From: an uncultured Flammeovirgaceae bacterium
Lineage (GTDB): Bacteria > Bacteroidota > Bacteroidia > Cytophagales > Cyclobacteriaceae
Assembly: GCA_937883755.1 (NCBI GenBank)
Contig: CAKZYA010000057.1
Coordinates: 1-64,000 of the forward strand
Direction: 5' to 3'
DNA: 64,000 bases
Numbering within the stretch: the stretch's first letter is position 1; each line of letters begins with the position of its first letter. Under the pieces are notes generated by a model. That model searched no databases and was not told the DNA's origin. It saw nothing but the letters and a program-made list of their open reading frames with translations. Positions 1-64,000 of this stretch are shown here, piece after piece. Both the position numbers and the translations under genes were made by a program.

Positions 1-146
1 TATCTTTGCTCTGTGTAGCTGGTGCAAATACCTAGCAAAAGTTTAAATCAGTTCTATTTATGAAATCGTAGATTTGTTTTTATTGACCCACTTTGGTAAG
101 CAGTTATATTTTTGGATTAGAGGGCGTTTTTTTAAGTGAATTGATT

Positions 147-557
147 ATGAAAATAACCAATGGAAAGGTTTTAATATTTTTTGGAATCATTCATCCACTT
201 TTGGGTATTTCGCCCTTTGCCTTCGGGAAACAGTTTGCTGGGTTCGCGGACAAATTCTTCTTTAAAATAAGTGAGGGGCTTTTAGAGTTTCCATTGCTAA
301 ATGGGCAGATGAATTACGAAAACTTTGCTGCTTTCTGGTTTTTCTATTTTGGGCTATTGCTAATTCCTTTGGGAATTTTGGTGAACTATGTAGAAAACAC
401 CAGCGAACGGGTACCTATCAGCTTCATCTGGTCATATTTGATTATTGTATTAGTCGGCGTATTTATGATACCCTTCTCTGGAATGACATTTCTTATGCTA
501 CCCCATGCATTGTATATGCTGTACCAAAGAAAGAAGAAAGAATCGGCTGTTGGTTGA
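147..557 (+). CDS. DUF6463 family small membrane protein
   Basis: A 136-residue integral membrane protein of unknown function. The N-terminus (MKITNGKVLIFFGIIHPLLG) matches my memory of the DUF6463 family in Bacteroidota, where the family is short and membrane bound. Hydrophobic stretches at about residues 6-26, 61-80, 92-110 and 110-126 give a four-helix topology with a basic C-terminal tail. I chose the ATG at 147. The frame is open back to a TTG at 93, but the extra 18 residues do not look like part of the family. The next gene begins 3 bases after the stop, so the two are probably co-transcribed. Confidence 0.7.
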   Translation: MKITNGKVLIFFGIIHPLLGISPFAFGKQFAGFADKFFFKISEGLLEFPLLNGQMNYENFAAFWFFYFGLLLIPLGILVNYVENTSERVPISFIWSYLIIVLVGVFMIPFSGMTFLMLPHALYMLYQRKKKESAVG

Positions 558-560
558 TCT

Positions 561-1289
561 ATGCTAAGATGTATATTAATAGCGTCTATACTTTTAGGTG
601 TTTCTTTCTGTACTGCGGATACAAAGAGAGATAAAGTAAGTTTAGAAGGTGACTGGATACTAATTCAAGACACAACTAAAATATTCTCTGGAGGTAATGT
701 TGGATTGAGGTTTACGAAAGATGCGTTGTTGAGTTTAGGTAATCCTATGTTTTGGCCTCAAAGTCAGTATATAGTAAATCAGGATACAGTATTTATTGAG
801 GAACTTGACGGGTCAGAATCATTCTATCTCATTCATAATCACACGTCGGATAGTTTGATACTCTCTCGCGATGGACATACTGAAAGGTATTATAATAGAA
901 GGTTGGAGTATAACCTAGCTCTCAAACTTGATAGCATAACGCTTGAAACTGGTGAGTGCTTTGGTGATTGTCCAAGATTTATGATGACAGTTCATCAGGA
1001 TGGTACTGTAGAATTTGAAGGATTTGAACATACTAAAGTTCTTGGCAAGAAGGCATTGAAAATGAAAAACTTAGATAAGCTTGACAGCTTATTTAGGTGG
1101 TCGTACATCGACCACTTGGATACTACCAAGAATTATGGAGTAATTGACGGATGGTCAACAAATATAGCATTTCATTATAATGAGCGTAATACAGCGAAAG
1201 TAAATGGAACAATGATGGATATGCCCTTTAGACTAAGAGAGCTAATTGCGGAATTGACTAATCTCCTATACACAAATGGGTTAATCTAA
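561..1289 (+). CDS. exported DUF6438 domain protein
   Basis: A 242-residue protein with a hydrophobic N-terminal export signal ending near Cys17, possibly a lipoprotein although the residue before that cysteine (Phe) is unusual for a lipobox. Residues 25-115 look like a lipocalin-like beta domain. From about 120 onward the sequence fits DUF6438, marked by GECFGDCPRF (Cys133 and Cys137 of a C-x-G-x-C-P motif) followed by a beta strand with HQDGTVEFEG. The biochemical role is unknown; a periplasmic or surface location is inferred from the signal. It follows the DUF6463 gene with 3 bases between them. Confidence 0.65.
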   Translation: MLRCILIASILLGVSFCTADTKRDKVSLEGDWILIQDTTKIFSGGNVGLRFTKDALLSLGNPMFWPQSQYIVNQDTVFIEELDGSESFYLIHNHTSDSLILSRDGHTERYYNRRLEYNLALKLDSITLETGECFGDCPRFMMTVHQDGTVEFEGFEHTKVLGKKALKMKNLDKLDSLFRWSYIDHLDTTKNYGVIDGWSTNIAFHYNERNTAKVNGTMMDMPFRLRELIAELTNLLYTNGLI

Positions 1290-1332
1290 AAAGTTATTCC
1301 GAATGTTCTTTTCTAACTTATTTACACGCTTT

Positions 1333-1761
1333 ATGAGGATAGAAAAGATATTTTATTCATTCTTGATCATTTCCAGTTTAGCATGTGACTCCCAAAATTC
1401 AGACATCACTATGGTTAATCAAACTGAACTTAACAATCCGAAAATCAAGGCTCATTCTTTTCTAGACTGTATGTATCAAGACGCTTATTTTCCGAGTTTT
1501 CTCGTTGATAAGTGCAGATATATTCTTCTAGAACTCTGTCAAAACATAGAAAGTAGTAAGCCTGCAACACTTGAAAAATTGTATGAACTGACTCATGCTG
1601 CTACAGATAAATTGAACGATCTGGAAGACGAGTTCCTCGAGAATGATAGTGAAATTGAAACCGGAGCTAGAGATTGTCTTGCCGTAAACTTTGAGTTCAT
1701 TGCCACGTCTTACGGCTTTGATGCAGACATTGAGGAGCTGGTTGCGACCCGAGATTGGTAA
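1333..1761 (+). CDS. DUF5713 family protein with lipoprotein signal
   Basis: The C-terminal 100 residues carry the hallmarks of DUF5713: YFPSFLVDKCRYILLELC, then YELTHAATDKLNDLEDEF, SEIETGARDC and the ending DIEELVATRDW. Members I know of are small soluble proteins of unknown function. Here the domain is preceded by a hydrophobic segment ending SSLAC, a good lipobox, which suggests a lipid-anchored periplasmic copy. The frame opens at an ATG at 1303, but the ATG at 1333 gives a normal signal peptide (MRIEKIFYSFLIISSLAC), so I prefer it. The gene lies 13 bases (or 43 with the later start) after the previous stop. Confidence 0.7.
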   Translation: MRIEKIFYSFLIISSLACDSQNSDITMVNQTELNNPKIKAHSFLDCMYQDAYFPSFLVDKCRYILLELCQNIESSKPATLEKLYELTHAATDKLNDLEDEFLENDSEIETGARDCLAVNFEFIATSYGFDADIEELVATRDW

Positions 1762-1795
1762 GGCTACATAATTTTAAAAATAAACTATTATCATC

Positions 1796-2725
1796 ATGAC
1801 CATCAACCGCCAAAATCTGCCTGACCTGCCGCTAGAAGCCTGGGAGGAGAGTAAAATGACGCTGCACTTGTACTTACAGATTGTCGGGAAGATTCGGCTG
1901 AAGCTTACTCCCCGGAAAAATCATTGGTGGTACATCACGCTGTACGTGAGTTCTAAGGGATTGACCACCGGAAGTATCCCCTACGAGCGTGGGGTTTTTG
2001 AAATCACTTTCAACTTTCTGAAGCATCAGCTGGAGATGAGCAGCAGTGAGGGGAAAGAAGTTACTATTCCGCTGCACGATGGCTTAAGTGTAGCTGAGTT
2101 TTACCAGCAAATTCAGGATGGGTTGACGCAATTGGGAATTCGGGTAGCTATTGTTGATCGCCCTTTTGATATTCCTAATGTAGATAAACCGTTCGAGCAA
2201 CTTGCAGAACAAAAGGCGTACAACGCCGAGTATATTGAGCGGTTTTGGCGGCTTTTGCTTTGGGTAGATGATGTTTTTAAAGAATTCAGCGGTCGATTTT
2301 ACGGCAAATCCTGCCCGGTGCATCTCTACTGGCACCATATGGATTTGGCGGTAACCCGTTTCTCGGGCGAGAAAGGACCGGCTTTAGATCCTGGTATGCG
2401 CCTGTCAGATAAAGATGCTTACTCGCACGAAGCGATTAGTTTTGGCTTTTGGGCGGGTGACAATACGGTGCGGGAACCGGCTTTCTACTCCTATACCCAC
2501 CCCTCACCCAACGGAATTGATCAACAACCTCTTCAGCCCGCCAGTGCCCAGTGGGTAGATAGCAACGGTAGCCCGCAGGCGTTTCTCACCTACGATGATT
2601 TGCGTAAAGAAGAGAATCCCCGGCAAGCTCTTCTGGATTTTATGGAAAGTGCCTATCAAGCGGGAGCCAAGCTGGCTAATTGGGATGTAGCGAAGCTAAC
2701 TGTTCCGCCGCTCAGCGATCTGTAA
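1796..2725 (+). CDS. DUF5996 family protein
   Basis: A 309-residue soluble protein with no signal peptide or membrane segment. The opening (LPDLPLEAWEESKMTLHLYL, then KNHWWYITLYVSSKGLTTG) and later blocks (FGFWAGDNTVREPAFYSYTH) match DUF5996, a family of unknown function common in soil and marine bacteria. It is rich in Trp and Tyr, and conserved His residues lie around YWHHMD and YSHEAISFGF, which could bind a metal or ligand; that is inference. The AraC-type regulator follows 7 bases downstream on the same strand, so the two are likely one transcript and the regulator may control this gene. Confidence 0.75.
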   Translation: MTINRQNLPDLPLEAWEESKMTLHLYLQIVGKIRLKLTPRKNHWWYITLYVSSKGLTTGSIPYERGVFEITFNFLKHQLEMSSSEGKEVTIPLHDGLSVAEFYQQIQDGLTQLGIRVAIVDRPFDIPNVDKPFEQLAEQKAYNAEYIERFWRLLLWVDDVFKEFSGRFYGKSCPVHLYWHHMDLAVTRFSGEKGPALDPGMRLSDKDAYSHEAISFGFWAGDNTVREPAFYSYTHPSPNGIDQQPLQPASAQWVDSNGSPQAFLTYDDLRKEENPRQALLDFMESAYQAGAKLANWDVAKLTVPPLSDL

Positions 2726-2732
2726 ATTTTAG

Positions 2733-3539
2733 ATGAGTCATTTTATTACCCAAACGCCCACCGATGATTTTCTAGCTACGCTGGTAGACTACTACTTTTA
2801 CGTTGATATTTCGGTAGATGCACTCGACTTTGAGCAGGAATACATCATTCCGTTTCCCCGAATCACCTTTGGGTACTTTTTTGACCACCCATTTCTAGCA
2901 ACTAACCACGATCTAAATCAGTCGCAGACGGTTAGCATGGTGATTTCAAGAATATCGTCTCACAAGATTACAGTGCAACCGCAGAGTAACCAGATTAAAA
3001 TCATCGGGGCGCATGTGCGCCCTTACACGCTGGCGCACTTGACACAGAAGTCAATAGCCGATCTTCCCTGGCTGATTGATACGGAAGAATTGTTCGGTGA
3101 TACCGCGAAGCGATTCAGACAAAAAATAGATCAATGCACCGACCCAGAGCAGATGTTTGATGCGGTAGAGAAAGTTTTTTTAGATACCCTACTCACCCGA
3201 GATTTGAGTACGATTACCCAAGCCGTTGATCTCATAGAACAGCATGCTGGAGACATAAAACTGACTGAGGTAGCGCAGCAGTTGAACGTTTCGGAACGAA
3301 CTTTGAGGAATCAGTTTAGCGCTAACGTAGGTTGTACTCCTAAGGGGTATCTTCAGTTAGTGAAGCTGAAAAAGTCGGTGTACGACATGCGATTCTCCGA
3401 TCATTCTCTAACCGACATCACCTATGATAGCCACTACTTTGATCAGGCTCACTTTGTCAACAGTGTAAAGCGTATTACCGGAAAATCTCCCAAAAAGCTT
3501 AGGGAAGAACTACCCAGTTTCCGGTTTTTACAATTTTAA
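2733..3539 (+). CDS. AraC family transcriptional regulator
   Basis: A 268-residue regulator. The C-terminal 100 residues form the double helix-turn-helix AraC/XylS DNA-binding domain: KLTEVAQQLNVSERTLRNQF as the first HTH and LTDITYDSHYFDQAHFVNSV with the terminal TGKSPKKLREE as the second. The N-terminal 150 residues resemble the unnamed ligand-sensing region common in Bacteroidota AraC proteins (a DUF6597-like fold is possible). It is 7 bases downstream of the DUF5996 gene. Its inducer and targets cannot be deduced from the sequence. Confidence 0.9.
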   Translation: MSHFITQTPTDDFLATLVDYYFYVDISVDALDFEQEYIIPFPRITFGYFFDHPFLATNHDLNQSQTVSMVISRISSHKITVQPQSNQIKIIGAHVRPYTLAHLTQKSIADLPWLIDTEELFGDTAKRFRQKIDQCTDPEQMFDAVEKVFLDTLLTRDLSTITQAVDLIEQHAGDIKLTEVAQQLNVSERTLRNQFSANVGCTPKGYLQLVKLKKSVYDMRFSDHSLTDITYDSHYFDQAHFVNSVKRITGKSPKKLREELPSFRFLQF

Positions 3540-3590
3540 CTCACTCCAAGTTGCGAGATTTACTTTATCATTCACTAAATCACTTGAACG

Positions 3591-4067
3591 ATGAAGCGTA
3601 AAAACTTAGTAAAAGCCCACCTATTCGCTACGGCTATTGCTGTATTGACGATTAGTACTTTTTCCATATCCTCTCTCGCGGCCGAACTTATAGGTCAGGA
3701 ATCTATCATCCGAATGGTTAAAACTGGAATTCTGTACGCACTACCACTGCTGGTATTCTCTATGATTGCTCTGACTGTAACTGGTAACAAACTAGCAGGC
3801 GGCTCTCGGCACCCCGAGCTTATCCAAAAGCAACGCCGGATGAAGTTTATTACTACAAACGGGATGATTCTGGTTACTTTAGCCATATTTCTCTACTACC
3901 AGGCAACCTATCAATCTATTAATGCTGTTTTTTTGAGTGCCCAGATAGCCGAACTAGCGTTGGGGTTCACTAATTTGGTACTGATTGGAATGAACATCAA
4001 AGCCGGATTGAGGCTATCAGCTCGGAAGCAAAAAGGAAACTTACAACCGACCTCACTTACTCAGTGA
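3591..4067 (+). CDS. four-helix hypothetical membrane protein
   Basis: A 158-residue protein I do not recognise. Four hydrophobic segments can be seen at about residues 8-31, 44-66, 86-107 and 111-135. A short basic loop between helices two and three (SRHPELIQKQRRMKF) should face the cytoplasm, and the C-terminus is basic. The first segment could instead be a cleaved signal peptide ending SSLAAE. It starts 51 bases after the AraC gene on the same strand, so it could be part of that transcript or a target of the regulator. No functional motif is visible. Confidence 0.6.
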   Translation: MKRKNLVKAHLFATAIAVLTISTFSISSLAAELIGQESIIRMVKTGILYALPLLVFSMIALTVTGNKLAGGSRHPELIQKQRRMKFITTNGMILVTLAIFLYYQATYQSINAVFLSAQIAELALGFTNLVLIGMNIKAGLRLSARKQKGNLQPTSLTQ

Positions 4068-4148
4068 TATGCATTGGGGTACCAAACTATTTGGTTGAAT
4101 CACACAATCTAGGGAACAATAAGCCAATTTCACAAACAAGAATCAGAC

Positions 4149-4179
4149 TTGCCCGTTAACTATTACTGATTATAATTTG
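4149..4179 (+). promoter_or_regulatory. candidate Bacteroidota-type promoter for sodA
   Basis: A TTG at 4149-4151 is followed after 19 bases by TATAATTTG at 4171-4179. This is close to the Bacteroidota consensus (TTG about 19 bases before TAnnTTTG), though with one extra base in the -7 element. It lies 27 bases before the sodA start and follows a gene-free gap of about 80 bases. No obvious operator was seen. Confidence 0.35.
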
Positions 4180-4205
4180 ATTTTTAAACATTAAAACAAC
4201 CACAC

Positions 4206-4817
4206 ATGGCTTTTACCCTTCCTGATTTACCGTACGGATTTGATGCCTTAGAACCAAGTATTGATGCTAAGACCATGCAAATTCATCATGATAAACACCA
4301 CGGTGGATACGTAACTAAACTAAATAATGCTATTGACGGAACGCCTCAGGCGGATATGTCTTTAGAGGATTTAATGAAAGGAGTAAGTGGCTACTCAACT
4401 GCCGTTCGTAATAATGGTGGTGGTCACTACAATCACTCACTATTTTGGACAATTATGTCGCCTAGCGGTGGTGGTTCACCTAGCGGTGATTTAGCTTCGG
4501 CGATTGATTCAGCCTTTGGCTCTTACGATTCTTTCAAAGAGGCTTTTGCCCAAGCAGCAGCTACCCGATTTGGTTCCGGTTGGGCCTGGCTCATTGTAGA
4601 TGGCAGCGGATCGCTGAAAGTAACCTCTACACCTAATCAGGACAATCCAGTAATGGATATTGCCGATGAGCAAGGCACGCCAATTTTAGGACTAGATGTT
4701 TGGGAGCATGCTTACTACCTGAACTACCAAAACAAGCGCCCTGACTACATCAGTGCTTTCTGGAATGTAGTGAACTGGGACGAAGTGAGCAAGCTCTACG
4801 CTGCTGCCAAAGGGTAG
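4206..4817 (+). CDS. sodA: superoxide dismutase, Mn/Fe type
   Basis: A 203-residue cytoplasmic superoxide dismutase converting superoxide to oxygen and hydrogen peroxide. All four metal ligands are present: His27 (in QIHHDKHH), His77 (in [11 protein letters not shown]), and Asp164 and His168 (in LDVWEHAYY). The residues separating Mn from Fe enzymes point to Mn or cambialistic use: Gly73 four residues before the second ligand, and Gln145 in the C-terminal domain (TPNQDNP), as in E. coli SodA. Length is normal and no signal peptide is present. It is a single-gene unit with its own terminator. Mn specificity is inferred and needs enzyme data. Confidence 0.95.
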
Positions 4818-4839
4818 TAGCGAACTAACTTATTTGATG

Positions 4840-4873
4840 AAAGCTTTCCTTATTCGTAGGGAAAGCTTTTTTT
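4840..4873 (+). terminator. rho-independent terminator after sodA
   Basis: A perfect 10-bp stem (AAAGCTTTCC at 4840-4849 pairing with GGAAAGCTTT at 4860-4869) with a 10-base loop is followed by a run of seven T residues. It starts 22 bases after the sodA stop and ends 6 bases before the acetyltransferase start. Confidence 0.85.
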
Positions 4874-4879
4874 GTAGTT

Positions 4880-5296
4880 ATGGTAACTATTCTTACTCAG
4901 CAAAATCTTCAACCCGACGATGCCCAGACCGTTGCCGATCTAGACCACCAGCTAAATCCTAATCGGAAGCCACTTGCTCTGACCGAAGTTTTAGCTAGTG
5001 ATTCTACCTACGTATTTGTATACCGCCAGCAGCAAATTGTAGGCATGGCTACGCTCACCTGCTACCGGGTTCTCTCTAGTTACAAAGGCTGGATTGAGGA
5101 TGTAGTCGTAGATCAAGCCCACCGGGGAAAAGGCATTGGCAAGCAACTGACGCAAGCTATATTAGAAAAAGCAAAATCGTTACGGCTTCAAAAACTATTT
5201 CTGTATACTGAAGACGAAAAGCAGATTGCCATTCATTTGTATGAGCAACTGGGGTTTACCCAGAAAAATAGCCGACTATATTTTTTGGATGTGTAA
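4880..5296 (+). CDS. GNAT family N-acetyltransferase
   Basis: A 138-residue single-domain GNAT acetyltransferase that should transfer an acetyl group from acetyl-CoA to an amine. The acetyl-CoA pyrophosphate-binding loop is RGKGIG at residues 82-87, preceded by the beta-4 strand IEDVVVDQAH and followed by helix alpha-3. The later LFLYTEDEKQIAIHLYEQLGF block is the usual beta-5/alpha-4 motif. The substrate is unknown; a plant GNA1-like small-molecule enzyme or a protein acetylase would both fit. It begins 6 bases after the sodA terminator, so it probably has separate or read-through expression. Confidence 0.88.
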   Translation: MVTILTQQNLQPDDAQTVADLDHQLNPNRKPLALTEVLASDSTYVFVYRQQQIVGMATLTCYRVLSSYKGWIEDVVVDQAHRGKGIGKQLTQAILEKAKSLRLQKLFLYTEDEKQIAIHLYEQLGFTQKNSRLYFLDV

Positions 5297-5408
5297 TCAT
5301 AGAGTCTTCATATAAGAACTACTGCTCGTTTTCTCTGGCCTGTGGCTCAAGTTCCTGGGTGAGCTTTTCTAAAGCAGTTTGTAGGGTAAGATCAACCCCT
5401 TGCGTAAT

Positions 5409-6731
5409 CTAAGCTACTGTTCTCTCCACTTCTATATCGGGAATAACACCAATACCAACGAAATCTTGCCCACTAGGGTAAGTGTCGCGCTTAGTGCATA
5501 CTCGGGCACTGCCACCACCTGGTAATTCTATCGGTAGAGGCTGTCCTGTACTACCAAATGTCTTTTGTCCGATTATCGTAGCACGGTTAGGGAGGCATCG
5601 AAGCATGATAAGAAAATCTTCGGCGGCGGAAGCAGTATGATTACTGGTTAACACTACCAAAGGCTGATTCATTGGCTCTTTTACGGAGTTTTCAATGGTC
5701 ATCGTGTCTCCCTGGTGCCAATAATCTCCGCGAGTTACCAAAACGCTTTTTCGATAGAAAGATGATAAGCTATCTAAATCAGGATCGGGGTTATTCCGTA
5801 AGAAGTAAGTTCCCCAGGCTTTATAGGAGGGTAAGTGCTCACGGGTTTTCCAGGTAGAACCAACCAATTGTGGCGCATCGGTGAAGTAACTAAGTATCTC
5901 GGCACCTATGTTAGAGCTACCTCCCCCGTTCTTTCTTAGGTCAATAACAATGCCCCGGCTGGTACGTAGCTGAGGAAGAATATTCTCGAAATCACTAATG
6001 ACCGCCTCATCGCCAAAAGTATTAATAGCAATAATACCAATACTATCTTGCTGACGGAAGCTGAAGCGTTCTCGTTTGGGTTGTGGCACTACCCAATCAG
6101 CAGGTTGGGTTCGAAAGCCAGTAGCATGAGAAACGGTATCACCGTTTGATGTTCGTAGGGTCAGCTGCCAGGTTTGGGTAGTATCAGTTCCGTAAAATAG
6201 CTGACGAGCCGCAGTATTCCATCGCTGATGCTCTGCCGAAGCGCTCACGTAGGGCAATAAATGTTCAGCCATCCACGCACGAGTAGGTTCCCCATCGATA
6301 CGTAGTACTTCAGCACCTAACAAGTTCTGTTCAGCATACTGTTGAGGTACGTTAGTAACGTAGAGTTGCTCGCCCATAAATTCAGTGACTAATTGTCGAT
6401 AACGGGAAGAGGTGTATAAACTATGCGGAATATATACATTGGTGTGCCCATCGCTAAGAAGGGCGCAAAACCGCTTCAATACTTGATAATAATCCCAGGT
6501 AGATTTTGTAGCTAAAACCTGAGGTACATACGCCTGGTAAGCACTATCCCAATTAACATCAATTTGGTCAAAGTAGGCAAAATTATATTTGGCCTCTGAC
6601 CAAAATTTGGTAAGACCCCAAAGTTTTTCCGTATTAGATAAGTTAGAAGTAGTATCTACTTGGGCATGTAACCAAGAGAAAGGTAGAACAACAAAAATTA
6701 GGATAAGAGAAGAAAAATATAGGCGATGCAT
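5409..6731 (-). CDS. S41 family peptidase, C-terminus cut by an in-frame TAG
   Basis: An exported serine peptidase of the C-terminal-processing (S41) family. The ATG at 6731 is preferred over 6752 because it gives a clean signal peptide (MHRLYFSSLILIFVVLPFSW, then LHAQ). The catalytic core is visible: GIVIDLRKNGGG, the nucleophile Ser in TASAAED about 70 residues before the end, and Lys in GQKTFG about 22 residues later. A PDZ-like region (LLGAEVLRIDGEP) precedes it. The protein ends at a TAG (5409-5411) right after DIEVERTVA, but the same frame continues for 29 sense codons to a TAG at 5319-5321, reading ITQGVDLTLQTALEKLTQEL and so on, which is the normal end of such proteins. It therefore looks like a nonsense allele that probably keeps the catalytic residues. 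Confidence 0.85.
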   Translation of the reverse strand: MHRLYFSSLILIFVVLPFSWLHAQVDTTSNLSNTEKLWGLTKFWSEAKYNFAYFDQIDVNWDSAYQAYVPQVLATKSTWDYYQVLKRFCALLSDGHTNVYIPHSLYTSSRYRQLVTEFMGEQLYVTNVPQQYAEQNLLGAEVLRIDGEPTRAWMAEHLLPYVSASAEHQRWNTAARQLFYGTDTTQTWQLTLRTSNGDTVSHATGFRTQPADWVVPQPKRERFSFRQQDSIGIIAINTFGDEAVISDFENILPQLRTSRGIVIDLRKNGGGSSNIGAEILSYFTDAPQLVGSTWKTREHLPSYKAWGTYFLRNNPDPDLDSLSSFYRKSVLVTRGDYWHQGDTMTIENSVKEPMNQPLVVLTSNHTASAAEDFLIMLRCLPNRATIIGQKTFGSTGQPLPIELPGGGSARVCTKRDTYPSGQDFVGIGVIPDIEVERTVA

Positions 6732-6813
6732 AGGTAGGCTATTTTTGTACACTAAAATATACGAGGATTGCCCACAGATTACAAACAGCTACTGCTTTGC
6801 CTTTCTTTTAAGA

Positions 6814-7185
6814 TTATTTCTTCACGCTCACTACTCCATTGCGATATAAATTGAGTGCTAGCTGAAGAATGGTATTGATTGTTTCCAGATCAAGGTCTTT
6901 GTTAGGGTTCACTCGGAAGATCTTCATGCGTGAACGAGTTCCGGTTTCCAACTGGGGATGATCAAGGTGCTTGCCTTCTACGATTAGTATGTACGGCTCG
7001 TCGGTTTTCTTATCGATCCAGAGGTAGCAAAACATCTTTTTGTGATAGCAGAAGCAGGGCATACCCCACTTCCGCGTTTCGCTAACATGCTCGTCTTGTT
7101 CAAGAATAATGCTTCTCAGTGTAAGTAAGCAACTTTTATTAGGCTCCTCCTTGCTCAAGTAGTAGCGGTCTAAATCTTCTTTCAT
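6814..7185 (-). CDS. DUF1801 domain protein
   Basis: A 123-residue soluble protein. The features EDLDRYYLSKEEPNKSCLLTL, KWGMPCFCYHKKMFCYLWI and the C-terminal TINTILQLALNLYRNG fit DUF1801 (the YdhG/YdeI-like fold), a family of unknown function often next to stress regulators. It lies 8 bases downstream of the WYL regulator on the same strand and is probably in one transcript with it and rsgA. Confidence 0.8.
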   Translation of the reverse strand: MKEDLDRYYLSKEEPNKSCLLTLRSIILEQDEHVSETRKWGMPCFCYHKKMFCYLWIDKKTDEPYILIVEGKHLDHPQLETGTRSRMKIFRVNPNKDLDLETINTILQLALNLYRNGVVSVKK

Positions 7186-7193
7186 GGCAATAG

Positions 7194-8420
7194 TTACTTC
7201 ACTGCCACCAGGAAATCTACTTCAGCATCCTGCGGATTTTGGGCTTTACTACCGAATACCTCGAAGTCGGCGGTGTATCTCCGATCCAAATCCATCTCCC
7301 ATATTTTCATCCACTGATTCACTACCAGCCCCTGGGTGAGATCGCCTTTAGCCGAGGTTTCCAAGTATTTGCCACCGTCAAACGATTTTCCTACCATTCC
7401 CTTAGGAATTGTATCAAGGCTAGTCACTTTGCAGCCTAGCACTGTGGTGTAGGGCTGATTATGATCGCCTTCGTAGTCGGTGTACAGCGAATAAACGGTA
7501 TCGTCAACTTTGTTAGGAATCTTTTGTGGTATTCCTTCTGACAGAAACTTACCCCAGAGGTCAGCAATATCCTGAGCGGCTTGCCCATCTTGGTTAGTCG
7601 TTCTTACGGCGATACCAATCATCTGAAACGGTTCAACGTGTACAGTTTTCATAATAATATTGTTTTGATTTCCCGCTAAGTTCGGGGCAGTGAGTGACAA
7701 GGGTGTGTCAGGGGTAGGAAAATATTTTCTGCGATACTGCTCAAAATATTCGAGTAGGGTCATGGAATGTGGCTCGAATGTTTGGTTAGTAAGCCGAAGG
7801 GTCTGAATACAATCTAACCGGAAGGCGCGAAAATCTTGTCGTAGTCGGCAGAAAGCTACTAGTATCCAGTTTCCTTGAGTACTGTACAGAGCAAAAGGTT
7901 CTACCGCTCGTTGGCTTCGCTCACCCTTCAACGATGTATAGTCTAGTTCAACTACTTGATAATTTGTGATTGCTGTCTGGAGGTTGATAAGGTGGTGGCT
8001 GGCCTTCTCCGGCTGACGAGGGGTGCGAATTTGCATCCGTTCAGTTAGCAATTCGGTTTTCTCCTGTTGAGTATGCTTTAGTACCGATTTAATTTTAGTA
8101 ATAGCACTGTGGTACTGTTCGGCTAAGGAGCGATCTTGATTACTCCTAATAAGCTGTTCGGCGGTAATCAAAGCATTGGCCTCCGCTTCAGTAAACATTA
8201 CCGGGGGCAGCTTGTAGCCCTCAACGAGTGAGTACCCTTTACCCTCCTCGGTCATAATCGGAATACCCGATTGCTCTAGCGTTCGGATATCGCGGTAGAT
8301 AGTGCGGATACTTACTCCGTGCTGCTCCGCCATATCCCGAGCAGTAACGAGCCGTTTTGATTGTAGCTGAGTAATAATAGCGGTGAGGCGGGCTAGGCGA
8401 GGTTTGTCATGTTCAGTCAT
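7194..8420 (-). CDS. YafY-type WYL regulator fused to a GyrI-like effector domain
   Basis: A 408-residue regulator joined from two parts. Residues 1-65 are a DeoR/HTH_11 winged helix (TARDMAEQHGVSIRTIYRDI), and about 145-215 a WYL domain (VELDYTSLKGERSQRAVEPF), together a normal-length YafY-type protein. From Met257 (codon 7650-7652) the sequence is an AraC effector-binding/GyrI-like domain of about 150 residues (MKTVHVEPFQMIGIAVRTTN to VDFLVAVK). The joint NQNNIIMKTV reads like an untranslated leader before a second ATG, suggesting loss of a stop between two neighbouring genes. The GyrI-like fold may bind a small molecule and modulate the regulator; that is inference. It is 15 bases downstream of rsgA. 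Confidence 0.88.
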   Translation of the reverse strand: MTEHDKPRLARLTAIITQLQSKRLVTARDMAEQHGVSIRTIYRDIRTLEQSGIPIMTEEGKGYSLVEGYKLPPVMFTEAEANALITAEQLIRSNQDRSLAEQYHSAITKIKSVLKHTQQEKTELLTERMQIRTPRQPEKASHHLINLQTAITNYQVVELDYTSLKGERSQRAVEPFALYSTQGNWILVAFCRLRQDFRAFRLDCIQTLRLTNQTFEPHSMTLLEYFEQYRRKYFPTPDTPLSLTAPNLAGNQNNIIMKTVHVEPFQMIGIAVRTTNQDGQAAQDIADLWGKFLSEGIPQKIPNKVDDTVYSLYTDYEGDHNQPYTTVLGCKVTSLDTIPKGMVGKSFDGGKYLETSAKGDLTQGLVVNQWMKIWEMDLDRRYTADFEVFGSKAQNPQDAEVDFLVAVK

Positions 8421-8435
8421 GGTGGACTTCGCAAT

Positions 8436-9503
8436 TTAGTACTTATTCTTTCGCTTTTCGTTCTGAATAGCCTTGTACAGTTTGCCTTGCGCTCGGCTTT
8501 TTTGCCGTTTTTCCCGAACGGTACTTGAGAAATACTGCTGTTCTCGTTTAAGTTTAAGGTAATTTTGGTAGGCGTCTTCGGAAATATCCCCAGCGTTTAC
8601 TGCTGCTATCACCGCACAGCCTTGCTCATGGGTGTGATCACAATTATTGAATTTACACTGCTGCGCCAACTCGGCGATTTCATCGTAAGTTTGCTCTAGA
8701 CCAGGTGCTTGATCAGTCATTCCTATCTCTCGCATCCCTGGAGTATCGATAACAATGCTTTCATTAGGGAGAACAAGTAGCTCGCGGTGACTGGTGGTGT
8801 GTCTACCTTTATTGGTGCTTTCGCTAATGGCGCTGGTCTTAAAAATGCTCTGACCGTTAAGCCGATTAACAATACTAGATTTCCCTACCCCTGACGAACC
8901 CAAAAAGCAGTAGGTTTGGTGAGGTTGCATTATTTCTTCAAGTTGTTCGTACCCTACTCCCGTTTCACTGCTAATGGCTATTACTGGAATACCTTTAGTA
9001 CGTTGATGCAGTTGGTTTATGAGCTGGGATACCGCATCTTTTTCAGCTAGATCAATTTTAGTAAGGAGAACGATTGGCTCTATCTGAGCGGTGTGGCAAA
9101 TCGTCAGGTAGCGTTCCAGGCGCTTTAAGTTAAAGTCGTGCCCTACAGCTTGTACAATAAAGGCGTGATCAATATTAGTGGCAATAATCTGGGCTTCGCC
9201 ATGTTGCCCCACCGCTTGCCGTTCTAGTACACTCGTTCGGGGTAATATTTCTAGAATTACCGCTGATTCAGCATCCACTGTAGCTATTTTGACCCAATCG
9301 CCTACTGCAGGATAATCGTGACGACTCTGAGCCGAAAAACGTAGATTTCCGGTAATCTCAGCATTGAACGAACCCTCTACTGACTGAATAATGTAGCGTT
9401 CCTTATGCTCGACTATTACCCGACCAATTTCTGATTCATCATCGGAGGTAAGATTAGCCAGGTTACGTATTCTATGGGTAAATCCTAACCGTTCTAGTTT
9501 CAT
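8436..9503 (-). CDS. rsgA: ribosome small subunit-dependent GTPase RsgA
   Basis: A 355-residue circularly permuted GTPase acting late in 30S ribosomal subunit assembly. Order: OB-fold (residues about 30-85), then G4 (LLTKIDLAE), G1/P-loop (GSSGVGKSS), G2 region (KGRHTTSHRE) and G3 (DTPGMREIG), the permuted G4-G1-G3 order typical of YjeQ/RsgA. The C-terminal zinc knuckle follows (CKFNNCDHTHEQGCAV). The tail is lysine rich (KSRAQGKLYKAIQNEKRKNK), as in other members. It lies between the DUF58 gene (14 bases) and the WYL regulator (15 bases), a compact minus-strand operon. Confidence 0.95.
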   Translation of the reverse strand: MKLERLGFTHRIRNLANLTSDDESEIGRVIVEHKERYIIQSVEGSFNAEITGNLRFSAQSRHDYPAVGDWVKIATVDAESAVILEILPRTSVLERQAVGQHGEAQIIATNIDHAFIVQAVGHDFNLKRLERYLTICHTAQIEPIVLLTKIDLAEKDAVSQLINQLHQRTKGIPVIAISSETGVGYEQLEEIMQPHQTYCFLGSSGVGKSSIVNRLNGQSIFKTSAISESTNKGRHTTSHRELLVLPNESIVIDTPGMREIGMTDQAPGLEQTYDEIAELAQQCKFNNCDHTHEQGCAVIAAVNAGDISEDAYQNYLKLKREQQYFSSTVREKRQKSRAQGKLYKAIQNEKRKNKY

Positions 9504-9517
9504 AAGGCTAAGGCAGT

Positions 9518-10420
9518 TTACTTCATACTCGCTCGCTTGATGAGGTAGCTTTTTAGTACTTGGTCAAACCCTTGATTAACATCAGCAGTTACAAAATCAA
9601 TTTTGGCTTGCCCACAACGGATTTCTAGTTCGTGGAAATATTCAGCTACGTATTTCTGATAGGCCTCTCGCACTTGTGAGGGCTGTAGCTTGAGTCGCTC
9701 GCCCCGTTCCATGTCAATAAATTCGTAGGGGCGTTCTTCAAAGTCAAAATCTAGCTCAGTTTTATGATCGGTTACGTGGAAAAGGAGTACTTCATGCCGA
9801 TTATGCTTTAAGTGCTGCAAAGCCCCGAAGATTTGATCGGTTTCTTCCTGGTTCTCAAACATATCACTAAAGATGATGACCAGCGAACGCTTATGAATTT
9901 TTTCGGCTACCTGATGTAGTACGTTGGCTACCGAAGTTTGCCGAGCAGAGGTTTCTTCCTTCAGCAAATTTTCTAATATCAGAAACAGTTTATGTAGGTG
10001 CGAAGAGGCAGATTTTACCTGAGTTTGCTGATCAATATCCTCAGAAAATACGCACAGCCCTACAGCATCGCGTTGCTTTTGTAGTAAGTAAGCCAAGGCA
10101 GCGGTAGCCATTACACTAAAGGTAATCTTTCCCTTATTTTTCTGAGGATAATACATGGAAGACGAATTGTCTACTACTAACTGGCAGCGTAAATTGGTTT
10201 CTTCTTCATACCGCTTGGTGTACAATCGCCCAGTTTTAGCGTAAACTTTCCAGTCGATATGCCGGGTGCTTTCGCCCGTATTATACAAGCGGTGTTCGGC
10301 AAACTCTACTGAAAACCCGTGGTAGGGCGATTTATGAAGCCCGGTGATGAAGCCTTCTACTAGCTGTTTGGCCAGTAATTCAATATTACCAAACTCTCTG
10401 ATCTCTGATAAATTAAGCAT
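9518..10420 (-). CDS. DUF58 domain protein (vWA-like fold)
   Basis: A 300-residue soluble protein of the DUF58 family, usually partnered with MoxR AAA ATPases and vWA membrane proteins (Bacteroidota Bat genes). The signature EHRLYNTGESTRHIDWKVYA is followed by RLYTKRYEEETNL and a vWA metal-site motif D84-N-S-S-S88 (VVDNSSSMYY). A second vWA block is LVIIFSDMFE. No MoxR gene is present within the window on this side, so the usual partner must be elsewhere or lost. It is the promoter-proximal gene of the minus-strand run ending at 6814. Confidence 0.88.
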   Translation of the reverse strand: MLNLSEIREFGNIELLAKQLVEGFITGLHKSPYHGFSVEFAEHRLYNTGESTRHIDWKVYAKTGRLYTKRYEEETNLRCQLVVDNSSSMYYPQKNKGKITFSVMATAALAYLLQKQRDAVGLCVFSEDIDQQTQVKSASSHLHKLFLILENLLKEETSARQTSVANVLHQVAEKIHKRSLVIIFSDMFENQEETDQIFGALQHLKHNRHEVLLFHVTDHKTELDFDFEERPYEFIDMERGERLKLQPSQVREAYQKYVAEYFHELEIRCGQAKIDFVTADVNQGFDQVLKSYLIKRASMK

Positions 10421-10584
10421 AAGTAAGTAGGGCTTTACTGATGTAGATTTGTAAGGTACAACGAAAGAACGTACAGTAAAATTGGGTAAGTACTTTTACT
10501 TACAAAAAAGTAGAATTCCCTAGTCATAAGGGTAGTGCCTTCTAACTAAAGTTGAAGAAGAAAGTTTTATTTACTTTTTTTTCC

Positions 10585-10617
10585 TTGTAATATTTCTTGC
10601 ATTTATGCTATATTTAG
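10585..10617 (+). promoter_or_regulatory. candidate promoter for the DUF3276 gene
   Basis: TTG at 10585-10587 and TATATTTAG at 10609-10617 are separated by 21 bases, near the Bacteroidota consensus (TTG and TAnnTTTG). They lie 63 bases before the TTG start of the DUF3276 gene, in an otherwise gene-free, AT-rich gap of 259 bases between divergent genes (10421-10679). Nothing else was recognised in this gap. Confidence 0.3.
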
Positions 10618-10679
10618 AACAGTTTAGTGGTATAAAATTTAACAAACACCTAAGAACTAATTACTTTACATCTTAAAAT

Positions 10680-11051
10680 TTGGACGTTGTGGAAGACAAT
10701 CAAGGAAAAGAAAGAGCAGAAATTTACTCTCAACGGGTGCGCGCTGGCAAGCGAACGTACTTTTTTGACGTAAAGTCAACGCGCTCTAATGATTACTATT
10801 TAACCATTACCGAAAGCCGAAGACGCTACAAAGACGACGGATATTTTTACGAAAAACATAAGATATTTTTGTACAAAGAAGACTTCAATAAGTTTATGGC
10901 TGCGCTGCAAGAAACCGTAGGTCACGTGAAAGAAGAACTCATGCCTGAATACGATTTCGACCAGTATGAAAACAACCAAGAGCAGGAGCAAGAACACGTA
11001 GAAAAAGCTCCGGTAACCAGCAGCGTAGACGAAGAGCTAAAATGGGACTAA
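10680..11051 (+). CDS. DUF3276 (PUR-alpha-like) nucleic acid-binding protein
   Basis: A 123-residue protein of the DUF3276 family, nearly universal and abundant in Bacteroidota and structurally related to PUR-alpha single-stranded nucleic acid-binding proteins. The core EIYSQRVRAGKRTYFFDVKS and DYYLTITESRRRYKDDGYFYE is very well conserved; the C-terminal tail is strongly acidic (EYDFDQYENNQEQEQEHVEK). No ATG is available in frame: translation should start at TTG 10680 or GTG 10689, and the family's normal N-terminus (a short acidic stretch before EIYS) fits either. It stands alone with its own terminator. Confidence 0.88.
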   Translation: MDVVEDNQGKERAEIYSQRVRAGKRTYFFDVKSTRSNDYYLTITESRRRYKDDGYFYEKHKIFLYKEDFNKFMAALQETVGHVKEELMPEYDFDQYENNQEQEQEHVEKAPVTSSVDEELKWD

Positions 11052-11070
11052 CTTCCTAGTGCTCTCATTC

Positions 11071-11107
11071 AGAAGCCTTGCCAATTGGTAGGGCTTCTTT
11101 TTATTTT
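11071..11107 (+). terminator. terminator after the DUF3276 gene
   Basis: Inverted repeat AGAAGCC (11071-11077) and GGCTTCT (11092-11098) with a 14-base loop, followed by a T-rich tract. It is 20 bases past the stop codon. Confidence 0.75.
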
Positions 11108-11154
11108 ACCCCCTTCTCATTCTTAATTGAGATTTTTTAGTATACCTTGTCAGA

Positions 11155-12243
11155 ATGCTGAATCGGCGTGTACTATACTTTTTACTAGCTCTGATAGTAG
11201 CCGTTCTGCTCGCTTGGATATTCTCAGACATTTTCTCATATCTGGTCATTAGCTTGGCGCTATCCACCATATTTTCGCCCCTTACTAACTATATCCATCG
11301 GTTTCAATTTTACGGATTACATCTGCCTCGGTTGTTAGCGGTTGCTCTTTCTTTTGTGATCATCATTGGGGTAATATTTTTATTCGTGCTTTTGTTCATT
11401 CCGCTTATCCGCGATCAGTCCGAGATTATTGCCAATATCAATTATGAGAACTTATATGCACGAGCCAGTGTGCCTCTACAGCAAATTGAAGATTTTCTTC
11501 GCAACAACAATATCACCGAAAAGCCGCCTGGTTTCTTAGTAGATGATCTGCGCGAGAGCTTGCTAGGATTTATTACGAAAGTTGAGTTTCAAGACATCAT
11601 CAATAGCCTGATCTCCTTCACAGGTAATTTTTTTGTAGGTACGCTGGCCATAGTATTTATCACATTCATTCTCATGTACGAGAAAGGTATAGTACGTCGT
11701 CAGGTGATCAAACTCATTCCTAATCAGTACTTTGAGGTATTTATCGTAGCAATCTATAAAATTGAAACGCTGCTCTCTAATTATCTAATTGGTCTCTCTT
11801 TTCAGGTATTTGCTATTTTTTGTATTGCCTCGTTAGGACTCAGTATTTTGGGGATAAAGTACGCGTTTACCATCGCTATCTTTGCAGCTCTAGCCAACTT
11901 GATACCTTACGCTGGGCCGGTATTAGGAGCTACTTTTGGTATTATAGTAGGCTTGTCTACCATGGTAGCCGATGGGAACACTCAACAGATTGTGGTGCTG
12001 ATTATTAAAATTCTCTCCGTGTTTGCGACGGTACAGCTAGCAGATAATCTTCTATTGCAACCCCTTATTTTTTCAAAAAGCATAAAAGCCCATCCTTTGG
12101 AGATTTTTATTATTATTTTTGTCGGTGCTACGGTAGCCGGGGTGATCGGTATGATTGCAGCTATTCCAGTGTATACTATTCTACGAGTAGTTACTATGGA
12201 ACTATATACTGGCTACAAGCAGTATCGAGTATTCAAAAGTTGA
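11155..12243 (+). CDS. AI-2E family transporter (PerM-like)
   Basis: A 362-residue polytopic inner-membrane protein of the AI-2E/PerM family. It has a strongly hydrophobic N-terminal pair of helices (residues 7-80), a periplasmic or cytoplasmic helical insert (about 85-155), and a cluster of helices with the family-typical ANLIPYAGPVLGATFGIIVG motif around residues 245-265, then DNLLLQPLIFSKSIKAHPLE around 300-315. Family members export autoinducer 2 or act as Na+(Li+)/H+ antiporters; the substrate here is not determinable. It is separated from YchF by a 98-base spacer. Confidence 0.9.
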   Translation: MLNRRVLYFLLALIVAVLLAWIFSDIFSYLVISLALSTIFSPLTNYIHRFQFYGLHLPRLLAVALSFVIIIGVIFLFVLLFIPLIRDQSEIIANINYENLYARASVPLQQIEDFLRNNNITEKPPGFLVDDLRESLLGFITKVEFQDIINSLISFTGNFFVGTLAIVFITFILMYEKGIVRRQVIKLIPNQYFEVFIVAIYKIETLLSNYLIGLSFQVFAIFCIASLGLSILGIKYAFTIAIFAALANLIPYAGPVLGATFGIIVGLSTMVADGNTQQIVVLIIKILSVFATVQLADNLLLQPLIFSKSIKAHPLEIFIIIFVGATVAGVIGMIAAIPVYTILRVVTMELYTGYKQYRVFKS

Positions 12244-12338
12244 AAATGGACAAGGGACAATGGAAAATAAAAGAGGGTGATCTGAAGCCTAATTCCCAAA
12301 CCCCAATTCCTATTCCCTAATAATAATCAGCAATTAAA
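12244..12338. repeat. intergenic word-like repeat tract (AATTCCC type)
   Basis: Between the transporter and ychF, the first half holds purine-rich words (AATGGACAAGGGACAATGG) and the second pyrimidine-rich words (TAATTCCCAAACCCCAATTC, CTATTCCC). A related tract in the opposite sense lies at 41543-41610. It looks like one of several short intergenic insertions in this window; no coding potential is seen. Confidence 0.4.
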
Positions 12339-12341
12339 TAT

Positions 12342-13436
12342 ATGAGCTTACAATGTGGAATTGTTGGACTGCCCAATGTGGGAAAGTCTACCTTATTTAA
12401 TGCTTTATCAAGTGCCAAAGCTGAAGCGGCTAACTTTCCCTTTTGTACTATTGAACCTAACGTAGGGGTAGTAACGGTACCCGACTCCCGTTTGAAAGTA
12501 CTGGAAGAATTAGTGAATCCCCAGAAAGTAATTCCTACTACTATTGAGTTTGTGGATATTGCAGGTCTGGTAAAAGGAGCTAGCAAGGGTGAGGGGCTAG
12601 GTAATAAGTTTCTGGCAAATATTCGGGAGGTAGATGCGATTCTCCACGTGATCCGCTGCTTTGAAGACGATAACGTGGTACACGTAGCAGGAAGTGTTGA
12701 TCCGGTATTTGATAAAGAAGTGATTGATACTGAGCTTCAATTAAAGGATCTGGAATCTGTAGAGAAGAAAATAATGCGGCTGGAAAAGATTGCCAAGTCA
12801 GGTGATGCTAAGGCTAAAAAGCAATTGGTGACGCTGCAAACATATAAATCTCACCTGGAAGGTGGTAAGAATGCTCGATCTATTGAGGTAGCTGAGGAAG
12901 ATAAAGAGGCAGTAGCTGATCTATTCCTCCTAACCGCCAAACCTGTAATTTACGTAGCCAACGTAGATGAAGCCTCGGTTACATCAGGTAACCAGTACGT
13001 GGAAACCCTGAAAGAATCAATTGTACAAGAACAGGCTGAAGTATTGTTAATTAGTGCGGCCATTGAATCTCAAATCGCTGAACTAGACCCTGAAGAACGA
13101 AGCATGTTTCTGGAAGAATACGGTCTGGAAGAATCAGGATTGGACAGACTCATTCGGGCTTCGTATCGTTTGCTCAATCTCATTACTTACTTTACGGCTG
13201 GCGAGAAAGAAGTCCGTGCCTGGACGGTGGTAAATGGCTGGAAGGCCCCTAAAGCCGCTGGTGTTATTCATACCGATTTTGAAAAAGGTTTTATAAAAGC
13301 TGAAGTAATTAAGCTGGGTGATTATCAACAATATGGCTCAGAGGTAGCTGTGAAAGAGGCCGGGAAAATGGCCATTGAAGGTAAAGAGTATACCGTAGAG
13401 GACGGCGACATTATGCACTTCCGCTTTAATGTTTAA
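12342..13436 (+). CDS. ychF: redox-regulated ATPase YchF
   Basis: A 364-residue Obg-family P-loop ATPase that binds ribosomes and is linked to oxidative-stress responses. Order: G1 (GLPNVGKSTLFNALS, residues about 7-21), G2/G3 (DIAGLVKGASKGEGLGNKFL), the ATP-favouring G4 variant NVDE in place of NKxD (VIYVANVDEASV), a coiled-coil insert (about 125-185) and the C-terminal TGS/UPF domain (YFTAGEKEVRAWTVVNGWKA to DIMHFRFNV). Length and end match orthologues. A weak AT-rich stem-loop follows the stop. Confidence 0.96.
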   Translation: MSLQCGIVGLPNVGKSTLFNALSSAKAEAANFPFCTIEPNVGVVTVPDSRLKVLEELVNPQKVIPTTIEFVDIAGLVKGASKGEGLGNKFLANIREVDAILHVIRCFEDDNVVHVAGSVDPVFDKEVIDTELQLKDLESVEKKIMRLEKIAKSGDAKAKKQLVTLQTYKSHLEGGKNARSIEVAEEDKEAVADLFLLTAKPVIYVANVDEASVTSGNQYVETLKESIVQEQAEVLLISAAIESQIAELDPEERSMFLEEYGLEESGLDRLIRASYRLLNLITYFTAGEKEVRAWTVVNGWKAPKAAGVIHTDFEKGFIKAEVIKLGDYQQYGSEVAVKEAGKMAIEGKEYTVEDGDIMHFRFNV

Positions 13437-13474
13437 GGAAGGTTAAACAAAAAATATAGCTTTATCCAGCATTA

Positions 13475-13502
13475 TTTCTCTATTTTTTATAATTTAGAGA
13501 AA
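13475..13502 (+). terminator. AT-rich stem-loop after ychF
   Basis: TTTCTCTA (13475-13482) pairs with TAGAGAAA (13495-13502) around a 12-base loop. The T-tract is poor, so terminator function is uncertain. The rest of the 191-base AT-rich gap up to 13627 shows no direct repeats of CRISPR type. Confidence 0.3.
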
Positions 13503-13627
13503 AATTGAGTATAAATACACATTTTTTTAGTTATTGTTAAACAATTTGCTTGCTCATGCATTTTCTTGTAATGGGTAAAACTATTCTCATTTTTTAAACT
13601 TTTTGATAAACCAAAACTGATGTATTT

Positions 13628-14461
13628 TTGAGGGTTCGTATTGTTTTCATATTGAAGAATAAAGGTTCTTTTGTCCCTTTTCACCATCAGTACCTACTGG
13701 CACAGTTAATCAAAGGTATTTTGGTCCGCGGGGGTGAAGAGAACTTTATTAACGCTAGCGTCTATAATTTTTCGGGGCTGAAAGGGCAAACCAAAATTAG
13801 CCGCAATGGTCTACATTTCTACTCTAGCCGGGTTACACTGGTTTTCTCAGCTACTGATCGTGAACTAATCGATTATTTTTTAAAGCATTTGTTCTCATTT
13901 CCCCAAATTGATGTGGGTACTATGATGCTGATTCCGGAGAGTGTGGAGGTGGAAGGTGAGATTGAACTGGGTGATGTGATGAAATTTGTCTGTATTTCTC
14001 CCTTAGTGCTGGTTAAGCCTTCATTTAATGATGATCGGGGTAAGCGATTTATTCTACCAACTACTGATACATTTTCTGATCTTTTGTATGAATCGCTGAT
14101 GATTCGGATGGAGAAGTCGGGGCAGTTTTCATCAGAAGAGCTAGAGCAGTTTTATAAGTTCCAGCTAGTACCCGACAAGGAGTACCTAATTCGTATTCGC
14201 GATCAGCAGAAGAAGTTTGCCCGCATTTATCCGCTCTACGACCAAGATGTGAAGTATGAGGTGCGGGGTTATACTTTTCCGTTTAAGTTATACGCAGCTC
14301 CAGAAGTACAAAAGTTTATCTTTACCAACGGCCTAGGTTTATATACTCACAAGGGGTTTGGTATGCTAGATATTGCTGGGGGGGATCCAGGTAAGCAGAC
14401 TCAGAAATATGAGTTTGACGGTTCACTTACCCAACATCACTCTGATCAACAGGAACTCTAA
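13628..14461 (+). CDS. cas6: Cas6-family CRISPR RNA endoribonuclease, isolated
   Basis: A 277-residue RAMP-fold protein of the Cas6 family, which normally cuts CRISPR precursor RNA within its repeats. Family features: the opening beta strand and FHHQYLLAQLIKG (residues 18-30), NFSGLKGQTKISRNGLHFYS (47-66) typical of Bacteroidota Cas6, CISPLVLVKP in the middle, and the C-terminal glycine-rich loop GLGLYTHKGFGM. Candidate catalytic His residues are His19, His20 and His63; the His seen at position 46 in P. furiosus Cas6 has no obvious equivalent. Start is TTG 13628; no in-frame ATG fits. No other cas gene and no CRISPR array occur in this window. Its stop overlaps the convergent gene by 4 bases. 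Confidence 0.85.
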   Translation: MRVRIVFILKNKGSFVPFHHQYLLAQLIKGILVRGGEENFINASVYNFSGLKGQTKISRNGLHFYSSRVTLVFSATDRELIDYFLKHLFSFPQIDVGTMMLIPESVEVEGEIELGDVMKFVCISPLVLVKPSFNDDRGKRFILPTTDTFSDLLYESLMIRMEKSGQFSSEELEQFYKFQLVPDKEYLIRIRDQQKKFARIYPLYDQDVKYEVRGYTFPFKLYAAPEVQKFIFTNGLGLYTHKGFGMLDIAGGDPGKQTQKYEFDGSLTQHHSDQQEL

Positions 14462-15801
14462 CGTCCTCCCAAGCGGGAAGAAATCTGAGTATAACCAGCT
14501 AAAATATCCCCTCGTGACCCGATAGGTCGCGTATATACCAGAATATCGTACTCATTATCTACTTCAAAGTAGCTTCCATCAAACACATAGGAGTTATTAG
14601 GCTGATCATCAGAAACATAGTAATGATAGTTATAGAACCCTTGTTTCAGTAAAAGATCGGTAGTGTACCCTTTTAGGGCAGGATCATAAATCATGCGGTT
14701 TTCGGGAGTCAATGTTCGGTTATTAAAAGCCCCCACTACATATACATCACCCGTTACCTTTTGGTCAGCTTCCAGAAAAAAATGCGTTCGTACGTAATCA
14801 GCATTTAGTTCATCTCCCCTATTATCCAAGTTGCTTACTACATATGCACCGTTCAAGTCTTCGTATTGGCTATAAACATCTCGACTTCGGCTACGGTCAG
14901 GTAGCAAAAAAACTTCTATAGGCATCTGATCACGACGAATATCTCCCACATTCTGCCCTAATGTAGTGAGGGTACGCAGGTCAAAAAAGCGGTACTCATT
15001 GCCAGCGTAAAAATTATTCTGTAAATCAAAGTGCTGGTACTCTAGCTGTTGCCGCTCTTGGCGGACGAAAGTCGGTTCTAGTCCTTTAATGGCGTTAAAC
15101 CATCTATAGTTTTGCCGAATTACTACGTAAATATCATCCAGCGGATTCGGAACATTCACATTACTGAAATCAACAAAAAACTCAATTTGGTGACTGGTCA
15201 TTCTTTCAGCTGCCCCATTAGAACGTTTCACTTCAGCCCCAACACCCATAATCTGGTCATATACCATTAGCCGTTTGGTAAATACCACATTAGATTCATC
15301 ACGTCCCTCGTAGACCCAGATGATATAGTTCCCTGGCAGTTTCACTCGGGGTAGTGGCATTCGGTATTGGGTAAAATCTACCTGAGTGTTGTAAGAAAAG
15401 GCCTCGTTGGTGACCCGAAACTCGTTGTAATCGTACAGAAAATCGATATTAGAAAGATTGGACTTGCGCCAATCGGCATTACAATGAATAATCTTAACCT
15501 GAAAATCATTAGCCGCTGCGGTATTGCCTAGCTCCAATACATCGAAGGCAAGGGTAATCGGGGTAGGATCATCAATTGGATAGGCGGATGACCACAAAAC
15601 CCCATCGGGCAAAAACAATCGGATTGACTGAATATTTTTCCGAAAAGCCTGATCGTAGAACACCTCATTAGGTGAGGCAGTCATTGAGCCAGACGTTGAG
15701 TTACTGCTAGATGTTGGTGTGATGGGAACGCAAGCTGTTAGTAGAAAAATAGCCGAGAAAAAGGTGAGTAGCAAGTAAAGTTGGGTAGCGTAGCGTATCA
15801 T
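14458..15801 (-). CDS. T9SS Plug-domain (DUF5103) lipoprotein
   Basis: A 447-residue lipoprotein: the N-terminus MIRYATQLYLLLTFFSAIFL runs into LTAC, a good lipobox, followed by a Ser/Thr-rich linker. The rest matches DUF5103, now described as the type IX secretion Plug protein family: FYDQAFRKNIQSIRLFLPDG, KIIHCNADWRKSNLSNIDFL, YDYNEFRVTNEAFSYNTQVD and the late DVYVVGAFNNRTLTPENRM block (an E-set-like domain). In Flavobacterium johnsoniae the Plug closes the periplasmic end of the SprA translocon; that role here is by family. It overlaps the convergent cas6 stop by 4 bases. Confidence 0.85.
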   Translation of the reverse strand: MIRYATQLYLLLTFFSAIFLLTACVPITPTSSSNSTSGSMTASPNEVFYDQAFRKNIQSIRLFLPDGVLWSSAYPIDDPTPITLAFDVLELGNTAAANDFQVKIIHCNADWRKSNLSNIDFLYDYNEFRVTNEAFSYNTQVDFTQYRMPLPRVKLPGNYIIWVYEGRDESNVVFTKRLMVYDQIMGVGAEVKRSNGAAERMTSHQIEFFVDFSNVNVPNPLDDIYVVIRQNYRWFNAIKGLEPTFVRQERQQLEYQHFDLQNNFYAGNEYRFFDLRTLTTLGQNVGDIRRDQMPIEVFLLPDRSRSRDVYSQYEDLNGAYVVSNLDNRGDELNADYVRTHFFLEADQKVTGDVYVVGAFNNRTLTPENRMIYDPALKGYTTDLLLKQGFYNYHYYVSDDQPNNSYVFDGSYFEVDNEYDILVYTRPIGSRGDILAGYTQISSRLGGR

Positions 15802-15823
15802 ACTTGGATAACGAGTACTGCTG

Positions 15824-17761
15824 CTAATCGTTATTTAGTTGACCTTCTATTTCTTCAATTTTCAGGGCTAGATTTTCCCATTGCAGGTTAGCTTCATTCA
15901 ATTGCTTCTCTAGCTGTTCAAACTTGTTAGTTTCTTCTGCTAAGCGTTCTACATTACCAAAAACTGATGGGTTAGCCAATTGCTGCTCCACGGCCTTCTT
16001 CTCGTTTTCTAAATTGCCGATGGTCGTTTCAATAGCTTCTAATTCCTGTTGCTGCTTTTTTAGATCACGTTGAAGCGCGCGTTGGGCGTCGGAAGAACGG
16101 GGAGTGGAGTTTTTCTTGGGCTTGGGTGCTGATACTTTCTTTTCCTGAATTTTGGGTTGATTTGCTTCCCGTTGCGATTGCCAGTAATCGTATTCTTTAT
16201 AAGTACCAGGATACTCCTTAATCTCTTGGTTCTCGATATACCAAATCTTGTTGGCTACCCGCGAGATGAAATGACGATCGTGGGAGACAATCAAGAAAGT
16301 ACCCTGATACTGCTGTAATGCTTGCACTAGAATATTCACCGACTGAATATCCAAGTGGTTAGTCGGCTCATCGAGCAGTAAGAAGTTCGATTCGCTAATG
16401 AGCGTTCGGGCTAAGGCAACCCGGGACTTTTCTCCCCCGGAGAGTACCTTGATCTTCTTGAAGACATCTTCATCTAGAAATAGAAAGCAACCAAGTACTC
16501 CGCGTAACTCCTGCTCAGTTTTCTCACTTCCAGCTTGTTTCAATTCTTCCAAAATCTCGTTATCCAGCGTGAGTGACTCTAGCTGATGCTGGGCGTAAAA
16601 CGCCATATCTACATTGTAGCCCCAGTCCCGTTCACCTTCAAAGTTTTCAGTACCAGCTACCATCCTCAGTAGTGTAGATTTTCCTTTTCCGTTTGCCCCG
16701 ATTAGCGCAATTTTATCGCCTCGCTCAATAGTGCAGTAACTATTACGGAAGACAGTAAGGTCGCCGTAGTGCTTGGTTGCATCTTTTAGGGCGATTACTT
16801 GTCTTCCTGAAGGCTTCTGGAAAGTAAATTTGAAGTTGACGGTAGCATTTTCATCAATAACATCACCCACTTTATCCATCCGATCTAGCATTTTCACTCG
16901 CGATTGCACCTGACGGGCTTTAGTGGCTTTAGAGCGAAATCGCTCAATAAAGCGTTCGGTCTGTTTGATCTTTTGCTGCTGATTTTCAAAGGCATTCTTC
17001 TGAATTTCGCGGCGCAGTTCCCGTTCTTCCAGATAGAAAGAATAATTTCCAGCGTAAGATGTTAACTGGGCGTTAGCCACCTCAACGGTAGTTTCTATCG
17101 TACTATCTAGAAATTGCTGATCGTGAGAGACGATAATAAAAGCTCCATCATAAGAACTTAGATAATTTTCTACCCACTGAATAGAGGGTAAATCTAAGTG
17201 GTTAGTCGGCTCATCGAGCATGAGTAGCGACGGCTTTTCCAATAACAATTTTGCTAGCATCACGCGCATCCGCCAACCGCCGGAGAACTCTCGCAGTGGT
17301 CGTTTCAAGTCGTCGGTGCTAAAGCCAATTCCTTCCAAGATTTCTTCGGCTCTCGCTTGGAGGGTGTAGCCTTCCAGCATCTCAAACTGTTCTTGTAAGC
17401 GAGTAAGCTGGGTCACTAACTTATCCTCGTAGTCGGTTTCCATCTTCTTGAGCACTTTTTCAATTTTATGCTCAATCTCTAATGCTTCTTCAAATGCTTG
17501 CATGGCCACATTCAAGATGCTATCGTCTGACTGAAACGAAAGTAGATCCTGATTCAGAAAACCGATAGTACAATCATTCGCTTTGGTAATTTCACCTCCG
17601 TCGGGTTGGTACTCACCATTGATAAGACGTAGTAGCGTGGATTTACCCGTTCCATTTAGGCCAATCAGCCCGATTTTGTCTTTGGGTTTAATATGTAAAT
17701 TGGCACCGTCGTACAATGCCCGCCCCCCGATATGGTACGATAAATTATTGATTGCTAACAT
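15824..17761 (-). CDS. ABC-F family ATPase (Uup/YfmR-like)
   Basis: A soluble 645-residue ATPase with two ABC domains and no membrane segment, hence ABC-F (ribosome-associated). First domain: Walker A GLNGTGKST, signature REFSGGWRMR, Walker B LLMLDEPTNHLD. Second: Walker A GANGKGKST, signature VLSGGEKSR, Walker B LLLDEPTNHLD. The linker helices lie between (about 240-310), and a C-terminal coiled coil (QRALQRDLKKQQQELEAIET and on) resembles Uup/YfmR. Translation most likely starts at ATG 17761 (MLAINNLSYHIGGRAL); the frame is open to 17818 but the extra 19 residues are not family-like. Role in resolving stalled ribosomes is inferred from family. Confidence 0.93.
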   Translation of the reverse strand: MLAINNLSYHIGGRALYDGANLHIKPKDKIGLIGLNGTGKSTLLRLINGEYQPDGGEITKANDCTIGFLNQDLLSFQSDDSILNVAMQAFEEALEIEHKIEKVLKKMETDYEDKLVTQLTRLQEQFEMLEGYTLQARAEEILEGIGFSTDDLKRPLREFSGGWRMRVMLAKLLLEKPSLLMLDEPTNHLDLPSIQWVENYLSSYDGAFIIVSHDQQFLDSTIETTVEVANAQLTSYAGNYSFYLEERELRREIQKNAFENQQQKIKQTERFIERFRSKATKARQVQSRVKMLDRMDKVGDVIDENATVNFKFTFQKPSGRQVIALKDATKHYGDLTVFRNSYCTIERGDKIALIGANGKGKSTLLRMVAGTENFEGERDWGYNVDMAFYAQHQLESLTLDNEILEELKQAGSEKTEQELRGVLGCFLFLDEDVFKKIKVLSGGEKSRVALARTLISESNFLLLDEPTNHLDIQSVNILVQALQQYQGTFLIVSHDRHFISRVANKIWYIENQEIKEYPGTYKEYDYWQSQREANQPKIQEKKVSAPKPKKNSTPRSSDAQRALQRDLKKQQQELEAIETTIGNLENEKKAVEQQLANPSVFGNVERLAEETNKFEQLEKQLNEANLQWENLALKIEEIEGQLNND

Positions 17762-17821
17762 TACTGCAAAAATAGAAAATCTGTAAGAGCAATAGAACAC
17801 TACTTTAGCGGAAAACATTTA

Positions 17822-17894
17822 TTAAAAAGCTGTCCCAACTAACCTCTCTCATTTGACATGATTGAAAAACAATCATGGAAGAACAGCTTTTTAA
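17822..17894 (+). promoter_or_regulatory. nested inverted repeats around a start codon
   Basis: A perfect 12-bp inverted repeat pairs TTAAAAAGCTGT (17822-17833) with ACAGCTTTTTAA (17883-17894, inside the first codons of the next gene). Inside it, TGATTG (17859-17864) pairs with CAATCA (17870-17875), whose last base is the A of the ATG at 17875. The fold could limit translation start, or act as a terminator on one strand; neither is proven. Confidence 0.4.
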
Positions 17895-18192
17895 CGAAAT
17901 CCGGAATCATTTCTGCCAGCGGGATTCTCAAATCAACATTGGGAAGATGATGAGTTCGGAAGCCATCACCTACCGAGGAAAAGTATTCGCCTTTTTCTCC
18001 CGAAAGAAGAAAATGGTATTCAAGCTAGGGAAAGATTTTGATCCGGATGAGTATGGCCTCGATATCACCGTATTCAACCCATTTACCAAGCGGCAACCAC
18101 TTTACAGCTGGTTTGAAGTGCCATTTTCCGAAAAAGAACAGTGGGAACCCCTCGCTCAAAAAGCCCTCAACCAACTAAAATCCGAATTATGA
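17875..18192 (+). CDS. small TfoX-like or unknown soluble protein
   Basis: A 105-residue soluble protein. The core KMMSSEAITYRGKVFAFFSR then KMVFKLGKDFDP vaguely resembles the N-terminal domain of TfoX/Sxy-like or YjbR-like small proteins, but I do not claim a firm assignment. The C-terminus (EKEQWEPLAQKALNQLKSEL) is helical. The stop overlaps the start of the DUF2461 gene (ATGA overlap at 18189-18192), which indicates translational coupling. The start codon lies inside a nested hairpin (17822-17894). Confidence 0.7.
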   Translation: MEEQLFNEIRNHFCQRDSQINIGKMMSSEAITYRGKVFAFFSRKKKMVFKLGKDFDPDEYGLDITVFNPFTKRQPLYSWFEVPFSEKEQWEPLAQKALNQLKSEL

Positions 18193-18845
18193 TTACTGAA
18201 AATTATGTAGCCTTTTTTAAAGGGTTAGAAAAGAACAATACTAAAGAGTGGTTTCATGAGCATAAATCGGCTTACGAAACCGATGTAAAGCAACCGTTTC
18301 TGAAGCTACTAGAAGATTTGATTCCTGAAGTAGAAAAGCTGGAGCCTGCTATCTCGCTCAATCCTAAAAATGCACTATTTCGGATTAACCGGGACATCCG
18401 CTTTGCCAAAGATAAATCACCGTATAATACCCTAATGAAAGCTGGGTTTTCACCCGGTGGGAGAAAGTCAGAATTGCCAGGATTCTATTTGGGCATCGGT
18501 GTCGATAAAATTCACGTGGGCGGTGGTTTATTCGCGATTCGTCCGCCGCAACTGAAGAAAATACGAAGCCTAGTTAAAGAAGAAACCGATAAATTCCGGG
18601 CAATCATCACTGCTTACTCGTTTCTAGAGACCTTCGGTGAATTGAAAGGGGAGCGAGCTAAACGTCTTGAGCCTGTATTTCAGGATACATTAAATGAAAC
18701 ACTCTACGTTGCCAATAAGCAATTTTACGTGATGCGACAGATAGATTTGCAGCCTTTCCTGAATTCAAATAAATTGACGGAAGTGGTTATCCAGCACTTT
18801 CAAGAAGTGGATCCGCTAAATCGTTTTTTGAAAAGAGCATTCTAA
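18189..18845 (+). CDS. DUF2461 family protein
   Basis: A 218-residue soluble protein of DUF2461 (TIGR02453), function unknown. Family marks: FFKGLEKNNTKEWFHEHKSA near the N-terminus, then RINRDIRFAKDKSPYNTLMK, GFYLGIGVDKIHVGGGLFAI and the C-terminal PLNRFLKRAF. The start ATG at 18189 overlaps the stop of the preceding gene by 4 bases; the frame is open to 18141, but that extension only copies the previous gene's sequence in another frame. Confidence 0.88.
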   Translation: MITENYVAFFKGLEKNNTKEWFHEHKSAYETDVKQPFLKLLEDLIPEVEKLEPAISLNPKNALFRINRDIRFAKDKSPYNTLMKAGFSPGGRKSELPGFYLGIGVDKIHVGGGLFAIRPPQLKKIRSLVKEETDKFRAIITAYSFLETFGELKGERAKRLEPVFQDTLNETLYVANKQFYVMRQIDLQPFLNSNKLTEVVIQHFQEVDPLNRFLKRAF

Positions 18846-18880
18846 AGAACTTATACTCTTACAATCAAATTAGACGAAAA

Positions 18881-19210
18881 TTGAAGCAATATCTAATTCT
18901 ACTAAAGGGCAAGGGGGCATTAGACTACTCACCCGAAGAACTGCAAAGACGGCTGGAAGCCTATCGGGAATGGGCTTTCAATTTGGGAGAAAGGTATGTG
19001 ACCGGCCAGCGATTAGAGCGAGAAGGGGCGCACTTTATTGATAAAAACACAATCAAAACTGATGGGCCATTTCTGGAGGCCAAAGAGATTATTGCTGGGT
19101 ACGTTATTTTCAGAGCGGATAATCTAGAGGAAGCGATAGAGATTACTAAAACGCTACCGTTAATTGACTATTTTGAAGCTTTTGTAAGGCCACTAATACC
19201 CGCTGATTAA
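18881..19210 (+). CDS. YciI-like (DGPF/YCII) protein
   Basis: A 109-residue protein of the YCII-related (DGPF) family: the ferredoxin-like fold core is QYLILLKGKGALDYSPEELQ, with KTDGPFLEAKEIIAGYVIF carrying the DGPF motif and a C-terminal ITKTLPLIDYFEAFVRPLIP. Start is TTG 18881, as no ATG is in frame. It ends 1 base before the sigma factor gene. DGPF proteins are the standard partners of ECF42 sigma factors, which agrees with this context; their biochemical role is not established. Confidence 0.88.
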   Translation: MKQYLILLKGKGALDYSPEELQRRLEAYREWAFNLGERYVTGQRLEREGAHFIDKNTIKTDGPFLEAKEIIAGYVIFRADNLEEAIEITKTLPLIDYFEAFVRPLIPAD

Positions 19211-19211
19211 A

Positions 19212-20432
19212 TTGAATCACTCTAATACTAACCAGTTAGCTGAGCATTTCTTCCGGCACAATTATGCCAAGATAGTGGCTGTTCTGGTGCGTTACTTCGG
19301 ACTAGACCAAGTAGAAATAGCGGAAGACATCGTGCAAGACACCCTGGTAGAAGCGATGGAAAAGTGGAGTTTAGGTAATATCCCGCAGAATCCGGGCGGG
19401 TGGCTAATGGATGTGGCGAAGAAGAAAACAATTAATCGGCTGAAGCGCGACCAGCTATTTCAGTCAAGGGTTATCCCCAACCTGTCACAAGCTTCATTCA
19501 GTCCAGAGGTAGAAACCGACAGTACGCTACGGATGATTTTTGCCTGTTGTCACCCATCCTTACCAGATGAATCACAGGTAGCCCTAGCACTGAAAACTCT
19601 GTGCGGACTAAGTATTACCGAGATCGCTCACGCCCTGCTAACTAACGAAGCTACCATCAATAAGCGGTTGTACCGAGCCAAACAGAAGTTTAGGAGTGGT
19701 AGTATTCCATTTGATATACCCACAGATGGCGAGCTGCCCAACAGGCTAGACAATGTTTTCACTACGCTTTATCTGTTGTTCAACGAAGGGTACTACTCGC
19801 TGCACGCTGAAAAGATGATCCGAATCGATTTGTGTTTTGAGGCTATTCGGCTTTTAAAAGAGGTAGTTGTTGCTTTTCCAAGCTCTTCTAAAGCTAAGGC
19901 TTTGTTAGCACTAATGCTACTCAATATTGCTCGCTTCGAGAGCCGGATAGATAGTAATAGGACGCTGGTTGTGTTAGCTGAACAAAACCGCGCTGCTTGG
20001 GATCAGTCCTTGGTTGCTGAAGGAATAGATTATCTCTACCAATCGATGGAGGAAAATCAGCTTAGCCAGTACCACTTGCAGGCTGGTATCGTAGCGGAAC
20101 ATTGTCTAGCTAAGGATTTCCGTTCTACTAACTGGGCTAGTATTTACCGACAATACACTTTATTGGAAATGCTAGATGATAGCATGACTCTTCAACTGAA
20201 CAAAGCCATTGCCCGCTTCTACGCTAATGAAAAAGAAGAAGCTCTAGCAGGCTTATTATCGCTGAAAAGTAATCCTTTTATGAACGAAAACGCTCTTTAC
20301 TACATAACCTTAGCCGTATTCTGCTCGGAATTGGGTCAAAAAGAGCAAGCCGCTCACTTTTTCGAAACAGCCCTAAAGTACTCCAAATCCGATACTGAGA
20401 AGGAGCTCATTAGGAAAAAGATGAGTGGGTAG
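19212..20432 (+). CDS. ECF sigma factor of the ECF42 type with C-terminal extension
   Basis: A 406-residue sigma-70 family protein. Region 2 is near the N-terminus (VEIAEDIVQDTLVEAMEKW, then NPGGWLMDVAKKKTINRLKR), region 4 at about residues 110-160 (LKTLCGLSITEIAHALLTNE, then INKRLYRAKQKFR). The following 240 residues are the helical DUF6596-type extension with NEGYYSLHAEKMIRIDLCFE, typical of ECF42 proteins, which lack an anti-sigma factor and are thought to be controlled by this extension. Start is TTG 19212, one base after the YciI gene. The 3' end overlaps the convergent SRPBCC gene by 23 bases. Confidence 0.92.
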   Translation: MNHSNTNQLAEHFFRHNYAKIVAVLVRYFGLDQVEIAEDIVQDTLVEAMEKWSLGNIPQNPGGWLMDVAKKKTINRLKRDQLFQSRVIPNLSQASFSPEVETDSTLRMIFACCHPSLPDESQVALALKTLCGLSITEIAHALLTNEATINKRLYRAKQKFRSGSIPFDIPTDGELPNRLDNVFTTLYLLFNEGYYSLHAEKMIRIDLCFEAIRLLKEVVVAFPSSSKAKALLALMLLNIARFESRIDSNRTLVVLAEQNRAAWDQSLVAEGIDYLYQSMEENQLSQYHLQAGIVAEHCLAKDFRSTNWASIYRQYTLLEMLDDSMTLQLNKAIARFYANEKEEALAGLLSLKSNPFMNENALYYITLAVFCSELGQKEQAAHFFETALKYSKSDTEKELIRKKMSG

Positions 20433-20922
20433 CTTGTCTGTTCTCAATATATGTTTTTAAGCCCTGCACATACTGGGGTGGGGCTTTTTTGAACTGAGGT
20501 CGGATTAGCCAAATATCCATTAAGCGACCCAGGAAACCGTATTTAAGTTGATAAGAAAAGGAAAACGTTACTTGGGTTCGTTCTTTCCCCAGAGCTTTGA
20601 GTTCAAATCGTCCTTTCATAAAATGGTGAGGGGGAAGCATTTCACCACCCATTACCTCAATCGTAAAAGCATTTCCTTCGTCCCACTCGGTGACGACTTC
20701 ATCCATCGCTCCCATTGGCAGTAAATCACAGTGTCGTCTTGCTCCTATTCCATTTGGGGCATCAGTAATCATAAAAGATTTTTTGATAAGTGGGTGAAAC
20801 TCTTCTACCCGACCGGGAAATTTTAGCACTTCCCATACATCTTCTTTCGCAGCAGGAATATTGATTACTGAGGTTAGGGTAGTGGTTCCTCGCTTTGATG
20901 TAACTTCAACTGATGAATTCAT
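20410..20922 (-). CDS. SRPBCC (polyketide cyclase/START-like) protein
   Basis: A 170-residue SRPBCC-fold protein with a deep ligand-binding cavity. It shows the typical beginning TLTSVINIPAAKEDVWEVL, then FPGRVEEFHPLIKKSFMITD, GIGARRHCDLLPMGAMDEVV and the later QVTFSFSYQLKYGFLGRLMD followed by a C-terminal helix. Its ligand is unknown. It is convergent with, and overlaps by 23 bases, the ECF42 sigma gene. Confidence 0.85.
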   Translation of the reverse strand: MNSSVEVTSKRGTTTLTSVINIPAAKEDVWEVLKFPGRVEEFHPLIKKSFMITDAPNGIGARRHCDLLPMGAMDEVVTEWDEGNAFTIEVMGGEMLPPHHFMKGRFELKALGKERTQVTFSFSYQLKYGFLGRLMDIWLIRPQFKKAPPQYVQGLKTYIENRQATHSSFS

Positions 20923-21049
20923 ACTAAATAGCTTTAAAAGTTTTTTCAGTATGTCTGTTAAAGGGAGAAAAATAGGACAGGTTGCCTTCTGGGTAAATGA
21001 GGTTATCTCGGGAGATTTGTAGCTTGTTGTAAGCTAGGTATATTTGAGA

Positions 21050-21964
21050 ATGAAAAATTGCTTATTCGTATCGCTATGGCTACTGGCTAGTTGTACTTCT
21101 ACTGCCCACTTAGAGGAAGAGAATCGGGAACTTCGCAATGCTATAGCTGATCTAGAAGAGCAAAACCAGAAGTTATCCGCCTCATCCCGCTATTCGGAAG
21201 TGGTATTACCGAATACTGAGTTAAGAGAATTGACTTCCACTCTCAACGGTCAGGCTTACCAAATCAAGGTGAAATTGCCCCGAGGGTACGAGGATGGCTC
21301 TATGAGCTATCCGGTACTTTATGTGACTGATGCTGAAACTAATTTTGGAGGCATCACTTACATTGTTCAGCGATTAATTAAGGATCGCCTAATTCCTCCC
21401 CTGCTAGTAGTAGGCATTGCTTACGGTACCGATTACGATACTTTTTATGAGTTGAGAAGCCGGGATTTAACTCCGGTTGAAGACAAAGAATTAACGTTTG
21501 GATCAAAAACGAAGCCTGACCCAACGGGTGGGGCAGATAAATTTAGTGATTTTTTAGCTAAGGAGTTATTCCCGTTTATCGAGGAGAACTATCGAGTAAA
21601 ACCTAATGATCGTGCTCTTTACGGACACTCTTACGGCGGATTGTTTGGTTCTTATGTTCTTCTGGAGAAACCAGCTTTGTTTAATAGGTACTTACTGCTG
21701 AGCCCTTCTTTCTGGTATTACGATGATATGATGTTAGATGAAGTAAAAACCGCCCAGCTTGCTCTCGAGCCTACTCGCTTGTACATGGCTTCAGGTGAAC
21801 ATGAAGGACGAATTGATGATCTTCAGATAGAATTTATTGCCCGTTTATCAGAAAGAAGTATTGAGAACTTGATGATAGAAGCTGAAGTAATGGAAAATGA
21901 AACCCATCGTACCATTTTTGGCTCAGGTTTTACTGACGGGATGCGGTTCTTATACGGAGAGTAA
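21050..21964 (+). CDS. lipoprotein esterase, alpha/beta hydrolase (esterase D/IroE type)
   Basis: A 304-residue lipoprotein. The preferred ATG is 21050 (MKNCLFVSLWLLASC), giving a lipobox LASC; the frame also opens at TTG 21044. A short coiled coil (HLEEENRELRNAIADLEEQN) follows the lipid anchor, then a putative-esterase (alpha/beta hydrolase) domain with YPVLYVTDAETNFGG, the nucleophile elbow YGHSYGGLFG and SPSFWYYDDMM. A late His (ETHRTIFGSGF) probably completes the triad. The family includes S-formylglutathione hydrolase, enterobactin esterase IroE and Ig-like esterases; substrate unknown. Confidence 0.85.
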   Translation: MKNCLFVSLWLLASCTSTAHLEEENRELRNAIADLEEQNQKLSASSRYSEVVLPNTELRELTSTLNGQAYQIKVKLPRGYEDGSMSYPVLYVTDAETNFGGITYIVQRLIKDRLIPPLLVVGIAYGTDYDTFYELRSRDLTPVEDKELTFGSKTKPDPTGGADKFSDFLAKELFPFIEENYRVKPNDRALYGHSYGGLFGSYVLLEKPALFNRYLLLSPSFWYYDDMMLDEVKTAQLALEPTRLYMASGEHEGRIDDLQIEFIARLSERSIENLMIEAEVMENETHRTIFGSGFTDGMRFLYGE

Positions 21965-22061
21965 CCATCCGCACAAAAGATTTTTTTCAAAAAGTAAGGT
22001 GTATCCAACTATAAAGGCTTGTAGTGGGTCTGAATAGTATACAACTAAAAATTACCCTGCT

Positions 22062-22526
22062 ATGAAATATCTTATTTTTGGATTACTGCTAATATTCGCT
22101 GCCTGCTCGGATAGTCAAACCATTGACCCTGAAAGTTCTCAGAGTACGGATAATACAACATCATACCTTGATAAATGGCAGTTAGTAGAGATGTCTGGAA
22201 GTATTGCCAATGTTCCACCCACTACTGGAAGTGAGATGGCCTGGCAGGAGTATTATCTGCTTTATGACGATAATACCTTTACAAAGGTGCGTGAACAAGA
22301 TGATGATACAAAAGAAGCCAGTGGCACCTACGAGTTTATTACGCTACCGGACGGGGAATATCTAGAACTAAGCTACCCTTTGGAAAGTGAGTTGATTGGA
22401 AATTGTACAAGCGAATCAAAAGAGCTTTTATCAGTACAGTCGGAAGGTAAACTGATTGGTACCTGGTGGGCGTGCGATGGCCCTGGTCTGGTGTACAAAA
22501 AAGTAGGAGGTAATTCTGCCCAATAG
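22062..22526 (+). CDS. small lipocalin-like lipoprotein
   Basis: A 154-residue lipoprotein: MKYLIFGLLLIFAAC is a signal with lipobox FAAC. The mature part resembles Bacteroidota lipocalin-like proteins (DKWQLVEMSGSIANVPPTTG, YYLLYDDNTFTKVREQDDDT, SGTYEFITLPDGEYLELSYP), which fold as small beta barrels. Two Cys near the end (GNCTSE and WWACDGPG) might form a disulfide. Function unknown. It is convergent with the sulfatase gene. Confidence 0.7.
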   Translation: MKYLIFGLLLIFAACSDSQTIDPESSQSTDNTTSYLDKWQLVEMSGSIANVPPTTGSEMAWQEYYLLYDDNTFTKVREQDDDTKEASGTYEFITLPDGEYLELSYPLESELIGNCTSESKELLSVQSEGKLIGTWWACDGPGLVYKKVGGNSAQ

Positions 22527-22547
22527 TCGCCTTTATGTTCAGGTAGG

Positions 22548-24125
22548 CTATTCCACCTCTATTTCCTGAAAATCAGTGGGGTTAACCCAGCCAGCGTTGA
22601 GCTCTTCTCCTTCCATGTAGCGCTCGTAAAAGCCACGGGTATTTTCGTTGGCGTAAACGTACTCGTCAAAGATTTCGCCCCGACCAAACATGCGGGGGTC
22701 GCCCTGGGCTTTGAGTTCAGCTAGCATCTGGGTTTTCATAGATTCCATAATAGGTGCCACTTCCGGGTCGTAAGCTAGGTTCCGTACACAATCTGGGTCA
22801 TCGCTGATATTATAAAACTCTTCAATGGGGCGCTTGCCGAAGTTCATCTTCCAATACTGCTCCATATTGGAGGTTTGGCGATGGTCAAGAATAAGAGTTT
22901 TGGTAGGGCTACCATCCGTGTTTAGGTATCCAGTCTCAGGATTTCCGGCAGGCCAGCGGTCGGGTTCGTAGTTGCGAATGTACAGATAATCATTTTTAAC
23001 AATTCCTCGGACAGGATACCCCCAATCATTCGGGCGACCAATATCATGACGCTCCTTACCGAGGAGTACATAATCCCAGGTGGTGCTGTCGGACAGTTGA
23101 TTCGCGAAGAAATAGGAAAGGCTTCTCCCCTGCATCGCCTGCATTCCGCTCTCTTCAGGAGGAACTTGCGCTATCTCCATAAGTGTAGGGGCAATGTCAA
23201 TAAAGCTGATATACTCTTCTATTTTTTTGCCAGGTTGTTGAATTCCTTCAGGCCACATGATGGCAAACGGAAGGTGATTTGAAAGTTCATAAGCCTGCCC
23301 CTTCACCCGAGGAAAGGGCATTCCGTTATCAGCGGTTACAACTACAATGGTATTAGCCAACTCTCCCGCTTCTTCCAGCATATCCAGCATCTTAGCCAGA
23401 TGCTGATCAAAGTACTCAAGCTCAAAGGCATAGTCCAATATATCGGTACGAACCGTATCGTTCTGTGGCCAGAAATCGGGGACATTATCAATGTCAGATA
23501 GTTGCTTTCCTCCTTTCTCAATTCCCGCTCCGTACTCGTAGCGGCGGTGAGGTTCAGTAGAACCATACCAAAAGCAAAATGGTAGTGAATCAGGTTTGGT
23601 AATTAGAAAATCCCGGAAGTTTTCGGCGTAATCATTATTGCTGATATGTTCGGCCGGAGGATCAGTCTTTTTGTCGTTGAAAGCCGGGCCGGTAAGTTGT
23701 CGTTTCTTTCCATTTCGCTCCCCTACCTGGCCAGGTGCCCAGCCTTTAGCAGTATGCCCCACAAAGTATCCGTTTTCCCCTAAGCTTTCCATAAACGTGG
23801 TAAATTTATCGGGAAAATAGGGGATATGATTCGCGGCCTCTTCCAGTTGCCAGGAGTTACGTCCGGTGAGGATACAGGAGCGAGAAGGAGCACATTTAGC
23901 ATTAGGTGTGTAGGCATTAGTGAATAGTAAACCCTCTTTCGCTATTCGGTCAAAGCCGGGAGTGTTTACCCAAGTACAGCCATAAGCACCCATATGGGGA
24001 AAAGAAGCATCATCAGCAATGGCAAACAAAATATTGGGGCGAGGCACGTCTTCAGCTGTGGGGTCGGATTGACACGCACCCAAGATAATTCCCAAAATGG
24101 CCAGGTAGCCTAGTAATCGTAGCAT
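22548..24125 (-). CDS. sulfatase lipoprotein, Cys-type
   Basis: A 525-residue S1-family sulfatase. The signal [18 protein letters not shown] has a lipobox LGAC, so it is lipid anchored. The active-site motif CAPSR (Cys78, to be converted to formylglycine by a sulfatase maturase) is followed by SCILTGRN. Metal-binding residues are visible in [17 protein letters not shown] (Asp38, Asp39) and [11 protein letters not shown]. The C-terminal [15 protein letters not shown] region is typical. In Bacteroidota such enzymes commonly desulfate algal or host polysaccharides; the actual substrate is not known. No maturase or SusCD pair is nearby. Confidence 0.92.
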
Positions 24126-24197
24126 AAAAACTCAGCATAGGTTGTTTGGCAAGATAAAGAAAAATTGCTGACTGTGTTCAGTTCAAACCAACCAATT

Positions 24198-24260
24198 AAA
24201 GCAGAGAGCCTGGGGTAGATAGATTTTTAACCAATATCTCTACCCCAGGCTCTCTGCTTT
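24198..24260. terminator. long intergenic hairpin, 22-bp perfect stem
   Basis: Arms at 24198-24219 (AAAGCAGAGAGCCTGGGG and on) and 24239-24260 are perfect inverted copies of 22 bases around a 19-base loop. It sits downstream of the permease gene ending at 24276 and upstream of the sulfatase start. It may terminate the minus-strand permease transcript, though it lacks a good T-tract; the arm words recur once more just after it (CCCTCTGCT at 24264). Confidence 0.6.
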
Positions 24261-24275
24261 TAGCCCTCTGCTAAA

Positions 24276-26696
24276 TCATTCGCTCCTAAGTGATTTCACT
24301 GGGTTAGCTGAAGCTGCTTTGATGGATTGCCAGCTCACGGTAAGCCAGGCAATTAGTAGAGCGGATACTCCCGCCAGCACAAATATGCTAGGACTAATAG
24401 TAATTCGGAAAGCGAATCCCTTTAACCAAGAGTGCATAATGTAATAGGCCAAAGGAATAGCTAAGGCAAAAGCGATGAGAACTAACTTCGTAAAATCTTT
24501 AGACATGAGGAGTACTACACTAGCTACTGATGCTCCTAGTACTTTGCGGATACCGATTTCTTTGGTGCGCTGCTCAGCCATAAAGGCCGCTAAACCCAAT
24601 AAACCTAAGCAAGCTACTAAAATAGCTAAGCCAGTAAATACCGAGAAAACCTGTCCTAATCGCTGTTCAGCCCGGAACAACGCATCAAAATCTTCGTCCA
24701 GGAAACTATATTGGAAAGGTTCTTCAGAGGCATACTGACCCCAGAGGTCTTCGACAGTAGCAAGGGTAGCTGATACATCGCCTGGAGCAGTTCGCACTGA
24801 TATTTTACTTCCTTGAGTGGTGAGCATTAGTGCCAGAGGGCGAATATTGTTTCGTAGTGTCTCGAAGTTAAAATCTTTGAAAACACCTACTACCTTTAAA
24901 TCCAAATGTGAGCCATACTCGCCTCCACCGAAATACCGAATTTCTTCACTCAGTGGATCATCGAGTCCGAATTCTCGAACCGCAGCTTCATTAAGCAGTA
25001 CGGCCGCCGTATCCGTCGGAAAATCGCGGGATAAATTACGCCCTTCCAATAATTCAATCTTCATGGTGGGCAAATGATTGTAATCTACATTGTAGGTAGA
25101 AACTAAAATATCCTGCTCTTCCCCCTTCTTGCGAAAGATAGTCGTATTGTTCACCCCTGGAGGTACATTGTTAGAGATGGAAGCATCTATAATAGATGAT
25201 TGACTAGCTAAATCCTGCCGTAGAGCCTCCTGTTTCCCCTCATCGAGACGCCAAGCTCCATCAATGATGATCATATTTTCCTTTTCAAACCCTAAGTTCT
25301 TGGTGCGCGTGTACTCTAGCTGCTGATAGACCAATAGGGTACAGATGATGAGTGTAATAGAGATAAAGAACTGAAACACCACCAGGACATTTCGAACTCC
25401 ACTGCTCTTCATTCCCGCTTTCAATTTGCCCTTAAGTACTTCTACCGGACGGAATGAGGAAAGATAAAAGGCTGGGTAGCTACCAGCTATTAATCCTACC
25501 AATAGCATTAAGCCTAATAGGCTGAGTAAAAACCAGGGTTTGGCAAAGAGAGCCGAAGAAATTTCTTTACCCGCCAAATTATTGAAAGGAGAAAGTAGCA
25601 ACCATGCACTTACCAAAGCTAACACAGTAGCAATCAAACTGAGTAGTACCGATTCGCTCAAAAACTGACGAACCAGGTGAACTCGCATGGAGCCTAGCGT
25701 TTTACGTACTCCAACTTCTTTAGCTCGATTGGCCGAACGAGCAGTGGCCAGGTTCATGAAATTGATACAAGCTAACAGAATAATAAAGAAGCCAATAGCG
25801 GCAAAAATATAGATATAGGTGATATCACCATTAGGTTCCAGTTCGTCTTGTAGATCGGAGTACAAATGAATATCCAATAGTGGTTGCAGAAAATAGCCAT
25901 ATTTATTTCCCTGCTCGAAAAAATCTTCTAACGAAACTCCTAAGAACTGCTGAACTTCCGGCCCAACATATTTAGCTACTAACCCCGGTAACTTAGCCTC
26001 CAATGATTCAGATGAAGCTCCTTCATGCAAGAGTAAATAGGTTTGAAAACTATTGTTGAACCAGCCATCGTCGCGACTGTATTCTACTGCACTCATAGAA
26101 CGAAGCATGCTAAAATGAAAGTGAGAATTATCGGGCAGCTTTTCCAACACTCCTGTGATGGTATGCGGAGTTTTATCGCTACCCAATAATAAGGTTTTGC
26201 CCAAAGGTGGTTCATCACCAAAGTACTTACGGGCTACATCTTCGGGTATCACAATGCTCGTGGGGTCAACCAGTGCAGTAGCTGCATCGCCAGCGAGTAA
26301 CGAAAAGCTAAATACATCAAAGAAGGTTGAATCGGCCATATACACATCCTCCTCAGAAATAACGGTTTCGCCGTAGCGAACAACCTGATTTCCCCAATGG
26401 GTATAAATGCGGGTAGCATTCTCTACTTCAGGGAATTCTTCCACTGCGGTGTAGGCCAGTGGCGGAGTAGTATTGGTGGTAAATACTTCCTGATCAGCAA
26501 TTTTTCCGTTAAGTCCAACCCGGTAAATACGTTCGGCTTTCTCGTGGAAGGCATCATAACTAAGCTCGTGATGAACGTACAGCAGAATGAGTAAGCAACT
26601 AGCAATACCGATACTAAGTCCTAGAATATTGAGAAAGGTATACAGCTTGTGGTTAGTGAGGTTACGAAGCGCAATCTTCAGATAGTTCTTGATCAT
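24276..26696 (-). CDS. FtsX/MacB-type ABC transporter permease, first of tandem set
   Basis: An 806-residue permease with eight likely TM helices and two extracytoplasmic MacB-PCD domains. Order: N-terminal helix (LYTFLNILGLSIGIASCLLI), first periplasmic domain, FtsX block at about residues 285-425 (FFIILLACINFMNLATARSA then RAKEVGVRKTLGSMR), second periplasmic domain, and C-terminal FtsX block (FMAEQRTKEIGIRKVLGASV) ending ANPVKSLRSE. It belongs to a large Bacteroidota permease group usually encoded without its own ATPase. Expected to form an exporter or mechanotransmission pump; substrate unknown. It is nearest to the sulfatase. Confidence 0.9.
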   Translation of the reverse strand: MIKNYLKIALRNLTNHKLYTFLNILGLSIGIASCLLILLYVHHELSYDAFHEKAERIYRVGLNGKIADQEVFTTNTTPPLAYTAVEEFPEVENATRIYTHWGNQVVRYGETVISEEDVYMADSTFFDVFSFSLLAGDAATALVDPTSIVIPEDVARKYFGDEPPLGKTLLLGSDKTPHTITGVLEKLPDNSHFHFSMLRSMSAVEYSRDDGWFNNSFQTYLLLHEGASSESLEAKLPGLVAKYVGPEVQQFLGVSLEDFFEQGNKYGYFLQPLLDIHLYSDLQDELEPNGDITYIYIFAAIGFFIILLACINFMNLATARSANRAKEVGVRKTLGSMRVHLVRQFLSESVLLSLIATVLALVSAWLLLSPFNNLAGKEISSALFAKPWFLLSLLGLMLLVGLIAGSYPAFYLSSFRPVEVLKGKLKAGMKSSGVRNVLVVFQFFISITLIICTLLVYQQLEYTRTKNLGFEKENMIIIDGAWRLDEGKQEALRQDLASQSSIIDASISNNVPPGVNNTTIFRKKGEEQDILVSTYNVDYNHLPTMKIELLEGRNLSRDFPTDTAAVLLNEAAVREFGLDDPLSEEIRYFGGGEYGSHLDLKVVGVFKDFNFETLRNNIRPLALMLTTQGSKISVRTAPGDVSATLATVEDLWGQYASEEPFQYSFLDEDFDALFRAEQRLGQVFSVFTGLAILVACLGLLGLAAFMAEQRTKEIGIRKVLGASVASVVLLMSKDFTKLVLIAFALAIPLAYYIMHSWLKGFAFRITISPSIFVLAGVSALLIAWLTVSWQSIKAASANPVKSLRSE

Positions 26697-26908
26697 AGCA
26701 TGAGGGTTAGAAGGTGCAAGGTGAAGGATATGTGGAGTTAAGGATATCTATCTTCTATCGTTTACCGATAATTATTTATTTCGCCTGTTACCTGTTAGAT
26801 GCCAATCATCAAAAAAGGTTGCATGGGTAAGGGGTTGATTACAACAGATTTATCGAGCCGGAGGTAGAAAGTTTGGTATTAACCCCTAGCCCCGTGCTCC
26901 CTGCTAGT

Positions 26909-29305
26909 TTATTCGCTCCTTAGTGCGTCTACCGGATTGGCTAGAGCCGCTCGGGTAGTTTGAAAGCTGACCGTCACTAGAGCTACCAGTAGCGATAAGA
27001 ATCCGGCGAAAATAAATACCCACCAACCGATGCTAATACGGAAGGCAAAACCCTCCAACCAGCCTTGTAACAGATAGTAGGTAACTGGTACAGAAATCAA
27101 AAAAGCAATCAGAATGAGACTGATGAAATTTTTGGACAGTACAGCCAGCAGTTGAACCAGCGATGCACCTAGCACTTTCCGAATTCCAATTTCTTTAGTT
27201 CGCTGTTCCGTTGCGATGGAAGCTAGTCCAAACAAACCTAAGCAAGCAATGATGATAGCTAGACCGGCAATTACCGATACTACTTTGCTCATTTGTTCGT
27301 CGGTCTGATACAATTCTTCAAAGTGTTCATCCAGGAAGGAATACTCAAAGGGGCGGTTAGGAACTAGCGTTTCCCAGGTGCTTTGTACAGCAGTAATGGT
27401 TTCGGTAAGATTATCGGGGCTTACTTTTACCGAAAGTTCGCTGAATCCCCATTCAGGGTGTACGTGGATGGCTAGCGTATTCACGGAATGGTGAAGGGAG
27501 TTGTAGTTGAAGTCATGCGTGATGCCTACAATCGTGCCTAGCGTATCATTATCATACCAGCCAAAACCAAACTGCGCTCCAACCGGATCTTCTAGCCCTA
27601 GCTCCTTAGCTAAGGATTCGTTAATAATAAAACTAAAGCCAGCATCATCAGCGTATTCGCGAGAGAAAGAACGCCCCTCCTTCATTTGAATGCCGTACAC
27701 ATCCAGATAATCGTAGTCGACATTTACCTGAGAGATGGTGAGTTCGTGTATTGATGTATCAGTTTTGACTTTTCCTCCGGTTTGGTGAAAATTGTTACCA
27801 ATCCGTTGGCCAGAGGCGGTTACTCCTGCTACTCCAGGATGAGTGAGCAATTCGTTACGGAGCGTTTCGTACTGCTCGTTGGCTTCATTGCTCATCGGAA
27901 TTAGCATCATCTGCTCCTTGTTAAAGCCAATGTCTTTGCTTTTCATAAAATTGAGTTGCTGCGTAGCCAGTACCGTACCCACAATCAGTGCAATGGCAGT
28001 CGCAAATTGTACCACTACCAAACCACTTCTCAATAGCGACTTCTGATTCAAGCTCTCCAGTTTTCCTTTTAGCACTTTAGCTGGTTGGAAGGAGGATAGA
28101 AACAGGGCAGGATACGAGCCGGATAACACTCCTACCAAACAAGCCACAATCAGTACTCCCACTATTACCTCGATATGATCGAAGATCGTCAGCAGCGATA
28201 GTGAGCGATTAGAGATAGCATTGAGATAAGGAATGAAGGCAGCGGCAATTAGCAGTGATAATACCAGAGCAATTAATGTTAGTAGCACTGACTCACCTAA
28301 GAATTGCCCGACCAACTGTTGCTTCAAGGCTCCAATGGATTTGCGGATACCAACTTCTTTAGAACGGGTAGTAGAACGAGCTACCGAGAGGTTCATAAAA
28401 TTGATACCGGCGATGATGAGCACAAAGAAAGCTAGAATAGAAAATGTCTTGATATACGAGCCATCAAATTTACGGTAGTTCTGGTAATCATGCTCAATAT
28501 CCATTGATCCCAAGTGTACATCGGATAGCTGCTGAAGAAAAAGGGTATAGTAGGTAGTAGCTTCTTCACTCATGTGTGATTCCAGAAACTTAGGAAACTT
28601 GCTCTCCAGCTGCTCAATATCAGTTTGTGGAGCCAATACTAAATAAGTTACCATAAAATTACTTCCCCACTGATCGTTGAACTCAGGTCGCTCTTGTGTG
28701 ACAGTATTGATAGAAATCAAGGCTTCATACTGCAAATGAGAGTTTTCAGGCACATCAGCTAGTACTCCGGTGACTGCGTAATTATCATCGCCAATCACAA
28801 GTTGCTTACCTAATGCATCTTTTCCTCTAAAAAACTTCTGTGCAGTAGTTTCAGTAAGTACGATGCTGTTGGGTTTATCGAGTACGGTACTCGGGTCACC
28901 TTGTAGTAACGCAAAATCAAAGATTTCCAGAAAGGTGGAATCTACTACGGCCGTACGATCAATAACCAGTTGTAAATCTTCTCGCTCATACAATAGGTCA
29001 CCCCAGATCCAGAAACGGGTAAAATTGGTAATCTCAGGCATATCGTTGAGCAGATTGGGACCCATACCCGGCATAGACAGAGCCACGTTCTGTGGGCTCA
29101 TTCCTGGGAACGACTGAACCTCGTCGAGTCGATAAATCTGTCCCTTCTGCTGATGAAAAGCATCAAAGCTTAGCTCATCCGAGATAAAAAGAAAAATAAC
29201 CAGACAGGCCGCCATCCCAATCGCCAGACTCAGCACATTGATGAAGGAGTATACTTTGTAACGGCGAAGGTTGCGTAACGCAATTTTGAGATAATTTCTC
29301 AACAT
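26909..29305 (-). CDS. FtsX/MacB-type ABC transporter permease, second of tandem set
   Basis: A 798-residue paralogue of its two neighbours with the same layout: MLRNYLKIALRNLRRYKVYS and the first TM helix, MacB-PCD domain, FtsX block (INFMNLSVARSTTRSKEVGI), a second periplasmic part and the C-terminal FtsX block (ASIATEQRTKEIGIRKVLGA) ending ANPVDALRSE. Its start codon (ATG on the minus strand, bases 29303-29305) overlaps the outer end of the inverted repeat bounding the S23-like element. No ATPase gene is adjacent. A 212-base gap separates it from the preceding permease and shows no clear structure beyond short C-rich words at its end. Confidence 0.9.
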   Translation of the reverse strand: MLRNYLKIALRNLRRYKVYSFINVLSLAIGMAACLVIFLFISDELSFDAFHQQKGQIYRLDEVQSFPGMSPQNVALSMPGMGPNLLNDMPEITNFTRFWIWGDLLYEREDLQLVIDRTAVVDSTFLEIFDFALLQGDPSTVLDKPNSIVLTETTAQKFFRGKDALGKQLVIGDDNYAVTGVLADVPENSHLQYEALISINTVTQERPEFNDQWGSNFMVTYLVLAPQTDIEQLESKFPKFLESHMSEEATTYYTLFLQQLSDVHLGSMDIEHDYQNYRKFDGSYIKTFSILAFFVLIIAGINFMNLSVARSTTRSKEVGIRKSIGALKQQLVGQFLGESVLLTLIALVLSLLIAAAFIPYLNAISNRSLSLLTIFDHIEVIVGVLIVACLVGVLSGSYPALFLSSFQPAKVLKGKLESLNQKSLLRSGLVVVQFATAIALIVGTVLATQQLNFMKSKDIGFNKEQMMLIPMSNEANEQYETLRNELLTHPGVAGVTASGQRIGNNFHQTGGKVKTDTSIHELTISQVNVDYDYLDVYGIQMKEGRSFSREYADDAGFSFIINESLAKELGLEDPVGAQFGFGWYDNDTLGTIVGITHDFNYNSLHHSVNTLAIHVHPEWGFSELSVKVSPDNLTETITAVQSTWETLVPNRPFEYSFLDEHFEELYQTDEQMSKVVSVIAGLAIIIACLGLFGLASIATEQRTKEIGIRKVLGASLVQLLAVLSKNFISLILIAFLISVPVTYYLLQGWLEGFAFRISIGWWVFIFAGFLSLLVALVTVSFQTTRAALANPVDALRSE

Positions 29306-29808
29306 AATGATTGATGACTAGTGAGTAATGAATAATGATGAATTGATGGTAGTGATGAGAGGTAAGGCACAAATCTTGAAAGTAGATTATACCTACTATG
29401 AGCAGGAAAAAGAATATTATTAAAGAAAAGTCGTATGGCTTTGCACTTCGGATAATAACGCTTTATAAGCTGCTTACTAAAGAGAGAAAAGAATACGTGC
29501 TCTCTAAGCAGATATTGCGGAGTGGCACCTCTATTGGAGCAAACGTTACTGAAGCCGATGCGGCTATCTCCAAAGCTGAGTTTTCGGCCAAGATGTCCGT
29601 AGCATATAAAGAAGCAATGGAAACTGGCTATTGGTTGAACCTTTTGCACGACAGTAAATTTATTAGCTCAACAGAGTTTGACGATCTGAATGAAGAATGT
29701 ACGTCTATCTGTAAAATACTTTTCTCTATTCTCAAATCTTCTGGCAGAATTAATAGATAATGATTGATGAATAATGCCCTTCATTAATCACTAGTCATTA
29801 ATCATTAT
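29304..29808. mobile_element. candidate S23-like element bounded by 21-bp inverted repeats
   Basis: The outer ends are near-identical inverted repeats, 20 of 21 bases (29304-29324 beginning ATAATGATTGATGACTAG, and 29788-29808 as its complement). Between them lies the four-helix-bundle ORF on the strand opposite to the flanking permeases. A further exact copy of ATAATGATTGATGA occurs at 29757-29770. The repeat ends provide the start region of one permease and the stop codon of the next, so insertion there is plausible. Mobility is inference from structure only. Confidence 0.45.
29398..29760 (+). CDS. four-helix-bundle protein, 23S rRNA intervening-sequence (S23) type
   Basis: A 120-residue all-helical protein of the four helix bundle family TIGR02436/S23, named for ORFs found in intervening sequences of 23S rRNA genes. 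Typical blocks: SYGFALRIITLYKLLTKERK, LSKQILRSGTSIGANVTEAD, AISKAEFSAKMSVAYKEAME and TGYWLNLLHDS. The function is unknown; an RNA-binding basic surface and relationship to the Avd accessory protein of diversity-generating retroelements have been proposed for the family. It is transcribed against the permease array and lies inside a pair of inverted repeats; its stop codon overlaps a repeat copy. Confidence 0.9.
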   Translation: MSRKKNIIKEKSYGFALRIITLYKLLTKERKEYVLSKQILRSGTSIGANVTEADAAISKAEFSAKMSVAYKEAMETGYWLNLLHDSKFISSTEFDDLNEECTSICKILFSILKSSGRINR

Positions 29809-32255
29809 TCATTCCTAAGTGAGTCTACCGGGTTAGCGGTGGCGGCTCGGAGTGATTTATAGCCTACAGTCACTAAAGCAATTAGCATAGAAGCGACTAG
29901 GGCTAGAACGAAGTAGCCAATGCCGAGCGGAATTTTGTACACGAATGTCTCCAACCAGGCTTGCATAGCGAAGTAGCCAAGCGGTGCGGCGATGACAAAG
30001 GCTAATAATACTAACCAGGCAAACTCCTTCGTGAAGAGGTAGAGAATATGGCTGACCGTTGCACCTAATGTTTTACGTACTCCAATCTCCTTACGCCGCT
30101 GTAAAGCCAGATATGACACCAATCCGTATAGTCCCAGGCAGCCGATGATAATAGAGAGGAAAGCAAATAAGCGGAAGCCTTGATACATCACATCCTCAAT
30201 CACGTAGAAAGCGCCGTACTCAAAATATTCATCTAATGACATGGCTGAGTAATAGTAGTCTGGATATATTTCTTTCCAGCTTTCTTCTACAGCGGTGAGT
30301 TGTTGTACGGGCTGAGGAGTTGCCATCTTTACCGCTGCCATCCATACACTTTCACCTTGGCTATGGAGCATTACGGGGTGGATTTCATCCTGAAGGGGAG
30401 CATTGAAAAAATCTTCTACCACACCGATAATAGTGGCTTTTTGTTCACCGTAAGTAATCATGGTTTCACCAATAGCATCTTCAATATTAGTGAAACCTAG
30501 TTTGGTAACGGCTTTTTTATTGAGCAATACATTGTATTCGTCTGAAGAATCAGCAGGCAATACCCGATCTTCTTCCCTCAGATTACGTCCGGCTACCAAC
30601 TCTATATCAAATACTGATAAGTACTGTGGGTCAACTCGTTTTCTCTCGATACCAAATCGTTGATCTTCTCCCTGCGCCGGATTGCGAATACCGGTCCAAC
30701 TATTACTACCCGACATGGGTGGGCCAGTACAGAAAGACACATCGGTTACGGCCGCTTGAGCAACAATTTTGTCGCGGAAAGTATCCAGATTTTGCTCTTC
30801 TTTTTGAGGGATAAACACCACGGCAATATCATCGGTGGCAAACCCCAAATCACTTTCTCGCACGAAGCTCATCTGACTGGATACTACAATAGTACCGATT
30901 ATCAGTAATTGAGAAATGACGAATTGAGTAACTACTAGGGTTTTACGAAGCGAAAACTTCCCGGCGAACCCGGTATTCTTAGCAGTCATTGATTGCTTAA
31001 GTGCCTCAGTTGGCTTGAAGCCGGCTAAGATACGAGCTGGATAATAGCCCGCTAGTAGTGTAACCATGAGAACCAACCCCACCAAAAAATAAATAACACT
31101 AGCATCTAACGCCAAGCCGTAGTCTAATACTACTAGCAAAAACTGATTAAATGCATCAGCAAATTCCCCGGCTATTACCACTGCTAGCAAGGAAGCCACT
31201 GCCGCAATAATAAAGGTCTCTCCCATAAACTGGAGCACTATCTGCCTCTTACGGCTGCCCAATGCTTTGCGGATACCAATCTCCTTTGCCCGCTTCACCG
31301 ACTGGGCAGTTGATAGATTAATAAAGTTAATACAAGCGGTAAGCAATACAATAATCGCCATAGTAACGAAGGCGATAATAAGGATACTTGGAGTAGCGTA
31401 CATGGTTCCTCCGTAGCGTTCGTCGGTATGCACTTCAGGCAAGGGCTGGAGATGATAGCTACGACGAGCAGCTCTATCTTCGGTATAATTTTTTTCTACT
31501 AGCATTCCCAAACGATTCTCCAGTTCTGTAGGATCATACCCTTTAGGTAGCGTAACAAAAGTAGCCCAATCAGAACTCCCTTGATTCCAATCGTAGATCC
31601 AATTATCGTTACGTTGAATGTAGTCTTGCATGGACATCAGCATTCGGAACGTCACGTTGGTATTGCGAGGCGCATCTTCCAGTATGCCGCTAATCTGGTA
31701 AGGACGCTGCTCTATGACGATGGTCTGACCTAGTAGCTGCTGATAATCTTCTTTTACCTCTTTTCCAAAGAACTTATCAGCCAGTTCTTGGGTAAGAACT
31801 ACTTCGTCCGGTTTACTAAGTAGGCCTGTCGGCTGTCCAGCTAGTAACTTATAATCAAAAGTCTGTAAGAAGTATTCATCTACGTATACTGCGTTATCTT
31901 CCTCAAATATTGCTGGGGTACCACTTTCTTTATCTACTTTCACATTAACATTCTGCCCCATCACTACCCGAGTAGCTGACTCTATCTCAGCAAACTCGTC
32001 CTGGAAAGATTCAGCCATTGGAAATGGAACGCCTCCGTTATAGCTAATACCATTCTCTCCTTTGTACTGACTAACTACACGAAAGGTACGGTCGGCTTTC
32101 TCGTGCCAAGTATCAAAGCTATGTTCATGTTTGATGAAGGCATAAATGAAGATACAGCAAGCTAGGCTGAGCGTGAGACCTAGAATGTTGATGACGGTGC
32201 TGAACGAGTTACGGCGGAAATTCCGCAGGGTGGTGATGAGGTAGTTCTTAAACAT
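29805..32255 (-). CDS. FtsX/MacB-type ABC transporter permease, third of tandem set
   Basis: An 816-residue paralogue with the conserved plan: MFKNYLITTLRNFRRNSFST then TM1, MacB-PCD domain, FtsX block (FINLSTAQSVKRAKEIGIRK), second periplasmic region and C-terminal FtsX block (YLALQRRKEIGVRKTLGATV) ending ANPVDSLRNE. It is more divergent than the others in the periplasmic domains, which suggests separate function rather than recent duplication. Its stop codon lies in the right inverted repeat of the S23-like element. Confidence 0.9.
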   Translation of the reverse strand: MFKNYLITTLRNFRRNSFSTVINILGLTLSLACCIFIYAFIKHEHSFDTWHEKADRTFRVVSQYKGENGISYNGGVPFPMAESFQDEFAEIESATRVVMGQNVNVKVDKESGTPAIFEEDNAVYVDEYFLQTFDYKLLAGQPTGLLSKPDEVVLTQELADKFFGKEVKEDYQQLLGQTIVIEQRPYQISGILEDAPRNTNVTFRMLMSMQDYIQRNDNWIYDWNQGSSDWATFVTLPKGYDPTELENRLGMLVEKNYTEDRAARRSYHLQPLPEVHTDERYGGTMYATPSILIIAFVTMAIIVLLTACINFINLSTAQSVKRAKEIGIRKALGSRKRQIVLQFMGETFIIAAVASLLAVVIAGEFADAFNQFLLVVLDYGLALDASVIYFLVGLVLMVTLLAGYYPARILAGFKPTEALKQSMTAKNTGFAGKFSLRKTLVVTQFVISQLLIIGTIVVSSQMSFVRESDLGFATDDIAVVFIPQKEEQNLDTFRDKIVAQAAVTDVSFCTGPPMSGSNSWTGIRNPAQGEDQRFGIERKRVDPQYLSVFDIELVAGRNLREEDRVLPADSSDEYNVLLNKKAVTKLGFTNIEDAIGETMITYGEQKATIIGVVEDFFNAPLQDEIHPVMLHSQGESVWMAAVKMATPQPVQQLTAVEESWKEIYPDYYYSAMSLDEYFEYGAFYVIEDVMYQGFRLFAFLSIIIGCLGLYGLVSYLALQRRKEIGVRKTLGATVSHILYLFTKEFAWLVLLAFVIAAPLGYFAMQAWLETFVYKIPLGIGYFVLALVASMLIALVTVGYKSLRAATANPVDSLRNE

Positions 32256-32267
32256 AGTTTATTCAAT

Positions 32268-32372
32268 TAGCAGGGGCTGCCCCGCAGAGAACAATGTACA
32301 ATGTGCAGTTGAGAGGATTATAAAAATTGTTCACTACACATTGCTAACTGCGCCCGGTGCCCGGTTCATTGT
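32268..32372. repeat. intergenic word-like repeat tract (ACAATGT/ACACATTGC type)
   Basis: Between two permease genes, words such as AACAATGTACAATGTGCAGTT and the roughly complementary TTGTTCACTACACATTGCTA, AACTGCG, then GCCCGGTGCCCGGTTCATTG form an imperfect long hairpin. There is no coding potential. It resembles the other tracts of this window in style (reiterated short words in inverted arrangement) but not in sequence. Confidence 0.4.
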
Positions 32373-32377
32373 GAAAA

Positions 32378-34798
32378 TTATTCGCTTCTTAAAGATTTTA
32401 CTGGGTTAGCCATTGCGGCTCGGATGGCTTTGGCACCCACTGTGAGCAAGGCAACGGCAAGTACTAGTCCTCCAGCGACCAGAAAGATAAACCACTGAAT
32501 TTGAGTGCTGAACACAAAATTGCTCATATATTCTTTGGCTAGTAAATACGCTAACGGCCAAGCAACTAGATTAGCTATCGCGATAATCTGCAAGTATTCT
32601 CTAAAGAAGAGTTTGAGAATGCTGGAGTTAGAAGAACCTAGCACCTTGCGGATACCGATCTCTTTTCGTCGCTGGTCAGTAGCGAAAGAGGCTAACCCGA
32701 ATAAGCCTAGGCAGGCGATGACCACCGCCAATACTGAAAAGTAGGTGACGATAGACCCTAGCTTTTGCTCGGCCTGATATAACTGGTTTAAGTCATCATC
32801 CAGAAAAGAAAAAGCAAAGGGCTGCTCAGGTGCCATTGCTATCCAGGTATCTTCCAAGTGGCGTAATACTTCTTCCCTTTCCTGAGGGTCAATTCTTACA
32901 AAAACATAGCTATAAAACGGAAATAACGGTGCAAAAAAGGCTCCTGCCGTGGAACGATACAATGGTTCAAAATTAATATCGTCTACTACGCCAATAATTT
33001 GCTTTTCCTGATAATCATCCTCGGGGAATCCCACATTTAGGCGAACGGTCTGACCTATCGGTTCACCTATTAGGTTTAATTCCTTAATAGCTTGACGATT
33101 GATAATAATGGCTTCAGTTGAATCAGTAGTGAAGCGAGGATCAAAATCGCGACCAGCTTCTACTTCGATACCCATCGTCTGTAAATACTCAAAATCAATA
33201 TTGATAGCCGCCATATTAGCTTCTTCCTCCTCGCCCATCTGATCAGATTTAACTTGAGCAATGGGGCGAAGCCCGCCAGGAACACTGAAAGAAGCAGCTG
33301 CGGAGAACACCCCTAGGTGACGTGTCAATTCCTGTTTGAAAGTATTTAGCTGATCGGTAATGGCATTGTCGGTATTCTGGATCACTACTATATGTTCTTT
33401 CTGAAAGCCTAAATCTTTATTTTGGAGATAATCTATCTGGTTATACACCACCCAAGCTCCGATGATCAGAACGATGGATATGGTAAACTGAAATATCACC
33501 AATCCTTTTCGTAACCAGGGTGAACTGTTCATCCCCACAGCTAATTTTCCTTTCAGTACCTCAGCGGGCTTGAAACCAGATAAAAATAGCGCAGGGTAGC
33601 TGCCCGAAACCAAGCCGGTAAACAGAACTACGAGAATCAATCCTAGCCATAGAGTAGTATTCTCACTTAAATTCAGGCTGAGTGCTTTTCCTGAAAGCTG
33701 ATTGAAAGCAGGTAGCAACGTCTGCGCTAATAGAAGTGATACTAAAGTAGCGATCAATACCAGTAAGATAGACTCGCTGAGAAATTGCCCGATAAGCTGA
33801 GCACGCTCAGCCCCCAAAGTCTTTCTTAAACCCACTTCTTTCGCTCGCCGGGCCGAACGAGCCGTAGCTAGATTCATGTAATTGACGATGGCAATAAACA
33901 GCACAAATAGTGCAATAGCTACAAATACATAGACCTGCGTCATGCTGCCGTTAGGCATCAACTCATTAAGTAGGTTGGAATGGAGGTGAATATCAGTAAG
34001 AGGTATTAGCGAAGCTTGCCGCCTTAAATCCTGATCAGTGAGGTGCTGCTTATTGAGCGCATTAATTTGATCAGTTACTTTTGCTAGCGAGGCATTTTCA
34101 TCTAGTAAGAGATAAGTATACCAGCCATCATTATTCCAGGTGGCGGCTAAATCTGCGTCGGGGTTTAACGAAGCAAAAGTCTTATCGGCAATTAGTATAG
34201 TAAAGGTAAGGTGACTATTATTAGGAGGATTTGCTACTACTCCAGCTACTCGATACTCGTTTTCCTGATCATTGGCAAATTGGAATGATTCTCCTACTAT
34301 ATCAGTACGACCGAAATATTTTTGAGCAGTCGCCTCAGTCAAAACCACTGAAAAAGGTTCAGCTAAAGCAGTATTATCATCTCCAGCCAGTAGCGGAAAA
34401 GAGAATATTTTAAAGAATGAGGGAGAAGCTGTGAATACATCCTCTTCTCGATAAAAATCGTCGTCAATCCGAACAATAACTGCACTATTGAACCCGCCAC
34501 CGAAGCGAGAAATTCTTGTGGCTTCTTCCACAGTCGGAATACCTTCCTTTGCTCCCTCAGACAGACCTGATGAGACCGTAGGGTATGAACTCATCCCTTC
34601 GGAAAGGTAGGTGTTATCTACGCGGTAAATCCGATTAGCCCATTCGTGAAAACGGTCGTAGCTAAGTTCGTGCTGAATGTAAAGGTAAATTAGGGTGCAG
34701 GTAGTAATCCCAACGGTTAGCCCTAAGAGATTGATGGCGGAGTAGCCCTTATATTTAAGTAGACTACGCAGGGCGACAGTAAAGTAATTCTTGAGCAT
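32378..34798 (-). CDS. FtsX/MacB-type ABC transporter permease, fourth of tandem set
   Basis: An 806-residue permease using ATG 34798 (MLKNYFTVALRSLLKYKGYS); the frame opens at 34861 but the extra 21 residues do not match its paralogues. Layout as in its neighbours: TM1, MacB-PCD domain, FtsX block (VNYMNLATARSARRAKEVGL), periplasmic part, FtsX block (SFATDQRRKEIGIRKVLGSS), and the end ANPVKSLRSE, identical to the first paralogue of the set. It is the upstream-most gene of the array. A 255-base gap (34799-35053) toward the next gene shows nothing distinctive. Confidence 0.9.
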   Translation of the reverse strand: MLKNYFTVALRSLLKYKGYSAINLLGLTVGITTCTLIYLYIQHELSYDRFHEWANRIYRVDNTYLSEGMSSYPTVSSGLSEGAKEGIPTVEEATRISRFGGGFNSAVIVRIDDDFYREEDVFTASPSFFKIFSFPLLAGDDNTALAEPFSVVLTEATAQKYFGRTDIVGESFQFANDQENEYRVAGVVANPPNNSHLTFTILIADKTFASLNPDADLAATWNNDGWYTYLLLDENASLAKVTDQINALNKQHLTDQDLRRQASLIPLTDIHLHSNLLNELMPNGSMTQVYVFVAIALFVLFIAIVNYMNLATARSARRAKEVGLRKTLGAERAQLIGQFLSESILLVLIATLVSLLLAQTLLPAFNQLSGKALSLNLSENTTLWLGLILVVLFTGLVSGSYPALFLSGFKPAEVLKGKLAVGMNSSPWLRKGLVIFQFTISIVLIIGAWVVYNQIDYLQNKDLGFQKEHIVVIQNTDNAITDQLNTFKQELTRHLGVFSAAASFSVPGGLRPIAQVKSDQMGEEEEANMAAINIDFEYLQTMGIEVEAGRDFDPRFTTDSTEAIIINRQAIKELNLIGEPIGQTVRLNVGFPEDDYQEKQIIGVVDDINFEPLYRSTAGAFFAPLFPFYSYVFVRIDPQEREEVLRHLEDTWIAMAPEQPFAFSFLDDDLNQLYQAEQKLGSIVTYFSVLAVVIACLGLFGLASFATDQRRKEIGIRKVLGSSNSSILKLFFREYLQIIAIANLVAWPLAYLLAKEYMSNFVFSTQIQWFIFLVAGGLVLAVALLTVGAKAIRAAMANPVKSLRSE

Positions 34799-35053
34799 TG
34801 AGCAAGAAGTAAGGTGACCGTATTCTTTCACTGCTAAGTTCAAGATACATGCCACCCTCAAAATGCTCTAGAATCGGCTGATTACCGTGTTTTTCCTAAA
34901 TTTAAGTGTACGCTGTCGAGCAAAAACGTTCGATTATGAACACTGATTAATATCAGATACTAGAATAAAACGTGTTTCAATATAGCTTAGAAGTTCAATG
35001 AAGGGAGCAGTATGTCTTATTGCTTTATCACGCCTACGCATTGGTTTCCAACC

Positions 35054-35425
35054 TTAATAATCTTCATTTAATTCAAAGACATATGACTTCCCATCAGCAA
35101 TCACCAAGATATTCTTACTCCCCTCCTCTTTTACGACCGAGTCCTGAAGGTTAATCAACTTGTGAAAATATTCCGGTTTGTATTGATCGTTTTTAATAGG
35201 TCTTATCATTCGCCGAACAGTAGAATCAACCTGAATATAGGTATGTTTATGATGTACTACAAAATCTGTAATTACACCGTCTAGGCTATTCAGCCTAGTT
35301 AAAAGAGGGTATTCTCTTTCCATTTTTGAATAGTAATAATCACTAGCGAGCATAACTGACCCTAAGATCGTCAGTAAAACAGCTGCTGAGCCGTAAATGA
35401 GAAAATAGTCCCAAAATGATTTCAT
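35054..35425 (-). CDS. small single-TM hypothetical protein
   Basis: A 123-residue protein I do not recognise. Residues about 8-27 (YFLIYGSAAVLLTILGSVML) form one TM helix or uncleaved signal; the rest is a small periplasmic domain (SLDGVITDFVVHHKHTYIQV, DGKSYVFELNEDY) that might be a beta-barrel-like OB fold, but I have no family match. It stands alone. Confidence 0.6.
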   Translation of the reverse strand: MKSFWDYFLIYGSAAVLLTILGSVMLASDYYYSKMEREYPLLTRLNSLDGVITDFVVHHKHTYIQVDSTVRRMIRPIKNDQYKPEYFHKLINLQDSVVKEEGSKNILVIADGKSYVFELNEDY

Positions 35426-35499
35426 AGATTCTTTTTTAACGAAAACAGCAAATTGACCTGAAATTTAGTATACTATTTTGGTTGTCGAGTGGTAGGATA

Positions 35500-36831
35500 C
35501 TACACCGATAGCTCCCAACCATTATGATACTGGGCTTGTACCATTTTTTGCGCTTCGGCATCGTCTTTAAATGCATAGGAATCCGAGTCCCAGTAAACTT
35601 TGCGGCCTAGTCGGTACGAGATATTTCCTAGATGGGCCACTACGGCTACATGGCTACCAATTTCAATGGGGCAGATAGGCTGCTCTCGAGTCTTGATGCT
35701 ATTGATAAAATCCACTGCGTGGGCATCCCGAGGATTACCTCGACGAGGCTGATAAGGCATTTTTTCCATCACGTAGCGAGAGCTTCCGTCTTCAGCGCGT
35801 TCGGTAACTGGAATAATCTCCCAGCCCCTGCGGTCAATAATCATACGGCCCTGTTCTCCTACAAACTCAATACCGTGATCCTTGTCGTAAGGCCCTTTTG
35901 GGTTGATCATATTGTGTTCCCAAACCATCACAAAGTCATCAAACTCGTACACAGCATTCATGGTATCAGGAGTTTCCATATCGCTACCCGGATCGGCAAA
36001 CTTTCCACCCGAAGCCATTACGGATTTGGGAGCAGTAGCACCCATGCCCAACAGCACCATATCAATCAAGTGAACGCCCCAGTCAGTCATTTTGCCTCCA
36101 GCATAGTCCCAATACCATCGGAATGAGCCGTGAAAGCGATTTTCGTTGAATGGTCGCTCGGGTGCTGGCCCTAACCACATTTTGTAGTCTACCTCCGGTG
36201 GAGTGGCTATGTCCGGTTTAGGCTGTACAATACGACTAGGGCCACTGTGGTTCCACGCGCGCACAAAGTTTACTCGCCCGATTTTCCCGTCCCGGATCAG
36301 TTTCATGGCTGGTTGCCAGTGGTCGCTGCTCCGTTGCTGCTGACCTACTTGCACAATGCGGTTGTGCTTCTTGACGGCGTCAGCCATCACCTGACATTCT
36401 TCAATAGAATTGGCCAGTGGCTTTTCTACGTACACGTCCAATCCAGCTTCACAAGCCTGAATGGTTTGTATAGCGTGCCAGTGGTCAGGTGTGCCCAGAA
36501 TCACCGCATCCAAATCAGGGCGTTCGTATAGTTTACGAAAGTCGGTATAGGTTTCCGGGCGGTTACCCGCCATTTTCTCTACATCGCTTACACGCTTGTC
36601 CAACTCTCGTTGGTCTACATCGCAGAGCGCAACACAGTTAACCCCTGGTATTTGCAAGTGCGAGCGGAGATTAGCCCAACCAATATTACGCACGCCTACC
36701 ACCGCAATATTTACCTGATCGCTAGGAGCTAGTTTAGAGCGATTTTGGGCATTGAGTACAGTAGGAGCGGCTAAAGCAGCGGCAGTACCTCCGCCTATTT
36801 TAGTTAAAAAGTTTCTTCGAGATGAGTTCAT
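35500..36831 (-). CDS. Gfo/Idh/MocA family oxidoreductase, Tat-exported
   Basis: A 443-residue NAD(P)-dependent oxidoreductase. The N-terminus (SSRRNFLTKIGGGTAAALAA) is a twin-arginine signal, so the enzyme is exported folded with cofactor. A Rossmann domain follows (VNIAVVGVRNIGWANLRSHL, ALCDVDQRELDKRVSD), then the conserved VYVEKPLANSIEECQVMADA block with the EKP motif and a C-terminal Gfo/Idh/MocA domain with GGKMTDWGVHLIDMVLLGMG. Many such Bacteroidota proteins act on sugar derivatives; substrate unknown. It is transcribed alone and lies divergent from the universal stress gene, with a 238-base gap showing no clear feature. Confidence 0.9.
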   Translation of the reverse strand: MNSSRRNFLTKIGGGTAAALAAPTVLNAQNRSKLAPSDQVNIAVVGVRNIGWANLRSHLQIPGVNCVALCDVDQRELDKRVSDVEKMAGNRPETYTDFRKLYERPDLDAVILGTPDHWHAIQTIQACEAGLDVYVEKPLANSIEECQVMADAVKKHNRIVQVGQQQRSSDHWQPAMKLIRDGKIGRVNFVRAWNHSGPSRIVQPKPDIATPPEVDYKMWLGPAPERPFNENRFHGSFRWYWDYAGGKMTDWGVHLIDMVLLGMGATAPKSVMASGGKFADPGSDMETPDTMNAVYEFDDFVMVWEHNMINPKGPYDKDHGIEFVGEQGRMIIDRRGWEIIPVTERAEDGSSRYVMEKMPYQPRRGNPRDAHAVDFINSIKTREQPICPIEIGSHVAVVAHLGNISYRLGRKVYWDSDSYAFKDDAEAQKMVQAQYHNGWELSV

Positions 36832-37069
36832 ATGTTAGGTTGTTTTACTAAAGATTTAAAATACAAAATTGAGTTTTAAAATCCATTTTTGTACAATCAA
36901 AGTATTGGATTTAGCTGACTTAACTTATAGAGTCAAAGCGCAAAAGGAATAGTAGCTACAAATCCAGAAAGTATTTGATATTTCTTTTTAGGATTGTTGT
37001 TAGACAGCATTATTCCTAATTTAGGCATTGTGATAGTCTGCCTATCTTACAACCTACAACTTTTTTCGT

Positions 37070-37987
37070 ATGTATGAATTAAAACGCCTCGTAGTCTTTG
37101 TAAGCCTGACTGATCTGGACGAAGAAGTGGTTCGTTACGCTTCTATTGTCAGTCGGATTATGAGTGCTGACTCGGTTTACTTTGTTCACGTTGCAGGATC
37201 ACTTGACCTACCCAATGATCTGAAGGAGGAATACCGTAGTGTATTAGCTCCGGTAGACGAAACCATCAAGCACGAAATACAACATTTGATAGACCAATAC
37301 TTTCCTCATCCGGAAAGTACTCAAGTAGCGATTGATGTATTACAGGGCAAACCCACCGATGAACTGATCCGCTACGGAAGGCAAAAAGATGCTGACCTGA
37401 TTATTCTGGGCAAGCCCGATGGCCCACCCCGAAAACCAAAACTTAGTAAAGTAGCTGAGATCAGTGCCTGCTCAGTGCTTTTTGTTCCGAAAGCTGCTGA
37501 TATAAAAATTGATAAGATTGCTGTAGCCATCGATTTTTCAGATCACGCAAAGATGGCATTATCCCAGGCAATTAAATTTACTGAAGAGGGTGAAAACGTA
37601 ACTATCTACGGCCACCACGTTTATCAGATACCTCAGGGATACTCCAAGACGGGCAAAAGCCTGGAAGAATTTGGGCAAATTATGGAAGAGAATGCTAAGA
37701 AAGAGTCTAAGAAGTTTTTCCAGAATCATAACCTGGATGAAAATATTTGTGAGATGCGTTACCAACTCAGTGAAGACAATAAGATTGATGATGAACTTTT
37801 TAGATTTGCTCGCCAGAAGAATGTCGATCTGTTAATTGTTGGCTCCCGGGGTAGAACAGCTGCCGCCTCTATATTGCTGGGTAGCGTGGCCGAGCGATTG
37901 CTTCAGTATCAAGCTAATATTCCGTTGTTTATCGTGAAAGAGAAAAACAGTAATATGAGTTTTTTCGAGGCGTTATTTAATATCTAA
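37070..37987 (+). CDS. tandem universal stress protein
   Basis: A 305-residue cytosolic protein of two UspA domains, about residues 1-145 and 148-300. The second keeps the ATP-binding pattern (LLIVGSRGRTAAASILLGSV, G-x-x-G with a later G-S); the first has a reduced version (LIILGKPDGPPRKPKLSKVA), so only one half may bind ATP. Family members respond to stress and starvation. It is expressed alone, 268 bases before dnaB. Confidence 0.9.
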   Translation: MYELKRLVVFVSLTDLDEEVVRYASIVSRIMSADSVYFVHVAGSLDLPNDLKEEYRSVLAPVDETIKHEIQHLIDQYFPHPESTQVAIDVLQGKPTDELIRYGRQKDADLIILGKPDGPPRKPKLSKVAEISACSVLFVPKAADIKIDKIAVAIDFSDHAKMALSQAIKFTEEGENVTIYGHHVYQIPQGYSKTGKSLEEFGQIMEENAKKESKKFFQNHNLDENICEMRYQLSEDNKIDDELFRFARQKNVDLLIVGSRGRTAAASILLGSVAERLLQYQANIPLFIVKEKNSNMSFFEALFNI

Positions 37988-38255
37988 TTTTGTAATGTCC
38001 TGATAATCAGAAAATCGCTATGTCCTAGTGTAACTATTGCTTTACATAGGCAATTCTTCCCGTAATTTTAGTTGCTGTATCTGATCAATTTTAGGCCAAC
38101 TTTTTAGTATGTTTGCCTCCCTCGATTCTTAACCAAGATTCAAAATCTTAAAGTTTAAAAGTCGTTGGGAGCTTAGGGTATTTTTTCTAACTTATGAAAT
38201 TACCGTAGTAACGGAATTCATAACGTAAGCAAATTTATAACTACTACCAATATTT

Positions 38256-40889
38256 ATGGATACGGCTAAACAGAGCAGCGGGCAATTCCGGTCTGGCGAT
38301 TACACTCGCAACCGAATGCGGAAAATACTGGAAAGTAGCGCGGCTAAAATTCAGCCACAAGCGGTTGATTTAGAAGAAGCCGTATTAGGAGCCTTGATGT
38401 TGGAGAAGGATGCCCTTACCACGGTAATTGAGATCTTGCAACCCGAGAGCTTCTATCGTGAAGCTAATCAGGAAATTTACAAAGCTATACTCGCCCTTTT
38501 TGATAAATCAGAGCCAGTTGATATTCTCACCGTAACTGATCAGCTTCGTAAGAATGGAACCTTAGAGTTAGCGGGCGGGGCGTTTCACGTCAGCGGGCTA
38601 ACCCAGCGAGTAAGCTCGGCAGCTAATATTGAGTATCATGCTCGCATTGTTTCTGAAATGGCTATCAAGCGAGAGTTAATTACCATTGCAGCCGAAATTC
38701 AGCAGGAAGCTTACGAGGACACTACTGATACATTCTCGTTGCTTGACAAGATGGAACAGCGCATTTTTAGCGTGTCCGAAGCTAATATTCGGAAGAACTA
38801 CGCCGATATGCGCTCAATGATGCGCGAAGCAATTGGCGAACTAGAAGCCAAGAAGTCCCGCAAAGATGGACTAACCGGAGTACCTACCGGATTCACTGTT
38901 CTGGATCGTTTAACTTCTGGTTGGCAAAAGTCAGATTTGGTAATTATTGCGGCGAGGCCAGGCATGGGTAAGTGTCTGGGTAAAGGAACCAAAGTAGTAA
39001 TGTACGATGGTACGCTGAAAAAAGTGGAAGATGTAGCAGCAGGCGATTTGCTTATGGGAAATGATTCAACCCCGCGCAAAGTGCTGTCTATTGCTCGTGG
39101 CAGAGAAAAGATGTACTGGATACGTCAGAATAAAGGCATAGATTACAGAGTTAATGAAAGTCATATTCTATCACTGAAGCGTAGCCGGACAGAAGGCCCT
39201 CACACAAATGGTGACATGCTGAATATTTCGGTGCGAGATTATCTTCAAAAATCTGACAAGTTTAAATCTAACTACAAAGGCTATAAAGTCGGGATTGAGT
39301 TTCCAGAACAAGAAGTTACGATAGATCCTTATTTTTTAGGTGTTTGGTTAGGTGACGGCGATACCAATAGCCCGAGGATAACTACCGAAGACAAGGAAAT
39401 CATAGAGAGTTTAGAGAGCTATGCCACAGAACTCTGCGAAGCGGGGCTTCAGGCGACTGTCAGTACTTATGACTATAAAGATCGATGTAATCAGTACGCT
39501 ATTACTAAAGGTTATCAGGGAAGAGACAATATAGTGACTTTGAAATCGCAACTACGCGAATTGGGTGTGTTAGGTAACAAGCATATTCCTCATCAATACA
39601 TTACAAATTCCTCATCTAATCGACTACAATTACTTGCTGGTTTGATTGATAGCGATGGACACTACCTTGAGCAATCTAACGGATATGAAATTACTCAAAC
39701 AAGAAGGCAATTAGCTCATCAGATTAAATATCTATGCGATACTCTAGGCTTCAGAACATCTATTCGTAAAAAGAAAGCATCCATTAGCAGTGTAGGATAC
39801 GAATCTGAAGTTTACCGAGTACGAGTTTATGGTGATATTCAGAAAATCCCGGTTCGCATACCCCGCAAGAAAGCTAAAGCCTGGAAAAGTCCGGTAAACT
39901 GGCAAGTAACTGGTATCAAAGTAGAGTATGATAGAGTAGACGATTATTACGGATTTGAAATTGACGGAAATCGCCTCTTCCTATTGGAAGATATGACCGT
40001 GACCCACAATACGGCCTTCATTCTCTCTGCGCTGCGAAATGCTTCAGTTGATTTTGGTCATGCGGTAGCTATTTTTTCACTGGAAATGTCATCGGTGCAG
40101 CTCGTTAATCGTCTGATTAGTGCTGAAGCTGAACTGGAAAGCGAGAAGATTAAGAAAGGTAATCTGCTCGACCACGAGTGGCAGCAGTTGTACAGCAAAA
40201 CTGCGGCCTTGACCGAAGCGCCTATCTTCATTGACGATACTCCGGCTTTATCTATCCGAGAGTTGCGCTCCAAATGTCGTCGCCTTAAAGCTCAGAGCGA
40301 TATTCAACTGATTGTGGTGGACTATCTTCAGTTGATGTCGGGTGATGCTTCTAAAAATAGTGGGGGAAATCGTGAGCAGGAAATTGCCTCCATTTCTCGG
40401 GCCATGAAGAACTTAGCTAAAGAATTGAACGTGCCAGTGATTGCCCTTTCTCAATTGAGTCGGGCAGTAGAAACCCGCGGAGGTGATAAGCGACCACAGT
40501 TATCTGACCTTCGGGAATCAGGATCAATTGAGCAGGATGCAGATATGGTAATCTTCCTGTACCGACCTGAATACTATGGTCTTACGGAAAATGAAGAAGG
40601 GCAATCGGTACAAGGAGTAGGAGAAGTAATGATTGCCAAACACCGGAATGGTGCATTAGATACGGTCAATCTGAAGTTTATCGGAAAATACACTCGCTTT
40701 ACTAATCTTGATGATCCAATGGGCAACACCAACTACGGAAGTTCACTGGTCAGTGCCAGTGGTGGTCAGGAATTTAATGATTCGTCGAATATTATTACCT
40801 ATACCAGCAAGGCTAATAATCCCGATTTTAAGAAACCCGATGGCAATGGTTCTCCAGATTCACCTTCCGGAGAAAATCCGCCGTTCTAA
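38256..40889 (+). CDS. dnaB: replicative DNA helicase DnaB with intein in the Walker A motif
   Basis: An 877-residue precursor. The extein (531 residues after removal) is a normal DnaB: N-terminal primase-interaction domain (VDLEEAVLGALMLEKDALTT), then the RecA-like helicase with Walker A RPGMGK/TAF, AIFSLEMSSVQLVNRL, Walker B VVDYLQLM, and the hexamer motif LRESGSIEQDADMVIFLYRP. A 346-residue intein is inserted between Lys239 and Thr586, splitting the P-loop Lys from its Thr, so the uncut protein should be inactive. It unwinds DNA ahead of the replication fork. The C-terminal tail (SPDSPSGENPPF) is low complexity. Confidence 0.97.
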   Translation: MDTAKQSSGQFRSGDYTRNRMRKILESSAAKIQPQAVDLEEAVLGALMLEKDALTTVIEILQPESFYREANQEIYKAILALFDKSEPVDILTVTDQLRKNGTLELAGGAFHVSGLTQRVSSAANIEYHARIVSEMAIKRELITIAAEIQQEAYEDTTDTFSLLDKMEQRIFSVSEANIRKNYADMRSMMREAIGELEAKKSRKDGLTGVPTGFTVLDRLTSGWQKSDLVIIAARPGMGKCLGKGTKVVMYDGTLKKVEDVAAGDLLMGNDSTPRKVLSIARGREKMYWIRQNKGIDYRVNESHILSLKRSRTEGPHTNGDMLNISVRDYLQKSDKFKSNYKGYKVGIEFPEQEVTIDPYFLGVWLGDGDTNSPRITTEDKEIIESLESYATELCEAGLQATVSTYDYKDRCNQYAITKGYQGRDNIVTLKSQLRELGVLGNKHIPHQYITNSSSNRLQLLAGLIDSDGHYLEQSNGYEITQTRRQLAHQIKYLCDTLGFRTSIRKKKASISSVGYESEVYRVRVYGDIQKIPVRIPRKKAKAWKSPVNWQVTGIKVEYDRVDDYYGFEIDGNRLFLLEDMTVTHNTAFILSALRNASVDFGHAVAIFSLEMSSVQLVNRLISAEAELESEKIKKGNLLDHEWQQLYSKTAALTEAPIFIDDTPALSIRELRSKCRRLKAQSDIQLIVVDYLQLMSGDASKNSGGNREQEIASISRAMKNLAKELNVPVIALSQLSRAVETRGGDKRPQLSDLRESGSIEQDADMVIFLYRPEYYGLTENEEGQSVQGVGEVMIAKHRNGALDTVNLKFIGKYTRFTNLDDPMGNTNYGSSLVSASGGQEFNDSSNIITYTSKANNPDFKKPDGNGSPDSPSGENPPF
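38973..40010 (+). other. intein with LAGLIDADG homing endonuclease in DnaB
   Basis: Codons for Cys240 to Asn585 of the DnaB precursor form an intein of 346 residues. Block A begins CLGKGTKVVMYDGTLKKVED; block B is RVNESHILSL (the usual TxxH Thr is replaced, His kept). Endonuclease motifs are FLGVWLGDGD and LLAGLIDSDGHY, the two LAGLIDADG helices. Block F is DYYGFEIDGNRLFLL and block G is TVTHN. Extein Thr586 is the +1 nucleophile. All splice-site residues (Cys1, His-Asn, Thr+1) are present, so splicing should work; homing activity is inferred from intact LAGLIDADG motifs with Asp residues. Confidence 0.92.
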
Positions 40890-40898
40890 TATTTGATT

Positions 40899-41540
40899 AT
40901 GAGTAACTCTATCGCCGATATGCGACAGGAATACACTCGGCAATCGCTCGATATTTCCGATGTTTCTCCTGATCCTATTCAGCAGTTTAACCAGTGGTTC
41001 GAAGAAGCTAAGAATGCTCAACTACCTGAGCCTAATGCCATGCATCTGGCAACGGCATCGGTTGATGGGAGACCTTCGGGGCGTATTGTACTGCTTAAGG
41101 GGATAGAAAACAGACAGTTTCTCTTCTACACCAACTACCAGAGTCAGAAAGGCCAGCAAATAGCTGAGAATCCGCAGGCGGCATTGACCTTTTTCTGGGG
41201 TGAACTAGAACGACAGGTGCGTATTGAAGGAAGTATTGCAAAAGTAGATGAGTCCACCTCAACTGAGTACTTTCACAGCCGTCCGCGGGGTAGTCAGATC
41301 GGAGCTTGGGTTTCACCCCAGAGTCAAGCTATTGAGAATCGCGAAGTACTCAGCAATCGAGAAACCCAGTTCACTAAGCAGTATGCTGAGCAAGAAGTGC
41401 CCAAGCCCCAGCATTGGGGAGGCTATGCTGTTACCCCCCATTTGGTTGAGTTCTGGCAGGGGCGTCCCAGCCGATTGCACGATCGTATTCTCTATCAACT
41501 CGAGCGAGACAGGTGGAAAATTCATCGTCTAGCACCTTGA
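40899..41540 (+). CDS. pdxH: pyridoxamine 5'-phosphate oxidase
   Basis: A 213-residue FMN-dependent oxidase that makes pyridoxal 5'-phosphate from PNP or PMP. It matches PdxH throughout: MRQEYTRQSLDISDVSPDPI, FMN-binding GRIVLLKGIENRQFLFYTNY, ALTFFWGELERQVRIEG, RPRGSQIGAWVSPQSQ and the C-terminal PdxH dimerisation end WGGYAVTPHLVEFWQGRPSR then RLHDRILY. The ATG at 40899 starts 9 bases after the dnaB stop. Next downstream is the argD-like aminotransferase, a PLP enzyme, but that link may be chance. Confidence 0.95.
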   Translation: MSNSIADMRQEYTRQSLDISDVSPDPIQQFNQWFEEAKNAQLPEPNAMHLATASVDGRPSGRIVLLKGIENRQFLFYTNYQSQKGQQIAENPQAALTFFWGELERQVRIEGSIAKVDESTSTEYFHSRPRGSQIGAWVSPQSQAIENREVLSNRETQFTKQYAEQEVPKPQHWGGYAVTPHLVEFWQGRPSRLHDRILYQLERDRWKIHRLAP

Positions 41541-41542
41541 TT

Positions 41543-41610
41543 TTTGGGAATTAGGGATTGGGTGTTAGGCATTAGATTATAAAGTAATCTAACTGCGAAT
41601 CCCAACCTTG
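41543..41610. repeat. intergenic word-like tract with hairpin (AATTAGGGATTGGG type)
   Basis: After pdxH, the words GGGAATTAGGGATTGGG and TTAGGCATTAG are followed by a perfect hairpin, TTAGATTA (41572-41579) with TAATCTAA (41585-41592), and then GAATCCCAACC, partly complementary to the first words. It resembles the tract at 12244-12338 in the opposite sense. It may double as a terminator for pdxH. Confidence 0.4.
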
Positions 41611-41681
41611 TAAGAAAGTCTTTTAAGGCAAAATTTCAGTAATTTGCCTTTCTAATCTTTAATACCCAACCCCAAATAACT

Positions 41682-42848
41682 ATGAACCTAGCTGAACTTG
41701 ACCAACGATATTATTTACCTGTTTTCAACCGTTATCCCATCGTGTTAGCGCGTGGCGAAGGAAGTCGATTGTGGGATACTGAAGGTAAAGAGTATGTGGA
41801 TATGCTAGCAGGCATTGCAGTGACTAGTGTTGGACACTGTCATCCTAAAATAGTGAAAGCAATTCAGCAGCAGGCGGGTCAGCTTATGCACATTTCCAAC
41901 CTGATTTTAAGTGAACCTCAAGCCCAACTGGCTCAGAAGTTGGCTCAATTCTCGGGGATGGATCGGATATTTCTATCTAATTCAGGAGCCGAAGCGGTAG
42001 AAGGCGCAGTAAAAATTGCCCGGAAGTACGCCCACCAGCAAGGTCGGGGTGGAACAATTATCACGTTTGAAGGAGCTTTTCATGGGAGAACCTTAGCTAC
42101 TGCGGCGGCTGGAAGTCCAAAGTATCAGGAAGGTTACGACCCAATTCCATCGGGTTTCAAAAAAATACCTTACAATGATATTGATGCTTTAAAAGGCGCT
42201 TATTCCGATGAAGTAGCAGCAGTTTTGGTAGAACCAGTGCAGTGGGCGGAAGGCATCCGAGTTGCTCAGTTGGAGTTTCTTCAGTCAGTACGCCAGTGGT
42301 GTGATGAACATAACATTGTACTGATTTTTGATGAAATTCAGTGTGGAGTTGGGCGTACTGGAAAACCGATGGCATACCAACGTTTTGGCGTAAAGCCCGA
42401 TATAATTACCATGGCAAAAGCCCTGGGTAGCGGTTTCCCGATTGGGGCAACATTGTGTGCCGAGAAAATTGCTGAAGTAATTAATAAAGGTGATCATGGC
42501 TCTACCTTTGGTGGGAATCCGCTGGCTTGTGCGGCTGCTTTGGCAACGCTAGAAATTATTGAGGAAGAGAAACTCGCCCAACAAGCTGAAGTATCGGGTT
42601 CTCAATTGATGGGCTATCTTTGCGAGCTTTCAGCTCAAAATTCAGCGATTACTGAAGTAAGTGGTATGGGATTGATGATTGGAGCGAAGCTCAATCAGCC
42701 CGCCCGTCCCGTAGCCGAGCGAATGCTGAGTCACGGAGTAATTGCTAGTGCGGTGGGTAAATATACTATTCGCTTTGTTCCGGCTCTGAATACTCCTTGG
42801 GAAGACTTAAAGAAAGGAGCTGATGCACTAGTAGCCGCTTTAGCTTAA
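41682..42848 (+). CDS. argD: acetylornithine aminotransferase-like class III aminotransferase
   Basis: A 388-residue PLP-dependent class III transaminase closest to acetylornithine/succinyldiaminopimelate aminotransferases. Visible: LWDTEGKEYVDMLAGIAVTS, FLSNSGAEAVEGAVKIARKY, GAFHGRTLATAAAGSPKYQE, Asp in IFDEIQCGVGRTG and the Schiff-base Lys in ITMAKALGSGFPIGA, then HGSTFGGNPLACAAALATLE. Unusual: the motif normally EPIQGEGG reads EPVQWAEGI, so substrate range could differ. No other arginine genes are adjacent, and the symbol is therefore tentative. Confidence 0.85.
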   Translation: MNLAELDQRYYLPVFNRYPIVLARGEGSRLWDTEGKEYVDMLAGIAVTSVGHCHPKIVKAIQQQAGQLMHISNLILSEPQAQLAQKLAQFSGMDRIFLSNSGAEAVEGAVKIARKYAHQQGRGGTIITFEGAFHGRTLATAAAGSPKYQEGYDPIPSGFKKIPYNDIDALKGAYSDEVAAVLVEPVQWAEGIRVAQLEFLQSVRQWCDEHNIVLIFDEIQCGVGRTGKPMAYQRFGVKPDIITMAKALGSGFPIGATLCAEKIAEVINKGDHGSTFGGNPLACAAALATLEIIEEEKLAQQAEVSGSQLMGYLCELSAQNSAITEVSGMGLMIGAKLNQPARPVAERMLSHGVIASAVGKYTIRFVPALNTPWEDLKKGADALVAALA

Positions 42849-42886
42849 GTGAAGAAAGTACTGAAATTAGCAGTCAGACGATTGAC

Positions 42887-43213
42887 TCAATTATTCTTAA
42901 ATGCCGCCGGCAAGTGACGAACCATGAACTCTACCGGCATCAGGCCATAGATTTTGCTGATCATCAGAAAGGTAAGTAACCCTAGAGCATTGCGAGCAAG
43001 CTCGTAGTCAGCACTGACAAAGGTGAAACCAAAGTGCCACTTGAAAAGTGAGAATATTAAGCTAAACCCCAGTGTCCCTACTAAGGCAGCGGTAGCGTAA
43101 AAAGGGACAGATCGCTGCTGCGCCCATTGGCTACCAAACCGGATGAAAAGGTATACTCCGGTATACTGCACGAACAGAATGATAATGGCTACTAAAAAGA
43201 AATCTATTGTCAC
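42887..43213 (-). CDS. small three-TM hypothetical membrane protein
   Basis: A 108-residue membrane protein I do not recognise. Helices at about 5-25 (FFLVAIIILFVQYTGVYLFI), 37-57 (PFYATAALVGTLGFSLIFSL) and 74-92 (ALGLLTFLMISKIYGLM). No functional motif. It stands between two plus-strand genes on the opposite strand and is expressed alone. Confidence 0.6.
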   Translation of the reverse strand: MTIDFFLVAIIILFVQYTGVYLFIRFGSQWAQQRSVPFYATAALVGTLGFSLIFSLFKWHFGFTFVSADYELARNALGLLTFLMISKIYGLMPVEFMVRHLPAAFKNN

Positions 43214-43372
43214 GGTACTAAAATTTTACTAACCTTAACCTAATTTACCAAACTCGGCGAAGTTTACCCAGACTTGTATTATGCCATCTGCTTGAGAAAA
43301 GGGAAGGAGTTAGTGTTTGGGCTACTTTAAATCTACAAATTATGTTCCAGAATTGCTAAGTTCAACGAATTT

Positions 43373-44476
43373 ATGGTCTGGGTCGTTGCACTATTTTTTT
43401 TCATAGCCTGGTTATGTCAGGTAGGATGGTACTATAACTTATATCAGACCTGGAATCAGTACGTTCCTCCTTTGTACTCATCGTCTCATGAACCTCCGGT
43501 TTCTATCATAGTTTGCGCCCATAATGAGTGCTCCAATCTAGAGGTGCTGTTGCCTTTACTGTACCAACAACAATATCCGGTTTATGAGATCGTCGTAGTA
43601 GAAGATACTTCGTACGATGATAGCTTGGATTTTCTCTTGGCTCAAAAAGAGCAGCAGCCTAATCTGAGAATTGTGTGGCTACGGAATCGGCCTGAGCATA
43701 TAGGTGGCAAGAAATACGCCCTAACACTGGGTATACGAGCGGCACAATACGATCATCTGCTATTAACTGATGCTGATTGTCGTCCGTGTGGCCCCCATTG
43801 GATACAACAAATGGTACAGCACTGGCAAGCCAAGTGCGATTTTGTCTTGGGGTATTCGCCTTACCAAAGACAGAAGGGGCTTCTAAATATGTTTATTCGC
43901 TACGAAACCTTGCATACGGGCATGATGTATCTAGGAGCTGCTCTGAGGGGATATGCTTATATGGGGGTTGGCCGGAACTTAGCCTATCGGAAATTGTTCT
44001 TCTTAGACAAAGGAGGATTTCGTAAGCATTGGCATATTACCGGAGGAGATGATGACCTGTTTGTAAACCAGCACGCGACGGATAAAAACACAGCAATTGT
44101 TATTCATCCTGACAGCCAAGTGCTCTCAATTCCGAAAACGAGTTGGAAAGCATATATTCGGCAGAAAACCCGCCACCTAAGTGTGGGTAAATATTACAAA
44201 ACGCGAGATAAACGGTGGCTAGGGATATTTTCAGTAACAACTATTGGGTTTTGGTTAGGCTGGCTATTTTTAATGTTTATTGGGGCGTGGGTATGGGCAT
44301 TGGTCAGTATAATAATTCGCTGGGGATTGATGGCTTTGGCTTTTCGCGTAGCTTCTCATAAATTGGATGACTCAATTCCCTTACATATACTGCCAATATT
44401 CGATTTTTTATACGTTATTTACTATATAAGCATTGGCCCCACTGCCCTGCTTTCAAAATATATCCGATGGAAGTGA
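43373..44476 (+). CDS. family 2 glycosyltransferase, membrane bound
   Basis: A 367-residue GT2 enzyme. An N-terminal TM helix (VALFFFIAWLCQVGWYYNLY) precedes the GT-A domain: PPVSIIVCAHNECSNLEVLL, YEIVVVEDTSYDDSLDFLL, a DxD-like LLTDADCRPCGPHWIQQM, and the acceptor-side GGDDDLFVNQ. The basic RQKTRHLSVGKYY after it resembles the product-channel motif (Q/RxxRW). Two or more C-terminal TM helices (about 275-310 and 335-360) follow. Donor and acceptor are unknown. It overlaps the following sigma gene by 10 bases, so they are co-expressed. Confidence 0.9.
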   Translation: MVWVVALFFFIAWLCQVGWYYNLYQTWNQYVPPLYSSSHEPPVSIIVCAHNECSNLEVLLPLLYQQQYPVYEIVVVEDTSYDDSLDFLLAQKEQQPNLRIVWLRNRPEHIGGKKYALTLGIRAAQYDHLLLTDADCRPCGPHWIQQMVQHWQAKCDFVLGYSPYQRQKGLLNMFIRYETLHTGMMYLGAALRGYAYMGVGRNLAYRKLFFLDKGGFRKHWHITGGDDDLFVNQHATDKNTAIVIHPDSQVLSIPKTSWKAYIRQKTRHLSVGKYYKTRDKRWLGIFSVTTIGFWLGWLFLMFIGAWVWALVSIIIRWGLMALAFRVASHKLDDSIPLHILPIFDFLYVIYYISIGPTALLSKYIRWK

Positions 44477-45075
44477 AAAAAGATTTTTCCAAGAAAGCGC
44501 TAGAAGACTTCCGGCTGATTGACGAAGCCACCAAGAATAACGATGAGCAAGCTTACGCTGAGCTGATGCGTCGCTACAAAAAGCCTGTTTACCATATGGT
44601 ACTGAAAATGGTGCGTAATGTAGATGATGCAGAAGATTTAACCATTGAAGCCTTTGCTAAGGCATTTAAAAGCCTCCATCGATTCAAAAAAGATTATACC
44701 TTCAGTACCTGGCTATTCCGGATTGCTACCAATAATGCCATTGACTTTATCCGTAAAAAGAAATTAGAAACCCTGAGTCTGAATACGTCTTTTAAGGATG
44801 ATAATGGTGATTCTGTAAATATTGATGTAGAGGATAATAACCTTGATCCGCAGGAAGAAGCCATTAAGGAACAGAAAAAAGAACTGGTACGGCAGTTTGT
44901 TACCAAGCTACCCCCTAAGTATCAACGCTTGGTTAAACTTCGCTACTTCCAGGAATTTTCGTATGATGAGATTGCCAAAGAACTAGATGCGCCGCTCGGT
45001 ACGGTAAAAGCCCAACTCCACCGCGCCCGCGAACTGATGTACGAGTTGGTGAAGAACAAAAAAGAACACATCTGA
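44467..45075 (+). CDS. ECF-type RNA polymerase sigma factor
   Basis: A 202-residue sigma-70 family protein with region 2 (ELMRRYKKPVYHMVLKMVRN, DAEDLTIEAFAKAFKSLHRF, STWLFRIATNNAIDFIRKKK) and region 4 (LPPKYQRLVKLRYFQEFSYD, EIAKELDAPLGTVKAQLHRA). An acidic linker (NIDVEDNNLDPQEEAIKEQK) joins them. No anti-sigma gene is adjacent; the overlapping glycosyltransferase upstream may share its transcript. Targets unknown. Confidence 0.94.
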   Translation: MEVKKDFSKKALEDFRLIDEATKNNDEQAYAELMRRYKKPVYHMVLKMVRNVDDAEDLTIEAFAKAFKSLHRFKKDYTFSTWLFRIATNNAIDFIRKKKLETLSLNTSFKDDNGDSVNIDVEDNNLDPQEEAIKEQKKELVRQFVTKLPPKYQRLVKLRYFQEFSYDEIAKELDAPLGTVKAQLHRARELMYELVKNKKEHI

Positions 45076-45087
45076 AATGACCGATGG

Positions 45088-45139
45088 ATAATGATTGATG
45101 ATTAATTCACTAATCATTATTCATCAATCATTATTCATT
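45088..45139. repeat. solo repeat of the S23-element end family
   Basis: Contains an exact copy of ATAATGATTGATGA (45088-45101) also found at 29304-29317 and 29757-29770, followed by TTCACTAATCAT (45106-45117) and two copies of AATCATTATTCAT. Arms 45090-45106 and 45116-45132 form an imperfect hairpin. It looks like the two ends of the S23-like element joined without its gene. It ends against the ATG of rsmG. Confidence 0.55.
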
Positions 45140-45778
45140 ATGACGCCTTCCCTGCAGCTCGACCGAATTTTTGCTTACTTTCCTGATCTTACTGACCAGC
45201 AAAAGCAGCAGTTAGCGGAACTTGCCCCACTGTACCGGGAGTGGAATGAGAAAATTAATGTGATCTCCCGAAGGGATATTGATAATATCTACATTCACCA
45301 CGTTTTACATTCGTTAGCAATCGCTAAGATAATTTCTTTCCAACCGGGCACTAAAGTACTGGACATAGGTACTGGAGGTGGGTTCCCTGGCATTCCGTTA
45401 GCCATCTTATTTCCTGATACTCAATTTCGCCTAGTAGATTCTATTGGTAAGAAAATTAAAGTGGTGCAATCAGTAGCTGAGGCTATGGGGCTGACCAATG
45501 TGTTAGCGGTACATCAGCGTGCCGAAAAGGTGAAAGGTTCTTTTGATTTTGTGGTAACTCGGGCGGTAGCGCGTCTTCAGTTACTTTGGGCTTGGTGTCA
45601 CAAGAAAATTCTGCCTGAATCAAAGCATAGCCTGCCCAATGGAATACTTTGCCTAAAGGGAGGGGATTTAACCGAGGAGCTTAAAGAATCAAATCTACCC
45701 CATCAGCTTTATTCGTTATCCGAATTTTTTAAGGAAGATTTTTTTGAGACAAAGCAAGTGGTGTATGTGGAAGGGTAA
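45140..45778 (+). CDS. rsmG: 16S rRNA (guanine-527-N7) methyltransferase RsmG
   Basis: A 212-residue SAM-dependent methyltransferase modifying G527 of 16S rRNA (GidB). The SAM-binding motif is VLDIGTGGGFPGIPLAI, then FRLVDSIGKKIKVVQSV and VHQRAEKVKGSFDFVVTRAV with the typical RAV; earlier the family block EWNEKINVISRRDIDNIYIH, HHVLHSLAI. The preferred ATG is 45140; the frame opens at 45095 but the added residues come from the repeat just upstream. Loss of RsmG gives low-level streptomycin resistance in other bacteria. Confidence 0.95.
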   Translation: MTPSLQLDRIFAYFPDLTDQQKQQLAELAPLYREWNEKINVISRRDIDNIYIHHVLHSLAIAKIISFQPGTKVLDIGTGGGFPGIPLAILFPDTQFRLVDSIGKKIKVVQSVAEAMGLTNVLAVHQRAEKVKGSFDFVVTRAVARLQLLWAWCHKKILPESKHSLPNGILCLKGGDLTEELKESNLPHQLYSLSEFFKEDFFETKQVVYVEG

Positions 45779-45802
45779 AATGACCTATTGAGCTTCTAAT
45801 TC

Positions 45803-46125
45803 TCAATATTTTGTTCTTAGAAGGTGATACAACTCTTCGTATTTTTCCGAATTATTAGTATCCGAGTATCTCACGTAGCCTTCAGTTGAGTTATTAGCAA
45901 CCTACGAACCGGTTTCCCTCTTTTTCGCTTTATTGTTTCTTCCCAGTAAGCTAAGTCGCTATCTAAGTTGATGAACTGGTTTATGCTAATCAGGCGTTTT
46001 ATCACTAATGTATCCTTGCCTAAAATAGTCAACTGCTTGTAGGTAGATAAGATCTTTATTAACATGATTATTCCAAAGAAGGTCGTTAGGCTAAATGCAA
46101 ACGCTAGGTTCTGAGTTTTAAGCAC
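45803..46125 (-). pseudogene. frameshifted small membrane protein gene
   Basis: The frame from GTG 46125 encodes a TM protein (LAFAFSLTTFFGIIMLIKIL, then TYKQLTILGKDTLVIKRLIS) and ends at a TGA (45871-45873) after RRLLITQLKAT. Just before that stop, another frame opens and reads VANNSTEGYVRYSDTNNSEK, then YEELYHLLRTKY, to a TGA at 45803-45805, which looks like a true protein C-terminus. The switch point is near 45900. Either a natural frameshift or a sequencing error. No family is recognised, though the fold could be a small PH-like domain. Confidence 0.5.
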
Positions 46126-46212
46126 CGATAAGTATAGACCGTATTAATAGTCGTAAACGTGAGCCAGAAGCCTAGTAAGATTCAATTCTGTCTACTCATC
46201 TTCTCACCCTAA

Positions 46213-47478
46213 CTATGTTTTCTGCTTCTTCTTCTTAGCAGCCGGGAACAGAATATTATTTAGAATCAATCGATAACCGGGAGAGTTAGGGTGCAGGTTG
46301 AGATCAGTGGGTGCTTCCCCTACCCGATGCTGGTAGTCTTCGGGATCGTGTCCGCCGTAGAATGTCCAGAATCCTTTGCCAAACACTCCGTGAATATACT
46401 TCGCCTCTCCGGCTGACTTGGTTTCACCCAGTACTACTACGTCAGGGCGAATTAAGCTTTTGCGGAAGGCGGTGGTTTGTCCCATAAACCCTTTCACAAT
46501 TCGTTCGTGGTTTTGGGTAAGCATCGTCGGGATAGGATCCCATTTAGCGGAAAACTCAAATAAGTTAAAAAAGTCATTGTCCTGGCTTAAACCCCGGGAA
46601 CGAGGGTCAACGTCGATATTAGAGTATTCGTACTCGTAAGGATTATAAACAATCTGAAAATCCTGGAAGGCAAAGGTATTTTCGAACTTTAGTTTCTCCT
46701 GGGCATTGGGATCAGCATTATCACCATCGTACATCGGCCCACAGATATCCACTCCATCAGCAGCCAGCGCAATATCGTAGGTATCGGTAGCCGAACACAT
46801 GGCAAACATAAACCCGCCCCCAGATACAAAATCCCGGATTTTCTTTACTACTCCCAATTTTAGTTGAGAAACCTTATCAAATCCGTGCTCGCGAGCCGTT
46901 TCTTCGTACTTGCGCTGTCGCTCGATATACCAGGGAGCATTACGATAGATGCGATAAAACTTACCGTACTGTCCAGTAAAATCCTCGTGATGGAGGTGTA
47001 ACCAGTCGTACTCTGGTAGTTTGTCGTACATTACCTCATCATCAAACAGTACCTCGTAAGGAATTTCAGCGTAGGTAAGCGCTAAGGTCACGGCATCATC
47101 CCAAGGTTGTTTACTCTTAGGAGAATAAACGGCAATCTTAGGATGTTTCTCCAGCTTCATCAAGTCCTTGTTAGACGATGGGCTGGCAATCACACTTATG
47201 ATCTGATTATACTGAGCATCAGAGATCACTTCGTAGCTCACGCCCCGAATCACACATTCGTTTTCCAGCTTCTGGTAATATTTACTAGCGAAGCTCCCTC
47301 CTCGGTAGTTTAATAACCAATCTACTTCGCCATCTTGCTGCAACACCCAGTAGGCAATTCCGTAAGCTTTTAGGTGGTTGGATTGCACTTGATCCATGGG
47401 GAGCAAAATGTAGGATGCCTGAGCGCACCCACAGATAAACGCCAACAATAAGCCGGTTAACACAAGTTTCATATTCAT
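46213..47478 (-). CDS. exported conserved protein commonly mislabelled asparagine synthetase B
   Basis: A 421-residue exported protein (signal KLVLTGLLLAFICGCAQAS, perhaps a lipoprotein). The opening SYILLPMDQVQSNHLKAYGI, YWVLQQDGEVDWLLNYRGGS and later FVSGGGFMFAMCSATDTYDI, IHGVFGKGFWTFYGGHDPED match a Bacteroidota family that databases often call asparagine synthetase B, although it has neither the glutaminase nor the ATP-pyrophosphatase domain of AsnB. The GGGFMFAMC stretch resembles a ThuA/GATase1-like fold. True function unknown. It is transcribed alone. Confidence 0.75.
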   Translation of the reverse strand: MNMKLVLTGLLLAFICGCAQASYILLPMDQVQSNHLKAYGIAYWVLQQDGEVDWLLNYRGGSFASKYYQKLENECVIRGVSYEVISDAQYNQIISVIASPSSNKDLMKLEKHPKIAVYSPKSKQPWDDAVTLALTYAEIPYEVLFDDEVMYDKLPEYDWLHLHHEDFTGQYGKFYRIYRNAPWYIERQRKYEETAREHGFDKVSQLKLGVVKKIRDFVSGGGFMFAMCSATDTYDIALAADGVDICGPMYDGDNADPNAQEKLKFENTFAFQDFQIVYNPYEYEYSNIDVDPRSRGLSQDNDFFNLFEFSAKWDPIPTMLTQNHERIVKGFMGQTTAFRKSLIRPDVVVLGETKSAGEAKYIHGVFGKGFWTFYGGHDPEDYQHRVGEAPTDLNLHPNSPGYRLILNNILFPAAKKKKQKT

Positions 47479-47642
47479 AAGCTATCCTGTTACTATTTTA
47501 ATGAATAATTCTTACGATTTATTGCCAAAAAACGAGGAATATTATTGGCAAGATATTATTCTGAAAGTAAAGAAAAATTGCGAATAATATAGCTTAACAA
47601 ACAATAGTTTGCCAAATTTATCTTACGTATGTACTGTTCTTT

Positions 47643-48881
47643 ATGAATCTGATCAATAATATAGAAGAAAGCCTGAAGGCAATAAAAGATAATTTATTGC
47701 GAACTACCCTCACTGCTCTGATTATTGCGCTAGGTATTACAGCCTTAGTAGGCATACTAACGGCCATTGATGGCATTCAAGCTTCGGTAGATGATAGTTT
47801 TGCGAGCTTAGGAGTAAATTCATTTACTATTCGGAAGAAGCGAGGTGGTAACCGCCGTAGCCAGCAAGGACGTACCGAAAAGAACTACCCACCTATCCGT
47901 TACAGTGATGTAAGGTCTTTCAAGAAAAGGTATAATTACCCCGCTCAGATTTCAGTAAAGACGTTTGTGACTAGGAACGCTGAGGTGAAACGAGGCTCAA
48001 AAAAGACCAACCCCAATACCCGAGTAATAGGAAGTGATGAGAACTATTTGATTACTGAGGGAGTCAACCTTAGCGAGGGGCGGAATTTTTCTGCATTGGA
48101 TATTGAAAAAGGCACTAATGTAGCTATCATTGGCAAAGAACTGATAAACACTTTGTTTGAAGGTAATGAAAAACCGTTGAGCCAGGAAATAGTAGTTTTT
48201 GGTAGTCGCTTTCAGGTAATTGGCATACTAGAAGACCAAGGGGCTGCCGCTGGCGACAATGCCAACCGTCGGGTGATTATTCCAATTAACAAAGGTAGAC
48301 AGTTGGCTACTAACCAGGCTCTAGAATATACTATTACAGCAAACGTAGGTGGAACGGGAGTGATTGACGTGGCAATGGGAGAAGCCACTAGTTTGATGCA
48401 GGCTGTTCGGCAAGACCCCATTGGTAGCGAGCTATCCTTTGAGATTGAAGAGAAAAAATCATTGAGTGAGCAACTGGGCGAAATTACGGGTTATTTACGG
48501 ATTGGCGGCTTTGCTATCGGACTGATTACTTTACTGGGTGCCTCTATTGCTTTAATGAATATCATGATGGTGTCAGTCACTGAGCGCACCCGAGAAATTG
48601 GTGTAAGGAAAGCCTTAGGAGCTACTCCGCAACGCATTCGCCAGCAATTTTTGATGGAAGCTATTGTAATCTGTCAGATAGGGGGTATCGCTGGAGTTTT
48701 GTTCGGTATGGGAATTGGTAATGTAGTCGCCCGATTCATGGACGTTGGTCAATTCATCGTACCCTGGCTCTGGATTCTGAGCGCGCTCTTGATCTGTATT
48801 GGTGTCGGTATTTTTTCTGGATACTACCCCGCTTACAAAGCTTCTAAGCTTGACCCGATTGAGTCACTTCGGTTTGAGTAG
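47643..48881 (+). CDS. FtsX/MacB-type ABC transporter permease (four-TM form)
   Basis: A 412-residue permease with the classic MacB plan: TM1 at about 20-42 (TTLTALIIALGITALVGILT), a large periplasmic MacB-PCD domain, then three C-terminal TM helices in an FtsX block (ALMNIMMVSVTERTREIGVR, KALGATPQRIRQQFLMEAIV), ending PIESLRFE. Half the size of the tandem permeases earlier and less like them. No ATPase gene is adjacent. Likely part of a LolCDE- or MacB-like exporter; substrate unknown. Confidence 0.9.
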   Translation: MNLINNIEESLKAIKDNLLRTTLTALIIALGITALVGILTAIDGIQASVDDSFASLGVNSFTIRKKRGGNRRSQQGRTEKNYPPIRYSDVRSFKKRYNYPAQISVKTFVTRNAEVKRGSKKTNPNTRVIGSDENYLITEGVNLSEGRNFSALDIEKGTNVAIIGKELINTLFEGNEKPLSQEIVVFGSRFQVIGILEDQGAAAGDNANRRVIIPINKGRQLATNQALEYTITANVGGTGVIDVAMGEATSLMQAVRQDPIGSELSFEIEEKKSLSEQLGEITGYLRIGGFAIGLITLLGASIALMNIMMVSVTERTREIGVRKALGATPQRIRQQFLMEAIVICQIGGIAGVLFGMGIGNVVARFMDVGQFIVPWLWILSALLICIGVGIFSGYYPAYKASKLDPIESLRFE

Positions 48882-48908
48882 CTATTTTGTGCATTATTGA
48901 GGCGACCA

Positions 48909-49373
48909 TTATTCTGCAATAGTAATTGTAAATGTCGTGGTCAACCCAACACTAAAGTTTCTAGGCAGCTTTTCAACGCCAAATATTGCTCTTGAATGCT
49001 GTCCTTTGGCTCCTAAAATATTCGCGAATAAATCAGAAGCACCATCTACTACTTTTGGTGAGTCATCCCAATCATCACTCGCTTGAAAATAAGCATCAAT
49101 GTGATTTAATCCAATCAAATGGTCAAAGCCGACTTTTCCGTGTATTTGTGCCAACACATTCATAGCACATAATTTCATAGCTTGGTAACCGTCTTCAGTC
49201 GTTAATTCACTTCCTAAACGTCCGGTGTATAAGTATTTTCCATCTAGGATTGGAAATTGAATTGCTACGTAGGCAATATTGTTTCTAATATTCACTGATA
49301 CATAGTTGCCACCAGGGTTTGATATCTCAGGAAGTTTCAGCCCTATTTCGCTTAGTTTATCTAGCGGCTTCAT
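48909..49373 (-). CDS. RidA family protein
   Basis: A 154-residue protein of the RidA/YjgF/UK114 family, some of which hydrolyse reactive enamine/imine intermediates. Family marks: the VSVNIRNNIAYVAIQFPILD strand region, YTGRLGSELTTEDGYQAMKL, DHLIGLNHIDAYFQASDDW and a C-terminal HSRAIFGVEKLPRNFSVGLT, which differs from the canonical RxAVxVxxLPxxxxVE; the catalytic-site Arg is in HSRAIF. This long subgroup (near 150 residues) may not have deaminase activity. It is 3 bases from the next gene. Confidence 0.85.
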   Translation of the reverse strand: MKPLDKLSEIGLKLPEISNPGGNYVSVNIRNNIAYVAIQFPILDGKYLYTGRLGSELTTEDGYQAMKLCAMNVLAQIHGKVGFDHLIGLNHIDAYFQASDDWDDSPKVVDGASDLFANILGAKGQHSRAIFGVEKLPRNFSVGLTTTFTITIAE

Positions 49374-49376
49374 AGA

Positions 49377-51998
49377 TTATTCGGTATCAGGCAAGTAGAC
49401 ATATACTCGCTCTTTATACACCTCGCGGGAGTAGTATACCAGATAATAATATGGTCCGGGAGCCCTCTTATCAGCGTACCACCTGAAATCAGGGCTGTTT
49501 GACTCAAAAACTAGTCTTCCCCACCGATTGTAGATTCCTATACGCTGAAATTGGTTAGCGCAGGTACCGATGGGTAAATCGCAATCGCGGCCAGCTTCAT
49601 TACAAAAATTTAAGTAAAAGAAATCACCAGTTCCATCGCCGTTAGGAGTAAAAGCATTGCGAGGTTCAAACTCGTCGAAATTGAGAGGAGCCACGCCAAC
49701 TTCTAGTGTAATGGTAGTAGTATCGTTCTTACTATTGAAGCATTGGTCATCTTCCACCGTGAAAGTCAGGTTAAAAGTGGCTTCGTTGAAATCTTCGGGA
49801 AGCAGAGAACAATCGGGTACCCAAAAGAAGCGGGATTGCACTCGCCCTCGCCCTCGCACATTATTGAATCGGAAATTAACTACTTCTAAATCGATAGGCT
49901 CGCCATCGAGAGTGACTTCAGCCAGCCGAAGAGTTAAAATATCAAACTCATTTTCGTCTACACCTACCACGTCCAATAACACCGGGAAACCTACCGCAGC
50001 TCGTACGGTATCAGCATCAGTATTTTGAATAAAGACCTCAGGCGCGGTATTATCAGGAGGCAATACATTGATTGTGATGCGGAGTGAGTCAGTGGCCGGA
50101 TCGCTACAACCAGTTTGATCGGTTGAGAGGAAGATAATATCAAAAGAACTGCGTTCGGCTAGATCAATATTATTACACGATAGTCGCCAGCTAAAGGGTG
50201 AACGGATATTGCGAATACCAGAATTGCCAGGGAAGTTGATTGCATAGTCGGATAGCTCGAAGCCATCGCCTACCGCTCGTAGATCGAGCAGGTCGTTATC
50301 TACATCTTCCGATAGCACATCAAACGAAAGTAGTTCGTTAATCCGAACGCTCACTTCGGTTTCTTCCAACCCATCCAGCGTAATCTTAGGACGATTATTA
50401 TCGGGTAAATTTACGGTAAAACGGACTTGCATTCGGTCGGGCTCACCCAATCGACACTCACTCAAATCGTCTAATTCTATTAACACAGTAAATTCATTCT
50501 GCGACCGGAAGTCAAACTCGGTGCAGTCTGGTGTCCAGGTGAGTACTTTGCGAACTTCGCCTGGAACGAGTAATCGCTCCTGTAATTCAATACCCAAATC
50601 TGCCAAGTCAAAGCCGTCGCCCTCGGCAGTAAGGGTTAGCAAATCATCGTCATCGTCTAGCCCCTGAATCTCCAGTTCATAATTCTCACCTACGTTGAGA
50701 TTAACATTGAGTATATTAGGATTACCGACAATAACAGGATCAGTATTTTGCGGTCCATCAATTTCCACTGTCAGCGTAAGTGTATCGCGCAGAGGCACGC
50801 TACACGCATCGTCGTAAGCGATAATATCAATCAACATCGGCCCGCGCACGTAGGGACAGTCGGGTAAGCAGAAATCTAGCTTGAGCGTGTCAGTGGGTCC
50901 ATTCAGAATACTTAACTTAGTAGAAATTAGGTCTTGGATATCTTGATCAAAATTAGCTCCTTTCGCCTCTACGGTGATGATCTCTTCAGGATCAGCATCA
51001 GTAATGAATAATTCCAAGCATTTTTCGTCTTCCACCCCAAAATTTATGATACTACCTTCTTCGTAGAAATTACTTTCGCCCTTCACCTTGGCCTGTACTC
51101 GGGGTGTTTCTCCGGGGTCTGCGTCAATTACATACATTTGAAAATCACGCTGCACTTCGCCTATTTTTTCTCCATCACGAAACTCTTCTACTTTCATCGA
51201 AAAAACGTATAGTCCTAAATCGGCAGGCGTAACTGTAATTAGACCATCTTGATTCACCCGCAGAGAGGGATTACCAGGAATTAGATTATCAAGGGTAATT
51301 CCATCGGCTAACTCAACATTAGGATATGGGGCAGATGATGGTTCAGAGGGTATACCCCGGGTAGTATCTGAAGCGTTTAAAGGTAATGTTAACGAATACG
51401 CTAAAGAGTCTCCGTCGGGATCCGTTCCTGAAAAATCAAAGTAAAACGGGCGGTTAACAATCGCATAATCACTTAGGGGAGGGAAAAGTATAGGCGTGGT
51501 ATCTACAAATGGTCTTCCATTCTTTATAACAGGTGGAAACTCCAAGTAGAAAGTCTGTCCAGAGTTTGCCTTAAATTCAGTTTGTATGTTTTGTATATTA
51601 TTATTCCGACAACAACGCTCATACACCACGTAATAGCCCTCCGGGTCATTAAAAATAGTAGGGGATAAATCGATATCAGCGGAATACAAAATTTTACGGG
51701 TAGACAATGCATCAATAGTACATTCTGGATTGGTGTAATCTACAAATTCCTGACTCACATTATTTAACTGAAAATTTCCTACTAAGGAATTGTCGCTCTT
51801 CCGAAATACTGAAACTACCGCAAAATCATCCTCAGCATCCGGATTGCCGTTCACATCATCAAAGTACTGAATTAGGTTGAGGCGGTACTGAAATCCCTCA
51901 ATATGCCGTAGTTCAAACTCCCCCCCTACAATATGCGTAGCGTATGTCGTTTTGAGAAACGCGAAGCAGAGGATTGAGAATAGTAAACACTTCTTCAT
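49377..51998 (-). CDS. large secreted protein with type B T9SS (gliding motility) C-terminal domain
   Basis: An 873-residue secreted protein. The ATG at 51998 (MKKCLLFSILCFAFLKTTYA) gives a signal peptide; the longer frame to 52052 adds nothing signal-like. Residues about 20-300 resemble a conserved N-terminal domain of gliding-motility proteins (THIVGGEFELRHIEGFQYRL), followed by repeated beta-rich cadherin-like or DUF-type segments with DDDDLLTLTAEGDGFDL and similar repeats. The end has FEPRNAFTPNGDGTGDFFYL and YNRWGRLVFESNSPDFRWYA, the gliding-associated type B sorting domain (TIGR04131/CHU_C). Exported by T9SS to the surface, by family. Confidence 0.88.
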   Translation of the reverse strand: MKKCLLFSILCFAFLKTTYATHIVGGEFELRHIEGFQYRLNLIQYFDDVNGNPDAEDDFAVVSVFRKSDNSLVGNFQLNNVSQEFVDYTNPECTIDALSTRKILYSADIDLSPTIFNDPEGYYVVYERCCRNNNIQNIQTEFKANSGQTFYLEFPPVIKNGRPFVDTTPILFPPLSDYAIVNRPFYFDFSGTDPDGDSLAYSLTLPLNASDTTRGIPSEPSSAPYPNVELADGITLDNLIPGNPSLRVNQDGLITVTPADLGLYVFSMKVEEFRDGEKIGEVQRDFQMYVIDADPGETPRVQAKVKGESNFYEEGSIINFGVEDEKCLELFITDADPEEIITVEAKGANFDQDIQDLISTKLSILNGPTDTLKLDFCLPDCPYVRGPMLIDIIAYDDACSVPLRDTLTLTVEIDGPQNTDPVIVGNPNILNVNLNVGENYELEIQGLDDDDDLLTLTAEGDGFDLADLGIELQERLLVPGEVRKVLTWTPDCTEFDFRSQNEFTVLIELDDLSECRLGEPDRMQVRFTVNLPDNNRPKITLDGLEETEVSVRINELLSFDVLSEDVDNDLLDLRAVGDGFELSDYAINFPGNSGIRNIRSPFSWRLSCNNIDLAERSSFDIIFLSTDQTGCSDPATDSLRITINVLPPDNTAPEVFIQNTDADTVRAAVGFPVLLDVVGVDENEFDILTLRLAEVTLDGEPIDLEVVNFRFNNVRGRGRVQSRFFWVPDCSLLPEDFNEATFNLTFTVEDDQCFNSKNDTTTITLEVGVAPLNFDEFEPRNAFTPNGDGTGDFFYLNFCNEAGRDCDLPIGTCANQFQRIGIYNRWGRLVFESNSPDFRWYADKRAPGPYYYLVYYSREVYKERVYVYLPDTE

Positions 51999-52152
51999 TC
52001 GCCAAAGGTTAAGTCTAAAACCTGTAAAAACCGTAATTTTCACTTCCCTCAATGCTAAAGATACTTATTTTCCCCAAAAAGTTGGTCGGGCCACTTACAA
52101 ATATCTTAGGCGATTACTCAAAAAGTACAAATAGCGTACCTTTGCTGATATT

Positions 52153-53565
52153 ATGGCGAGAAGAGCAAAATTACCCTTATTAGAAAATATTACGATTGAG
52201 CGGATGGCTGCTGAAGGGAAATGTGTAGCCCACGTTGATGAACGGGCAGTATTTGTACCCTATACCGCACCGGGTGATGTGGTGGATATTAAGGTCACTA
52301 AAGCCCGTAAAAAATTCTGGGAAGGAAAAGCCATTACGTTTCATCAGTATTCGCCCCAGCGTACCGAACCCTTTTGTTCGCATTTTGGTATTTGCGGGGG
52401 TTGCAAATGGCAGCACATTCCTTACGAGCAACAACTGGTATACAAGCAGCAGCAGGTTATTGACCAGTTTGAGCGTATTGGAAAGATTCCCTTTCCCGAA
52501 GTAGAACCGATTGTACCGTCAGGTCAAACGCGCTACTACCGCAATAAGCTAGAGTTTGCTTTTTCTGACCAGCGTTGGTTCACTCGAGAAGAAATAGCTT
52601 CGGGTGAGGAGTTGGACAAGCGGGCGTTGGGCTTCCATATCCCAGGTAGCTTCGAGAAAATTCTCCCCATCGAGCACTGCCATCTCCAAACTGATCCGTC
52701 TAACGATATTCGTTTGGTGGTTGATAAGTACGCTAAGGAACACGAACTGCCGTACTACAATATGCGACAGCATACCGGAGTTTTACGAACGTTACTCATC
52801 CGAACGGCCAGTACTGGGGAGTTGATGGTGATGGTACAGTTTGGTCGAGATGCTGATCATGCTCCGGAAGCTATTGAAGGTCTACTCAACCACTTGAGGG
52901 AGAAATTTCCCATGATTACCTCACTCCAGTACGTAGTTAACCGGAAGATGAATGATACCTTTCATGATCTGGAACCGACACTGTTTGCCGGGCGACCGTA
53001 CATCACTGAGCAGATGGAGGATCTGAGATTTCAGGTGAGTGCTCAATCGTTTTACCAAACTAATTCGGAGCAAGCTTATCAGCTATACCGCATTACCCGC
53101 GATTTTGCCCAACTAACCGGAGAAGAGGTAGTCTATGACTTGTACTCAGGAACCGGTACTATTGCTAACTTCATTGCATCCCAGGCCAAGCAAGTGATTG
53201 GAGTTGAATACGTAGAAGCAGCTACCAAGGATGCTGAAGTGAATTCCCAGATCAACAACATCAGCAACACTGCTTTTTTTGCGGGGGATATGCGGAAGTT
53301 GCTTAATCCAGACTTTTTAGAGCAACACAGGCAACCCGATGTGATTATTACTGATCCGCCCCGCGTGGGTATGCACGCTGACGTAGTAAAACAACTACTG
53401 GAAATTGCTGCCCCCCGTATTGTATACGTAAGCTGTAATCCCGCTACCCAAGCTCGGGATATTGCTTTACTACACGAAAAGTACCGAGTAGAAAAGTTAC
53501 AGCCCGTCGATATGTTTCCTCACACCCACCACGTAGAGAATGTAGCACTACTCACACTTCGCTAA
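52153..53565 (+). CDS. rlmD: 23S rRNA (uracil-1939-C5)-methyltransferase RlmD
   Basis: A 470-residue SAM-dependent methyltransferase. An N-terminal TRAM domain (ENITIERMAAEGKCVAHVDE) is followed by a [4Fe-4S]-type cluster region (FCSHFGICGGCKWQHIPYEQ, later IEHCHLQ), a central RNA-binding part and the methyltransferase with SAM motif VVYDLYSGTGTIANFIA, the DPPRVGMH motif and catalytic Cys in VYVSCNPATQARDI. Members methylate 23S rRNA U1939 (RlmD) or other uridines (RlmCD); assignment to RlmD is by closest pattern. Confidence 0.9.
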   Translation: MARRAKLPLLENITIERMAAEGKCVAHVDERAVFVPYTAPGDVVDIKVTKARKKFWEGKAITFHQYSPQRTEPFCSHFGICGGCKWQHIPYEQQLVYKQQQVIDQFERIGKIPFPEVEPIVPSGQTRYYRNKLEFAFSDQRWFTREEIASGEELDKRALGFHIPGSFEKILPIEHCHLQTDPSNDIRLVVDKYAKEHELPYYNMRQHTGVLRTLLIRTASTGELMVMVQFGRDADHAPEAIEGLLNHLREKFPMITSLQYVVNRKMNDTFHDLEPTLFAGRPYITEQMEDLRFQVSAQSFYQTNSEQAYQLYRITRDFAQLTGEEVVYDLYSGTGTIANFIASQAKQVIGVEYVEAATKDAEVNSQINNISNTAFFAGDMRKLLNPDFLEQHRQPDVIITDPPRVGMHADVVKQLLEIAAPRIVYVSCNPATQARDIALLHEKYRVEKLQPVDMFPHTHHVENVALLTLR

Positions 53566-53620
53566 AAAAATTTTCTTTTCAAGCTGTATCTTTTCCGAGG
53601 TTTGGTATTCTACCTTTTGA

Positions 53621-53699
53621 ATGACTAATGACGGGTGATTGATGAATAGTTAGAGAAGTCATTAGTCATCGGTCATTATTCACTAATCATGAGTCATTA
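53621..53699. repeat. repeat of the S23-element end family upstream of a sigma gene
   Basis: A perfect 12-bp inverted repeat, ATGACTAATGAC (53621-53632) and GTCATTAGTCAT (53658-53669), encloses TGATTGATGAATA, identical to a segment at 29761-29773. TTCACTAATCAT (53679-53690) matches 45106-45117. The tract ends inside the first codons of the following sigma gene. Confidence 0.5.
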
Positions 53700-54244
53700 T
53701 TAACGAAGAACAGCATATCCGGGAAGCTCAGCGAGATCCTCAGGCATTTCGACCTTTGTACGAAAAGTATTATCCGTTGATTTTTCGATTTGTGTACCGA
53801 AGAATAGATGATGAAAGTACGGCAGCGGATATCACTTCCCAAGTATTTCTGAATGCACTACTCCATCTGAAGCGATATAAAATTACGAAAGCTCCGTTTC
53901 AATCATGGCTATACCGCATTGCCCATAATGAAGTTATGCAATTCTTCCGCCGTACCAAGTACGTTCGTAAGATTGTCATTGATGAGCGACTGCTAACTGA
54001 ATTGAAAAATGAGGAAGATGCTTCGCCAGATTACGTAGAACAGTGGCGATCCCGTCTGGTAGAAACAATTAATACCCTGCCTCTGGACGAAGTACAGTTA
54101 CTGGAACTACGGTTCTTTGAGCAAAAGCCTTTTCGAGAGATTGGCTTCATTCTTAACATCACTGAAAACCACGCAAAAGTGAAGACATATCGGCTGCTCA
54201 GTAAGCTGCGTCAACGCCTGGAAATACAAATACCCACGTCATGA
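53699..54244 (+). CDS. ECF sigma factor with an abnormal start region
   Basis: A sigma-70 family protein with region 2 (LYEKYYPLIFRFVYRRIDDE, DITSQVFLNALLHLKRY, QSWLYRIAHNEVMQFFRR) and region 4 (LLELRFFEQKPFREIGFILN, KVKTYRLLSKLRQRL). The frame is open from 53693, and the sequence before TTG 53756 (NEEQHIREAQRDPQAFRP) is clearly family-like, so translation should begin upstream of 53756. No ATG, GTG or TTG is in frame there: only ATT at 53696 or 53699. An ATG at 53689 is in another frame and stops after 4 codons. The TonB-like gene overlaps its stop by 4 bases. Confidence 0.85.
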   Translation: MNEEQHIREAQRDPQAFRPLYEKYYPLIFRFVYRRIDDESTAADITSQVFLNALLHLKRYKITKAPFQSWLYRIAHNEVMQFFRRTKYVRKIVIDERLLTELKNEEDASPDYVEQWRSRLVETINTLPLDEVQLLELRFFEQKPFREIGFILNITENHAKVKTYRLLSKLRQRLEIQIPTS

Positions 54245-54936
54245 AACTAACGTATCAATGTATGTTTGACGATCATTCGCCCTCAGAGGCTGACTTAGCC
54301 CGGTGGCAAAATTTTGACCAGCTTTTGTTTCAATACCACCAGGCTCAAAAAGCCAAAATAAACGCTCGTCGCTGGTGGTATGGAGCAACCATTCTTACGA
54401 TACTGTTATTGGGTGGAAGCGTACTCTACTTCTATCATAGTTCTCCGGTGGATTCAAGCATCTCAGTCACTCCAATTTCCTCTCAACCGCCTATTACAGA
54501 AGATTTAGTAACTAATCCCCTTCCTTCCGTTCAGATTAAGCCTGTGCCTGTACCTGAGAAAAAGGTCAGTATTGTTTCTAATGTTCAGCCTTCTGTCTCA
54601 AATACAATAGAGCAAAAGGCAATTAGCCAGTTTGAAGAGGCTCGTCCCGAAGCGGGCTACCCAGCTCTCTACGAATACTTTGCCACTGAATTAAAGTACC
54701 CGGAAGCCGCTCGGAAAGAACAAGCCGAAGGCACTGTGCTAGTTGAGTTTTACATTAATGAAGAAGGAAAACCCGACCGAATCCAAGTTTTGCAGGGCGT
54801 GCGGGGAGATATTGATCAGGAAGCCACCCGGTTGATAAAGTCTATGCCTAATTGGTTACCGGCTCAGGTGAATGGACAACCCACCACTACTAAACACACC
54901 ATGCCACTCACTTTCCAAATAGATGACGAATTTTAA
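54241..54936 (+). CDS. single-TM protein with C-terminal TonB domain, in an anti-sigma position
   Basis: A 231-residue protein: a short cytoplasmic region (1-46), one TM helix at about 47-65 (WWYGATILTILLLGGSVLYF), a Pro/Val/Ser-rich periplasmic linker and a TonB C-terminal domain at about 145-228 (YPALYEYFATELKYPEAARK, GTVLVEFYINEEGKPDRIQV). It overlaps the ECF sigma stop by an ATGA, the position where an anti-sigma factor is normally encoded, so the N-terminal region may bind sigma; alternatively it is an ordinary TonB energising outer membrane transport. Both ideas are inference. Confidence 0.85.
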   Translation: MKLTYQCMFDDHSPSEADLARWQNFDQLLFQYHQAQKAKINARRWWYGATILTILLLGGSVLYFYHSSPVDSSISVTPISSQPPITEDLVTNPLPSVQIKPVPVPEKKVSIVSNVQPSVSNTIEQKAISQFEEARPEAGYPALYEYFATELKYPEAARKEQAEGTVLVEFYINEEGKPDRIQVLQGVRGDIDQEATRLIKSMPNWLPAQVNGQPTTTKHTMPLTFQIDDEF

Positions 54937-54946
54937 GCTCTGATTT

Positions 54947-57505
54947 ATGGAAAAGATATTATCAAATAAAGCCTTCAACAAGAAACAACTCTCGCGGAGG
55001 TTTATGCTACTCTCCACTCCACAGTGGTCTTTCAGCAAGGCGGATGAGTATTTTCCCCCTTTAAAAAAGGGGGCTAGGGGGATTTCTATCTGCTACCTAT
55101 ATATCATAATGTATCTTGCTACCACAACAGCATCAGCTCAAAACTTTAAACCTGATACCCTTATTTTACCGATCAATATAGAATACGCCACTAGTGTCGA
55201 GCTAACAGACGATTCATTCCTGGACTATTTTTTCTACGGAACCGATTCAGTAGGTAATCTGGGCTACTGGATTTACGAAAACCAGGGTGATCAAACTTTC
55301 GTGCTAAAACCACTCTCACTACCAAAGGTAGCCGATGCTACTTTCGCTTTTGCTGATCTTAATCGGGATAATCGGCTGGATATGGTAGTTTCTGGAAATG
55401 ATAGTGTTGACGTAGGAATTACCCAGGTTTTTTTCTCTTTAGCTGATTCTGAGAGTCAAATGTTGGTAGATAGTCTTCAGGCTAGCATTATGGTTTGTGC
55501 TGATTTTGATAATGATGGGAGGCGAGACTTGCTACTGAACGGCACTAAATCCGACTCTTTATTTGCGTTTGTTTACCAAAATACTGATACCACTTTTATC
55601 ATTCAAGATACGCTGGACATCGCTTTACAAGAAGGCGTAGCTATGGCTTACGATTGGAACAACAACGATGAAATTGATCTGCTACTTAGCGGAATCACCG
55701 AAGATGGAGAAGCAGCAACACAACTTTACGAGAACCAAACCGAATTCGTATTTGAACCTGAAGGTGTATTCTCTAATGAAATAATTGGTACCGCCTTAGC
55801 CTCCGGGGACTACAATCACAATGGCAATAGCGATATATTAATATCTGGGCGTAACTCCTTCGGTCAGCCAGTAACGCGACTGTACCAGTATACCAATCAG
55901 GCGTATGAATTAGTTGATCTGAACGTACCTCCGGTAGAAGGTCAATTTGCCTCTTTGGCTGATTACAACCACGATGGTTTAGCCGATATTGGATTAGCCG
56001 GAACCGATTCTACCGGACAGTTGGTATCTCGCTGGTACTTTAATCAGGATAGTATGCTGATGGAAGAGGCTTACGATTCGTTATTGCTAGTTTCCGATTT
56101 TCACCACACCATGGGTGACATGGATAATGATGGAAATCTTGACGTTCTATTGGTATCTAAGTATCTGGCGGCTGATTCCCTATTTTTGCTCTGGAATCAA
56201 AGCGAAACGGATAATCCTGGACCAGACAGCCCCACGAACCCGCGAGTACGTACCATTGCTGACGAGACGTTTCTTAGCTGGGATGCATCTCCTGATGATA
56301 CTACCAATCTGGCAGCCCTCACATTTGACTTATACGTGCGACTCGAGAATGATACAAGTTTTAAGATTTCTCCTGAGTTTGCGGGTGGGTTCAAGCAGCG
56401 GGCTGATTACGGACGGTCGGGCTACGGAACCGAACATACTGTTCGTGACCTGCCGGAGGGTACGTTTTTTTGGGGCGTAGCTGGCGTAGATAATTCCTTT
56501 CAGATAGGGGGGAGTTGCGAAGGGTCAGAGGTTTGCTTCACAATTTTAAGAGAAGATACTACCTTATGCTTAAACACTAATCTTCAGTTAGCGGCTGAAC
56601 AAACCGTAGGCTGGTACTCTACCCAACAAGGTTTTTTGCAGACCAGCCAGCAGCTAGACTACACTGTTGAAAGAGCAGATACTTTGTACTACAGTGTTCA
56701 GCCTCGGGGAAGCTGCGCTATCAACTATACCATCACTATCGCTACTGATGAAGACTATGACCTGATTCCTAGTGATACAGTTGTTTGCCGAAATGAACCG
56801 CTAACATTAGCTAGTGACACCGTTTTCCTGGAAACCCAATGGTTTTCGGTTCTCAATGGCTCGCTGAGTGCCGGTGATACACTGACCTTAGCGATGAGTG
56901 AGACCGACACCATTTGGCTGGAAGCCACGTTGCCTTCCGGCTGCCTAGTGTACGATACTGTGGCGGTAAATGTATTTCCTAATGAAGATTTGATTGCTGA
57001 TACCTTGGTTACTATTCTGGCAGGCTTATCGGTAACGCTAACGGCGAGTGAGGCTGCTGATTACCGTTGGTCGCCAGTTACTAACATAAGCAATACCGCA
57101 GCTCAATCACCGACAGTTTCTCCTCCTCAGACCACCAAGTATTATCTAGAGGCGGTCACACTCAACGGTTGCCTGGTTACCGACAGTATTACAGTAGTGG
57201 TAGAGCCTGCTCCAGTTTTAACTACTTTTTTCGTTCCCAACCTTTTCTCACCCAACGGCGATGGAAAGAACGACCAGTTTCGCCTCTACGGCCAGCGAAT
57301 TGAGACACTAACATTTCAGGTATATGATCGGCAGGGCACTCTACTGTTTGAAACCAACCGGATAGAAGAAGGCTGGGACGGAAAATATCGTAATCAGCCC
57401 TTGCCCAACGGACTTTACGTATGGAAAATTTCTGGTTCTTTCGAGGATGGCACCCCACTCCAGTTTGAGGGAGCACAATCTGGACAATTACGACTGGTTC
57501 GGTAA
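54947..57505 (+). CDS. secreted VCBS/FG-GAP protein with type B T9SS C-terminal domain
   Basis: A large secreted protein. The frame runs from ATG 54947 (852 residues) but translation may begin nearer 55109, where MYLATTTASAQ ends in a signal-peptide cleavage site; the section before it contains a repeat-derived stretch (FPPLKKGARGI). The first half has FG-GAP/VCBS-like units (ADLNRDNRLDMVVSGND, ADFDNDGRRDLLLNG, GDYNHNGNSDILISGRN, DMDNDGNLDVLLVSKY), predicted to form a calcium-binding beta propeller. The end VPNLFSPNGDGKNDQFRLYG and YDRQGTLLFETN is the gliding type B domain. It is upstream of the PorP/SprF gene by 9 bases. Confidence 0.85.
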   Translation: MEKILSNKAFNKKQLSRRFMLLSTPQWSFSKADEYFPPLKKGARGISICYLYIIMYLATTTASAQNFKPDTLILPINIEYATSVELTDDSFLDYFFYGTDSVGNLGYWIYENQGDQTFVLKPLSLPKVADATFAFADLNRDNRLDMVVSGNDSVDVGITQVFFSLADSESQMLVDSLQASIMVCADFDNDGRRDLLLNGTKSDSLFAFVYQNTDTTFIIQDTLDIALQEGVAMAYDWNNNDEIDLLLSGITEDGEAATQLYENQTEFVFEPEGVFSNEIIGTALASGDYNHNGNSDILISGRNSFGQPVTRLYQYTNQAYELVDLNVPPVEGQFASLADYNHDGLADIGLAGTDSTGQLVSRWYFNQDSMLMEEAYDSLLLVSDFHHTMGDMDNDGNLDVLLVSKYLAADSLFLLWNQSETDNPGPDSPTNPRVRTIADETFLSWDASPDDTTNLAALTFDLYVRLENDTSFKISPEFAGGFKQRADYGRSGYGTEHTVRDLPEGTFFWGVAGVDNSFQIGGSCEGSEVCFTILREDTTLCLNTNLQLAAEQTVGWYSTQQGFLQTSQQLDYTVERADTLYYSVQPRGSCAINYTITIATDEDYDLIPSDTVVCRNEPLTLASDTVFLETQWFSVLNGSLSAGDTLTLAMSETDTIWLEATLPSGCLVYDTVAVNVFPNEDLIADTLVTILAGLSVTLTASEAADYRWSPVTNISNTAAQSPTVSPPQTTKYYLEAVTLNGCLVTDSITVVVEPAPVLTTFFVPNLFSPNGDGKNDQFRLYGQRIETLTFQVYDRQGTLLFETNRIEEGWDGKYRNQPLPNGLYVWKISGSFEDGTPLQFEGAQSGQLRLVR
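55052..55085. repeat. short palindromic repeat (GGGGGCTAGGGGGATTT type) inside an ORF
   Basis: CCCCCTTT (55055-55062) pairs with AAAGGGGG (55066-55073) around an AAA loop, followed by GGGGGCTAGGGGGATTT. This is a repeat type I recall as widely dispersed in bacterial genomes; in frame it codes for PPLKKGARGI. Here it sits in the first codons of the FG-GAP gene. Confidence 0.55.
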
Positions 57506-57514
57506 ACGATTGAT

Positions 57515-59038
57515 ATGCCTGTGAATATAATTCGTTTACCCTCGCTACTTTTCATCTTCTTTCTAAGTGCGTTTTCATCATCGGCGCAATCTCCGCTATT
57601 CTCCCAGTATCGGGTTGCTCCTAATGCTACGCTAAATCCAGCGTGGGCTGCTGCTTCACCGGATTGGTGGGTAGTGGCTCATTATCGCCGACAGAATTTG
57701 GATGGGGGAAATACGTTTCGCTCATCCCAGTTTTCGGCTACTCGACCGTTGCTGTGGGGCAAACAACGCTACGGGGGAGTTGGGGTTTCGGTGCTGGATG
57801 ACCGGACAGGTGAAGCTGGTTGGTACCGATTTCAGCGAGTGGGAGCGTCACTAGCTCAAGATATTGCTTTGACGCGGCAGCAGAGGCTTAGTTTAGGATT
57901 TAATGCTAACTACCAAGTTAAGCGAATCTCTACCGAAAATATCCGGACGGGTAGCCAGTTCCGTCCCGGACAGGGGTTTGATCCAGCCCTGACTTCAGGT
58001 GAAAATATGAATGATCTGCAAGCTAACTATCTATCGTTGGGTACGGGCTTACTGTGGTATGTAGTAGATCGTGACCAGGCTACTACATTTTATGCGGGAC
58101 TCAGTTGGCTGGATTTTAATCGACCAGATGAATCATTTTTTGGTTCAGTCCAGCCCCTACCGTCTACGTTGACTATTCAAAATGGCTTTAGAGTGTATCA
58201 GAAAAATCGATTTAGTGTATTTCCTGAATTTTTGCTAGTTCACCAAGCAGGAGCAACACTACTGAATGCGGGTAGTCGATTTTCTTATGAACTCAGGAAT
58301 GCCTTTGCGACTAATACTACTAATCCTCGGGTAGATTTAGTCACTCGCTACACGCTCAACCGAAATCTAGCTTTGGCGTTGCAATGGCATCAATCATCGT
58401 ATGTTTTAGGAGTGAACTTTGACGTGGGGGCAAGTACTCATCGAGCGAACCCCTTTCAAAATGCTTTTGAAGTGGCTTTAGCCTGGCATCAGCCTGTAAA
58501 GCCGAAGGATAAACCACAGTGGAAACGTCGTAGAAAAAAGCGGGATCGCCGTGATCGGTCTCACTCCGAAATATCTGTAAGAATTCCTAGACTCACCTTA
58601 CTACCGCCTCATTCACCAGTAGATTCACTAGGAAAATTACCGGAAGTAAGTACAGTAACCTCTCCTTTGGTGAGCATACCCAAAGGAAAGATAACTACTT
58701 CTACCTTGGATTTGATCATTGAATTCTCATTCAATCAGACATTAGTTAATTCAACTAGTGAAAACTCATTAGCCAATATCACCCAATTTTTACGGCAACA
58801 CCCGAATCTGGTAGTAACACTTACCGGACATACCGATAATGTTGGCGGCAATGAAGCTAATCAGCGACTGTCATTAGCGCGAGCAAGGCAGGTACGAAGA
58901 TTTTTGTTAGATCAGCAGGTTGCCCTAGAACGTATTCACATTGAGGGAAAAGGTGAAAGCGAGCCACTGTATCCAAATACGGATGAAGCGTTGAGAGCGA
59001 AAAATCGCCGAGTTGAAATCAGTTTTTCGCCTAATTGA
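57515..59038 (+). CDS. PorP/SprF family protein fused to an OmpA-like domain
   Basis: A 507-residue outer-membrane protein. Signal peptide (LPSLLFIFFLSAFSSSAQ) then a PorP/SprF beta-barrel-like domain to about residue 328 (SPLFSQYRVAPNATLNPAWA, GVGVSVLDDRTGEAGWYRFQ). A very basic linker (334-350, with KRRRKKRDRRDR) leads to a C-terminal OmpA peptidoglycan-binding domain (about 395-505): TGHTDNVGGNEANQRLSLAR and KNRRVEISF. PorP/SprF proteins anchor or help secrete the type B T9SS cargo encoded upstream; the OmpA part may tie it to the cell wall. Nine bases follow the cargo gene stop, so co-expression is likely. Confidence 0.88.
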   Translation: MPVNIIRLPSLLFIFFLSAFSSSAQSPLFSQYRVAPNATLNPAWAAASPDWWVVAHYRRQNLDGGNTFRSSQFSATRPLLWGKQRYGGVGVSVLDDRTGEAGWYRFQRVGASLAQDIALTRQQRLSLGFNANYQVKRISTENIRTGSQFRPGQGFDPALTSGENMNDLQANYLSLGTGLLWYVVDRDQATTFYAGLSWLDFNRPDESFFGSVQPLPSTLTIQNGFRVYQKNRFSVFPEFLLVHQAGATLLNAGSRFSYELRNAFATNTTNPRVDLVTRYTLNRNLALALQWHQSSYVLGVNFDVGASTHRANPFQNAFEVALAWHQPVKPKDKPQWKRRRKKRDRRDRSHSEISVRIPRLTLLPPHSPVDSLGKLPEVSTVTSPLVSIPKGKITTSTLDLIIEFSFNQTLVNSTSENSLANITQFLRQHPNLVVTLTGHTDNVGGNEANQRLSLARARQVRRFLLDQQVALERIHIEGKGESEPLYPNTDEALRAKNRRVEISFSPN

Positions 59039-59052
59039 AGCGAAGCGTTTTG

Positions 59053-59352
59053 TTACGAAAAGTAGTAATAATATACTGCATATCCGGCTGCCGCAGCAAT
59101 GGCGACTCCGCCTACAATTAGGGCGATAAGTTTCCAGTTAATTTTCTTTTCGGGTAAATCAGAAAGTATCAAACGCTGTTTTAGTTCGCGCATAAACTGT
59201 AACTCCATTCCTACTAGAATGTCTCGGTGAAGGTGTACTCCTTCGGCTAAACCAAGATTCTCTCGCATTCGCTGCTCAAACTCTACCAGTTCTTCATCAG
59301 CCATCAGTCCGCTAACGTATCTATCAATTTGATTAAAGCGATTTTCTGCCAT
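59053..59352 (-). CDS. small single-TM protein, likely anti-sigma partner
   Basis: A 99-residue protein using ATG 59352 (MAENRFNQIDRYVSGLMADE). The N-terminus (RYVSGLMADEELVEFEQRMR, DILVGMELQFMRELKQR) resembles the cytoplasmic zinc-finger-less anti-sigma domains, followed by a TM helix at about 72-90 (KLIALIVGGVAIAAAAGYAV) and a short tail. It lies directly downstream of an ECF sigma gene on the same strand, the usual sigma/anti-sigma order. The anti-sigma role is inference; no known anti-sigma domain is certain. Confidence 0.65.
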   Translation of the reverse strand: MAENRFNQIDRYVSGLMADEELVEFEQRMRENLGLAEGVHLHRDILVGMELQFMRELKQRLILSDLPEKKINWKLIALIVGGVAIAAAAGYAVYYYYFS

Positions 59353-59368
59353 TGTCTCCCTATTTGGC

Positions 59369-59944
59369 TTAAACAAAGTCTTCGTTTTGGTACCGTTCAC
59401 GTACCATGTTTTTCAGGCTAGTCAAGCAGCGCAGTTTTTGGGTTTTTACTACATTTTCGTTTTTATACTGAAGTCGTTCGGCAATGGCTTCCATGCTAAA
59501 GCCGCGAAAGTAGAATAGCTCCAGAATACTTTTGCAAGGTTCACCGATGGTTTCCATCAGGCGGGCTACCAATCGCTGACGGTCGTTGGTGGCAAACTGA
59601 TCGATAGGATCAGCCTGAAGATGCTCTACTACTTCTAATTCGCTAGTTTCTAAGGCAACAGGTTGCTGTAATTTCTTTCGGATAATATTTTTTCCGATGG
59701 CAAAGAGATAAGTCTTAAGAGAACTACTAAGAGACTCTAGTTTTCCCTGCACGATATTTCGATATAGACAGACTACAGCATCCTGAAAAGCATCAGCAGC
59801 TTGCTCTTCATCAATGCGGTAGCTATGCTGCGCCCACTGCTGAAACGCCGGACGGTATTCTTTGTAAATCTTGATTAAGCTGGCCTCATCACCCTCTTTA
59901 ATGTGCTGAATAAGTGCCTGGTCTTTGGTATACGTTTGCTCCAC
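59369..59944 (-). CDS. ECF-type RNA polymerase sigma factor
   Basis: A 191-residue sigma-70 family protein. Region 2: LIKIYKEYRPAFQQWAQHSY, EQAADAFQDAVVCLYRNIVQ, SLKTYLFAIGKNIIRKKLQ. Region 4: GEPCKSILELFYFRGFSMEA, AERLQYKNENVVKTQKLRCL. The start ATG is at 59944 with a TA-rich leader. It is 16 bases upstream of the small TM gene. It is convergent with the PorP/SprF-OmpA gene and could take part in T9SS or envelope control; P. gingivalis uses an ECF sigma (SigP) for T9SS, so a parallel is possible but unproven. Confidence 0.92.
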   Translation of the reverse strand: MEQTYTKDQALIQHIKEGDEASLIKIYKEYRPAFQQWAQHSYRIDEEQAADAFQDAVVCLYRNIVQGKLESLSSSLKTYLFAIGKNIIRKKLQQPVALETSELEVVEHLQADPIDQFATNDRQRLVARLMETIGEPCKSILELFYFRGFSMEAIAERLQYKNENVVKTQKLRCLTSLKNMVRERYQNEDFV

Positions 59945-60056
59945 AGATTACGTAGGTTATTACTACGACAAATTAGTAGGAATTAAACAATTACTATTCT
60001 AAAAGATCGAAATCCTTCACTGATGTAATTAATTAGGCAATTTCCATCAAAGAAAC

Positions 60057-60083
60057 AAAAAAACCATTCATTTGAATGGTTTT
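60057..60083 (-). terminator. terminator after the PBP1A gene
   Basis: On the minus strand an 11-bp perfect stem (AAAACCATTCA at 60060-60070 with TGAATGGTTTT at 60073-60083) and a 2-base loop ends in a run of T residues (the A-run at 60057-60063 on the plus strand). It lies 114 bases past the PBP1A stop, in a 252-base gap. Confidence 0.7.
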
Positions 60084-60196
60084 AGATGAAATATTATAGG
60101 AGCCTAGATCTATAGCCTCTGTAACATCTTAGATGATAAAAATTTGGTTATCAAGACATTAAAGAATGCGAAAGGATAATAACTGATAAACTACTC

Positions 60197-62563
60197 CTAG
60201 AATATCTCATCTTGGTCGATAATCCGTAGTGAGTCTTGTAGCTGTTGTAAGGAATCTGCTTCAGCGGAAGATCCGTACTGGTCACAGTCGATTTCAATAG
60301 ATAGTCCAGTTCGGGGGCGTTCAAATGCGCCTTTTTCGTAATCTAACCGATCATCATCGTACACTCGCTTCATGTACTCTATCCAAATGGGCATCGCCAT
60401 TCTCGCGCCCTGTCCTAGTGCCAGCGTTTTAAAGTGAACACTACGGTTGTCTCCGCCTACCCAGGCACCTGATACCAGGTCTTTGGTCACACCCATAAAC
60501 CAACCATCAGAATAGTTGGAAGTAGTTCCAGTTTTGGCACCCACCTCGTTGTTTTCTCGGATTTCCAATGGAATACCTCGTCCGGTTCCATCTTCCTCTT
60601 CAGTAGCTCCGCGTAACATATACAACATCAAGTAAGCCGTTTCTTCGCTTAGAGCTTCACGGGTTTTTACTGGGTGCTCGTATACTACATTTCCATCCTT
60701 ATCCTCAATGCGGGTGATAAATACAGGTTCAGTCCAAGTACCATGATTGACGAAGGTACTATACGCACCTACCATTTCGTAAACGGATACATCGCCCCCT
60801 CCACCGAGAGCTAAGCTAGGAACGGCTTCAATATTACTAGTAACGCCCATCCGTTTAGCATAACTTACTACCGTTTCGGGACCAAGCCGTTTCATGACAA
60901 AAGCAGTTACTGAGTTGATAGACTGAGCCATCGCCTGACGGATCGTCATTTTATCTCCTGAGTAACGACCTCCCGCATTCTTAGGAGTCCAGGTATCTTC
61001 TTCTTTATCGGTGTAAACTTTGAACGTTACCGGAGCGTCTACCACTTCATAGCAGGGTGAGTAACCGTTGTCGACAGCAGCAGCGTATACAAACGGCTTG
61101 AAAGTAGAACCTGGCTGGCGTTTTCCCTGCTTTACGTGATCGTATTTGAAATATTCATGATTGATGCCACCGACCCAGGCTTTGATATGTCCGTTGTGGG
61201 GGTCCATCGACATGAATCCGGCGTGTAAAAAGCGTTGGGTATATTTGATAGAGTCAATGGGGCTGATGATTGTATCCAGATGGCCTTCTTCGTTTTCCCA
61301 AGTGAATAAAGTGGTCGGTACCGGAGTATTCATCACAATTTTGATAGAATCGTGATCTTTGCCATACCTTTTCTCTAATCCTTTGTAGCGAGGAGTGCGT
61401 TTGGCCAGCATATCAATAAAGCCTTTGATCTCCTTGCCCTCTTCGTCGCGCCAAGGGTTTTCTTTGCCCCAGTGGCCTTCAAAAAGCCCTTGCTGGTAAC
61501 TCATATGGGTTTTCACTGCTATCTCGGCATGTTCCTGCATTCGACTGTCTAGCGTGGTGTAAATCTTTAGTCCATCTTCATCCAAGTCATAGCCGTGTTC
61601 ATCGGCCCAACGGTACAGCCAACGGCGGATTACTGCCCTAAAGTAAGTTGCTGGCCCTTCGTTATGGCTTTCTACTTTATAGTTTAGCACGATGGGTTGG
61701 GGAGCCAAGGTATCGTAAGCTTCCTGCTCTAAGAAACCGTAGCGGCGCATTTGGTTCATTACCACGTTGCGGCGACGCATGGAGTTTTCGGGGTTTCGGG
61801 CCGGGTTGTAGTAAGTAGAGGCTTTTAGCATACCAACCAGCACGGCGGCTTCTTCTACATTCAGGTCGTAAGTAGGTTTATTGAAGAAAGTCTTGGCAGC
61901 TACTTTAATTCCGTAAGAGTTACCACTAAACTGAGCTGTATTCAGGTACATCGCCAGAATTTCCTTCTTAGTGTAGTATCGCTCTAACTTCACTGCTACA
62001 ATCCACTCTTTGGTTTTGATGATGAGCATTCGCAGACCCGGAATTTTCATCAGTGGTCCTTCATTCTGCCCCCGCGTCTTAAACAGGTTTTTGGCGGTTT
62101 GCTGCGATAGCGTGCTTCCTCCCCCGTCTAAACTACTAGCTCCAAAAGTGACTACTTTCTTGATGATTCCCCAAGCGACCCGACCCATACTTTGCAAGTC
62201 AATGCCGCTATGTTCGGTAAAGCGAAGATCTTCAGTTGCTACTAGGGCGTTCACCAGATTAGGCGATAACTCTTCGTAAGTAACTGGGCTGCGGTTTTCA
62301 CGATAATATTTTCCCAACTGCACATTATCGGCGGAATACAGTTCCGAAGAAAGATCGCTCTTGGGATTTTCTAATGCTGACCAACTGGGTAGGCCACCGT
62401 AGAGTCCCATAAAATCAATGCTTACGGTAAAAATGTAAAGGGGAAATAATACGAAGAAAGAGATGAACGAGACCCAGGCACCACGTACAATCCAACTGTA
62501 CAGTTTGGTGCGGTCTTTTTGTTCAGATTGCTGTTCTTTCTTTGAGGTTTGAGTACTAGCCAT
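60197..62563 (-). CDS. class A penicillin-binding protein 1A
   Basis: A 788-residue bifunctional peptidoglycan synthase with one N-terminal TM anchor (residues about 28-48). The glycosyltransferase domain has the EDLRFTEHSG motif (Glu111) and GGGSTLSQQTAKNLF. The transpeptidase domain has the SxxK box (GSTFKPFVYAAA), SxN (QSINSVT) and KTGT (GAKTGTTSNYSDGWF) motifs. It builds and crosslinks glycan strands in the periplasm. The C-terminal tail is acidic (ADSLQQLQDSLRIIDQDEIF). It is 122 bases downstream of sprE on the same strand and ends in a clear terminator. Confidence 0.95.
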   Translation of the reverse strand: MASTQTSKKEQQSEQKDRTKLYSWIVRGAWVSFISFFVLFPLYIFTVSIDFMGLYGGLPSWSALENPKSDLSSELYSADNVQLGKYYRENRSPVTYEELSPNLVNALVATEDLRFTEHSGIDLQSMGRVAWGIIKKVVTFGASSLDGGGSTLSQQTAKNLFKTRGQNEGPLMKIPGLRMLIIKTKEWIVAVKLERYYTKKEILAMYLNTAQFSGNSYGIKVAAKTFFNKPTYDLNVEEAAVLVGMLKASTYYNPARNPENSMRRRNVVMNQMRRYGFLEQEAYDTLAPQPIVLNYKVESHNEGPATYFRAVIRRWLYRWADEHGYDLDEDGLKIYTTLDSRMQEHAEIAVKTHMSYQQGLFEGHWGKENPWRDEEGKEIKGFIDMLAKRTPRYKGLEKRYGKDHDSIKIVMNTPVPTTLFTWENEEGHLDTIISPIDSIKYTQRFLHAGFMSMDPHNGHIKAWVGGINHEYFKYDHVKQGKRQPGSTFKPFVYAAAVDNGYSPCYEVVDAPVTFKVYTDKEEDTWTPKNAGGRYSGDKMTIRQAMAQSINSVTAFVMKRLGPETVVSYAKRMGVTSNIEAVPSLALGGGGDVSVYEMVGAYSTFVNHGTWTEPVFITRIEDKDGNVVYEHPVKTREALSEETAYLMLYMLRGATEEEDGTGRGIPLEIRENNEVGAKTGTTSNYSDGWFMGVTKDLVSGAWVGGDNRSVHFKTLALGQGARMAMPIWIEYMKRVYDDDRLDYEKGAFERPRTGLSIEIDCDQYGSSAEADSLQQLQDSLRIIDQDEIF

Positions 62564-62685
62564 CTTTATGGTATCTACTTCTGCTAAATAAATTTAACTT
62601 CTAACGGGTAAGTTCATTAAGCTATAATGCTATCTAATTGAGCTGAACAAAAATCAGACAAATTTCTTAAAATTCCTCTTGCTGG

Positions 62686-64000
62686 CTAGAAGGTGTAATG
62701 CTTTTCGAAAAAACGCAGATAATTCTCTACATCTTTGGTACGGTACAAAATAGGAAGGTTATCCTCAGTAATAACAAAACTACTGGTAATATCACTTCGG
62801 TCGTAGGCCTTGCTCGATGGAAGATTATTAAGTGGAGAAAACTCGCCGTTAAATTCTTGAAAGTACTGCTGAGCGGTGGACTGATCGGGAAATTCTTCCA
62901 CAATAATCATCACTTGTCCGTCTTCCAGCATCAGATTGGCCGAAGTGAGTTTTGCTTTTTCGAAGTATTCAGTATTAAAGGTATCAATCACTCTAGGTAG
63001 TTCGCTCGATAATCGCCCTTTGTTCTTATACACTACAATGAAGGAGTGCTTTTCGTCAAACTCAGGAATAAATTTAGCTCCTTGCTGGGCGGCTATTTTA
63101 TCTTTAAATCCTTGAGCGGCTACTAGTAACTCCTGGGCGTAGGGTGTCACCTCACTTTCAGGATATTCATCAATAAAGCCCTGAAGGGCGTACTGATACT
63201 CATACTGGCTGCTGAGCTTACCCGCAATCAAAATTTGTAGCAGCTTCATATTATCTACAAAGTCGTTATCGTCGTATTCTTGCAAAGCTGTCTGTACCAG
63301 AGGTTCAGCCTGCTGATAGGCTCCTTTCTGGTAAAGTCGGTAGGCCTCTTCGTAAATTTTCTTGAGCTGGGCACTAGCCAGGTTGCTTTCTTCGCGGTAG
63401 TTTGGGTTACGAATAACCTTAGCAAAAATGCTCTCGGGATAATCGGTCAACAACTGATTTTTATAGCGCGTGGCGGCAGCTTCATCACCTTGTTCTTGAT
63501 ACAGTAAATAAAGTTGATAAAGTGTTTCTGGCGCATGTTCTGAAACTGGAAAACGAGAAAGTAGGGTCTCAAAAGTTTCAATGGCATTGGCCTTTTCTTC
63601 TAGATCGAAGTTATAGATACCGCCGAGTTTAAAGTACGCATCGTCAATTTTCTTCAGTGCTTCCTTCTTTTGCTCATCAGCAAACGGAATTTCAGCGTAG
63701 AGAGCTTGCTTGGCTCCCGTTGCACTAGGTACCCCTGCATCTGCCGAAGGATCACCCAAAACGGGGTCTTCTACCTCAATTTGTTCTTCATCGTTAGCAG
63801 CAAAATTGTTTTCAATGGTTTTGTTGGAGCGCCGCCAATTATCTTCCAAACTACGATTACCCCACTTTCGTACAAAGGCGGTTTGTCCCTGACTAATGGC
63901 AGCAGGGCTATAGAAATACCAATTCTCTCCTATGGCTGCTGAAGCGGAGGCGGTTCCATCGCCAGAGGTAGTAGCAAATGGGTTAGGGGCTGCCCCAAAC
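62686..64000 (-). CDS. sprE: T9SS/gliding component SprE (PorW), 5' end beyond the window
   Basis: The coding frame continues past a TTG at 63849 to the window edge at 64000, so this is the C-terminal part of a longer protein. The upstream residues (NWYFYSPAAISQGQTAFVRK, WGNRSLEDNWRRSNKT) and the TPR-rich region (ALKKIDDAYFKLGGIYNFDL, APETLYQLYLLYQEQGDEAA, FAKVIRNPNYREESNLASAQ) match SprE/PorW, a periplasmic lipoprotein needed for type IX secretion and gliding. The C-terminus ends FFEKHYTF. It sits upstream of PBP1A; no shared function is proposed. Confidence 0.85.
   Translation of the reverse strand, partial: FGAAPNPFATTSGDGTASASAAIGENWYFYSPAAISQGQTAFVRKWGNRSLEDNWRRSNKTIENNFAANDEEQIEVEDPVLGDPSADAGVPSATGAKQALYAEIPFADEQKKEALKKIDDAYFKLGGIYNFDLEEKANAIETFETLLSRFPVSEHAPETLYQLYLLYQEQGDEAAATRYKNQLLTDYPESIFAKVIRNPNYREESNLASAQLKKIYEEAYRLYQKGAYQQAEPLVQTALQEYDDNDFVDNMKLLQILIAGKLSSQYEYQYALQGFIDEYPESEVTPYAQELLVAAQGFKDKIAAQQGAKFIPEFDEKHSFIVVYKNKGRLSSELPRVIDTFNTEYFEKAKLTSANLMLEDGQVMIIVEEFPDQSTAQQYFQEFNGEFSPLNNLPSSKAYDRSDITSSFVITEDNLPILYRTKDVENYLRFFEKHYTF

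Follow-up and report, generated by a model that had tools for sequence, protein, structure and literature searches.

S23 Genes between Inverted Heptanucleotide Arrays: Candidate Minimal Mobile Elements of Bacteria

The S23 Locus

The window, i.e., the whole 64,000-nucleotide stretch of contig CAKZYA010000057.1 analysed here, contains a row of permease genes, two of which, encoding MacB/FtsX-type permeases on the reverse strand (26909-29305 and 29805-32255, both matching PF12704 and PF02687), border a small gene lying antisense to them. This ORF (29398-29760, forward strand) encodes a four-helix-bundle protein of the S23/23S_rRNA_IVP type, 120 amino acids long; the assignment made in the preliminary description is confirmed by the ORF coordinates and by matches to PF05635 (E=1.8e-27, the sole match in the Pfam profile search) and the NCBIfam model TIGR02436 (E=2.7e-30). 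The near-perfect inverted repeats reported there to enclose the gene (21 bp, 20/21 identical) are real, and longer than was claimed: the arm of 29 nt at 29304-29332 and the reverse complement of 29780-29808 share 27 of 29 bases. As had also been noticed, the arm ends reach into both neighbours, the left one overlapping the start codon of the first permease (29303-29305) and the right one the stop codon of the next (29805-29807); the S23 stop codon (29758-29760) likewise lies inside the repeat.

The arms are built of degenerate 7-mers with the consensus TGANTRR. Read from the sequence, the left array (29308-29342, forward strand, 35 nt) consists of five units, TGATTGA, TGACTAG, TGAGTAA, TGAATAA, and TGATGAA, and the right end of the element (29757-29808, including the right arm) is itself a hairpin with an RNA fold z-score of -4.1. 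A search of positions 28000-31000 of the window against Rfam matched no family.

Arms around S23 Genes in Other Bacteria

Among 78 genomes of the family, 68 bear S23 genes, with 371 matches in total. The loci analysed comprised 30 taken by default and 80 from the upper part of the list of 371 matches, supplemented with four from the window's own genome and 24 from three congeners, giving 138; of these, 136 had an ORF and 132 enough profile coverage, and the removal of two loci with short flanks and two duplicates left 128. In these genus and family loci the arms of one locus matched each other with a mean score of 29.2, compared with 18.1 for arms of different loci and a maximum of 19.3 in 5000 permutations. 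The repeats that the preliminary description had proposed to look for at related S23 genes were found beside the gene, with a score of at least 25, in 78 of 126 loci and further out in none of 126, the remaining 48 loci falling below this threshold. A scan across phyla, based on 37 loci among the matches listed, one of which was removed for its short flank, gave arms at 28 of 36 S23 loci (eight below threshold) and at none of 34 outer controls. Among other ORFs, four of 104 reached 25, and two of those proved to be S23 genes, which leaves 2/102 other ORFs. The period of 7 nt is sharp: in loci scoring at least 25, identity at lags of 7, 14, and 21 was 0.53, 0.50, and 0.46, respectively, as opposed to 0.25-0.27 outside. 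In a typical element, an S23 gene is flanked on both sides by degenerate 7-mers in inverted arrays (median extents 35 and 34 nt). The whole is about 0.4-0.6 kb in size and is located in a short intergenic spacer, often within an operon; the operon-like pairs nrdB|nrdA, cas6|cas4, and cmr2|cmr3 are examples.

Each S23 locus uses its own "dialect" of the loose 7-mer (A/G)G(A/T)NNNN. At unrelated sites, a common dialect is weakly predicted by protein similarity (17 of 71 pairs with at least 50% identity versus 48 of 1165 with less than 30%); the observed value was reached by 7 of 1000 permutations at an identity of at least 45%, and a Mantel test was not significant (82/1000), so that coevolution of gene and dialect is suggestive only. 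Complementarity of arms was higher within than between loci in 67 of 85 pairs with the same neighbours, pairs that are not independent of one another; a comparison of homologous arms, inflated by adjoining coding sequence, was left out of the evidence. Arms were also present at five of nine S23 loci on viral contigs, all five in a single dialect, and the four armless loci gave identical results; one S23 protein searched against 50,697 phage records had no match. Of ten loci fetched from 36 records of cyanobacterial plasmids, eight scored at least 25, but four of the ten outer controls did so too, and this set is therefore weaker evidence.

Gene-Less Hairpins of the Same Repeat Family

Allowing one mismatch, ATAATGATTGATGA occurs five times in the window, against an expectation of 0.03 and with none of 100 shuffles reaching five. 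Genome-wide there are 20 exact copies (one for the reversed pattern), and TGANTRRTGANTRRTGA has 196 occurrences against two for its reversed pattern. The two further places at which the end sequence had previously been seen in the window do exist; both, however, belong to a single hairpin without a gene, of which they form the arms; this hairpin of the TGANTRR dialect (45084-45138, forward strand, RNA fold z-score -6.1) is also present in the congener G001. The same is true of a second such hairpin at 53621-53669 (forward strand), and a third solo hairpin, at 41558-41675 (forward strand), is of a different dialect (TTGGGTGTTAGG-like); in G001 its spacer is occupied by a hairpin of the CCGGAGA dialect. 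Among 30 heptameric hairpins from G001 and the window, including the one formed by the right end of the S23 element described above, 28 are closer to S23 arms of their own genus than to size-matched arms of other genomes, the mean match being 0.60 and 0.21, respectively.

In the two congeners that possess S23 genes with TGANTRR arrays there are 196 and 465 TGANTRR hits, compared with 72 and 81 in G002 and G003, where none of 11 S23 loci has such an array and TGANTRR hairpins nevertheless persist. The repeat family is thus not always paired with the gene, contrary to what had been envisaged. Equal commonness of the family with and without the gene, named in the same place as an argument against the link, describes the genomes only in part: the family occurs without the gene, but across these four genomes its hits are 2.4 to 6.5 times as numerous in those that have it.

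Filled and S23-Free Spacers

The permease spacer of the window holds S23 in two of the four congeners, and in G002 and G003 it contains S23-free hairpins of other dialects; a spacer between penicillin-binding-protein-like and murE-like genes (named by eye) holds S23 in one of the four. Empty sites, which the preliminary description had considered worth seeking in close strains, were found in related plasmids. In a group of Nostoc plasmids, counted here without the Halotia copy, the geneA|geneB spacer is filled in three and merely 3 bp long in five, and the adjoining geneB|geneC spacer carries a different S23 gene, in another dialect, in one and is empty in eight; another small ORF lies in the geneA|geneB spacer of one plasmid of this cluster (L328). 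A Calothrix-type spacer is filled in two plasmids and 3 bp long in three, and the cmr2|cmr3 spacer of Picosynechococcus is filled in PCC 7003 and 12 bp long in PCC 7002. The pair Anabaena 90/Dolichospermum was rejected as a clean empty site, the spacer of the second plasmid containing an unrelated insert. A possible target duplication, TTCTA, was seen at one of four plasmid sites, with none evident at the other three. Judged from such sequence comparisons, the occurrence of a given spacer in both filled and S23-free form among related plasmids points to movement, although at single sites loss rather than gain could account for the pattern.

How the Element Might Move

Taken together, the sequences suggest that in many bacteria the S23 gene is carried by a very small mobile element, with no recognised enzyme to move it. 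The arms at S23 genes generally and the S23-free spacers in relatives lend good support to the earlier proposal of a minimal mobile element, and we consider it rather probable that the feature seen in the window belongs to a widespread class of such elements, S23 possibly acting on them in trans.

The solved S23 homologues 2gsc and 2rld have five chains each, and for one solved homologue an arrangement of five four-helix bundles was reported; an array length of 5 × 7 nt, taken from the two median extents, would fit a pentamer. Mobility may be driven by S23 itself, probably in pentameric form bound to the arrays. The protein would bind the arrays with about one (A/G)G(A/T)NNNN unit per subunit and would thereby recognise the ends of the element, which would probably be single-stranded DNA or RNA folded back on itself; it would mobilise in trans the element as well as the related hairpins that lack a gene. 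Since S23 has no known catalytic domain, a host enzyme would probably perform the chemistry. Two candidates were rejected. Reverse transcriptase (PF00078, RVT_1) is not a general requirement: 38 of the 68 genomes with S23 genes lack it, and its count is uncorrelated with that of S23 (rho -0.05, 78 genomes). The genome to which the window belongs has six RVT_1 matches, all of them on other contigs, and G001 has none, though it has 13 S23 matches. Nor do Pfam RAYTs follow the repeats, with 7, 0, 5, and 5 PF01797 matches in the four congeners versus 196, 465, 72, and 81 TGANTRR hits; of nine RAYT loci examined among 17 matches, three reach a score of 25, with arms that by eye are not 7-mer arrays. 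A RAYT-like ORF of G001 (MPNHVHGIIII) matched no Pfam family, and divergent RAYTs may for this reason still be the mobilising enzyme.

S23 could instead be a passenger, the loop cargo of 7-mer hairpins that are moved by a RAYT-like transposase, a reverse transcriptase, or template switching during replication. Throughout G001 there are hairpins whose loops could not accommodate a gene (in a census covering loops below about 300 nt), and this genome has 465 TGANTRR hits to 13 S23 matches; TGANTRR hairpins occur in congeners lacking S23 of this dialect, a 128-aa ORF and a tRNA-Gly gene are flanked by them as well, and S23 matches no catalytic family. We regard this explanation as rather unlikely, given that S23 is found systematically between arms across phyla, as opposed to 2/102 other ORFs at the threshold, that PF01797 has no match in the very congener richest in TGANTRR hits, and that RVT_1 has the distribution described above. 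Still less probable is that the arms act on the RNA level, as a stem cut by RNase III like that of the 23S rRNA intervening sequence (IVS), with S23 as an RNA-binding regulator of itself or of its operon and mobility rare and incidental. The z-scores of -2.4 to -6.1 for hairpins in four folded RNAs, the cleavage of rRNA IVS stems by RNase III, according to the part of PMC4990558 consulted, and the operon-like settings of S23 agree with this explanation, which leaves the empty and filled spacers of related plasmids and the turnover of dialects at the same site unexplained. Neutral slippage giving 7-nt arrays unrelated to S23 is very improbable: one study (PMC4679880, in the part consulted) describes heptanucleotide repeats as the class most often encountered in the majority of its genomes and attributes them to polymerase slippage, but slippage does not yield two inverted, locus-specific arms flanking one gene family, and it is contradicted by the matched-arm test and by the armless outer controls (0/126 and, among the matches listed, 0/34).

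Returning to S23 as the mobilising protein, its fullest form is tentative and has, in our estimation, somewhat less than an even chance of being correct. S23/IVP would represent a new transposase-less mobility system, a pentamer reading five 7-nt (A/G)G(A/T)NNNN units on hairpin ends and mobilising elements of about half a kilobase, as well as gene-less hairpins, across phyla; those copies, a minority, that came to lie in rRNA would be the IVSs, and Avd would be a related protein recruited for a different task. If so, many intergenic 7-mer repeats would be debris of the S23 system, and the elements would be among the smallest autonomous ones, without a recognised transposase. To our knowledge, no function has been assigned to S23 proteins since their first description from the rRNA IVS; now that they can be linked with inverted 7-nt arrays peculiar to each locus, and with sites both filled and empty, this function can be put to the test.

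Comparison with Known Systems

With insertion sequences and MITEs the S23 elements share small size, terminal inverted repeats, gene-less derivatives, and empty sites in relatives. They differ from insertion sequences in matching no transposase family, only S23-type models being matched in Pfam and NCBIfam. As to target duplication, the four plasmid sites gave no consistent picture, with the possible TTCTA at one of them. The resemblance to REP/BIME repeats and RAYT proteins drawn in the preliminary description is valid as an analogy, in that one copy with a gene is accompanied by numerous scattered hairpins of its sequence family that lack one (28/30); it does not extend to the protein, for which no Y1 (HUH) transposase model was matched in Pfam, nor to the RAYT loci examined (9 of 17 matches), which lack 7-mer arms, and Pfam RAYTs do not track the hairpins.

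Cyanobacterial STRR sequences are tandem 7-mer repeats and likewise consist of 7-nt units in intergenic arrays. The TAACTGA repeats of Beggiatoaceae, Cyanobacteria, and Bacteroidetes are also intergenic 7-nt arrays from overlapping lineages, but are described as direct, with one inverted case, in the part of PMC4679880 consulted, whereas the S23 arrays are inverted around one gene family; the terms "S23" and "helix bundle" are absent from the main text of that paper.

Avd of the diversity-generating retroelements has a related fold. PF05635 is said to resemble it in the portion of PMC10053308 consulted, and a cyanobacterial S23 protein scored 35.5 bits against the bAvd model, below the cut-off of 40. 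S23 loci differ in needing no reverse transcriptase, as the 38/68 S23-bearing genomes without RVT_1 indicate. The association of S23 with 7-nt arrays and with filled and empty sites hints at a possible past role of the Avd fold outside retroelements.

In gene content the elements resemble the rRNA IVS, which has an ORF of the S23/IVP family and terminal inverted repeats able to form a stem, like the PF05635 gene and the 27/29 arms of the window; in Coxiella the terminal repeats form a stem of 28 bp, and IVSs have been called selfish, a mobile-element origin having been proposed by Ralph and McClelland in 1993 (as cited in PMC4990558, of which a part was consulted). The window element, however, sits between two permease genes and not inside an rRNA gene, and none of 194 S23 loci matched the E. 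coli 23S rRNA. Compared with the IVS as described, the present loci are distinguished by locus-specific 7-mer arrays, intergenic or operon spacers, and families of gene-less hairpins; rRNA intervening sequences, like some of the 7-mer repeats found between genes, may have originated from such elements.

The S23 element of the window

The gene that the preliminary description had called S23-like is a genuine member of its family by its matches to PF05635 (E=1.8e-27) and TIGR02436 (E=2.7e-30); it lies at 29398-29760 on the plus strand, enclosed by two co-directional MacB/FtsX-type permease genes and antisense to both. The inverted repeats are also present, and are longer than the 21 bp originally given: the arms, at 29304-29332 and 29780-29808, are 29 nt long with 27 positions identical. 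At their ends they overlap both permease genes, one at its start codon and the other at its stop codon, as had been read in the sequence earlier, and the right repeat contains the stop codon of S23 as well. Five 7-mers, each TGANTRR or a close variant of it, make up the left array. With at most one mismatch the end motif has five matches in the window, 0.03 being expected, and TGANTRRTGANTRRTGA is matched 196 times genome-wide vs twice for the reversed pattern. A strong palindrome at 24198-24260, AAAGCAGAGAGCCTGGGGTAGATAGATT, has no 7-nt period and represents a different repeat family.

Heptameric inverted arms flank many S23 genes

PF05635 was found in all four genomes of the genus and in 68 of the 78 genomes drawn from the family. 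For 128 S23 loci the 250-bp upstream flank was aligned with the reverse-complemented downstream flank of equal length; the mean arm score was 29.2 within the same locus vs 18.1 between different loci, and the maximum over 5000 permutations was 19.3. A score of 25, the threshold for clear inverted arms, was reached beside the gene in 78/126 loci vs 0/126 at a distance of 350-600 bp, which bears out the expectation that such repeats flank S23 genes of related genomes; beside the remaining 48 of the 126 genes clear arms were absent at this threshold. In the arms of the loci reaching 25, base identity is highest at lags of 7, 14 and 21 nt (0.53, 0.50 and 0.46), where the outer sequence gives 0.25-0.27. 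Among control ORFs, taken from the window and from 80 kb of the congeneric genome G001, 4/104 reached 25: two S23 genes, a permease between two hairpins, and one unexplained ORF of 154 aa (window 48908-49373, minus strand; inverted flanks, score 28).

A scan of named genomes yielded at least 37 S23 loci, 36 of them with enough flank, which among the matches listed span CPR bacteria, Verrucomicrobia, Planctomycetes, Acidobacteria, Omnitrophota, Lentisphaerae, Proteobacteria, Bacteroidota and others. Within the same list arms score at least 25 in 28 of the 36 loci vs none of 34 outer controls, and the eight loci lacking clear arms include three of the four from Acidobacteria and the WOR-3 locus. 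The arms of one Opitutales locus share an identical run of 35 nt; in the cyanobacterial set the score threshold is also reached by 4/10 outer controls. The single circular 7-mer fitted to the arms of 107 loci is (A/G) G (A/T) N N N N, with G at 0.86 and C at 9% overall, and it fits better than with shuffled arms. Despite this common loose 7-mer, every locus keeps its own fixed version, or dialect.

Filled and empty spacers

Empty sites of the possible mobile element do exist in relatives. The window spacer holds an orthologous S23 gene with TGANTRR arms in G001 (L057), and is S23-free in the congeners G003 (105 bp, with a hairpin of GCAATGA-like dialect) and G002 (about 75 bp, with a hairpin of GGGGGCG-like dialect). 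The spacer between penicillin-binding-protein-like and murE-like genes, named by eye, contains S23 in G001 only and measures 60-92 bp in the other three genomes. Further pairs come from cyanobacterial plasmids whose flanks have a similarity of about 90-94%. Within one cluster of Nostoc plasmids, the geneA-geneB spacer carries an S23 element in three members and measures 3 bp in five; the adjoining geneB-geneC spacer carries another S23, of another dialect, in one member, whereas in eight it is empty. A spacer of Calothrix-type plasmids is occupied in two cases and measures 3 bp in three. Between cmr2 and cmr3, Picosynechococcus PCC 7003 has a filled spacer and PCC 7002 one of 12 bp. At all four plasmid sites S23 is the sole annotated gene of the extra stretch; a possible target duplication is seen at only one of them. 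Single filled/empty pairs cannot tell gain from loss; gain is argued for by the Nostoc cluster, in which neighbouring spacers hold two S23 genes that differ in dialect.

The cas6-cas4 spacer, which holds S23 in Anabaena 90, contains an unrelated palindromic insert (GTAGGTTGGGTTGACGC...) in Dolichospermum pUHCC0315a (L322:1417-1663), and apparently serves both as a landing site. Nostoc pNsp_b (L334:1845-2523) has two S23 annotations, both short, accompanied by arrays of GGGAAAA type; one of the arrays apparently lies within S23 coding sequence.

Hairpins without S23

A census of 944 kb (the window and 880 kb of G001) gave 261 hairpins scoring at least 22, of which 30, one being the right end of the window element itself, have a dominant period of 7, vs 0-6 at each of periods 4-6 and 8-11. 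The purine-rich arm comes first in 28 of these 30. When S23 arms of the genus are set against arms of matched size from S23 loci of other genomes, 28/30 hairpins are closer to the former (mean similarity 0.60 vs 0.21); dialects beyond TGANTRR are among them (those of L010, L043, L044, L045, L052 and L053). Such a pattern would be expected of an element family with non-autonomous members, but also if S23 genes inserted into hairpins already present. The idea that the repeat family always pairs with the gene is contradicted by G002 and G003, which keep 72 and 81 TGANTRR hits with no TGANTRR array at any of their 11 S23 loci. At unrelated sites a shared dialect is commoner among similar S23 proteins (17/71 comparisons) than among dissimilar ones (48/1165), but a Mantel test of S23 protein against dialect was not significant.

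Genes other than S23 can also sit between two such hairpins. A 128-aa ORF, by eye not S23-like, lies between TGANTRR arrays in G001 (L347:604-1037; C1:952903-953336), and a tRNA-Gly gene (503-576) between two TGANTRR hairpins in G000 contig C2 (L348:437-642). The short contig C49 of genome G079 (14.7 kb) carries two or more S23 genes together with dozens of TGANTRR hits, and is possibly a nest of mutually inserted elements.

Mechanism and relation to known systems

S23, as the only protein that these elements encode, is the leading candidate for the factor acting in trans, but no catalytic domain is recognisable in it. Judged by genome content, neither reverse transcriptases nor Pfam RAYTs, the latter compared in the preliminary description, are needed. 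An ORF of G001 (L069:6908-7498, minus strand) fills a permease spacer orthologous to window 26697-26899, which is shorter; it is RAYT-like by its MPNHVHGIIII motif, a typical one, and matched no Pfam family. Five chains are present in each of two solved S23 homologues, 2gsc and 2rld, and the arrays, with median extents of 35 and 34 nt, hold about five 7-nt units; the two together suggest that an S23 pentamer could bind five units on a folded-back arm. PMC3936711 cites a paper titled as showing that the 2gsc protein is an assembly of five four-helix bundles, and mentions 18 IVP genes in cas loci.

Direct repeats of 7-mers are already known (PMC4679880), and the open-access literature searched yielded no link of S23 genes to 7-mer inverted repeats. 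Kinship of S23 with Avd is supported by a match to the bAvd model, below the cut-off, and by PMC10053308. Unlike rRNA intervening sequences, none of the 194 S23 loci here has a 23S rRNA match. PMC4990558 relates that the rRNA intervening sequences, with which the S23 elements described here have the gene and the terminal repeats in common, were earlier proposed as mobile; PMC11270868 reports IVP genes inserted at several positions of the 16S and 23S genes of CPR bacteria.
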